Below the pieces are notes generated by a model. That model was not told the DNA's origin and made no database searches. It saw only the letters and a list, made by a program, of their open reading frames with translations. From NCBI RefSeq assembly GCF_011397635.1, contig NC_064763.1:23511437-23575436 (forward strand): a stretch of 64,000 bases of DNA, written 5' to 3'. Positions 1-64,000 of this stretch are shown one piece after another; the stretch's first letter is position 1, and the number at the start of each line of letters is the position of its first letter. Made by a program: the position numbers and the translations under genes. Source of the DNA: Epinephelus fuscoguttatus (lineage: Eukaryota; Chordata; Actinopteri; Perciformes; Serranidae).

Positions 1-204
1 AATGGACTGCACTTGCATAGCGCTTTTCTAGTCTTCTGACCACTCATAGCACTGTTACACTACATCACATTCACACGCTGATGGTACAGCGATCAGAAGC
101 AATTTGGGGTTCAGAATCTTGCCCAAGGATAGAAGAATTGGGGATCGAACCGCTGATCTTCTGATGAGTAGATGACCTGCTCTACCTCTGAGTTACTGCT
201 GCCC
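1..204 (-). mobile_element. tRNA-derived SINE (family B), copy 1
   Basis: Read on the minus strand this starts GGGCAGCAG with an A-box-like TAACTCAGAGG (195-185) and a perfect B box GGTTCGATCCC (151-141). The body runs to the teleost tail ending ...CTATGCAAGTGCAG at the window edge. Two more copies are at 17150 and 25416. Confidence 0.8.
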
Positions 205-561
205 TTGTAACTGGTCTGGAACGTTCTAAAAACCTGCCAGTTCACACCAATGGGATGAAACAAGATGATTTATTGTCTACATAACAACAACTCTCGATGC
301 TTCCTAACACATTACATGCACCCATGTGACATGCACGCATACAGTGAGCAGCATCAGCAGCCCATCATCAAACACCGACACACTTTGAGGATGGAGACCA
401 ACATTTGCATCAACAGCAGGAATGTAAAGTGACAGACTTGGGCTTGGCGGGGATGAGGGGCTGTTGTCAGAACAACAAACCAACAACCGACTGGATGTTC
501 AAACAAATGACGTGCCTTACAGTCTACATCCAGGCACCCACGACTTCACAAGCTTACTCAC

Positions 562-585
562 CGATGACTTTATCAGCAAGCCTGA
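562..585 (-). other. Possible 24-nt mlxipl microexon
   Basis: On the minus strand, 24 nt (SGLLIKSS) lie between CTCAGCTCAG and GTGAGTAAG and keep phase 0 after exon 10. Splice sites and phase fit, but eight residues carry no recognisable homology. Confidence 0.25.
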
Positions 586-889
586 CTGAGCTGAGATGAG
601 CCAAATCATACCACTACGGCTTTTCTCTGCAATATTATAAAATGGTTGCGTCTCGTCGCAAATCTTGGGTCAGAACTGAGCTTTAAATAAAATGCTTAAT
701 ATCACTTTCATATCTGTACAAGACAAACTTCCTGGACTCCTAGGAAGTCATTATGGTCTGTCCAAGAAATAGTTCAGTCCACAACCCCCCACCCCCCGGT
801 TAAACCTCAATGTCTTGTTTTTACAGCTTTTTAAGGCAGTTATCAATTGAAATGAACCCTACACTTGTGATACTAAGAGACAGGCTCAC

Positions 890-963
890 CGAGGAGCTGG
901 GAGATGATGACCTCTGACCTTTGACCACCACAAGAGGAGCATCAAATCCTAGTGCTGGCTTCC
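890..963 (-). CDS. mlxipl: mlxipl exon 10 (residues 562-586)
   Basis: Acceptor TTTCAG, donor GTGAGC; 74 nt joins exon 9 in phase 1. Encodes RKPALGFDAPLVVVKGQRSS and then SPSSS, resembling the SRPLVVPKAERLSPP stretch before the bHLH in mammals. The intron to exon 9 is 85 bp. Confidence 0.82.
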
Positions 964-3900
964 CTGAAAGCACAAAAACCAACAGTGAGTTCATTTTTCC
1001 AGACAAAATCTGATGTTAAAGACAGAGCATGGGATGGATGTGACTCACGTTCACGGGTGCTGGAGGAGAGCAGCTTAGCCAGGCAGCTGGTGGGTGTGGG
1101 TGTGGTGGACGGGGGGACCATGGAGGGACTGACTGTCCTCACTCCCCCTGTCTTCTGCTTGTGCTTCCCTCTGACTCCTGTGACAGCCACCTGCTCCGGG
1201 ACTGAGAAGCAGTGGGCCGTGGTGACGGAGGGCTGCGCTGCGTGGACCGGGTCAGACACGGTGGCTGAGTAACTGAGTGATTGGCAGGGAGTCAGGGGGT
1301 AAGTGTCCACTGTGTGAGGGTAGCCATGAGCCTGGTGCACGGAGCCCTGGGCCCCCGTGGTGGAGGCGGTGTGAGTGATGACGGTGGGGGTCACGCTGGT
1401 TGTTGTGTAGTAACCAAACTTGTGGCAGGGTAGTGGGTAGAAAAAAGCGATACTCGAAGAGGGCGGCTGCTCAATGCTGGAGCTGAATGCTACAGAAACG
1501 GAAGGATCAGGGTATGACTCATGTCCATACGGCATGGCGCCTGATGGGATGCTAGACGTGTTGTATTCACCACAATCCTGGCCCGGCCCGGTTTGGTCTA
1601 GCCTGGTGTTAGAGGAGGAGGGCTGAAGCAAATTGTCAGATGACAGATTTGGCTGGAGAAAAAAGCATAAGATGAGATAACAAAGCTTCTCCTGGTTCAT
1701 TATGTCGATTCTTGAGAAAACAAAATGCTGCAAAATTTTGCAAGACAACAAAATAATTCATCAAGAGAAAATAACTTTTGTTTTCTTGCAATCATGCGAT
1801 AATTGCATTGTGGTCAAGTGAGCCATCATTTGAGGAAATCTCGGTAAAGTCAGCCATCATTTCAACTTTGATGCTTCTCTATTCTTGGTGTTATGATAGA
1901 GATGCTTGGAGCAGCCAAAAAAGATGAAGAAAGACCACAGATCACATTTCGTAGGAGCCAGAATGTGTAATCAACCTCTGTTGTTTATTATTTGTTTAGG
2001 CTGCACACATTCTTTTGGTCACTTTCACTTGAGGTAATTGTACTTGTCACAGGGGTGGGTGTGGTTTCACATTATTTTACCTGTTCATTCACTGGTGTGG
2101 TGGCTTTTGGCTCAGATCATATCATTTAATCTCAGTTTGCTTTGGTTATCTCAGTTGTTTGTTTATTATATCACCATAAAACACATCTTTGTACTTCAGC
2201 ATGGATTTTATTGAACGCGTCACAGTTACAAGCCTACTCAGCCTCTTAGCTGCTTTTTTTCATTGATACTAGTCACTACAAATTTGATATGCCAAGCTAA
2301 AGCATCCTGTTGGACTTAAACACATAACAAGGTCAGCATGGAAGTGTTAAAAGATATATTTATAGTATTATATTTAAATAAAGGTAGCTCCAGATTTAAA
2401 ATATCATCAATTAATTACCTTTGACCTGCCATAAAAACCTTTCCGACGTAGATTAGCTGAAATTTCCAATGGATCCCTGTACAGGACGACCCTGACTAGG
2501 AACAGGCAAAGGTTTATATGGCTTTACTGTACAGATTTTAAGAAATTTAAAGGAAAAGTCACCTCAACTTACACAATAACACATCACTCATAACTTCCTC
2601 ACAACAGCTCACTGGACCGCAGTATAATTCTCTCATAATCTCAAGGAAGCAAAAGTCATTTTCTCGTCAAATCAGCCTTTTGTTTTATCGAGAATCCACA
2701 AAATTTAACAGGTTATCATGAGAAAATGAGCTTTGTTCATGCTTGTACAGTTTTCCCAGGAGACCGGTTTCCTCACAGTTCTCCTGTATTTCTTAACAAA
2801 TGATGATGACAAATTTTCACACCTTTTTGTCCTGTATGTTATCATAACCTGTTTCTGGCTAAGTACTGTACAGCGTGTATAAAGCCTATGACTCTAAAAG
2901 TGTGCTTCCCCTATCTCCCCCCTTCTCTGACCCTTGTGAGAGCCCGTCGTACCCGCATGAGTTGGGTACAGCTGCCGGCAGACACCTCATCTCTGCACTG
3001 ACCGCGTATGACTTATGTATGTGTAAGTCTGACAGGATGCTCTAACAGGGATTTGAGGGGTGCCCTGGGGGGCTGACTTGCCCTCTTCTGCTGCGGTGTG
3101 GTGTCCAGCTGTCTTCTAGAGACTGTTAAGCCCTGCTTAGGCATTCAAATTAAATACTTTAAACATCAAAATGCTGATCTTATACGTTATGTTTGGTTAT
3201 TTACATTCTTTAAAAGTCACCAGAGTGCAGGTAACAAAGTCTATGAAACTCAATTTTTTCCTGGGAGAGACCCTCTGACCCCTCTTTTGTGTCAAAATCC
3301 TATTTTTGAGATCTCAAGGTCGGGAAGTACGGCTTTGTTAATCTCAAGATAACACAGTCGCTCTCGGCTTCTGTACAACAGCACTATTGGTTGCTAATGA
3401 AGTATTCCTGCAGTGTTACACGTCACAAATAGGAGGAGGAGCTGTTCACAGCGTCAATACCTGAGCCAGCTGGGTGTCGATAAGTAGCTGAGGAGTTGTC
3501 ACCACAGGGGAGGGAACTGGAGCGAACGCTGTGTTGGGTGAGCTCTCAAAATAGCCACAGTCAGCAAAACCAGTCTGCTCGGCAGGCTGGCCCCTGTAGT
3601 TCATAAAGATATCTGAGGAAAGAATGCACACTGTTAATCAGACTGTCAGGTGTGACAATAAAGACGATACACACACGAAAACAGGCCAAGAGCGAGAAGA
3701 TTAGCTCTTAGTGCCTGTCCCCGGGTCTGATTCCCCGCCAAATCAGACTAAACAATCCATAGCACGCAGACTGAAGAGCCTACGCTTACATTTCTAGTTA
3801 AAAGGAAGCAGGGGGAAATTTTTCTTTAGAGAATTTCATTTTTGACGTTATATTTTGTAGTTACGGCTGAAACGGCAGCAGGATCAGCAAAGAGAAGACA

Positions 3901-5307
3901 AAAAGAATTCACCAAAGAGCAAAAACTAGCAATGGGGGACAACGATAGAGGACGGGCAGCAACACGAGTCAACACGGTCGTTCACTTAACAGATGTAGAG
4001 AACTGCGAGACCTGGAAGAATTCAAAATCGCTAACCCCTTCCTCCTAGACAGGCAGGAGATATGTCTTTTTTAATCTTTAAATACATTGTGAGACGTAGT
4101 TTCACGTCAATATATGAATTTACGTTGTGCGTTTGCACCCGCTAGCTAGCTAGATCTTTATGACATGAGGCAAGGGGGCTCATGGATACACTACCACTTT
4201 TGTCCACAGGGACCGCCAAAATCAACACAAAATGAAAGTTCCTTTTTAGGGACCTATCACTATGTTTCCTGCAGCTCTACAGCCTCTAAATGTGGGTGGT
4301 TTTTAGCAACCTATTGCTGTTTTCCTAGCGAGGACAGTAGCACAAAAAGTGGTTGTCTTTTTACCAAGACATCGCTGCTTTTCCAGCAGGGACTGCGTCC
4401 CCAGTACCCGGTATTTTAAGCTAAAACATGATCTTTTTCTAACTAGAATTAGAATTTTTGTGCCTAAATCCAACCACATCTTCACCACAGTGTTATTGAA
4501 TTGTAAAGTTTCAACATATCTGCCACATAATAACACTTGTGATATGCAGAAACATGCAATGCCAACATTGTAGAGATTGGGTTGATTCATTTTTGCCACC
4601 TCAAATGACGTGACACCACAGGCACAAAATGCTTCCGTTTATGTAACAGATATGGCTGAAAGTCTCCTGGAATTACTACTGTCAGTCTGCTGTCTGATAT
4701 CACAGTCATGGCTTCAGTTCAGTAATTCAAACAACAAAAACAAAAATATAAAAGCACAGAGCCAAAACATCAGACAAAATGCAGTGAGGCGCTCTGTATG
4801 AGGTGGTCATTCAGCTTCATATCTGCCAGGTCACATATTTGTGGAGCCACACTGGCAACTGACTGTGCCAAGCTGCCATCTGTGATTAAAACTGTGTCTT
4901 CACATCTGACGGCACCGAAGTCAAACCAAGTTCTCACCAGCTGGAGAGACAAATACAAACTCACTGGCTTCTGTCGATGAAACTTTGATTTCATGTCGTG
5001 AACACATACAGTATTCAAAATCCAGTACAACACGAGCTCTGTGAACACACCGCAAAAAATTGTGACGCAGTCTGAAAGTACATACCAGCCTGTCTGTGTT
5101 TTCATCTCAGTGAGGAGAAACTAGTGGCATGCCTCAGACAAGTAATCTGACTGTATTTCCATGTAAGAGAAGCAGTCTGCATAAATTAAACTCAAGGCCG
5201 TGTCGCTCTGACAGACACTCACTAGCTCCCTGGATCTTGTGACCAAAAGAGAGGCAGACAGCTGATCCCTGAGGCCCCTGCCAATGCTGTGAGAACAAAC
5301 ACCCCCC

Positions 5308-5352
<45 letters not shown>

Positions 5353-8300
5353 GCACACATATTACAGCAGTGGGCAGCAGGTTGTCTGTGGGTTACAAAG
5401 GCTGACTTGTAGCCACGGGGCTGCAGGACTGCTTCACTGAGAGCAACACAAAGGCCACAACAACCACAGCCATTGTGCCCCTGAGCAAAAAAAATAAACT
5501 CTTCAGCTTTCTGTCTTTTTGCAGTCGAGCTGACTGGAAAGCAGCCATGGGTGAATTTCCCCACTGGGGATCAGTTAAGGTGTATCTTAAAACTTTCCCT
5601 GCCTCTCAATAGCAATGAAACAGACAGTGCTGATAAAATCAGGATGTGCTTTCTGCTAAGTTGTCCCTGAGCCACGGGGCCCTGATTTCAAAAGCTGCGT
5701 CTCTTTTAGTCTTCAGTCTGGACTTTGCAACAAACAGCAGACCTGTGCCTGAGGATCTCAAACTACGCAGAGGTTCACAAGGAATTAAAAGGTCTGAAAT
5801 GTTTGTATCAGTACAGGGTCAAGTTGCATAACACCTCTTCTGAAAAGCTATGCCAGTGTGCATCTCTCCTCTCTCACTCACTCACTCACTCACTCACTCA
5901 CTCACTCACTCACTCACTCACAGGTTCTCAATCTACACTCAGAGAGACACAGAGCTGCTCCTCTGTTAAGTCTGTCTGTTATCAGTCAACAGTGTGACAT
6001 CGATTTATATGTTGCACATGCTACGCTAAATCAGTCTGTGAGATGAATGTAATGACCGCAGTAGCACATGTGCAATCCAGCTCTGCGCTGCATTTGTGGG
6101 AGACAGATCTACTTGATTGTGTCAGGTGAGCGTTTGTTTGCCAGTTTGTGTGTGAGGTGGATCATAGCGCTGCGCCGTTCTTTTAGGTAGTTGTAGTCTA
6201 TTGTGTGACGTGGAGGCAGCGCCTGGATGCAGGCGACAGATGGGTTTAAAAAAAGTAGCAGCAACACAGACTTTTCTTTTGCAAGACGAATATAAGGAGG
6301 ACAAAGTGTCTCTTGCTCCTTCCCTCCCTCGGCCTCTCTGATGATGCTATGTGCAGAAATAAGATTAATTATAACCTAAATAAATAAAAATATTTAAATC
6401 ATTTTCCAGCACTAGAGCCATGGAAAGACCATGGAAAATGACTTTGCTCAAAATGAAGCTACAAATCTGCTTAGGTAACCATCAGAATGATCTTCTTCAG
6501 AGGTCATCAAGAGCTGATTTTAGAAGGAAATCCCACCATCTCACAGCCCATCCTTTTATTTACCCTGGCCTCGTAGCTAAATACATCCTCTTCCACTTCC
6601 CCATTCTCCAGGCTTCACCCTGCCTTTGACCCCCATCTAACCTCTGAGGACCAAACAATATAGTGCAGACACAGCATATAAACGAAGGAGTGTCACTCGA
6701 GAACCGATTGTTCGATGCAAAAGCCATCTACAGTAGAAAAACAATTTACACATCAAAAATTTAAACCTCTGCATTAAGCAATTAAACCTTAAATTCAGAT
6801 TGTAAGATTTAATTCTAGAATACATTACTTTGTTTTAATTTTTTTTGTCCATGGCGAAATTCATGAGTCAGGATAAGAGCCTTGTTCTGTGGCTTGTCAG
6901 AATGTAGACACTAAATTCTCAGGCTGAAAGGTTAGTGATTAATGACCCATGTCTTATCGAGATCAGTTCACACGTCTTCTATCAACTATCAAATATATTT
7001 TTCTGCACTAAATCCAGCACACATGTGCCACAGTGATAGCTGAAACTGGATGGATACTCAGACACAAAATCAATCAGGGGTATTGACCTGCAGATAGACG
7101 GACAGACAGACAGACAGATGGACAGGTAGAGAGTACCTGGTATATCCATGAAATCATCCAGGTTGGGCTGCAGTGGAGTCAGGCCTGGCTGGATTATATC
7201 AGCATTGCTGGTGTACGCTGAGGAGGAAGAGAACATCTTATATGAGTGAGTGAGTGAGTCTGTTAATGTGTCTGCCTTATTGTGAGTGCTTTCTTTCATC
7301 ATAGGGAATTTCCTTATTTGTGGGGTGGCTTCCTTTGGCTGATTTGCTGACCCATGTGACCCATCAGCCACACCAAGTGTTAGAATATTAAAGCCCTAAT
7401 CCTGTCATGCAGCTCACAGGCCACGAGGTGTCCATCCTTTTTTTTAAAAACACTTTCAATGATTTGATTTAGTTTTGAGACCAGTATAAAGTCACAGCTG
7501 AAATTCACTCAGAGTACTGACTACTCACTGTCGTGTCGGTCACTGGCCCAGGGACATGGCTGCTTTTGTGTCATGGTGAACAGGGTGTCGGAGATATCGG
7601 ACAGGAGGCAGTCCAGGTCAAACATGTGGACCTCCGCCGGCGCAGCCTCAGGCTCCTGGTATATCTGATTGGACCATTTCTCCAGCTTGGCCTGGCAGAT
7701 CTGACCCTGGAGCACATCAGATCCAAACACAAGGTCAAATTTTAGTGAACAGTCAATCCCTGATCTATCCACTAGAGTGCTCCCTACAAACATGACTGAA
7801 AAGGCAAAGTGATGGCATTTGGTTCTCCTGCACCTGTATATGTCCAGCATTTGGTGTTGTATGGAAAGTGTGAAAGGTAATGACTCCCAAAAGCCTGTCC
7901 TGTTTTTTTGCACTGAGAAAGTTCAAGCTACAGCATACAGTATGGTTAGATATATTAGATACTAAGAAATGTTGGCATTGTACAGTACATCTCTTCAAAC
8001 TACAGATATGTTGTATTTGCACCTTATATGTAGCGAATACATTTAAACTTCAACGCTGTGGTTAACTTGGTTTTGTTTAGGCACAAAAACTACTTGGTTA
8101 TGGTTCAGAAAAGATCACATTTTGGCTTAAAATACCTAGTTTGGGTGCACAATCCCTGCTGGACAAGCAGCTATGTCTCAGTAAACAACAAGCGCTTTTA
8201 ATGGCACTATCCCTTTTGGAAAAACAGTGACTGGACGCTTCAAGTCACCCACGCTTGGTGCCTAAAAAGCTGGCTGGAAACATAGTGACAACCATGTTTG

Positions 8301-11300
8301 GTGGCTAAAATCCACTGGAGACACTTTGACAGGTTGCTACAAAACACCCATGTTTGGTGACCGAAACGTGCTGGAAACACAGTGACGGGTTGCTATAAAC
8401 TCCGACGTTTGGGTCTTAAAAAGCCACTAAAAACACAGTGACAGCTTGCTACAAAACACCCATGTTTGGTGCCTAAAAAGCTACAGGAAACACAATGAAA
8501 GGTCGCTACAAAACACCCGTGTTTGGTGCCTAAAAGCTGCTGGAACAACACCAACGAGTTGCTAAAAAACCCACATTTGATTTCAAAAACGCTGCTGGAA
8601 ACATAGTGACAGGTTGCTACAAAACACCCATGTTTGGTGCCTAAAAGCTGTTGTAAAAAACAGACACAGGTTGCTACAAAACATCCACGTTTAGGTCCTA
8701 AAAAGCTGCAGGAAACACAGTGACAGATTGCTACAAAACACCCACGTTTAGTGCCTAAAAAGCTGTTGTAAAAGACAGAGACAGGTTGCTCCAAAAACTC
8801 CATGTTTAATTCCTAAAAAGCCGCAGACAACACAGCAATAACTCATTAAATCACAACTGGTTTTGTTGTTTGTTGCTCTCAAACAGTGGTCTGCAGCTTG
8901 GCAGGCACATCACCCAGGTGTCAGGTCATCCACCATCCACTCCACCTCCCAGTGACAAAGTCAGCTCATATACTGTACCATGTCACTTTAGAAATGTTGA
9001 TATGATCCGTAAGAAATGTGCAAATATAACATTCATGGTTTGCAGAAATGTACAATGCATACATTTTCTTCTGGTGATTGGGCTGGCAAACTAAGTGGAT
9101 CCAGTTACCCGTAAAAATATGAAAATGGCAACTCACTGAAACACAATTTACATCCACAAACTAAAAAAAAAAAACTGCAGTTGCGTGTCCTCCACTATCA
9201 CATCAAGCACGACATGTAAGGCCAACATTTTCCAAGTACCGATTCTCTTCCTAAAACCCAGTAAAACACTCACAGAAAATGAAGCTCCAGACTGGTCCTT
9301 GTCTCTCTGTTTGAGCCGCTTTGCTTCACCCTCTTCCTTCTTGTCTTTACCCTCCACTTCTAAGTCTGATGCCACATTTATAGGGAAGCCCAGATAGAGC
9401 CGGAAACTGTTTTGATTACGTCTAAGCAGACGACATCCCTCTTACAATTTATTCATTTACCTCTCAATTTGTTTTCTTTGAGGGAGAACATAAGTGTGTG
9501 CAAGTAGAAATAAGGTAAGATTGTCGTGTGCATATGCATGCATGTGTCTGTGTGTGTTTGTGTGTGTGTGGGCTGGGCATGATGGAAAAAGCAGTTTTGA
9601 CATATTGTTCAAAAACACTAGCCTCTTACAGGTTATCATTATGTCGGCTTTGTTCATTTCTTTATTTTGATGTCTCACCATTTCAATAAGAGCAGCAGCC
9701 TTTTGTCCCTGACCTAATTCTGGCAGCCACACTCACGTGCAGGCAAACAAGAAGACCTGAGGCCCCAACTAACACACAGTGCTGCTGCTGCTGCTGCTGC
9801 CTCAGCCTCTATCACTTCCGATGGGCATTATTTACATTTTTTGAGGTGTTTCCTGCTACAAGGTGTTACAGTGCATGAAATATATTTTCATGTGAAATGA
9901 TAGGATATGCAGAGGTGAAGGGAGATGACAAGACAATAAATAAAGTATGTAGAAATTAGATGTTGGATGAAACTAAATTACACAGGAAGAGATTTTTAAT
10001 GCCAAACACCTCTTTTGGGGGACACATCACATCAGGGGTCGTATTCACAAAGCCTCCTAGTCCTAAGAGCTGCTGCTAGTGACCAAATTCTAAGACAATT
10101 CTTAGAATTGCGAATTCTTCTTAAAATTTCCCCTTGAAGTTAAGACGAGGTCCTTGTAAAGATAAAAAATATTCACAGAGCATCTCAGACCTTAGAAGAG
10201 CTCCTGAGGTGATAAAGTGTTAGGATCAGGGAGGAGGACTTTTAAGAGGTTAAAGAGTTTCTTAAGCGAAGGAGAAAATGGTGGAAACACAAAGAGGTCA
10301 GAGAAATATTCTCCAAATATTTGATGACAGTGATTTAATGAGATGCTACAGATTAGATTGTGCAGGGACAATATGTGGCTGATCTCATTAGGGATACGCA
10401 CACATTTCCCACCTAATGCGATAATGCCAGAACAAAAAAAAAGTGATCACAACACTAAGATATTTGGAAAACCGGAAAAATGCAACAGTGCGCCTTCCAT
10501 CAGCAGTGATCACAGTAACAGTGACAACACGTTCAAAGTCAGCAGGTCACACCTTGCAGGCTCACAAAAGGGTGTGTCTGTGACAACCAATCACATCTGT
10601 TAAAAGCAAGCATCAGCCTCAGACACAAAGCTCCTCACTGAGATAAAAATTTTCTATCCCTTCCTTGCTCAGAGTTGCTCTGAGAACTTTCCTAAATCAC
10701 TCCTAGGCTAGGACTCCTTACTAAAAATGTTTAGGCTAAGTTAGGAGCTCTCTGAGAGTGTTCTCAGAATGTTCGTGAATATGGCCCCTGAATTCTTCAG
10801 CTGACAACTTCAGCTGCGGAGATAAAAGTGAAGGAAGTGAAACCTATGATGAGAACAGTCACTCTTATGACTCTTACTCACACCGGGCTCATTCTATCGT
10901 GAATTAAATCCCCATTTTTCTGGGGACTACCAGCAACTCCCTCAAGTCCCCAGGGGCCATATTCACAAACATTCTGAGAACACTCTCAGAGAGCTCCTAG
11001 CTTAGCCTAAAAACTTTTAGTAAGGAGTCCTAGCTTAGGGGTGATTTAGAAAAGTTGTCAGAGCCACTCTGAGCAAGGAAGGGACAGAAACTTTTATCTT
11101 CATGAGAAGGTGTGGTTGACCCCGTTGCTAGGGGTGATGCTTGCTTTTAACAGATGTGATTGGTTGTCACAGACACACGCCTTTTTGAGCCTGCAAGGTG
11201 TGGACACCCAGTGGAAATATGAAATTAACTGCTGACAACATGAGACTTTGAAAGTGTTGTCACTGCTGACGGAAGGTTGAGACAGACCCAAGTCTTCACT

Positions 11301-14300
11301 GCTGCACTGCTGCATTTTTCCAGTTTTCCAAATATCTTACTGTTGATCTCTGTTTATTTTATTTCAGGTGTTATAGCATTAGGTGGGAATGTGTGCAAAC
11401 CCCTAATGAGATTAACCACATATTATCCCTGCACAATCTAATCTGTAGTATTTCATTAACTCACTATCATACAGCATTTGGAGAATATTTCTCCTTCCTC
11501 TTTGTCTTTCTGCCATTTTCTACTCTGATTAAGAAATTCTTGACTCTTAAAAGTTCTCCTCCCTACTCCTAACAGTTTTTCACCTTAGGAGCTCTGTTAA
11601 GGGCTAAGATGCTCTGTGAATTAACTTTTATCTTAAAAAAAATTTCACTTGGGGCAGGTCTTAGCACTAGGAAGCTTTGTGAATATGGCCCCTGGTTGAG
11701 AACCACTGCTCTGGAGAACATGAATGTCTGCACAAGTTTTCATGGCAATTCATCCAATAGATGTTGAGATATTTCAGTCTGGACCAATGAGGTGGACTGA
11801 CCAACATTTCCAGGGTCACACTTGTTGCATGGCTATAAAACAATGGTAATATTCTATCTAAATCAATATACAGACCTCTCGTAGGTTGTGCAGTTCACTC
11901 CAGCTAAAGCACAGCTTTCCTGTTATTGCCTTTATTTATGACTTGATTTGGTAACTTATCAGAACTGTGTTTCACTTTCAATGAGTGTCAATATGAGGAC
12001 TGACAGTATAGAATGCAATTTGTCTTGAAAGATGATGCCAAATGTTAAAGAGTCTGTGAAGAGAATGGAGCTGAAGCTAAAATTATATAGCCAATTGAAT
12101 TTTCCACTGGGCCACTGAGAGCTGAAACCTGATTTAAAGTATATGAAATAACGCTAAAAACAACCCCTGGGTTTTACTGAGATGTTTTTCCAGCCAGTGG
12201 ATGTAATCTGTTTAGAGAAAGCGAGATAACGCTTCAAGAACACTGAGCATAAAAACCTGGTTTAGTGATCTTTGACCTGTAAACTTAGTGCTGATATGTG
12301 CCCTGTGAAGTGCCGCACAATACATCAACAGTTTGGGCTGCAGACAGACAGTCGGATATTGTGTTTGACCTGAGTTAATACCTGGGCTTCCATCGACACA
12401 GTGCATCTGAGAGTGAATGAAATAATGATGCCAAAGGTGAATGAAGGAATAGTGGGCTGTGACTTGAGAGGGCACATGTCACATTCTCATGTGAATACTA
12501 TCATGAATGAGTTGCTTCCCCAAGGTCCCTCCCTATCTTTGCCTTCCTTCCACCTACATGTTTATCTGCTGATGCTTTGTTTGTTGGTGCCACAGTGACG
12601 TCACTGTCATACTCACTGCTCAGCGTTTACAAAGCGCTGCTGGAAGTAGGTCAGATTTGATTAAATGGCATTAAATTCTACAGCTATTTCACCTGAATAA
12701 AGATAAAGCCTGGAGGGGTGTAGGGTATTGTCGCTGCTGGAAATCAATATGTGTTTGCCTACAAGTGCCGGGCCATGACGCAAGTTGTTTTGCACGTTTC
12801 TGTTTTTCTTTTTTTCCATCCTCTCTGGTCAACAGAGGGAGGCTAAATCCATGTGCTAAAAATAGTTGCGTGGAGTCAAAAGTAAACAATGCTGGCAGGT
12901 CAGCAACACACACTGGAGCCTGGGTCAATCAGCCAAGGGGTCAAAATCAATATCTGTCTGCATTAGTTATTCCAAAGCTTAAAGTAAGACATTAACAATT
13001 AAATAATACCAAAGCAGGACTTCTGTCATACCTCTTGTAGCATTGATAAAATATCATCCTTCTTTTTCTGAAGCTGCAAAAGAGAAGAAGAGAAACAGTG
13101 TAGTTATATCTGGTAATAAATGAGACTAATGTGCATTAAATCACTTTAAATCAGATACTTGTGTACTTTTGAGTGTATGAGCATGTTCACACTCAGAAGC
13201 ATGGGGAAATGCAGCACACTGCGAGCACTCAGATGGTGCACTCATGATGGTTGCCTTCGTAGCAGAAGAGGTGGGACCACAAACACATTTTAAATTTGTG
13301 AAATGTTGTCTGAGTATTACAGTGAACATTGTGTAAATATATGTACATGTGTATTCTTCACCAACACCTCAACAATTTGCTACTGTATATGATAACGCGA
13401 ATACTTACGTTAGCTTGCGAGCTAGCTAACAGCAGCACATTATATCACTGACATTACATGTGTTACATGCGTTAGCTATACGATCTATGGGCATAAGCTA
13501 CATTTGGTGTTTACACTTGTTGAATTGTCATCTTCACTGTAGCAGATTTTAGTTCTGGATTTGAGGTCAGATATTTGATAAGCTTCATAGTTGTTGAAAC
13601 CTGCCATGCCAACACATTCATTTAAGGTAGGTAAATGAATACGAAAGACGCCAAGTAGTCAACATAAAGATAGAGCAAGCATATATTTTGGAAAGTGACA
13701 TTGTTGTCAAATGTTGGCAATAATGCTCCGCCCAGTTACAATTCGCTAAAAAGAAGAAAATCTGATCGATCTTGCAGTCGTCCTTTCCGTTAAGTACTCA
13801 ACGGCCATGTTTGACTTGAAACAACACCTCCCTGTCAAAGGGGGGACTAGCAATGGAAATCAGCCCCTAGCAGCAGTTGAGAGCATTTACGTTTTTTTCT
13901 ATGAAAATGTTCATTAATGTACACTGTCCCCCTTGAGAAATAAATAAAATTGAAATTGAAATTAATATGAATGTCTGAACTAAATTTCATGGAAATCTAT
14001 CCAACACTTGTTGAGACATTTCAGTCCGAAGCAAATATGTGAACCTTGTGGTGGTACTAGAGGAAAACTTGCAGGATCAAGAAAGGTCTTCGGATCATGT
14101 GGTAACCATGAACATCTGTAAAAAGTTTAGTGCTGATCTGTCCAGTGGATGTGGAGATATTTCATGGGATAGGTGAAAACTCTGACCTGCTGATGGTGCT
14201 AATGGAAACATCAGGGGATCTCCAGAGTTATTAGAATTAATCCTCTAGTAACCCTGAATATCATTAGCAAATTTTGCAGCAATCCTATCCATCCAATAAT

Positions 14301-17300
14301 GTCAAGATATCTCTCTCAAAACCACAAATGTGAACCCTATTTATAAAAAAAAAGTCAGGAAATCTCCAAAGGAATTATCCTCTGGGAACCATGATTGCCT
14401 GTACCAAATTTCAGATCAACCAATAGTTGAGATTTTTCAGTCTGGAGCAACCAACAGCCATGCTGCTAGCATTGCTAAAAATATTGTAGAGATAAAAAAT
14501 GTGTTCTGTAAAAAAACAAATTAAAAAAAGAATGCTCACCCTCTTCTTATAGTAAATCCTCCACTTGTGATACTCCTTGATCACCACTTCAATCCTTCGC
14601 TTCCAGTAGCTGCCCTCTAATACAATGGCCTGTTGACATGATGCAAAAACACAAAGTACAAACCTTACATGTCTCGCCTCATCAGTGTACAATACAAAAA
14701 TGTGAACTCAGCAATATAAACATTAATGTTTTAACTGAATTTGAAACAATGTGTTGCTGAAAAGAAAGTTAGTTTGTGCTTAAACAGCTGAATCGGATTA
14801 AAACAACCACAAGGTACTTCATTTTTGTGTTGATTTTGGCACCACCTGTGGACAAAAGCGGTAGTGTTTCCATAAGCACCACCCCATTGTGTTATCAAGA
14901 TCTTGATCTGGTAGTGCCTGCATTTGTTTTCGAAGTCGGCATACCGACACACTGCCACTTTATCCTGTTAAAACAATACTCACAACTTGGATTCATTTTT
15001 ATTTTTATTACGGACTAAAGGAATATAGTTAACTTACAGGTTAATCAAGGAATAGACACATAATTTGAGGAAGCCGACAACCTGGTTTTATACATCCAAA
15101 GAACTTCTATTAAAAAATGAACTGCTTGGCAACCAGACCAGGCCTCTAATTGAGACAGGCGTGTATTTGTCAAAATGTGTAGCCACACTGGGCTAGTAAA
15201 AGGGACAAGGCCTTTATTTGGGACTAAGGTTTTAATTGAAGTTTTACCGTATTTGTGGCTATGTCAGATTAATAACTGCAATGTTATGGTGGTGAAACAA
15301 AGTAAAGTTTGTTTTAGCCACAAATGTAATGTATTTCCTCAAAAAAGCTGATATATTACATCACAGTTTCAGCCATAACCACAAAATATAATGTCAAAAA
15401 TAATTTTCTCTACAGAAAAATCTCCCCCTGCTTCCTTTCAACTGGCTAACGTACTACTCACTGCCAAACTCTGCCCGCGCGGGGACAGGCATTAAGAATA
15501 TAGAAATAGATGGTGTTCTCGCTGTTTATTTTGTTTGCTTATGTAGGTCATAAAGAGGTATCAGTATCAAATTGAGACTGTTTCACAACCAGTTAAATAC
15601 CTCCTTGTAGCTGCTTTAAAAATACATTCCCCTGTGACGCAAATCACTCACTTCAGGCTTTCGATGCGCATCTGCCTCCGAGCCCTCCAGCGGCGTGACA
15701 AACCCACACGCTAGGTTCTTCCTCTTCTCAACATCTAAATACAGAAGACACAAATAAGCATCAATAAGTAATAGTGGAGAGGTGTTAAAGATAATGATGG
15801 CAGAAGAGAGGTGGTGAAGAGCGGTGGACTCACACTGAATGAACCAAGCTCTCCAGATTGCGTTGTTCAGACGGATCTTATCTCTCCACAGCAACCGCAG
15901 ACCCTTAAAGGACTTCCACTTTGGAGAGACTATCTTACCACTGTACAAAAAAAACAAAATAAAACCCACACACAATTAATCTTAAAGTATACATTAGTAC
16001 GGGAGCTGAGAAGGGCCATATTTGCCCACTTTTATGCCGTTATCCCAAGATCACAAGTTAATTACTTCATTGTCTCGGCATAACAGTGCTTGTTTTCTCC
16101 TGACAACAGGTTAATTTATGTTGATTCTCAAGAAAACAAAAGACTTGGGCATCATTCAGCCCAGTCACCAAAAAATGTGTTTGTGCTGTATATTTCTGCA
16201 AACCACGGATGTTACATTTGCACGTTATAATGTAACAGATACGCTAAAACTTTGCGTTTTAACAATGCTGTGGCTAACGTGTGGTCAGGTTTAACCACAA
16301 AAAATACTTTGCTATGGTTAGGAAAATATCATGTTTTGGCTTAAAGAAATCCTGCTTTTGGGGCCACAATTCCGACTGGAAACGTAGCAATGTGACAGCG
16401 TTTCATGCTACTATCCCTCCTGGAAAAACAGCGATACCTAAAAAGCCACTGGAAACACAGCGTTGTCTCACTAGATCACAACTGGTTTTGTTTGGTGGTC
16501 TCAGACAGTGGTCTTGGCAGGTGTCTTGCCTTGCTATCAACCATCCCCTCCACCTCACAGTGACAGAGTCAGCTCATATACTACATCACTTTAGAAAGGT
16601 TGATATGATTCATATGAAACATGAAAATGTAACATTTTCACGATTTGCAGCAACGCACAATGCCAGCATTTTCTTCTGGCGACTGGGCTGGTATTCCAAG
16701 ACCTCAAGAAATCACAAGTTGTTTTCTTGTGATAAACCAGCTTTGTTATCTCAAGATACTGGCAAAACAACGCAAGCAGGGCTGTTCTTGGCATCTGTAT
16801 ATTTGTTTATGAAAAATGGGCAATGTTCATAAGGATTAAGGGCCCTGACACACCAGACCGACTGTCAGCCATCGGTCAATGTCAGTGAGTGAGTGAGCAT
16901 CTGTCGTCTAGGTTTTTGTGGTGTGTCCCACACTGTTGGCCTTTGCCAGCTGTTTCTCAGCTGATACAGTGTACAGTGACAGCAGAGCCCGTCAGTGAGT
17001 GAAATTCCTCTGACTGGCGGTCCAGCTCAGTACATGAGAGGAGAGACAGAAGCAAGGAAAGCAAACACACGACTAAAGTCAAGAGGGCACGAGGTTATAA
17101 AACTTGTTTTATTAGGTGAGGTTATTTTTAGCCACTGAGTTCTATACCAGGCAATATCTTACCAAGGATACTTCTACATGCAGACTGGAGGAGCCGGGGA
17201 TTGAACTGCCAATCTTCTGATTAGTGGACGACCCACTCTACCTCTGAGACCCCTCTCACGCAGGTGCAGAATGTACATGTTGGTTGGACGTTGGCTGTAG

Positions 17301-19258
17301 TCATTGCGGTAGTTCAAGTGCAACTTTTTGGCCGAGATACAGGCAACACAACAGTTCGCCATTGTCGACACCAGTTTTTTGATGTCAGTTTGGGCCTTCA
17401 ATCTTGACCTCAAGATAATGGCATTGAAAAATTGCAAGTACAGCCGTTCTCTGCTTCCGTAGATTTCTTTATGGAAAATGGGAAAAGTTGCCTTCTGTTA
17501 AGAACAATGAAATGGGGACACATGCAGAAATGCCTGGATACCCTTTAGAGTATAATTGGACACAGTGGAAAAAGCTCAGTCGCCTCACCGCTACACTCCT
17601 GCTAGAAATCTGTCCTTATTTTGACTAATGGTGACCCATCAGCTTATTCACCAGCACACTGTCGGGCTGTTTGCCCTTTTTTTCAGTGTCCCTCAGACTG
17701 CTGAGTGCTGAGGAGACGGCTCCTAATGTGAGGTGCTTGGGGAGTTGCTAGGAGGCCTGGAGAATAATTTTTAACGTGCTTTTAATGGAGAGACACCGCT
17801 GCATGTCACAAACCCTGAAACAGCACCCACAGCATATTACTTAAAAGAAAAAAAGCTATTAGGTGAAGAACCAATTAACAGCAAAGACAAATACTGTGCA
17901 GCAGAGCAGCACTTTGCACTAATAGTCTCTGCGACACCTAATACTGTACATGTTTAACATAGGCTATAGCACTTATAAATTTAATGGAAACGCTTTTCAT
18001 AAAAATTAAAGATATAAACAACTGGCTCAGGGTTTATTGTGCAATAATCATCCAACTATAAAAAACACCCAACTGGCACACAGTCACTTGCAGGACAAAT
18101 GACTTCTTTAGGCCAAAGGCTGAACTCTGATAAACAAGCTTTTAAAGCACTATATTTTCTTACGCGCACACATGTCAAAGAGACAGAACAGCTGCTGTTT
18201 TTGTCACCGCATGTACCGGACACCTGTCACTAAGCTATTCAATCAAGATTTTTTAAAAAAGCAGCAAACACAGCAGGGAAAATTATGAAAATGCATGTTT
18301 TATATCAGTTCACAGTGTCTGTGTGTATTAAAATTTAGATAAGAAGATTATTTTCTAAGTTGTAGTCAGTGGCATCACTGCAGGATCCTCTCTCCTTTCC
18401 CTCAGTTACGCTGTAATCTCTCCAGTGTTGCCAACTAGAATCAAAGTCCAGTTTTAAGTGAAGATTTTCCAAGCGGTTGCACAAGAGACTGCAAAAATCC
18501 TTCTCCTGACACATCCACACACATTACAAGCCAACGCTATGAGTCTTAAAAGGGGAAACCTGTTGAAACACAGATAAAGGCCTACTTTGATGTGGAGCTC
18601 TGTCTGTACAGTTGACATGAAATAAATTATATGGAGGGAGATCACTGCAGGGGGAGGAAATACCTGCAGGTTCATTATATATACATATCATCAGAAAGCT
18701 GCACTGTAAAAAAAAGACTTTCATAAAAAGGTGCCCACTTATTTACAGATCTGTCCCTGCAGATGAAAATGCTGAAGTGGACAGAATAAAAGCAGAAATT
18801 AAAAGGTGCTTTACAGGGTGATTTACAGGTGGAATCTGCAAGTTACAAAGCAGCTAAACTGGTCTGAGGTGGGTTCATGCTCCTGTTCCTGACCTCATGA
18901 AAAGGACCCACCTGTAGGCCAGGGACATGCAGTCAAACAGGCGGGTCAGAGTGGGGTCGATGCTCAGGCTCCCGGAGCTGAGCGGCCCGTACCGGTACGT
19001 CTGGCACCAGGTCCTGTTCACCGTGTCAAAGTCATATCTCATAGACCCGCCGCTCTTCCTCCGGCGCGGCGCGGAGTCGCTGTGCGGCGACGACACCATG
19101 AAGTGGCCGCTGTGGATGACCTGTGTGCGGGGGAAGGAGCCGGCGGACGGCCCGGTGCCGGCACCCCGAGCGTGTTCCCCCTCCGCCTCCGAGTCCGAGT
19201 CTGAGGAGTCCTGGAGCTGGCTCTGTCCGGCCGAGCAGACTCCCTCTTTGGCCGCCAT
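890..19258 (-). CDS. mlxipl: mlxipl (ChREBP / MondoB), 5' ten coding exons, 3' part outside the window
   Basis: ChREBP is a glucose-responsive bHLH-Zip transcription factor that pairs with Mlx and drives glycolytic and lipogenic genes. Ten exons join in phase to residues 1-586: 18912-19258, 15834-15940, 15652-15734, 14540-14629, 13032-13073, 7529-7706, 7137-7217, 3461-3612, 1049-1652 and 890-963 (minus strand). Seen: the Mondo N-terminal block QVIHSGHFMVSSPHSD (46-61), an NES-like LTRLFDCMSLAY (104-115), GKIVSPKWKSFKG (from 117), EADAHRKPE, then YWKRRIEVVIKEYHKWRIYY and the LQPNLDDFMDI block. EADAHRKPE and SDISDTLFTMTQ fit ChREBP better than the paralogue MondoA (mlxip). The DNA-binding bHLH-Zip exons are absent and should lie left of position 1. 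The start is the first ATG of a GC-rich exon, ahead of the acidic SDSDSE stretch. Confidence 0.93.
1049..1652 (-). CDS. mlxipl: mlxipl exon 9 (residues 361-561, proline/serine-rich)
   Basis: The largest exon: 604 nt of low-complexity Ser/Thr/Pro/Tyr sequence ending SCLAKLLSSSTRE, comparable to NPCLTQLLTAAKPE in mammals. It contains VITHTAS, which I recall from MondoA, so the motif may be ancestral. A second donor 6 nt upstream is also in phase, so the true 3' end could be 1055. Confidence 0.87.
1653..3460. other. mlxipl intron 8, no recognised element
   Basis: AT-rich intron. I see no exon, RNA gene or clear repeat boundary in it on either strand. Confidence 0.6.
3461..3612 (-). CDS. mlxipl: mlxipl exon 8 (residues 310-360)
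   Basis: Acceptor CTCAG, donor GTATTG. Encodes DIFMNYRGQPAEQTGFADCG and continues with a Pro/Thr/Val-rich stretch ending DTQLAQ. The join FMDIP-DIFMNY follows family order. Confidence 0.88.
3700..4165 (+). mobile_element. MITE-like repeat carrying a decayed exon-like frame
   Basis: The segment 3700-3890 recurs inverted at 15370-15500. After a start context mutated from ATGGCTGA to ACGGCTGA (near 3863), the plus strand reads toward TRVN and then, after a frame change, RELRDLEEFKIANPFLLDR, ending in a degraded donor near 4051. It is a decayed relative of the intact frame at 63418-63593. Element ends are not defined. Confidence 0.5.
4190..4590 (-). mobile_element. MITE family C fragment, mlxipl intron 7
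   Basis: Inverted partial copy of the repeat at 7966-9085 and 16157-16690. It shares the AATGCCAACATTGTA end (4558-4572), the AACCACATC...CAAATCC stretch and one or two units of the internal repeat. Confidence 0.6.
4600..7136. repeat. Rest of mlxipl intron 7: microsatellites only
   Basis: Contains an (AC)n tract at 5309-5349 and a (CACT)n tract at about 5874-5922. A GACA-rich patch lies at 7098-7125 next to exon 7. Nothing else recognised. Confidence 0.75.
7137..7217 (-). CDS. mlxipl: mlxipl exon 7 (residues 283-309)
   Basis: Acceptor CCTCAG, donor GTACTC. Encodes YTSNADIIQPGLTPLQPNLD and then DFMDIP. This is the end of the glucose-sensing Mondo module and the start of the activation region. 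Confidence 0.94.
7529..7706 (-). CDS. mlxipl: mlxipl exon 6 (residues 224-282)
   Basis: Acceptor CTCCAG, donor GTGAGT. Encodes GQICQAKLEKWSN and, further on, FDLDCLLSDISDTLFTMTQ, nearly identical to the LDLNCFLSDISDTLFTMTQ block of mammalian ChREBP. Ends in phase 1. Confidence 0.94.
7966..9085 (+). mobile_element. MITE family C with an expanded internal minisatellite
   Basis: Terminal inverted repeats of about 50 bp: GAAATGTTGGCATTGTACAG at the left and the reverse complement of the sequence ending GATTGGGCTG at the right. Between about 8230 and 8830 lie roughly ten diverged units of about 59 bp with the core CAAAACACCCATGTTTGGTG. The apparent minus-strand protein here (8393-8803) is only a translation of this repeat. 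Confidence 0.75.
9086..10032. other. mlxipl intron 5 segment, microsatellites
   Basis: Contains a TG-rich tract (9541-9572) and a short (CTG)n run (9780-9801). No exon accepted here. Confidence 0.6.
10033..10790 (+). mobile_element. Non-autonomous DNA transposon, copy A of an inverted pair
   Basis: Imperfect terminal inverted repeats: CAGGGGTCGTATTCACAAAG at the left; ...GTGAATATGGCCCCTG at the right. It contains a short frame from ATG 10278 reading ...DLMRCYRLDCAGTICG and then a stop. This resembles the YRLDR-AGI segment near the start of Harbinger/HARBI1 transposases (inference from family memory). No clear target duplication. Confidence 0.65.
10951..11694 (-). mobile_element. Non-autonomous DNA transposon, copy B of the inverted pair
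   Basis: Same family as 10033-10790 but in opposite orientation, 160 bp away. Ends CAGGGGCCATATTCAC and its complement. On the minus strand it has the matching ...YYRLDCAG segment. An extra stretch of about 70 bp relative to copy A lies near 11205-11290. Confidence 0.65.
11695..13031. other. mlxipl intron 5 segment, one repeat fragment
   Basis: 11720-11800 is one unit of the repeat that is tandem at 13965-14460 (core GTTGAGATATTTCAGTCTGG). Otherwise no element or exon recognised. Confidence 0.5.
13032..13073 (-). CDS. mlxipl: mlxipl exon 5 (residues 210-223, 42-nt exon)
   Basis: A 42-nt exon, LQKKKDDILSMLQE, between acceptor TTTGCAG and donor GTATGA. It keeps phase 0 on both sides. It sits where mammalian ChREBP has RLRKPSREDDLL, and the RKPS phosphosite context of mammals is not present here. 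Too short to appear as an open frame, so it was found by splice-site reading. Confidence 0.8.
13965..14460 (+). repeat. Degenerate tandem repeat in mlxipl intron 4
   Basis: About four diverged units of roughly 135-150 bp, each ending in a GAGATATTTCA-like motif (near 14018, 14155, 14307 and 14433) preceded by a CCAATCCATCCA-like stretch. The same unit occurs singly at 11720-11800. Confidence 0.55.
14540..14629 (-). CDS. mlxipl: mlxipl exon 4 (residues 180-209, basic NLS region)
   Basis: Acceptor CAACAG, donor GTGAGC; 90 nt in phase 0. Encodes AIVLEGSYWKRRIEVVIKEY and then HKWRIYYKKR, the conserved basic segment that acts as the bipartite nuclear localisation signal in this family. Confidence 0.95.
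14630..15651. repeat. mlxipl intron 3, with an inverted copy of the 3700 repeat
   Basis: 15370-15500 is the inverted counterpart of 3700-3890. Read on the minus strand it includes an intact ATGGCTGAAAC start that is soon stopped. The remainder is AT-rich without recognised features. Confidence 0.5.
15652..15734 (-). CDS. mlxipl: mlxipl exon 3 (residues 152-179)
   Basis: Acceptor TTTAG, donor GTGAGT. Encodes YVEKRKNLACGFVTPLEGSE and then ADAHRKPE. The ADAHRKPE wording is diagnostic for ChREBP over MondoA. The intron to exon 2 is only 99 bp. Confidence 0.95.
15834..15940 (-). CDS. mlxipl: mlxipl exon 2 (residues 116-151)
   Basis: Acceptor TACAG precedes 15940 and donor GTGAGT follows 15834. 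Encodes SGKIVSPKWKSFKGLRLLWR and then DKIRLNNAIWRAWFIQ, the Mondo conserved helix region that binds 14-3-3 in mammalian ChREBP (family knowledge). Confidence 0.95.
16157..16690 (+). mobile_element. MITE family C, compact copy in mlxipl intron 1
   Basis: 534 bp bounded by CAGCCCAGTC and its reverse complement GACTGGGCTG, with inverted homology continuing for about 65 bp. It has a single internal unit rather than the expanded array of the 7966 copy, so it approximates the ancestral form. Confidence 0.75.
17150..17250 (-). mobile_element. tRNA-derived SINE (family B), copy 2, truncated
   Basis: Shares CTTCTACATGCAGACTGGAG and the GCCGGGGATTGAACTGCC block (mutated B box) with the copy at 25416-25723. 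Only the tRNA-related half is present. Confidence 0.7.
17251..18911. other. mlxipl intron 1 remainder
   Basis: 17702-17785 is over 90% identical to 22921-23004 in c1qbp intron 5 (see findings). No exon, RNA gene or other repeat recognised. Confidence 0.5.
18912..19258 (-). CDS. mlxipl: mlxipl exon 1 (residues 1-115 plus 2 nt)
   Basis: Start codon at 19258-19256; donor GTGGGT follows 18912. The exon carries the acidic N-terminus, the QVIHSGHFMVSSPHSD block, a YDFDTVNRTWCQTYRYGP segment and the NES-like helix. It is clearly more GC-rich than its surroundings. Confidence 0.94.
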
Positions 19259-22200
19259 GCTGCGTTTACATTCAGTGGTGACCGTCCGGCTCAGACTGTG
19301 AACTTTCTCCTCAGCTGACCCTATTCCTGTTTACACCAGATATTCCAGTGTCTCCTGAGAGAAGACAGCACAGAGGCCTGTCTGCCGAGAGACAACTGTG
19401 TCTCATCTGTCTGCTCAGAGACACCCGTGTCCCTCACAGCTGTGTGTATGTCTGTGGACTGTTGTGTAAGAGCATACTATCACTGTGTCAACTTCCTATG
19501 GTGGTAAAGTCCTTCTCTCCACCAATCACTGAAGGCGGTAATTATTAATAGACTAATTATTATTAATATTGTCTGAAATCCTCAACACTGCATCTGTACT
19601 CAGTAACAGGGCTCTTTCAGATTGGCCTTTTTGCACTCTGTTTTATTTCACTTTATTCTACATACTCTAACTTTTAACTTTATTTTCATCATTACTAAAC
19701 GATTATTCAGTGGGTTTTATTTTCCATCTTATTTTATGCATTCTATCTCGACCTTGTTTTTGTCTATCTTCATCTTATCTTGTTTTACATTAGTTAGCCT
19801 TTAGCAGTCTATCGCTGTTGTAATGTCAATTTTACGTCTATTTTTATTTCATTTTCTATTTCCGTATGGTAAAGCACTTTCAGCTGCATTTCTTATTTAT
19901 AAAGGTACAAAAAAGCTAGTTATTATTTTAACTTTAATTTGATTTTTTTTTTTTTTAGCATAATAATAAAGTAGGTTACGGTAAAACTTACACCCCGCTT
20001 TGCCACTACGAAAATTGGCGAACATCATGGGGGCCTGGTCGTCTTCCACAGAGCTCACCATGATATTTCTACTGTAGCCCAAGACAGACAAACTCAACAC
20101 TGACTCTAGATAGGGCCATTTGCATTTTTGCGTCAGCCATCGTAGTTCTCTTACACGTTTCAGTTAGTTGTGATCTGCAATCTAACCACTAGATGCCACT
20201 AAATCCTACACACTAGACCTTTGATTTTCCTCATATATTCTTTAACTATACTAATTATAGGAGCCACCCATGGTGGAAAATGTGTGTAGGTTGCTAAATC
20301 GACCTGAGGGGGTCACTGTATTGTCATGGGTGTCCGTCAGTATGAGGGACAGGTGTTGCTAGACAGGGGAGCTCAATTTTTTGACCTCAACGCTGGGCCA
20401 CGTGAAGTGAGGTGTACATTTGACTGGTGTGTGGACACAGTTTTTCATTGAAGACTAAAGTGGTGATAGGTAAATTATGCATCAAATACGAAGAAAAAGA
20501 AGTGGACGTCATCGGTTGAGCGAGCTCGTCAGTAAGTTTAGGCTTAGGCGCTACACTAATAAAGTAGGGTAATTGTGTTAGCAGGCTATTCTCAGATAGG
20601 ATACCATTTTTAATTTCAATTAGCCAGATGTGGAGTGAGTGCATTTACTCAAGTATTTGAAAATGTGTTAATCTCTCCGTCAGGGTGCCCATATAGACAC
20701 TGAAACAGGTTTTGCTTGTTGTAATTTTTTTTCCTGTTGAGAGATCCTTTCCTAATGTACTTCCAATAAGAGGAGACAAAACTCAAAGACAAACACTTCT
20801 CGCTGTGTTAATATTCCAAGTATATCTAAACTTACTATGAGGCTTCAGCGGCATGGCTTTGCTGAATCAACTCTGTATCTTCCTGAGTTAGTCTTTTTAT
20901 TAATAATAAAAGAAAATGCTTTCTCTGGCTCCACAAAGAATCACTGTCAGGGAAAACACAAAGAGGGAAATTCATACCAATAACTTCATATGCAAAGATT
21001 TTAAAGGAATTCACAAAATGAGCATTTCATTTTCAAATACTCACCCCAAGTTACCTTGGATTTGTGAAGAAAACTCCTGCGTTTTTCTCACATGCTTTCA
21101 CTGTGAATAAGTGTCCAGAAGCAGAGAACATTCTTGATGAATTGACGTGAAGGGGGGTGGGGGGGGGGGTTTGGCAGTTACAACAGCAAATATCAAAACA
21201 TCAATTTACAAACCATCTCACAGCTCGTTCAGTATAATCCAAGTCTTTCGCACTAAAATCACATATGTGGAGGTGTCCCCTGTGTGTCCAATACAGTGAA
21301 AGATTTTGGTATGAAATCTGAGAAGCTGGGCCATGGACGTTACTGGAAAAAATGCCATTATTTTCTATTAAAATATTTATATAAAATAACTGAATTAATC
21401 GTAAGTAATGAAAATAAGTGCACTACATTAGAGCAATTTCATTTTTTAATTATAATTTTTCTCTTGAGAATAAGACCCTGTGTCTCAATGATATTCCCTG
21501 TTTGAATACAGGTTATGTGGATTTAGATTAATAAATAAATGCAGTCTGCATTTTGTTCATTTAATTTGAGTGGAGATAAATAATTGATTTCACTGAACAA
21601 GCTAATAATTAGTTAAAAAAGTCAGTAACAACATTTGATTTAATACATGTTCATGTAACCATGATGGTTTGTAAAAGGCATCAATATTTAAGATATATGT
21701 TAGGACAGTCATGTATGTTACTGTCGCTTTAAGAGAAGTGCTCTGGAGCACATGGAGGTAGTACCTTTGCCTTTACTTTCAACTTGCCACAGGTTAAATA
21801 AATAAAATGCAGCTGTTCATTACTCAGAGGGATTGTATGTTTTACTTTGGTGTTCTAGTAAATGTAGTTCAGCCACTTCTGCATTTCAAATGTCTGATTT
21901 ACACTGCATAAAAACACCATAAAATCATCCATTAATATCAAACTGTTTTATTGAACAAGGATCATTCATACTCTGCAGACTCGCCAAAGTATACCATTCA
22001 AATTTAGACTTACAGATATTATGGTCTTAGAGTCAAATCAATATTAGTAGACTTGCCAAGCCAGCTGGAAGTAAGCCCTGAGGCAGGGCTGTCCAGCTTT
22101 AAAACCAGAGGCTGTCACATACACTGAAGTGAGGACTGATTCTGTAAATTATTTCATGTCGTGGAGTTTCTTGAGAAATCGTCCCTTTATTGGCTTTAGG

Positions 22201-22568
22201 TTAGTTGGACATTCACAAGTATTGAGTGGACCGTTATCAAACCATTGCAGTTACAACAGGAACTCTAAAACTGAGAGACATTTGTGACCTGCGTCATTTA
22301 TGACCTTCATATATTTAATTTAAACTTACAGAAAAATAAAGTCACATTTTAACATACAGAACACATTTGCAGCATGACTTAACGTGACGGCTGCTGGCAA
22401 CACGGCTCATTCTCACTGACACTAAAGCAAGTAATCATCAGTCTCTTTACAGTGCCAATGGTATCAATCGATAAATCAGTGCTGCATCATTAGAACTGGA
22501 TCATCATACCTCCAACTCTGCCAGGATGTGTACTGAAGAAGGGTGAAATTTAAGTTTTATATCTAACA
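19259..22568. other. Intergenic: mlxipl upstream region and c1qbp 3' region
   Basis: The mlxipl upstream sequence shows no TATA box next to its GC-rich first exon. 19980-20220 resembles a MITE end with an ATGGCTGACG frame on the minus strand (from 20131). 20700-21290 shares scattered phrases such as CAGTATAATCCAAGTC with the MITE at 31920. No additional gene seen. Confidence 0.5.
21947..22191 (-). terminator. c1qbp: Candidate c1qbp polyadenylation signals
   Basis: Two AATAAA hexamers on the minus strand lie downstream of the c1qbp stop: complement of TTTATT at 22186-22191 (about 380 nt past the stop) and at 21947-21952 (about 620 nt past). Which one is used cannot be told from sequence. Confidence 0.45.
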
Positions 22569-22718
22569 TTAGTTACATTTGACAAAGCCTTGGAGCTCTT
22601 CCAGAAACTTAATGTACTCTTGATGCTCGGCCGCGGTGCTCAGCTCCACCAGTTCATCTGCAAAAGTGTTGTCAATCCCCCGGTCAGCCAGGAAGTCCAT
22701 CAGGTGGTCATACAGAGC
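22569..22718 (-). CDS. c1qbp: c1qbp exon 6 (C-terminus and stop)
   Basis: Acceptor TTTCAG. Encodes ALYDHLMDFLADRGIDNTFA and ends LQGFVKCN followed by TAA at 22571-22569. This is the C-terminal helix pair of the p32 trimer. Confidence 0.97.
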   Translation of the reverse strand, partial: ALYDHLMDFLADRGIDNTFADELVELSTAAEHQEYIKFLEELQGFVKCN

Positions 22719-25700
22719 CTGAAAAACAACAGCATGGGCTTTGACTTTTACTTTATCTGGCATGTTTACAAACAGTAACCAAGAATTCCTGCCTTCAACT
22801 GTAGGGTTGCAAAATTATGGGAATATTCAAAGTGGAAATTTTCCATGGAAATTAACAGAAAAAAACAGGAATACAATGGGTCATTTGCTTCGGCTGTACT
22901 AACACTAGGCTGTCCAGTTTTGAGTGCTGAGGAGATGGCTCCTAATGTGAGGTGCTCGGGGAGTTGCTAGGAAGCCTGCAGAATCATTTTCAACATGCTT
23001 TTCAATTTTTATACTGAAATTGTACAAAATTTCCCAGATTCTCGAGCTTAACTTCTCTCTGAAAATGTCCAGGAACTTACAGACCCTTTAAAACCTTAAT
23101 GTGTACTAAGCTGTTTATGCTTGTCAAATCTTACCCAGTCCAGAGAGTCTGTGTTGAGTGTATAGCTGGTGTCCTTCCACTCAGAGTCTCCCTCAGGCTG
23201 GAAACTGACCTCACGGATGGCGAAGATGTCGCTCTCCTCTTCTCCTTCACCATGACTCATCTACAAAAATGCAAATCCCCCTCTTCTGTTAACTTAAAAA
23301 AAAACTTAACTGACAGACAAAAAAGCCAAGGACCTGCTGCTGCCTTCAGTTTAATACATGTTAATGTATAAATGGATGTTGTGTGTTCTCACCTCATCTT
23401 CAGGGAAATGGCAGTCAAACACCAGGGCATGTTTTGCAGCCTGTTTTGTTACTTCAACAACAAAGTTGGGTGTCGACACAATTTCTGGCTGTAAAGAAAC
23501 TACAATCATTATAATGTTCATATTTCATTATTAATCACTTTAATCAGTTTGTGTTTTACACAATAATTTCAGACAAGGAATGTCAATGATTAATTGTTAA
23601 CTGGTTAACCCCAGAGAACATTTCCGACTGGTTACACTTAGTAAACGCTAGTTGGCAGTGGTTTTTCCATGCCACTGTGTGGAACTGTGGATTGATTAAA
23701 TGCACACATAAAACATGGCGCAATAACAACAATTTAAAACATATGTACAAAATTCATTAAAATTTTTCCTACATTTTCCCCACATATACAACATACTAAA
23801 ATTACTAGCATAACTATTGTTTAGTTTGGTGTGAAAATGTTCGTGAACTACATCACTAGTCTCGCAAGAGATACGTCACCAACACCAGCTAGTAAGCGAG
23901 CTAACTTAGCTGTGTTCCATCCACAGATGTAATATTATCCAACCTGGTGTGTTTTATTCAGCAATTCCTTTATATCAGCTGTGAAGCAAAAGAGCGAGCA
24001 AGACCCGTTACTCATGTGAGTATATCCTGGTATGTAACACAGACATCGTAGCTTTAACGAGAGAGAAGCTATGATATCATTTGTGTGACTTGTGAAGTTG
24101 TTACATATTTTCACAGTCTTATATTTTAACAGTTTTACAAAAAACTGCAACTTTCTTTTTTTGAGATTATTTTTATTTACTATTATTTTTAAGATTATTT
24201 AACATTGCATATATTAGCCCAGTCGCTAGCAGCGTTTCCCTCTACTCTTATGAAGCCGGGATAAATCACACACAAGACTTAAAATGCTCTTTTGTGGAGG
24301 CTGTATTGTCTACACGACTTATTATTTGTTATTGGTGAAATAAAAGTAAAGAAAACTTCATTTTCACTTTCAGTTTACAAAAATAAAGGTGAGGTCTGTG
24401 TCGCTGTGACGTGGAGTTACATTTCTGGGAAAGAGTATGACAGACTGCGACATAGAGTAAGTGCTCTGCTTTACTCATCAGGGCAAACTGGGGGAGACTG
24501 GAGGGTGGGCACAATGTTTCTGTAGCAACGTGGTCCTGATCTACGGTGGTGGGACAGCAATAATCACCAAATGAGCAGCACCACTAGCTGGTTCCTGCCT
24601 TGCCCAGGTGATGCACATTTCTCCTAAACCATCAGGGGACTGACAGGTTTGTTGTGACCCACCTCTTCTTCTGCTGGCTTCTGCTGTCCCTGTTCTGCCT
24701 CTTCATCAAAGTTAGGAGGAATGCTGTTATTGAGGTTGAATGTGACAGTGATTCTGGAAAAGAAGGAGACACATCAGGAGCTCATTAGTGTGCTCACATG
24801 TCAACAAGGGTTGGATAATAATTGCCAGCTGCGGCAGCCTTACTTTTCTCCGCCAACATTTCTCGTAAGTTTAGCCTCTGTGCCGTTCATCTCCAGCTCC
24901 CATCCTCCAGACATCTTAGGTAGGGCTTTAGTTTTCTGGATTTTCCTCTCCTCTTTGATTTCATCAGACAGGAAATCACAAAATGCTTTGTCACCTGTAA
25001 AAAAGGTCGAACAGTTTACACAATTATGACAATGTGTGTAAGTGGTAAAATTCAATCTTTATCATCCTGCAGCAAAAGCAATGCAAGTTTTTCTATTCTA
25101 TATTCATGTTCGTGACTTTTGCTGTATCCTCTGTTTTTATTTTCACTTAAGATATCTATTGTTTATGCACCACATTTCATTCATGTGTAACCTACTAACC
25201 AATAAACCTTATTCTGATTACCTGATTGACCTTGACACTCATGCCATTTCACATCAACACGTACCTCACAAAATCAAGGTTTCCATAGTTGAAATTATTC
25301 TTTTTATGCCTCCGAGTGGGAGACAGTCTGTACATCCTACTCTCGTGAACGCAATATTTCAACAACGTCATGAGAGAACTTCCTTAAATTTGAAACATGA
25401 ACTTTATGGTAAGTGAACCTGCATTTGTATAGCCCTTTTCTAGTCATCCAACCACTCAAAGCGCTTACTACACTATGAGTCATAATCACCCATTCACACA
25501 CACATTCAAACACTGGTGGCTGAGGCTACCATACAAGGTGCCACCTGCTACTCTCTCTTTAGCACACTCACACACTGATGGAACAGCCATCAAGAGCAAT
25601 TTGGGGTTCAGTATCTTGCTCAAGGATACTTCAACATGCAGACTGGAGGAGCCGAGGATCGAGCCACTGATCGTCAGGTGACTAGTGGACGACCCTTTCT

Positions 25701-26946
25701 ACCTCTGAGCCACAGCTGCCCCAACTGTGGTGAATTGATTACACTTTGGAGGTCAAAGGTCAAGGTCATTGTAACCTCATACATCTCACTGTTGTGAATG
25801 CTGTATCTTAAAGAAGACCTTGGTGGACTTTCTTCATATTTAGCACAAACGTCCACTTGAACTCAACAATGAATTTACTGGATCTTGGTGGTCAAAGATC
25901 AAAGGTCAGTGCGACCTCACAAAACATGTTTTTGGCAGTAGCTCAAGAATTGATGCACTGATTATGACAAAAGTTCACACAAATGTAAAACAGAATACAA
26001 TGATGAGGTGCTGGCATTATATATCCAGAGGGTCAAAGGTCAGCTTCAATGTGACATCAAAATGTTTTTTTATTTCCATCACTCAACGTCATAACTCAGG
26101 AACAGATGGGGAAACATGTGGTTAAATGCTGGATTGGTGACACTCATCATGACACTGTGGTGACTGTACCGACTGACTGTGCTGTCGGGTTGAACATGTG
26201 TGAAGCATCCATGCTTTAGGATATGGAGCTTCTTTGCAGCAACATCCATACCTGAAGCATTGTCTACTGTCATGGCGACATGTGAGTCTGAACAGGTGTG
26301 GATGTAAACTGTAACTGTATCTGTGCTGATTCACGGAAACATACATACGTTTCATTTTATTTCGCCGGTTATCTTGTTACATATATTTGGGACAAGAGGT
26401 GAAATTATCTGTCAAGGTGAATGTTAGCTGTTACCTGTGAGAGGATGCATTTAGTGAGTGAATGCTAACTTCATTTCTAAAAGGCTAAAGTGCTGTTTTT
26501 TAATGGGTTAAGTGTCTTTAGAAATGAGTAACGCCACAGTTAACTGAGCGACATTTTGTTCTGAGGTCTTCTGTATACAGCTAGACATGTTTCGCCACGT
26601 TAAGTTAACGTTAAACTATAATACTGCCAAATACGAAACAAGCTAACGTTAGCTAACGTTAGCTTCTCTAAGGACTTTCACATTTAACGTTACCTTCTGT
26701 GTGCAGCCCTCCACATCCACACGACACCGAGGGACCCAACACTTTTGAACTGAACAGTTTCGGCCTGTATCCCGACGAGGCTCCGTTGTTATTCAGCATC
26801 CACAGAGACCGGGTGAAGGGCCGAGTTGTGGCCGAACTTGGGGCGCACAGTGTAGGGCAGCTGAGTGGCAGAGCTCGGGCTGTGGACGTGGTGGCTGAGG
26901 AAATGCGAACAGCGGCTCCCACCGCGCGGACGACTGACTTCAGCAT
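22569..26946 (-). CDS. c1qbp: c1qbp (p32 / gC1qR), complete, six exons, 288 aa
   Basis: C1QBP is an acidic, doughnut-shaped homotrimer, mainly of the mitochondrial matrix, needed for mitochondrial translation and oxidative metabolism; it is also reported at the cell surface binding C1q. Exons (minus strand): 26694-26946, 24844-24994, 24663-24753, 23393-23488, 23135-23260, 22569-22718; all join in phase. Residues 1 to about 75 form an Arg/Ser/Ala-rich, acid-poor mitochondrial presequence. The mature region opens GGLHTEGDKAFCDFLSDEIK, close to the human protein, followed by LPKMSGGWELEMNGTEAKL, an acidic linker (EEAEQGQQKPAEEE) and the C-terminal ALYDHLMDFLADRGIDNTFA. Length is near the human 282 aa. 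It lies downstream of, and co-oriented with, dhx33, as in human. Confidence 0.97.
22921..23004 (+). repeat. Shared 84-bp segment, copy in c1qbp intron 5
   Basis: Over 90% identical by eye to 17702-17785 in mlxipl intron 1, same orientation. Core TGAGTGCTGAGGAGA and GGGGAGTTGCTAGGA. Confidence 0.6.
23135..23260 (-). CDS. c1qbp: c1qbp exon 5
   Basis: Acceptor TTGTAG, donor GTAAGA. 42 codons encoding an acidic loop, then SDIFAIREVSFQPEGDSEWK and the LNTDSLDW segment. Confidence 0.95.
23393..23488 (-). CDS. c1qbp: c1qbp exon 4
   Basis: Acceptor TTACAG, donor GTGAGA. 32 codons encoding PEIVSTPNFVVEVTKQAAKH and then ALVFDCHFPEDE, matching the central sheet of p32. Confidence 0.95.
23489..24662. 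other. c1qbp intron 3, nothing recognised
   Basis: AT-rich intron without a clear repeat or exon on either strand. Confidence 0.55.
24663..24753 (-). CDS. c1qbp: c1qbp exon 3
   Basis: Acceptor TTCCAG, donor GTGGGT. Encodes ITVTFNLNNSIPPNFDEEAE plus an acidic tail. Short exon separated from exon 2 by 90 bp. Confidence 0.95.
24844..24994 (-). CDS. c1qbp: c1qbp exon 2
   Basis: Acceptor TTACAG, donor GTAAGG. Encodes DKAFCDFLSDEIKEERKIQK and then TKALPKMSGGWELEMNGTEA, the first strands of the p32 fold. Confidence 0.97.
25416..25723 (-). mobile_element. tRNA-derived SINE (family B), fullest copy
   Basis: Read on the minus strand: GGCAGCTGTGGCTCAGAGGTAG (A-box region), a B-box-like GTGGCTCGATCCTC, the GGCTCCTCCAGTCTGCATG body, and the AAGCGCTTTGAGTGG...ATACAAATGCAGG tail. 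This is a widespread teleost SINE type. Confidence 0.85.
25740..26060 (+). repeat. AGGTCA-rich repeat in c1qbp intron 1
   Basis: Diverged repeat containing AGGTCAAAGGTCA at 25750-25762, TCAAAGATCAAAGGTCA near 25892-25908 and GGGTCAAAGGTCA at 26030-26042. These match the DR1 layout of nuclear-receptor sites, but the phrase is also typical of an interspersed teleost repeat. Confidence 0.55.
26640..26665. repeat. Perfect 26-bp palindrome beside c1qbp exon 1
   Basis: Self-complementary over 26 bp, built from GCTAACGTTAGC units, 29 bp into intron 1 from the exon 1 donor. Confidence 0.85.
26694..26946 (-). CDS. c1qbp: c1qbp exon 1 (presequence, residues 1-84)
   Basis: Start codon 26946-26944; donor GTAACG. 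Carries the mitochondrial presequence and ends GGLHTEG at the conserved cleavage region. Confidence 0.95.
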
Positions 26947-27099
26947 GACTGAAGGTAAAAATTAAGGCGCTGGAAGAAAGAATAAATTAGTCTGACAGCA
27001 CACGACTGCCGAGTAGCTCCGCGTTGACTGCTGCCTCTGAAGGATTACCGAAAACACGTGTGGAAGGACACATTGACCTATCGTAACTATGACCTTTAC

Positions 27100-27109
27100 A
27101 CCGGAAGTG
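27100..27109 (-). promoter_or_regulatory. c1qbp: ETS/GABP-type site upstream of c1qbp
   Basis: ACCGGAAGTG about 155 bp upstream of the c1qbp start codon. Such sites are common in promoters of nuclear genes for mitochondrial proteins. No TATA box is evident. Confidence 0.5.
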
Positions 27110-27489
27110 ATACTTTAAAAGAGAAATAAACCAAACAAAATTATTTTCTGTGTCATGAATAATCTCAAATACGACCATGGTTCTATGAATACGAGATATA
27201 ATGTAATATAATAATTTCTATATATTTTAGTTAGTTATCGGTTATGTATGCGGCCCAATAGGGCCCCAACGTACCCTACAGCGCCCCCTGTGGCGTGATA
27301 AAGAAGGTCACCTATTTTGTCTCTCGACTGGAAACGAGATTCATCATTGAAATATTTCATCACAATATGGAGGCCCATTGCCGCCAATGTGATGAAAAAA
27401 ATCATGTAAATCATCATGATAAGAAACTTATATATATTATATTAAATAATAAAGAGTTAGTAGGCTATCTCTTTATAATGAGAAACAAT

Positions 27490-28555
27490 ACTAAGTCATT
27501 GTTTTGATAAAGCATCCCGTTATTTTTGAGATACTTTGTCATTATTTTGAGATTTGTCACCAAGTTAAGAAAGTTTTTCGGTCATTTGAGATGAGGCTAT
27601 TAATTCATCATTTTGAGAAATTAACTCATTCATTTTGAGGCACTACTTAATCATTTTGATAAAAAAAAAAAATTGCCACTATTTTTGAGATATTATGTCA
27701 TTATTATAAGATATGAAAATATTTCTTAGTAAGTTTCTCAGAATTTTTAAATAGGCGAACTCATTAATTTTTGAGATACTATGTCACTATTTTGAGAAAG
27801 TTTCTCAGGATTTTGAAATGAGCTAATGACTCAGTATTTTTTGAGATACCAAGTCATTATTTTGAGAACCTTTGTCATCATTTTGAGTTACTAAATGTTT
27901 AAAGATACTAAGTAATTGTTTCAAGAAATGTTCTCATTATTTTAAGGCACGGATTAATTGTTTTGATAAAGCTTCCCATTATTTAGATACAATATCATTA
28001 TTTTGAGATATGTCACAATATTGAAAATGTTTCTCAGGATTTTGAGACAGGCTACTAACTCATTATTTTGGGAAACTAACACATTAATTCTGAGATATAT
28101 AGTCATTATTTTGAGAACGTTTGTCATCATTTTCAGTCACTAATTATTTGAGATACTAGGTCATTATTTCAGATAATTTTGTCATTATTTTGAGAAACTA
28201 ATTAATCATTTTGATAAAGCTTCCCACTATTTTTGAGATACTAAGTCATCATTTTGAGAAAGTTTGTCATCAGTTTGAGTCACTAATTATTTTGAGATAC
28301 TAAGTTATTGTTTCAGTAAAGTTTCTCATTGTTTTTGAGATAATAAAGTCAATATTTTGAGATACTATGTCATTATTTTGACAAAGTTTCTCAGGATTTT
28401 GAAATGGGCTACTGACTCATTATTTTCAGACACTAACTCATTATTTTTTTGAGATACCCAGTCATTATTTTGGGAAAGCTTCCCATTATTTTTGAGATAA
28501 CGGATCATTATTTTTTTAAGAAATCGCTACTTTGAGAAAGTTTCTCATTATGACT
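27490..28555. repeat. Diverged TTTTGAGA-type tandem array (about 1.07 kb)
   Basis: Dozens of degenerate units built from TCATTATTTTGAGA, GATACTAAGTCATT and GAGAAAGTTTCTCA, with irregular spacing. No conserved frame. Ends are approximate. Confidence 0.8.
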
Positions 28556-29423
28556 TACAGGATCTTTTTTAGCATCACACTGGCAGAAATGGGCTGTCAT
28601 ATTATTATTGTAAAATTTAAAGTTGATGTAGTTAACAGTCACTTATGCTACAACAACACAAATGTGGAAAAAACAGATCATTTATTTCATGCTGGCTGAG
28701 CTCCAAATCCATTAATAGAGAGAACAAAAACATCTTATTTCTGGTAATATTAATAATAAAAGTCATATTATGATAATATCATTATCATAACAAAATAGTA
28801 CAATAAATGTCTCTTTGCCAAAACTCTTTGTTGTAGAGTGCATTAAACAAGAGAGACATTACGTCTATGCATAAAGAAGGTAAAAGGACCCATGCCAGGA
28901 AACTCTATATACCTGTGTCTGCATATAATTTATCTCTCCATGACTCCTGATAAAAGAGAGTAAATGCGGCATCTGTCCACCAGAAAAGAGAGGGCACATA
29001 CATGTAAATAAGGCCGGCATCATCCCAACAAGGACGGGCTGTCTCTCATATAATCAGAATGGTTTCTGACCCAATAACATCTGCTGCGCCATCGAATCCA
29101 AAATCCATGAAATCAGTTCTGGCTACAGTGGACATCCTGCAGGAAGGAGTTGCATCATTCTCACTGAAGTATTTTTCAGTGTAATAAGGTGAATCAGTTG
29201 CATCACTTAGACATGAAGCCCTGCTGCCAGGAGATGGAGCTGTTTTCTAACACCTCACAGCAACACTTCAGTTCTCCTCTGTCCTGATAAAATATCAGTG
29301 GAATGAATGTATCACTTTGTCATCATTGTATACACACATTAAACTCATTTAAGCTTTCGTTTCTGAGGCAGATTTGTAACTTATCATTTATCATTGTATA
29401 AGATATTCAATTTACTTTTTATT
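28556..29423. other. Intergenic, nothing recognised
   Basis: AT-rich sequence between the tandem array and the 29424 repeat; no feature supported. Confidence 0.5.
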
Positions 29424-30446
29424 AGGGCCCGAGCACTGACCGCAGGCAGTCGCAAAGGCCCTATTGAAACTGAAAGAATCACATTTTGAAGGGCTTAAGG
29501 TGCTTGAAAACTCGTGAAACTTTGCACACACATCAGAACTGGTGAAAGATTTACATCTGATATGGGTCTGGATAACAGGTGTCACAAAATGGCTCAGTCG
29601 CGCCCCCTACCAAAGTTCTACAAAGTTGCCCCTGGAGCTGGTTTCACTGACATGTACGAAACTTGGTAGACACGTGTGACACCCCAAGACGTACAAAAAA
29701 GTCTCTTGGAGCCATACCCTAAACTCAACAGGGAGTCAGCCATTTAATTAAATGTGTAATTTAGTTGCACTGTTGGCCATTTCCAGGGGTCGTACTTTAA
29801 CAAACTCCTTCTACAGATTAGATCCGACTGACTTCAAATTTTGTCTGTACCATCTAAAGACCTTTCACATCAAAAGTTGCTTGAAGCTTGAGTTTTCATC
29901 GAAACGTGTGACCGTGGCGAGGCATCAAATTTCTATGTGTCACCACCAAACAGGAAGTGCTTTGTAACACCAGCATACATGGTCCAATCTGCCCTAAACT
30001 TTTCAAAAGATTTTTTTGGGGCATTTTTGCCTTTGGTGGACGTGGGGAATGGTGTGGGGCCGTGGGCTGGGATCCAGCCCTGGCCACTGCAGCAAGGACG
30101 AGGCCTTTGTGCATGGCGTGCCTGCCCCGAACGTCACGTTTTATAAGGCTCCAGGCCTGAAGCCAACTACATGCACATTAGGTGTCATGGTGATTGCACC
30201 ACCTTCAGGCAACAGGAACCATGTCTTTTCAGACACTTACCTTTTGATTTACCTAATGTGTAGTGTGGTCTACAATTGATTTACAGGACTTTTAATAAAT
30301 GTGTTCTGCAGCACCACATAGTGGACACAGAAAATGGTAGGCTACAAAATGGTTCACAGAAATTAAGTGTGGCATCAGCCAATGTCCTGCCAATACCCTC
30401 GACGTGTGTGGGGGTCGAGGGTTCATCGCTGCTTGCAGCTTTAATG
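29424..30446 (+). mobile_element. About 1-kb teleost interspersed repeat
   Basis: Starts with TTAGGGCCCGAGCACTGACC, whose first 40 bp can fold (AGGGCC / GGCCCT), and ends with ATCGCTGCTTGCAGCTTTAA. I recognise these ends as a common fish repeat but cannot assign a class. Short open frames inside (29957-30279) are not convincing genes. Confidence 0.6.
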
Positions 30447-31919
30447 TAAGCTGATTTTTGACTAATAGTGGTTTTAAATGAAAATACTATGGCAGCATAA
30501 AGCCAGTGGGAAAATCTTGGCTTTCCTTACGGGGCAGGCTTAGCCCAATAGTTATCCTGCCCCAGACCAGCACAGTTTCCCAGCATAACTTGCCACAGAA
30601 ACTGAGCTTTAACTATGTCAAATTTGCTTTATGAAACTGAATCAATTATCTGAAATAAGCCTGGTTTATTTGGTCAACTCACTTTACAGAGCAGGCCCCG
30701 GGTCTGATGTTGTACAACAGCCCCTTAACAGACACTCACAGATCTATGGGAGTGTGTAAAATCCCACTGGGCCTCTGCGTCTTTACTCTCCACATGCAGA
30801 CTCGTTCGGAGGGACAGTGACTGGATTTTATTAGAAATTATATCAATAGTGGTTATGTAAGACTTTAACAAATCATATTAAATATACTCATAATAAAATC
30901 ATCAAAGGCGTGCATTTAATCCTACAAACTTCATAACATGCAGATCTCAAATGGTCTACTGTTCCGTTGTGACTGAAAAAGTAAGCACTGAACACAACCT
31001 CTTTGTGACATAGTCTGATGACTCTCTACCCCAGATGCATTTGGTATTTTTAATAGTCAGAAATAGTTATGTATTGTATTCAGGTTACAGTATATATTGT
31101 ACAGTCCTGAGTCCAGTGTAAAAAAGAAAAGACAAAAGGGGCATCCATCCTATTTCTAAACATAGTGTGATTTACATTCTACAAAGTATGAAAGACCTGA
31201 GGGGTCAGATCATTAACTAGAATCTCCATGCATTGCATACATATGTTGTCAGCATACATCTGTGGTTAGTCTGTGTACGGGCTGAGTAACATACAACAGC
31301 AAAGAGTAGAACCTGGAGAATAAGGCATGCTACTTCTCCTGATGTGTATGTATTTCGGGGGGAACTGGTGATACAATCATAGATGTGGGGGAAAACAGGC
31401 ATGCACAAGCTGACAAGACAAGTGCTGCATGTAGAGTAAATATAAAAGTGAAGTCGTGTCATAAAAACCTCATATTCTAACTCCAACTTTGGTGATTTTC
31501 TTGTATTTCCATAACCTCATAGATTAAGACAAATCTACTGTCCTTGCATATATAAAACCCTTTAAGACCACTTTGTATAAATCCAAAACAACATGGTGGG
31601 AAAGCTTAAGACCTGACTGCTTTAACTCCTCATTACTATTCAAAATGACACTGACAGAACCATGAGCCAGTCGACTAGTGCTGTCTGAATATTGTTGGTT
31701 ACATGGCTTAAGAATTAAGTGCTATACTTTGTGAGAATAACATATGGAGAGTGGCATTCTATCGAGTCTGATTTGATTTTTTAAGAAAGAATGAACAGAT
31801 AAATCATATCAGACAACGCTTCTTAAAGACCTGCTCCTGTGAGGTTATCTGTGCGATTAAAATGCATGCAAATGTTGCAAGAAATGATGCATGACACCTC
31901 AGAAAGAGTTTTTTGAGTG
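30447..31919. other. Intergenic, nothing recognised
   Basis: No exon, RNA gene or clear repeat seen on either strand. Confidence 0.5.
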
Positions 31920-33246
31920 TTAAAGGAATACTTCACCCTCAAAATGATCATTTGTGTATCAGTTACTCACTGTGTGTTACATTGAATTTATGAGATAAAC
32001 TTTGTTTTTCTGGCATGCCTCCACGGTGAAGAGAGAATGCGAACTGACGTAATCAGGGTCCATGTTTAACTACAGCAAAACTACTTTGAAACATCCGTTA
32101 AGAAACTCTCACCTCACACAACCTGTGCAGTATAATCCAAGTCTCATTTATCAAGTCGTATGCTCAGTACTTCCTAAAGAGACGTCCTTTTCTGACAGAA
32201 ACTGGAAGTAAAACTTATCTATGCTCTCTTTAAAGCCAGACTCCATTGACAAAAATAGTAATTTTACCTTGCTGGAAACGAGAGCTGCTGGTCTACTGCT
32301 GCCTCGTTCGGTGAGTTTGTTTTTGTTGTTGTGTGACTTCGCTGTTTTAAAGGGTATGTTCAAATTCACCAAAGTCACACATTAATGCAAATAAACTGAC
32401 TGATTGAGGCAGTGGTAGACCAGCAGCTCCCGCGTAACTTCAGTGAGGTAAAATTACTGTCTTTGTCAGTGAAGTCTGGCTTTGAAGAGAGCATAGATAA
32501 GAGGCCGTACACATGCTGTGTTTTTTACGCCTTCAAATTCATTGTTTTCAGTGTAGACGCGTGGCAGGCGCACTCAAACGCCAGAACGACGCCACTGCGG
32601 TGCGCACACGTTCCCAAGAGCCCATTTTAAAGGCGCAATGGCTGTGCTTTGAGATAAACCAAGTTCAACTTTTGGAAAGCAGTGGCGCACACCGCCAACA
32701 GATATCTTTAAATATTGATATATCGATAAATATGGAGAAGTTGATCATTTTAGTGCAGGGCTGCCAGAGCTTTACATCTGTCCCACGGATGATAGGCCTA
32801 CACACTTATAAACAGCTCCTGGAAGAAGATCAGCTCTGCACTCAGGATGTCAGGTAAATGGGCTATGGTATAGTGTTAGTTGAGGTGGCTTAGCAACCTA
32901 AGACCCAACTGGCCGCTGCGCTCTTGAAAGCTGGCACAAAAAAAAGCAAAAAAGTAGCACCCAGCACACAACCTCGTGTTTTCCAGGCAGTTTAAGACGC
33001 GGCATGTGTATGGCTCCTAAGTTTCACTTTTAGTTCAGTTATAAGAACTAAAGTTTTAGCAAAAATGCATCTGTTTGGAAAGTACTGAGTTTGTAAACTG
33101 GTTTTTGAAAATTCATGACGAATGTTCATCTATTTTGGATTCCTTGTTCACTGTGCAAGCACGCAAGAAAAATTAACAAATTCAAGGTAACACGGAGAGT
33201 TATTTGTATACAAATGGTCATTTTTTGGGTGAAGTACTCCTTTTAA
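31920..33246 (+). mobile_element. TTAA-flanked MITE with an internal inverted repeat
   Basis: Flanked by TTAA at 31920-31923 and 33243-33246, with terminal inverted repeats of about 35 bp (AGGAATACTTCACCC on the left, the complement of GGGTGAAGTACTCCTT on the right). An inner pair of inverted arms of roughly 95 bp lies at about 32210-32310 and 32405-32500. TTAA duplication suggests a piggyBac-like mobiliser, which is an inference. Confidence 0.75.
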
Positions 33247-33553
33247 CAGGTGGCAACATGGCAAGATGAAATACTAACAGGCAGAAGAAACAAAGTTTAT
33301 AAAATCTGAATTACAGTCTTACAGGAAGTCAAAGTTGTGAGGCCTCAATATGCAGATTTCTGCTGCAGTGACACGTGTCAAATGCTTGTCAACTGGGAGG
33401 TAGTGAAATCCAGAGCAGTTTACTGCACAGAAAATGTTCTGTTCTGATTTGAAATCAGCTGTGAAGAGAGTACGTTTTCCAGTTTTATTGTCACTGGGTG
33501 ATTTGAGGAAGGTGTCCTTGCAGAGATTTACTTCAGTCCTGTTTCTCTATTGG
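33247..33553 (-). other. dhx33: dhx33 3' UTR region
   Basis: Contains AATAAA on the minus strand (complement of TTTATT at 33484-33489), 65 nt past the dhx33 stop codon, the best candidate polyadenylation signal. Confidence 0.55.
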
Positions 33554-46352
<12,799 letters not shown>

Positions 46353-46495
46353 GGTCTGGAGAAAGTGACCCTGGTGGCGGAACCTTTGCGGAGATTCTTC
46401 GGACGTCAGAAAGAAAGAAGAAAAGTTCTTTTCATGCTCACTGACAGACGAGCGAGCGTCACTGCGGATGTTTTGCTACCTCTGCAAAAACGTCC

Positions 46496-46503
46496 CCACG
46501 TGG
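46496..46503. promoter_or_regulatory. dhx33: Palindromic E-box upstream of dhx33
   Basis: CCACGTGG about 145 bp upstream of the dhx33 start codon in a CpG-containing region (46320-46520). Candidate Myc/Max or USF-type site; binding not shown by sequence alone. Confidence 0.45.
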
Positions 46504-47010
46504 TAGAAAGTCGGCGCAGATGTTTGACGTCATCACTCGGTGTGAATTTTAACCTGAATAAGGACTGTCAGGCAAAAGCAGGACAGCAAGATTATATATA
46601 GATTATATGAGCAAGACAGTTAAGTGTTGACAATTTTTTTTGTTGTTTTCAGTGTTGTCTACTCCCGTTTGATAAATTTGGTATGTCTGTTTTTTTTAAC
46701 TAATTTTTAAAATTCTTATTTTTATGTATTTAATCTCCCCCTGGCCTATTATATTTTGTTATTAATTTTTACGCACATCCTTTGCGAGATTTTGTATGTT
46801 CTTCTAATATATATATATATAATATATAATATAACAATATAATATATAATGTTAAAAAAAAAGGTTGCAGGTAAAATTCACGGGACACATATTTATTGGT
46901 TTTTCAGTCAAAATCAAAACCAGAATCCAGTTTATAGCCAAACAGTTGACATGTATGATGAATTTGCTTTGGTGTATTGTTGCATAACATAATAAAAAAA
47001 ATAATAAGTT
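46504..47010. other. Intergenic upstream of dhx33
   Basis: AT-rich with a short TA-rich run near 46808-46850; nothing else recognised. Confidence 0.5.
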
Positions 47011-47190
47011 GGGGCGTTGGTGGCTTAGTGGTAGAGCAGGCGCCCCATGTACAAGGCTGTTGCTGCAGCGGGCCAGGTTTGACTCCAGCCTGTGACCCTT
47101 TGCTGCATGTCACTCCCTCCCTCTCTCTTCCCCTTTCACACTTGTCTGTCCTATCAAATAAAGGCTATAAAATATCTTAAAAAGAAAAAA
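47011..47190 (+). mobile_element. tRNA-derived SINE (family A), copy 2
   Basis: A box TGGCTTAGTGG at 47021-47031 and B box GGTTTGACTCC at 47076-47086, where one CpG has decayed. A-rich tail at the right. Same family as 41929-42119. Confidence 0.88.
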
Positions 47191-47309
47191 AAGTTAACAA
47201 CAAAAGCAAGTGCAAAAAATAATAAACATTAATATGAAATAGCAGAAGAATACAATAAAATTATGGAGAAATACAGTAAAAGTGTGTACAGTACATAATA
47301 ATAGTAATA

Positions 47310-48850
47310 ATAGTAATAATAATAATAATACACTTTATTTTTATAGCACCTTTCAACACACAGTTACAAAGTACTGTATGATGAAACTAAACACATTTAA
47401 AACACAAGGAGAATGAAACATGTCATAAAATGTCACCAAAGTAAACAATAAAATGGTCAAAACCAAAATCAAGATAATAGCTCAGATAAACTCAGATAAT
47501 TTTTTCCGTTAGAAGTATGTCTTTAAGCAAGACTTAAACGACGTCTGTGACTCAGACAGCCTTACATTAGCCTTGTAACTTAATGAAAAATAAAACAACT
47601 GTGCAGTTTGTAAAAATGGAAGTTTTGTGAGGAAATATGCAGAATGATCCAAAGAATAAGCAAAGGTTCGGAAGCTGAGAACGGCTATGTTTGCAATAGT
47701 TTTTTATAATATTGTCATCTCAAGATTACCATAATTGTTTCAGTATTGCGATATAACAAAGTTAATTTCCTGGTAATAATAGGTTCAATCATGTCGATTC
47801 AAAAGAGGAAGCCCTTCTGCGCGGAGTTTGCATGTTCTCCTGTGTCAGTGTGGGTTTTCTGCGGGTACTCCAGCTTCCTCCCACAGTCCAAAGACATACA
47901 GGTTAATTGATGACTCTAAATTGCCTGTAGGTGTGATTGTGAGCATGAATGGTTGTCTGTCTCTATGTGTCAGCCCAATGGCAGTCTGGTGACCTGTCCG
48001 AGGTGTACCTCGCCTCTTGCCCAGTGTCAGCTGGGATAGGCTCCAGCCCCCCACAACACTTCACAAGAAAAACAGTTATGGAAAATGAATGACTGACAAA
48101 GTGCTTTACATTAAAGGCAGACACACAATAAACATAAAAATAAAATATCAGTGACAAGCAGCAAGTTAAATCACAACAACAACAAACCAAATGAGGGCAA
48201 AGATGATGTATTCTCACAAAAAGCCTGTCTGAATAATTTCGGGTAATATAGCAGGTAGAAGGGACGGCCAATACCTTTTGATCAGATGACCTAAGTTGCT
48301 GATTAAGCAAATACGGGAGGAGGAGGTCAGTAATATACTGGAGTGTTTGACCATGCAAGGCTCTAAAAGTCAGCACCAGTGTCTAAAATGGGTGTGAAAT
48401 TTAATGGGAAGCTGGTGACGAGGGGATAAAACTGGCGTGATATGTGATCTCTTGTTGTTTTTTGTTAAAAGCCAAACAGCTGCATTTTGGACAGTTTGTA
48501 AACTGCTCAAAGAAGTTTGATTTAAACAGGTAAAAAAAGCATTACAATAATCTAAACGAGAAGATATACAAGCATAAACAATCATCTCTATCTCCACCTT
48601 GGTCAACACAGATCTTAATTTAGTAATGACCCTTCATCAGAAAAAAACATGACAGCAGAAGCTGGCCGACTGGTTATCAAGTGACACGAACAGTTCAAGT
48701 ACGACATCTAAATTTCAAAGGTTTTGCTGGACGCAAACAGTGAGATATCTCATGTGCTGCTTGATGTCAGGAAGTAATAATGAGAACCTCTGTCTTATTT
48801 GTATTTAACTGAAGGGAGTTATCAGTCATCCAAATCTTAATGGCCTCCAA
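47310..48850 (-). mobile_element. LINE 3'-end fragments plus a short teleost repeat
   Basis: On the minus strand 48370-48609 reads ISSRLDYCNAFF and QTVQNAAVWLLTKNNKRSHI, the thumb region of L2/CR1-group RT. 47963-48376 continues in another frame (TFRALHGQTLQYITDLLLPY). 47816-48060 is a common fish repeat (GTTCTCCTGTGTCAGTGTGG, CCACAGTCCAAAGACATACA). All decayed. Confidence 0.7.
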
Positions 48851-49403
48851 ACATTCATTTAAAGGGCCAGTGTGTAATATTTAGCATGGTTTATTGTCAA
48901 TCTGAATCTGAATCTGAATATTCTACCTATTAATATTAATGGTAAGACAACACGTTTACATGTCGTTTTCTATATGTTCTCTGACATTTATCCAAACGAT
49001 ATGAGGCGGTCATTGTGGAAAAAAAATCTTGTTTAGTGGACTAACTTTGCATTTGAAGTATGCCCGTTCACTTACATTTTAACAGGTCTGACGGTACTAT
49101 GCGCCCGGCTGTATCTAGGCTAATGGCTAACATGCTAACTATTATTTTTATGTCACTAGTCACTTGAAACAAATTTAGGACGATAGGAGACAGGTTGAAA
49201 TAAACCGAAATTTCCCTTTAACAGTCAAAAACAAAAACAGAAAGAAAATCTATTACAACAACAAATATATTTAACAGATGGACCCATGTCATGAACCCTT
49301 AATAAACAGAAAGAAGTTATCCCAGACTTCAGCAAATTTCTCTGTTGTATTATTCATTCGAGCCAGTAAATATTCAAAGAAGGCAATTTCTGTCATAAGT
49401 CTA
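48851..49403. repeat. Possible TTAA-type repeat
   Basis: Starts TTTAAAGGGCCAGTGTGTAA (48858) and has a weakly complementary AAATTTCCCTTTAAC near 49220. Inverted ends are short, so the element call is tentative. Confidence 0.4.
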
Positions 49404-49411
49404 ATCCATTC

Positions 49412-50632
49412 CATAGGCGTTTCTAGCCCGTTTTTGGGGGTGCTGAAGCACCCCTAAATTGAACCCCAGCACTCCTAATATTTGAGAGATTTGTATTTAT
49501 TTATTTATTGTACTGTATGTCCTTTTTTAACAAGATAGAAAAGTGTCAAAACCATACAGTACTTGGTTGAAACATAATATTTTAACAACAAAAATACAGC
49601 CCCGCGGTTTCTATTGCACACTCCAGCCCGCTAGGCTGGGAAGTAACTGGCGGCGTACGATGCACGTCAAAACAGCCACCCCCATTATTTTCTATTTACA
49701 AACCCACACCGGCACCGCGGCACTTTACGCTATTGTCCTATTTTTCCAGTGTCGCCGCCCTTGAAAAAGCGCCATTTTGTACTTCCCAGCTCCTGTGCAA
49801 TAGAATTCCGGTTGACGCCCCACAGCGCAACGCGTTTTGTGTGTCTTATAAGAGTGTTGTTGACTTGTGTCAGTGACGCCGCCGTTATATGACGCCACAG
49901 GTGTGTTTTGGCCATGGGCTCACATGTGCATGTGTTAATATTAAAGCCAAGGTGCCACTGACTAGCTAACTGACTGGATGCCCTTTAACATTATAACTCC
50001 TATTGTGTGTGTGTGTGTGTGTGTACAGACAGACAGACAGCCTCATCATGGATATAAGATTGTTTTTTCAAAAACAAACAAACAAAAAAAAAGAGCCAGG
50101 TTCAGGAGTGTGTGGTCTGTCTGCCTAGAACGATGTTGTAAGTTGGATCAATGTATCAGTTTATATCTCTTATTAGATATAAAACGCATTGTTTGGTTAT
50201 TTGCCTTTTGGTTGACAGTACAAAGAGAGAGAGAGGAGCAGAGAGAGGACTTTATTTATTAATATTCTTATTAGTATTTTTGGTACTCACTATAGGGGGC
50301 TGGTTTACTCCACAAACATACATACTGTTTATGTGTATGTTGAGGAGCTGCTGTATCAAAATGAGTTGTCTTCCCCCAGAAATTAGGAATACGATATGTT
50401 TCTTTTATGATTCCAATCCATTCCTCTTTTGCTGTGACTCAGCATTTAAATAACCTTTATCAGATTTGATGGTTTAGTCACAGACTTTCCCAAAAAGTGT
50501 TGTGCTTTTCTTTCATAAATGTGGGAATGAAATTGCGTTAAAATGTACAAAACAGTGAAATTTATCTTGCCTGGCTGGGCAGCTCTCTGGGTGCTCAGCA
50601 CCCCTAAACCTCTGATCCTAGAATCGCCCCTG
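49412..50632 (+). mobile_element. hAT-like non-autonomous element, copy 1 (1221 bp)
   Basis: Terminal inverted repeats CATAGGCGTTTCTAG and the complement of CTAGAATCGCCCCTG. A perfect 8-bp target duplication ATCCATTC lies at 49404-49411 and 50633-50640. Internal (GT)n followed by ACAGACAGACAG near 49998-50040. Compared with copy 2 it lacks about 415 bp, including the left palindrome arm. Confidence 0.92.
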
Positions 50633-50640
50633 ATCCATTC

Positions 50641-51173
50641 AGTGAATTCCTGGGTTTTTGTATTTCTCCAGTACCTTCAAACAACTCTTGCTGCAGAAAG
50701 TAAACCATTTACTAACAAACCAAACTGAGCCCTAGTGGCATCTGGTGGCAAAAATATTTTGTCCCTAAGAAGATTATCACGCTATCTTGAGAAATCAGCC
50801 TTTTATTTTTTTGTCCAGGCCTGTGGTGGCAGGGGTCGGCCACAATCTTTCCTGCTGCCTGCTTCAGGGTCCCGCAGGTTTACAGAACCTGGATGGACAG
50901 CAGATTGCAGCAAATCACCTTCTTCATAGAGAAGTCACTGCAGTCGGTATCCAAATCAAACCATCTGATGACAGTGATGTTACTGTATTAGTATTGGTCA
51001 TCTGCCTCAGCCACCTGTATGGAAGATTTAAAATGCCTGAAGAAAAACAACTAAAGAAAGAAATAAAGTGAAATGTCCTTCTTATGTCAGCCTGTTTTTA
51101 GATAACAGAATTCATTCATTCATTGTGATATAGATTTTCCATTGCACATTCAAATCAAATAATATTCAAAACA
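50641..51173. other. Intergenic, no feature supported
   Basis: Open frames around 50735-51071 have no recognisable domain or splice context. Confidence 0.5.
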
Positions 51174-51328
51174 GAGGCATCGGTGGCTGAGTGGATAGAG
51201 CAGGTGCCCCATATACAAAGGCTCAGTCCTTGCTGCAGCAGCCACAGGCTCACTTCCAGCCTCCAGCACTCAGCTGCGTGTTGTTCCCTAAGCTAAAGAA
51301 AAAAAAAAAAAGTCTTAAAAAAAAGGAG
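51174..51328 (+). mobile_element. tRNA-derived SINE (family A), copy 3, diverged
   Basis: CATCGGTGGCTGAGTGGATAG keeps the A box, but the B box is lost (GGCTCACTTCC). A-rich tail near 51297-51325. Confidence 0.7.
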
Positions 51329-53419
51329 GAGGTGCAAGCAAGCTCCCAGGAAGGACACATCTGTATATAGATTAATACATTTTTTTCCTGCAGCACCACA
51401 AAGCAGAAAGGACAATCACTGTACAAACATATACAAACATTAGACCGCTTATTTGGCTAAGTGTTGACAGGTGATAGGTGGTAGTTAGCTGAGTGGTTTA
51501 ATGAAGGACAACAAGTTAATGACATCTGTTAACATGTCCGCAAGGTAAATAGGCAGAATTGCCTGAAGGGTTAAATGTCAGACAACAGGGTGGATGAACT
51601 TTGCATTGCATTGATTTATTGCTACTGATGAAAGTAGGAAAAACATTTGACCAGTTTAAGAAATAACTTAAAGATACAAAAGGACACTCATATTAGGTCT
51701 CTTCTTATGGTATTTTTTTTAGTAATACTTCCAGACATACATTAGCATTAGCATTAGCTTATCCTCTTCCATTAAACCAGTTTATGTCAAAGCTTATCAA
51801 TACTACAGTCTTTGATAATTTAACCCTGGGTCTAACTTAGTACGGGGTTTCGGTACCCATCCCTAGTCTGAACTGGGCGTAAGTGTCTGAGTTCATTGCC
51901 TCTGATAGCACAATCCATTCTTGTGCCATGGAAAATTCACGTATCAATGAATTTATAGTTATTAGAAACAACATTTTTTTGTCCTTTTAACATATGTTAT
52001 TCTGGAACACAATTAAATTTGCTTCACAGAAAATGCACACATAAAATAAGATGATATCACATCTCATACACTATTATGTCACTTTATTTATTTGTTTGTT
52101 TGTTTTATGTTGTTTGTTTAGGAATTTTTAATCTTCCATAACCTTTGAGTTAGACAAAGTAAAGGTCAAGGCTGTGTTGTATATCTTGCAGCCACCAGAG
52201 GGCACCATGGTGACTTTACCTCACAATCAGGCAGACTGTAAATCAGCGTTAAGACTGTCTGTGTGTGACTGTTTTATTTAGTCTGTTTACAGTTTATTTC
52301 TGATTCTGATAAGCTTTTTGATGCTGGATTTAGCCTAATAAATAGGCATGGTAGTGGACTTTAATCTGCCTGAAGGAAGACCAGAGACATTTGTAAAACG
52401 TTGACTGAACGTGACCATATTGTCACTACAAGATTCCCCTTAAAATGTTGAATTATTCATTATATTATATTATATATTATATTTTCACACTTAGAGCCTT
52501 GGCACAGTGATGATATATATTTTATTTTATTATTTTATTTTTCATATCTAAAGCTCTAGTGTTAAACATGATAGCATATTTCCCCTCTGACATCAATAAA
52601 GTATTTCTGATTATGATTTCTGATTCTGAAGAACATACCATGGTTGGAAATGATTGGCCCATAAAGTGAGATTTATGGCTGTTATGTCTTTATTCCTTAA
52701 GGCTCTGAATCTCTACATGAAAAAAAGGTGACAGTGACATAATATTCTCATGTTCTTCTTTAATTAACAGCAATTAGGTGTATTATCATCACCCTCTCGT
52801 GTCCTGCTCAGTGTGCCAACACTTCTGATTTTAAGCACCATTTACATCCGTAGCCAGAGGGGAAGAAAGTGTCCTTAAATAGCTCAGTATAAACTTTCCC
52901 TCCATAACAGCCCCAAGAGTGCAGCTCTGCAGAGCATCACACGACCACAGCATGACTACTAAAGCATCGTTTTGAAAGGTTTTCTTGATTCTGTCAAATT
53001 TAAGGAAACAGTGGAAGAAACAACATGTTTTTTATAAAGACAGGTTATTTAGCAACACACGGGAAATGATGCAACTAACGCTTTGTAACCTGACACTCAC
53101 ATACAGTAGAAATGGTTTCAGGGGAATTTGGATTTGTGAGGGAAGTTACCTGATAGACATATTGTCAGGGCAGTTTCAACATGCAAAGCTGGACCTATAG
53201 CACATTCCCCCCTCTAGGCAAGCTTGATTAATAATTAATAATAATTTAAAACCTTAAGAAAAAAACAATAATTTGTGTAATGGACATTTTGCTGCAATAC
53301 ATCCTTCCAACCAGCAGAGCGCTCCTGTGCACTTGGCTTCATTACTTAACGAAGGACTATTTATTGTGCTATTTGGTTCATGATCAGGCTACTTTTGCAT
53401 TTTAGTGAAATAAAAGTTT
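51329..53419. other. Intergenic, no gene recognised
   Basis: AT-rich; small TATAT-rich stretches near 52457-52545. No exon or bounded repeat supported. Confidence 0.5.
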
Positions 53420-53830
53420 TTAAAATGTGGCTAGTTAAAGGCTAAAGTGAACAGACATGTTTTGAGCTTTCTTTTAAAACTATTTAGCGAGCTAGCTTCC
53501 CTGATATCTATAGGTGGTGTGTTCCATAACGTTGGGGCGCAAATGACAAAGGCTGCATCTCTGAACTTCTTCCAGTAAACCAGCAGCAGATGACTGCAGT
53601 GTTCTTGGAGGCAAATAGGAAACAAGGGAGTTAGCAATGTATCTCAGTCCCAGCCCATTTAGAGCTTTGTATACAAGGAGGAGGAGCTTAAAATCAGTTG
53701 TAAACAGGAAGTCAATGCAGAGCAGCTCAGACTGGCCTGATGTGCTATCTCCTCTTGGTTCTGGTTAATTGCCGAGCTGCAGTTTTGAATGAGCTGAAGT
53801 CTCTCAGTGTTGTTTTTCAGGGGGCCAGTA
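53420..53830 (-). mobile_element. LINE ORF2 C-terminal remnant
   Basis: Minus strand reads KKFRDAAFVICAPTLWNTPP and then EASSLNSFKRKLKTCLFTLA, a typical tail of fish L2-type ORF2. The upstream part is frameshifted (ALNGLGLRYIANSL in another frame). Confidence 0.75.
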
Positions 53831-56023
53831 AAAAGTGTGTTACGAGTCAGTTTGAAATTGCAGCCGAATAAACCTCCTACAAACCTCCATATTCCAAATT
53901 TTTCAAGGTAGGGTCTCTTTTCCAAATGTGTTATTGTTTCATTCTGCGCAGCTTTGCTTGTGACAAAATGAAAGCATGCATGACTCCACTGTCCCTGTGC
54001 TGCTGACCTGCATTTTGTGATTATTTGATGTTCGTTTTCTTTCATGTAGCCGAGCAGATGCTACACTTCCCATTGCTGTAACCTCGGTAACCTTCACTTC
54101 TTGTTTACAGATCGGACAGCAGTCCTCTTTTAGAAGTAATCAATGATGGTCATAGACAATCTGCCAGTGTTAGGCTTCACTGCCTAGACAACTTGGGAAT
54201 ACATTAAGATCATCTCCTGTTTATCCACTTCATAAGTGTCATGCTATGCACCGCTGAAATCAACCAAGGTATCAACCTGAGCCTCAAAGTTTAACGTTTC
54301 TGGAAAACCGAAGCAACGCACTGCAGCTCTTATCACATCATGTTAAGAAAGGTTTCGATTTGAGGCTCTAAAAAGTCTTACCTGCAAAACTACAATCCCA
54401 TCAGTCTCAGCTGTACTTTGTGTTAAGTGCTAGTAAGCAAATTTTAGCATACTAACACGTTAAACTAAGAGGTGAACATGGTATAAAGCTAAACATTAGC
54501 TCTGTCTCAAGCTCTCAGGCTGCCTCTAGTTTATTTAAAAGCAGGGGTGTCAAACATATGGCCCATGGGCCAGAACCGGTCCGCCAAAGGGTCCACTCCG
54601 GCCCACTAGATGACTAGACAAAGAGGTGCCGATGTGTGTATATATGTGATGAGATCAGAGTGGGACTGTGCACTGTAACTTACTTGTACCCACATGGTTG
54701 AAGGCACTCACTGCAAAAGCATCAGCTAAATAGATATAATGTAATGACACTGACTTACCTCTGTAAAATATTGTAACCCAGCTGGCTTTTGTAAGTTGCC
54801 ATCCCATCGTTGAGGATGTAGCACGCTGACATTAGCGTGTAGCTTCAGGCAGAGCTGCTGGCATGGCTGCAGACCCTTAACCTTGCTCCTCAACAGAGAA
54901 TCATTGATCTCCCAGCGTCCCTTTAAAAACAGCAGTTTGTGCAAACACATGACATCTCCCATGTTCCTATAGAGCATTTTAGTATGGTAGATTGTCATAC
55001 ACCCCCTTTTTGCAATCCATGCAAAATCCTCACAATCCGGCCAAATCCTTGCAAGCCTACAAAAATCCAAGCTATGGCCATTTTGTGTCGATTTCCAATC
55101 TATATTAATTTGGAAAAGGCTTTAACCAGATTTAGACATGGATTTTACACATGATTCCAAAATAAGATGTTCTGTCTGCTAATCTCTGGAGATTAGAAAC
55201 CACTGCACAGACAAGAGAGAAACATTTTACACACAGGGAAACCTTTTATGTAATATTCTTAATATTTCAATTTATGCATGCCGGAATGATTTATTATGAT
55301 GCACATTTGCCACTTCCTTTCCTCTAAGAATGAAGATTAGAAATGCAAAACACCTCGCTGTATATGAAAGGAGAGAAAGTGCAATTTGAGAGAAATCCAA
55401 AGTGTTTCCCCACACAAAGTGACAATAAGACATAAGAGGGCTTAATGTCTGAAAATTGTGACATGAGAGCAGGCAAATAAGTTGAACTGTTGTTTGTGCT
55501 GAGCTTTTGTGGTCTGCGTCTCTCCCGAGCACGCAGGAAGAGAGTGTCAGTGGGAGCGATAAGGACTGATTGCACAGAGAGAGGAGGAGGTCCAGCGCTC
55601 GTGTGGCAGCTGTTGAGTAATTTGCAAGCAAGTCAAGAAGAGTGAATTCCAACAATGTCTTCTCACTAGTTTAGTGTGCTGCATGTAGTAAAAAGAGAGG
55701 TGCATTGAAAAGCCAGGAGATGCAGGGGTGATGTTAATGTGAGGATGCACATGTGTTGACTGAAAGCAGAGTGACCCTGTGCGGAGAGAAAGAGGGAGGA
55801 GGAGAGAAAGAGAGAGAGGGAGCAGCGTGGGAGGGAGGAAGTACACTTCAGGACTTCTCATGAAGCACGTCAGACGTTACTTATGAGAGGAGGCAGAGGA
55901 CCTTCGCCACCAGTGAGGAACGAGGCAGAGGTGACCCGGAGGAGAAGTGGAGTTGTTTATATGCAAGTAGAGGTGAAGAGAAGAGAGAGACCCTCCTCTC
56001 TGTGGGTCAGCCGATGAGAGAAG
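53831..56023. other. Intergenic region and p2rx1 upstream sequence
   Basis: No gene recognised to about 55760. From 55760 to 56023 the plus strand is strongly purine-rich (GAGAGAAAGAGGGAGGAGGA type), likely promoter and 5' UTR of p2rx1. An out-of-frame upstream ATG lies at 56014, 10 nt before the chosen start. Confidence 0.5.
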
Positions 56024-56160
56024 ATGAAGAACCAAATCACCAATGCCCTCTCCGACTTCTTCTTTGAGTATGAGACCCCGCGGCAGGTGCTGGTGAGGAA
56101 CAGGAGGGTGGGAGTGGTGTGCCGTCTGATCCAGCTGGGGGTCCTGGCTTACATCATTGG
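56024..56160 (+). CDS. p2rx1: p2rx1, coding exon 1 (ATP-gated cation channel), remainder outside the window
   Basis: P2X1 is a trimeric ATP-gated cation channel of the plasma membrane, known from smooth muscle and platelets. The exon encodes 45 residues plus 2 nt and ends at donor [26 protein letters not shown] carries the cytoplasmic P2X signature Y16-x-T18-x-R20, followed by [20 protein letters not shown], which leads into TM1. The wording [18 protein letters not shown] is closest to mammalian P2X1 (FEYDTPRMVLVRNKKVGV). The exon stops inside the conserved Gly before Trp, as in other P2X genes. I found no exon 2 up to 64000, so intron 1 exceeds 7.8 kb. A paralogue call other than P2X1 is possible but less likely. 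Confidence 0.87.
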
Positions 56161-58524
56161 GTAAGACATTTGTCCATTGATTGTTTGTTGAATGCAGAGA
56201 GGGTCTGCGTGGTCTTGTTTCAGCTCATGTGGAATGACAGTCTGATGCACAATGACCTCTGAGGGTGACCCTGCAAATACAAACAACTTTAGTTCTTCTT
56301 GTCTTAATTTTGTTTACATGATAAAAAAAAAAAGGTTGTCAGAAAAACATTTTTTGTCAAAGGAAGACATCTTATCTGACTTCTGGATGGTCAGAGCTAC
56401 ATACTTTAACTTGGCAGGTACTGTTGACACAGCAAATAGGAACTGTGCAAACAAACTGGGAGCAGCGGCTGATTGATGGCAGGAAGGGGCAAGAGCTTGA
56501 TTATCTTGCCCTTCTCAAGTTGAGACAAAAAATGCAGCGTGCTTTTTAACTTACACACACTTCCGCCACACACTTGCTTTGACACGTTAGAGTCATTCCC
56601 TGGAACTCATCCCGAGGAAGGGAGAGTCTGTTCCCTTTTTTAAAATCTCACCTCACGTCAAAGCATCTGGGTTTCTGGTTTTGTTAGTGTGGAATTATTC
56701 ATGCTCTGTTTGTGTTTGTGCATGTTTGTGCATGAGTGTGTATGAGGGGGTGTGAGTGTGTGTGCACCTCTGAGCAGCAGAACCTGAGGAGCTATGTGTG
56801 ATGAACACGCTGAGGCATATGCTCACACGTATAACAATCAACTGCTGCCCAATTCGCTGCCAAATGGCGACATTTTACCTTCTACTGATGACGCTGATGA
56901 TGACCAAATATGTGATCCAGAGAGACACGTTTAAGAATCTCTTCTCTTGCTAATGGCAAGGTTTGTTGTTTACCCCTTAAAAAAACAGCTGATTTGTACA
57001 GGTTGCAATCAGATCACTTTTACAGTCTATATCTTATCATGGTGCTTTAATCTTGACAGTCGTCAGGGTGAGGCCACAACACATGTGGAAACTGTGAAAC
57101 TGTGAAATGTGGTTTCAGTTTCCTTTGCGTGCTGATACAAAGAAAAAAAGCCACAGTGCCGTTCAAAGGTTTTGTCTCTTTTGGCATTAAGGCTCCCTGC
57201 GCATGACGGATCTCCCTCCTCTGCTTTCTTCACCTGTCACCTGCCTTTTGCAGCCACATTTAAGCCGGGCGATGATGGGCATGAAATGAGATGTGATTAT
57301 GAAGCTGTCCAGATTCTCCTCCTCAGGACTCACGCAGCAGGCTGACAGCACAGAGCAGGAGTCAGCCTGTGTCTCTCAGGCGCTGGCAGTGAACCGGTGA
57401 ACCACTCGTTGTCTTGTCAGGAATTTTAGATTTCATCTTAACTATCGAGAAAAAGTCAGAACTGGTAGTAGTTTTTGATATTTTATGGATATATTTGTGT
57501 GATTTTATTATCTCGACTTCATTCTCATACATGAAAGTGCAGGTTAACAATTTGAGGTTACTCGTACCAGACCAAACCATTCACACATACTGATGCTTTG
57601 TCACACCTGAGACGCCGCAGATGGTTTTGCATCAAGTTTAAATATAAATGTTTGTTGTATAATGTTATGTGATGTAAATGCGTCACGAGAGACGCCAGCG
57701 CGCTACGACCTTACCTAAATTATATAACATTACGTTCAGTGTTGGGAAGGTTAGTTTTGAAATGTAGTAGAGTGGTGCAGGAATGAGTTTTAACACTTCC
57801 AGTTTCACTGTCTCAAAGTCAATGGTTTTTCTGAATGGCTTTTTGGTGAGATGCCTGAAATAAGCTCTGTGGTTAACACAAGCCGAAGAGACTCTCACAT
57901 TTTGTTCTACAACATAAAATACACCAGTAAATACACCAATCTTAACTTTTCAAGCTTTCAGGTGTCCTCAAAAGATGGTTGCTAAGAAGTGGCTAAATGA
58001 GACTACAGAACGTCATCACCCCGAACACAGCTTTACAGATTTGTTCTGGTGACGATGAAGACATGAGACCATGGTGTAGTTTGTTTATAGCCTAACACTA
58101 TAGCGAACGTGTAAGTATCAAGGTTTGTTTGCCACAGAGCTGATTTTCTGCAATAATCTAATGGAATGGAAAAATCCCACTGGCTTTTTGATGAGGGAAC
58201 CAGGGTGACGCTAACTTCCATGTTGGCCTACAAAAAATGTCATCCCTGCTGCACTCTAGGTCAGGCTGTTCTCATACGCTGTACATATACCTACGAAAAG
58301 GAATGCACCAAAATTCTTTAGGAGGCAGCTCGGGGTGGTGGATGAATGAGTCAAACAACAGAGGACTTTCTCCCACGAAAGAGGTGTTTAGAACCGTGTG
58401 AAACCAAGTGAACTTTGAGTCATTTTAAGGTACGTTGTTGTTATGGCTGTATGTGTTCTGTGCTGCTGTCCCTTTTGCTGCCCAGGTGTGCTGCATTGCT
58501 TAACAAGGATTACATGTATTTTAG
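56161..58524. other. p2rx1 intron 1, first part
   Basis: TG-rich stretch at 56700-56763; a 40-bp end fragment of the CAGTGTTGGG element at 57737-57775. No exon 2 recognised. Confidence 0.55.
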
Positions 58525-59515
58525 CATAGGCGTTTCTAGCCCATTTTTGGGGGTGCTGAAGCACCCCTAAATTGAATCCCAGCACCCCTAATATTTGAGA
58601 GATTTTTGTTTATTTATTTATTGTACTGTATGTCCTTTTTTAACAAGCTAGAAACGTGTCAAAACCATACAGTACTTGGTTGAAATGTACTATTTTAACA
58701 ACAAAAATACAGCACAGACCCAGTCTCTGAGCGCTCTATCTGCACTGCACAGAGCAAAGCGCTGCCATCTAGAGTGGGGGATATGCAGTACCTGGCTGAA
58801 ACCAGGATATGTGGCACATTTCTTAACTTCTACCACTCAATACAACACGTTATTATCATTACCAGGCCTCATTTTTGCTGCATTTAATCGTAGGTCACTG
58901 TTTATGTTGTTAGGTAGGAGTTAGCTGACGTCTTTTCTAGCTAGGAAACGTTACAGGTGGTCAGTACCACTGTCCTCTGTTTGAATTGGAATGAGAGAAG
59001 CTAGTTGTTGTGTCAGGCCAAAACACACCGGCGGCGTCATATGACGGCAGCGTCATTGACGCAAGTCAAGTGCCGCCTCCAGCACACACAAAAAGCGTCG
59101 CGCTGCAGGGCGTCAACCACGATTCTATTGCACACTCCAGCCCGCTAGGCTGGGAAGTAACTGGCGGCGTACGATGCACGTCAAAACAGCCACCCCCATT
59201 ATTTTCTATTTACAAACCCACACTGGCACCGTGGCACTTTACGCTATTGTCCTATTTTTCCAGTGTCGCCGCCCTTGAAAAAGCGCCATTTTGTACTTCC
59301 CAGCTCCTGTGCAATAGAATTCCGGTTGACGCCCCACAGTGCAACGTGTTTTGTGTGTCATATCAGAGTGTTGTTGACTTGCGTCAGTGACGCCGCCATT
59401 ATATGACGCCACAGGTGTGTTTTGGCCTTGGGCTCACATGTGCATGTGTTAATATTAAAGCCAAGGTGTCACTGACTAGCTAACTGACTGGATGCCCTTT
59501 AACATTATAACTCCT

Positions 59516-59552
<37 letters not shown>

Positions 59553-60077
59553 AGACAGACAGACAGACAGCCTCATCATGGATATAAGATTGTTTTTTCA
59601 AAAACAAACAAAAAAAAGAGCCAGGTTCAGGTAGGAGTGTGTGGTCTGTCTGTCTAGAATGATGTAAGTTGGATCAATGTATCAGTTTGTATCTCTTATT
59701 AGATATAAAACGCATTGTTTGGTTATTTGCCTTTTGGTTGACAGTATAAAGAGAGAGAGAGGAGCAGAGAGAGGACTTTATTTATTAATATTCTTATTAG
59801 TATTTTTGGTACTCACTATAGGGGGCTGGTTTACTCCACAAACATACATACTGTTTATGTGTATGTTGAGGAGCTGCTGTATCAAAATGAGTTGTCTTCC
59901 CCCAGAAATTAGGAATACGATATGTTTCTTTTATGATTCCAATCCATTTCCCAAAAAGTGTTGTGCTTTTCTTTCACAAATGTGGGAATGAAATTGCGTT
60001 AAAATGTACAAAACAGTGAAATTTATCTTGCCTGCCTGCCTTGCATCCCTAAACCTCTGATCCTAGAATCGCCCCTG
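58525..60077 (+). mobile_element. hAT-like non-autonomous element, copy 2 (1553 bp), with an internal palindrome
   Basis: Same family as 49412-50632: ends CATAGGCG... and ...CGCCCCTG, flanked by TATTTTAG (58517-58524) and CATTTTAG (60078-60085), 7 of 8 matching. Inside, inverted arms of about 140 bp span 59015-59160 and 59283-59428, both ending AGGCCAAAACACACC. A (GT)n tract sits at 59519-59552. Confidence 0.9.
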
Positions 60078-60085
60078 CATTTTAG

Positions 60086-61901
60086 TGTTTTAAAGGTGTC
60101 TTATGTGGTTCTGTTGGATCAGTGGTGGAGTTTTGTTCATCACATAGGGCCGCCCAATGGTGGAGCATAACAAAGGGGGCTCGTCCATCATCAAAATGCT
60201 TCTTTTCCTAAACCTCCGTATCTTTATGTTAAGTACTTAACGTCATTGGTGGGGCTCTAAATCATACGAACTGTTATATGAGGATACATTGACTAGATTA
60301 CAGATTACCAGTTACCCTGTTATAAATGTAAAAGTAATCTAACCATTCAGTGTAATGTAACTTTTACGTTTACATTTGATTACTTTTCTCACTCTTTAAA
60401 ACATAATTGCGTAAGTGTTGCACACAAACAGCTTTGCTGACCCGAGTTGTCCAAAAATATATTAATTTCATATTTTCCGCAGTAACTGTAACAAACCACA
60501 GTTACATTTATTTTGTAATTCAATTACATAACTCTGTTACATATAACTACATAGTTACACCCCAACACTGGACATTAGTGCACAATGACTGTATATAATT
60601 CACTTAACATCACATTAACATAACATTAAGGTGTGTTCGAGGTGAACTGTGCCTGCCCTGGATGACATCAGACGGCAGCAAGTCAGACAGTTTCCAACAG
60701 CCTTCCAAGATTATACAGGAAGTCACACATATTTACATCCTGTTAGATCCATCTGTTGGCTACCTGTAGTTTGCAAACCATCTGTTATTGAGACATGTTT
60801 GTTAACAGATTAAACCTCCTCTGCACAACACAAGACCAATAACCTACAATGTAGCTTTAAATACTATTATGCGGAAATTAGGGTTTCCTACAAAACGTGG
60901 TGTTTGTGATTAAAAACTAAGGGCCAATCAGCTCTTTGATCAGCCAACAACCAGGTATTTCCCATCATACCCTGGGTCTTGCAGTTGTTGGAGAGAACTG
61001 CAGCACCTGGCTCTAAAAACTGCAGCCGCCTTGAGCTTGTGGTGTTATCACTGCCCACGTGTGCATGATGTTAGAGTAAGTCGTAATATGCATTGTGCTG
61101 TGATCACCGGTGATCGATTCTGTTCTCGACTTAGCCTATTGACTTTTGGTTTCACACGGTCTCCAGGGTGAAAGCCCAGTTTTGTTTGCCGAGGGGAGTG
61201 ACAAAGCGTCAACAACCTGGGGATGAGAATGGACTGACCAGACAGTGCTTTGCATAAACCTCTCACAGAAAAAGCCCTACATGAATGCTCTGGAAATATT
61301 CAATAAATCAATTGAGGGTAAATCTCTTCAGTCAGAAAGAAAAGAAGAATAATTCAGCAGAGAACAGCAGCCTCAGCAGACCATAATTAATTCTCCTCTT
61401 GTCACTTTAAAGTTGACAAAAATGTCAATCTATTGTTTGCATTTCATAGCGATTTTTATTTCATTCTGATTGTCTCCACAAAATGAACCCTAATCTCAGC
61501 GCCACAGTGTGGTGGAAAGAAAAGCCCTGCGCACATCAAGGAGCCTCCTCCTCTGCCTCTCTGCTCTCCTTCTGTCGCAGCAGATACAGATCTCACTTAG
61601 ACTGCTGTTTTGGAACATCCTTCCATTATTTCACGCTCATGGGTTTCTTTATTCCATTAATGTGCTCTATTTTTTTCTCCCCTTGCTCTTGAATGTAAGC
61701 TCTGACTTACATAATTGATTTGCCTAACTGATAGAAGTTGTGGCTTTTAGCTGACTGTGCAGGCGGTTCCTCATTTCAGTCTGTGGCTTGTTTCTGTTCG
61801 TCTGCTACTGTAAGGTACTTTCATCATCAACGCACAAGTGCGGCCCTTTAAGCTTTCTGCTGGGGGGTAATTGGTTTTCACATCCTATATCAAATAGCTC
61901 T

Positions 61902-61949
<48 letters not shown>

Positions 61950-62638
61950 ATACAGTATCTTCCCAGTGCACACCAGCTGTCACCATATCTCCTGACCAGA
62001 CACAGAGCGACACAAGGAGAAGCTGCACATCAGATATGATGCTGTGGTACCCCTCTAGCATCAGTTTTTGATGTTCAGGGATGGTGTGTCAATTTACGCT
62101 TATTTCAGGCTTGTGTCTTTTAAAAAATAAACTTCTGTTTTTAAAGGAAATGTACAGTTTTTGCTTGCTTAATGTATACAGTCCTGTTTTCAAACCAAAT
62201 GTGGAACGTAGGTAAAATACTTCTACACATTCTTCTCCAACCTTGTCATATATTGACGTTTGGTCATGGACCTCCCATGTCTAGATATGACGTGAAAGGT
62301 GACCTGGCTGTGTTAGCTGTTCTGGGACACCGTGTCAACTTCTGCCTTTCTACATGCATTGTCTTCTTTCAAAATACACTTCAATTTTCACAGGAAATTA
62401 AATGTTAACAGCACTACGTCAGTACAACACCGCAAACTGATGTTTTTTTTTCCTTCAACAACAAAACACAGTTAGGTTTAGGAAACAATAGTAAGTGGAT
62501 AGATTTAGGGAAAAAAAACAGTTTTGGCCTTAAAATCTCATGGCTTGCAAACACCGTCCTTTGGGGTAAATGTCGGATGAGAGTTTGTTGGACCCATCCA
62601 CCACACCTCCAGCCCGCCCCGCTCGGACTTCCGCTGCC
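60086..62638. repeat. p2rx1 intron 1, middle part
   Basis: 60289-60567 is a fragment of the hAT-like family at 44765 (ends ACCCCAACACTG). A (GT)n tract lies at 61909-61947. Otherwise no gene or bounded element. Confidence 0.6.
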
Positions 62639-62980
62639 TTAAAGGCGCTGTATGTAAGTATGTGGCCAAAACGGTCACTGCACTCAAATTCAAAATATAG
62701 CCGCGAGTCGCGTCCGCCCCCCTCCCCTACAGATTCAAGGCTGCTGGACAACGGCACGCTGGAGACTGATTTGTTTGCCCACAGGCGGCTGCCGTGGCAG
62801 GGCTGCGGTGATCTTCAGTTTTCCAGCAGACCATTCGAGCAAGTCCGGCTTCTCTGCTGCTAACGCTGCTGCCAGGATACAGCTGAGGAGACTGCTAATG
62901 CTATGTACCGGGACACTACTAATGCTGCTTGCCGTGCTGCGTTGTTTCTCAAAAAAAATCAGTCGGGTCGATGACCCACC

Positions 62981-63312
62981 TGCACAGGGTCCATGTCATT
63001 GGTTCGACAGCCCATTGGTTTGACATCCCATTAGTCCGACTGTCCGCGGTGCTGAACAGCTCACGGCGGGCGTATGGTGCGCCGCGACTGGCTCTGGGTC
63101 AGCTGGGAAAGGCTTGAGGCAGAGCAGGCTCACGGCTTATGTGTTTGTCACTTTCTTTTTCATTTTAACCCACACCAAGATCTTTTCCTGACCCTAACCA
63201 AGTGGTTTTTGTGCCTAAACCTAACCAGACCTTAACCACAGGGCATCATGATGATTTCAGAACGGACTTCGGAACAATGGGCTGTCGGACCAATGAGCAG
63301 TTCCCCCTGCAC
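62981..63312 (+). mobile_element. Nested MITE
   Basis: Inverted ends built on CATTGGTTCGACAGCCCATTG (62997-63017) and its near complement CAATGGGCTGTCGGACCAATG (63275-63295), about 40 bp each. Lies within the larger TTAA element. Confidence 0.7.
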
Positions 63313-63417
63313 ATGGGCTACAATGTATGATCAAAAATGAATAACAGTTGAAAGTATCTGAAATGTCCATCCCCGTCTAGCTATGATGCTAGTTAGCCAA
63401 CTTTAGCTAAAGCTTAC

Positions 63418-63593
63418 CTGTCGAGGAGAAGAGTAGCCACTTCGACATCTGATTTCAAATTCTTCTCCGCTTTCAACCAACTCCACCATTCAAAAGGATC
63501 TCCTATATAGACCCTCGCTTTGCCACGAGTTTTGTCTTGGTGTTTTTGGGAATCATAACGAGGTCGTTTGGGTTTAGTCACACCGTCAGCCAT
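63418..63593 (-). other. Exon-like open frame carried by the MITE (58 codons plus 2 nt, then a splice donor)
   Basis: On the minus strand an uninterrupted frame starts at ATG 63593 (MADGVTKPKRPRYDSQ...), includes KTRGKARVYIGDPFEWWSWL and ends LKSDVEVATLLLDR, followed directly by GTAAGC, a good donor. A basic N-terminus is followed by a Trp-rich core. I do not recognise a named domain. A decayed relative is at about 3860-4050. It could be a captured host exon or the remains of the element's own gene. Confidence 0.55.
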
Positions 63594-63865
63594 TGTAGCT
63601 CAGTCGTAACTATAACTGATGCTGAGACTCTACTGACTGTGTGACTGGTAGATGGCGGTGGGTGGCGCAACAGGCCAAAACACAAATTCAAAACATAAAC
63701 ATGATTTGCAGACCATAAATTTTTCTTTAAATGCGAATATTCTGGCTGTACTATTGTTGTTGGTGAGATCTGTATGTTATATGAACATTATTCCTTAGTC
63801 TCTGTGACATATTAGGATGATTTTACGACTATTTGCTTTAGATTTCTTACATATAGCTCCTTTAA

Positions 63866-64000
63866 CTCTTGTCCTTGTCCCGCCACGTTTTCCCCTAACG
63901 CCACACGGCAACTGCTCGCGTATCATGTCAGCGCTGAAGGACGCCTTTTTCTGTTGGTTTCTGACGCCGCAAGTCACTACTGCCCACAGTGTTATTATTG
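63866..64000. other. Right edge, no feature supported
   Basis: Short stretch after the MITE; nothing recognised. Confidence 0.5.

Follow-up and report, generated by a model that had tools for sequence, protein, structure and literature searches.

Transposons of the T2/Kolobok group are described as flanked by TTAA and ending in AGGRR or RR (PMC6004289, accessible sections). The element examined here lies in a window of 64,000 nucleotides, the whole stretch of Epinephelus fuscoguttatus DNA that was analysed, and shares with the Kolobok superfamily the TTAA duplication and the 5'-RR (AG) ends (PMC6004289 and PMC9587614, accessible sections). The transposase of the loci linked to it is related to a THAP-bearing frame, whereas the window copy itself has no transposase. 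In their accessible sections, neither PMC6004289 nor PMC9587614 mentions for Kolobok an N-terminal exon of the type found in the window. The Kolobok-related T2-MITE of Xenopus is likewise short and abundant, has a TTAA site and an AGG end, and is presumed to be driven by Kolobok (PMC6004289, accessible sections). The window element differs from it in its host, in its coding exon with a splice donor and in its 3' end, which reads AGGCG and not AGGRR (the 5' end, AGGAG, fits); because of this 3' end it is not a strict T2-MITE.

MITEs are stated to lack coding capacity (PMC3517528, accessible part). The label of MITE, given to this repeat by a sequence-only reading, is appropriate insofar as the element is short, non-autonomous and abundant and has inverted ends. 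It does not hold in the strict sense, since the element retains coding capacity in the form of a first exon of 58 codons with its donor, open in 27 of 42 copies. Fusions of the CSB-PGBD3 type offer a further parallel, in that a transposon splice site permits joining to host exons (PMC3459987, accessible part). In that case host 5' exons join the transposase, whereas in the present one the 5' exon would come from the transposon. Titles and the opening lines of abstracts yielded no report of short Kolobok-type elements that keep a start exon, and the motifs of the exon peptide were not found as terms in any paper.

The start exon and the element that carries it

The open frame that had been proposed to run into a splice donor is present with precisely the limits given in Table 1; it comprises 58 codons plus a split codon, 59 residues in all, and ends in phase 2. 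An in-frame TAA lies within the donor and would stop an unspliced message after these 59 residues. In the genome searched (1,046,998,120 bases in 26 contigs), a whole-genome exact count finds the 20-mer spanning exon end and donor 130 times and its reversed control not once; this recurrence, together with the retention of the donor in the copies, rules out a chance open reading frame. The GT is retained by 41 and the full GTAAGC by 39 of the 42 distinct copies, and the consensus of the family reads MADGATKPKRPRYDSQKRQDKTRGKARVYIGDAFERWRRLKAEKNLKSDVEVATLLLDR. The tryptophan-rich core that had drawn attention to the frame exists in the window copy (EWWSWL) but is no trait of the family, whose consensus reads ERWRRL: CGG has become TGG in two of the three changes, the window form is unique among the 21 copies read, and it results from decay of this copy alone.

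Table 1. Features in the window and exon–transposase pairs elsewhere in the genome
Feature	Position	Strand	Remarks
Non-autonomous Kolobok-type element	62643-63861	minus	about 0.9 kb without nested insert; ends AGG(C/A)GCT(G/A)TATGTAAG
TTAA target-site duplication, left	62639-62642		read from sequence
TTAA target-site duplication, right	63862-63865		read from sequence
5' terminal region, putative promoter and 5' UTR	63594-63861	minus	promoter role putative
Open start exon	63418-63593	minus	58 codons + 2 nt (phase 2), 176 nt; reads MADGVTKPKRPRYDSQKHQDKTRGKARVYIGDPFEWWSWLKAEKNLKSDVEVATLLLDR, then GTAAGC
Splice donor GTAAGC	63412-63417	minus	directly 3' of the start exon; AG|GTAAGC
Nested 319-bp insertion with inverted-repeat ends	62987-63305		8-bp perfect direct repeat CCTGCACA at 62979-62986 and 63306-63313
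Homologous start exon of another repeat, decayed and frameshifted	3863-4053	plus	donor position now GC
Second copy, 5' part of the 3863 repeat	15366-15443	minus	88% over 78 bp to 3796-3873; exon part is ATGGCTGAAAC only
DEAH-box RNA helicase gene	33557-46475	minus	best PDB relatives DHX8 and DHX15
C19 pair	exon 16456418-16456579; transposase 16453365-16453658	same strand	about 2.76 kb apart
C1 pair	exon 50725248-50725409; transposase 50722235-50722528	same strand	about 2.72 kb apart
C13 pair	exon 268084-268233; transposase 264448-264720	same strand	coordinate comparison
C17 pair	exon 9302551-9302727; transposase 9299911-9300195	same strand	transposase from 2.36 kb downstream

The exon sits within an element whose ends, AGGAGCTATATGTAAG on the right and AGGCGCTGTATGTAAG (inverted) on the left, match at 90% over 20 nt and have TTAA beside each. 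Its termini, AG..CT, correspond to 5'-RR and YY-3'; the AG ends and the flanking TTAA agree with those of the Kolobok superfamily. The family consensus measures 923 bp including both TTAA. The 5' half is 93-95% identical in all 20 fetched copies, an exact TTAA precedes the 5' end in 17 of them (the exceptions being L013, L024 and L027), and the 20-mer formed by TTAA and the 3' end has 659 exact occurrences genome-wide, against none for its reversed control. The 20 fetched copies (L009-L028) align across the insertion point of the nested 319-bp segment and lack it; judging by its target size, we take this insertion to be hAT-like. Parts of it recur in the window at 8056-8133, 16268-16345 and 4413-4490, with about 74-79% identity over some 80 bp. 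A separate peculiarity of the element is an A/T-rich patch at consensus positions 120-185 of the 5' part, where non-CpG divergence reaches about 8-9%, compared with about 0.5-2% elsewhere.

The family is abundant. A DNA search of the genome gave 1285 loose first-look candidates, of which the best 40 were scored; the exon peptide gave 1870 candidates, the best 150 all scoring E < 1e-20, and the exon consensus gave 2628, of which 150 were scored. Fifty loci (L009-L058, with some copies represented more than once) were mapped to the consensus. The short form extends to the 3' end in 40 of them, while 10 do not reach it; no longer, transposase-bearing copy was seen in this set, nor was a transposase noticed by eye among the frames of at least 140 aa listed for L029-L058.

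With a cut-off as permissive as E 10, Pfam and NCBIfam assigned the window exon to no family, PDB sequences gave no credible match (best E 0.23), and tblastn against IMG/VR contigs and GTDB genomes found no relatives at E ≤ 1e-3. A structure model of the single exon sequence places helices at residues 33-43 and 49-57 and calls no strand; it is weak (mean pLDDT 63.8, pTM 0.35), so that the two-helix fold is uncertain. We presume that the exon may resemble a ribbon-helix-helix DNA-binding domain, a strand-helix-helix fold.

To follow decay across copies we assembled 42 distinct copies from 20 of the best 40 DNA matches and the 30 best protein matches, with duplicates removed and the window copy included. 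Intact copies are favoured in this set, as protein score was the criterion for 30 of its loci. The frame from ATG to donor is whole in 27 copies, so that other copies keeping frame and donor do exist, and a neutral simulation limited to point changes gives 27.7 (5-95%: 22-33). Three copies have frame-changing indels, eight have stops and six lack the ATG, in overlapping classes. Non-CpG divergence is 92/6298 (1.46%) in the exon versus 203/11664 (1.74%) in the non-coding part of the element, calculated without the variable A/T-rich patch, and changes at CpG sites number 139/1090 versus 118/781. The exon shows 70 synonymous, 151 non-synonymous and 6 stop changes, against 74.1, 183.4 and 13.6 expected, which gives a non-synonymous to synonymous ratio of 0.87 of the neutral expectation; by codon position 1, 2 and 3 the changes amount to 87, 65 and 75. 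Comparison of non-synonymous and synonymous change, which had been suggested as a check, thus reveals no constraint: there is no sign of purifying selection on the exon across the 42 copies, a result still compatible with selection at single copies. The exon is open in many copies because these are young; nothing in the comparison points to its upkeep by selection after insertion.

Related exons and their link to transposase loci

It had also been suggested that several repeats spread one start exon, and this idea proved largely right. A generic start-exon peptide, used as an approximate query, gave 3369 candidates, of which the best 150 scored E < 1e-12 with 52-73% identity. The best match, at C19:16456412-16456573, reads RKSTEEQKKAKRDSDRARAKTRVNLGRAFTKWRELRELKGFKTDPELALFLIDR, then GTATGA; it ends RAKTRVNLGRAFTKWRELRELKGFKTDPELALFLIDR|GTATGA, in the same split phase as the window exon, to which it is related at E 5e-10 in a two-sequence comparison. 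Its own family, in which this one copy was read, is large (3219 candidates, the best 150 all at E < 1e-21). Differences between the C19 exon and the window consensus fall on codon positions 1, 2 and 3 as 18, 12 and 21 over 39 codons, a pattern that weakly suggests a coding signature.

Within the window, the decayed frame noted at about 3860-4050 is indeed a homologous start exon: 24 aa match at 58% (E 3e-4) the start exon found upstream of a transposase, and RELRDLEEFK..FLLDR follows in another frame (E 0.01). The donor ending attributed to it is, however, gone, as the donor position reads GCAGGA and the GT is lost; the split phase is still that of the window exon. Among 31 candidates, the decayed 37-aa piece matched only itself at E ≤ 0.001, and the repeat is thus old or divergent. 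The repeat at about 15370-15500 belongs to the same family as 3796-3873, as far as the shared 5' part is concerned, but the two part just beyond ATGGCTGAAAC and no further exon follows. For the repeat running leftward from 20131, said to begin in the same way, we found no relationship. A tblastn of the window exon against the window returned no match for the frame at 20140 (minus), and of 56 genome sites matching ACGRTGGCYGMCGCRAAA seven carry the window's exact ACGATGGCTGACGCAAAA, a count that leaves out the ATGGCTGA variant, whose last variable base is G; on these grounds 20140 was rejected as a further start exon. What stands of the original idea is therefore a second abundant family plus the decayed exon at 3863-4053. 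As a separate observation, three decayed pieces of a related start exon are arrayed in tandem at L010:192-672, about 200 bp apart and close to an element of the window type.

Our first transposase query was an approximate Kolobok-like core of 289 aa, which matched 148 genome places, many of them apparently split into exons, judging by spacing. Pieces of the transposase read from the genome at C19 match 79 places, grouped in 55 clusters. In Pfam the C19 piece matched no transposase family, its two matches below the cut-off belonging to unrelated families; it shares 30% identity (E 5.7e-21) with a frame at L059. In the latter locus (L059:523-2256) a single frame encodes a Kolobok-type transposase whose N-terminus bears a THAP domain (E 2e-12) and whose lineage differs from that of the split-gene transposases.

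The flanks of about 1.5 kb on each side of the 30 best transposase loci (L059-L088) contained no convincing exon homolog, and the link between exon and transposase was therefore sought by genome coordinates. Exon places were taken from all matches of the exon-peptide and generic searches, plus 51 from the C19-exon search and 5 from the consensus search judged new by eye. Comparing the resulting 356 distinct places with the 55 clusters, four exons lie at most 4 kb upstream of a transposase on the same strand, where 0.037 would be expected, and within the same distance there is no pair on opposite strands and none with the exon downstream. Replacing the 356 places by the roughly 6000 first-look candidates raises the expectation to about 0.6 by the same formula, the pairs being counted from listed matches. 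With 48 matches picked by eye from the 148 (46 clusters), the same C19 locus is the sole pair. The remaining 51 of the 55 clusters have no listed exon upstream, and neither has a third close copy of the transposase (C2:6158243).

The distance from exon to transposase in the four pairs is 2.4-3.4 kb. They amount to fewer than four independent cases, given that C19 is both the locus of discovery and the source of the query, and C1 is its close kin: the C1 transposase is 94% and 91% identical to that of C19 in two pieces, and both loci have the exon at near-equal spacing. The exon at C17 belongs to the window type: it has no stops, shares 88% identity with the consensus and matches exactly at its end and donor. 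Where the 5' end of the family was predicted to lie, 55 bases were read and proved to be that end, TTAA included, TTAAAGGAGCTATATGTAAGAAATCTAAAGCAAATAGTCGTAAAATCC. Its transposase consists of a first match in a 286-aa open frame and a second with one TAG; stops also occur in the C1 transposase pieces and in the second pieces at C19 and C13. We infer that exon and transposase at C17 form one transcription unit within one element, although a short copy may have landed there by chance upstream of a transposase.

Origin of the exon

The four same-strand upstream pairs, and in particular the presence at C17 of the window family's exact 5' end, make it most likely that the coding part of the transposase gene itself begins with this exon, and that derivatives shortened by internal deletion have retained it. 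Accordingly phrased for the window, the element is very probably an internally deleted Kolobok-type derivative that retains its parent's ends, leader, first transposase exon and donor. Internal deletion of a full element would have removed the rest of the transposase gene and spared both ends, the 5' leader, exon 1 and the donor; transposase from full elements would then move the short derivative at TTAA sites, with the 5' leader presumably acting as promoter and full elements driving the short copies.

Other explanations have to be weighed against this one. The exon might be a host first exon that the element captured by transduplication and spread, with the transposase loci that carry it being coincidental or secondary. 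Such a history would account for homologous exons in more than one repeat family; we nevertheless consider it very unlikely, in view of the four same-strand pairs versus 0.037 expected and of the C17 exon lying inside the family's own 5' end, and because Pfam, NCBIfam and PDB sequences hold no homolog of the exon. Only a little less improbable, in our judgement, is that the exon represents a small accessory gene in its own right, carried by the transposon, and not part of the transposase. In this regard, some Kolobok lineages are described as having accessory proteins, KolX among them (PMC9587614, accessible sections), and the unspliced window-type frame stops just past the donor, giving a peptide of 59 aa. 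However, retention of the donor in nearly all copies and the split phase common to the window, C19 and 3863 exons (the last with its GT lost) point to onward splicing, and the strand that carries the exon also has a transposase 2.4-3.4 kb further downstream.

A selected role, in which hosts or elements make use of the spliced or unspliced N-terminal peptide and the exon is kept for that reason, would agree with the retention of exon and donor by numerous copies belonging to more than one family. Against it, the exon decays at the neutral rate outside CpG sites (1.46% versus 1.74%), the number of intact copies equals that of the neutral simulation, and the window copy, if spliced to exon 2 of the helicase gene downstream, would not keep the frame; this role thus appears improbable, if slightly less so than an accessory gene. 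The reading of the exon as a retained piece of the transposase gene offers, in turn, an explanation for the recurrence of one start-exon design in the genome, most likely as transposase-gene pieces carried by short derivatives.

Possible use by host genes

A transcribed copy could splice its start exon into any acceptor downstream, and host use is for this reason possible but incidental. That the exon may serve as a ready-made host first exon, as originally suggested, is accordingly a possibility that its open frame and donor allow. If used, such exons would be natural 5' exon traps with a fixed splice phase and a route for placing a transposon N-terminal domain onto host proteins. We propose, with considerable reserve, a broader scenario that seems rather unlikely at present: short elements of the Kolobok type, drawn from more than one family, might seed same-phase 5' exon traps (leader, ATG and a small basic, possibly DNA-binding domain), some of which would by now be first exons of host genes or sources of truncated peptides that regulate transposition. 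Even unused copies could still mislead gene prediction, since an exon that is open from its ATG and runs into a strong donor is found at many unrelated places.

Such use can be considered for a DEAH-box RNA helicase gene, presumably DHX33-like, which lies on the same strand as the exon and 17 kb downstream of it. In this gene exon 1 has a phase 1 end near 46142 and exon 2 starts near 44366, so that splicing of the window exon, with its phase 2 donor, to exon 2 would shift the frame. The region of this gene also harbours, at 35634-38362 on the plus strand, endonuclease/reverse-transcriptase-like frames of a non-LTR retrotransposon, as labelled from the reading frames.
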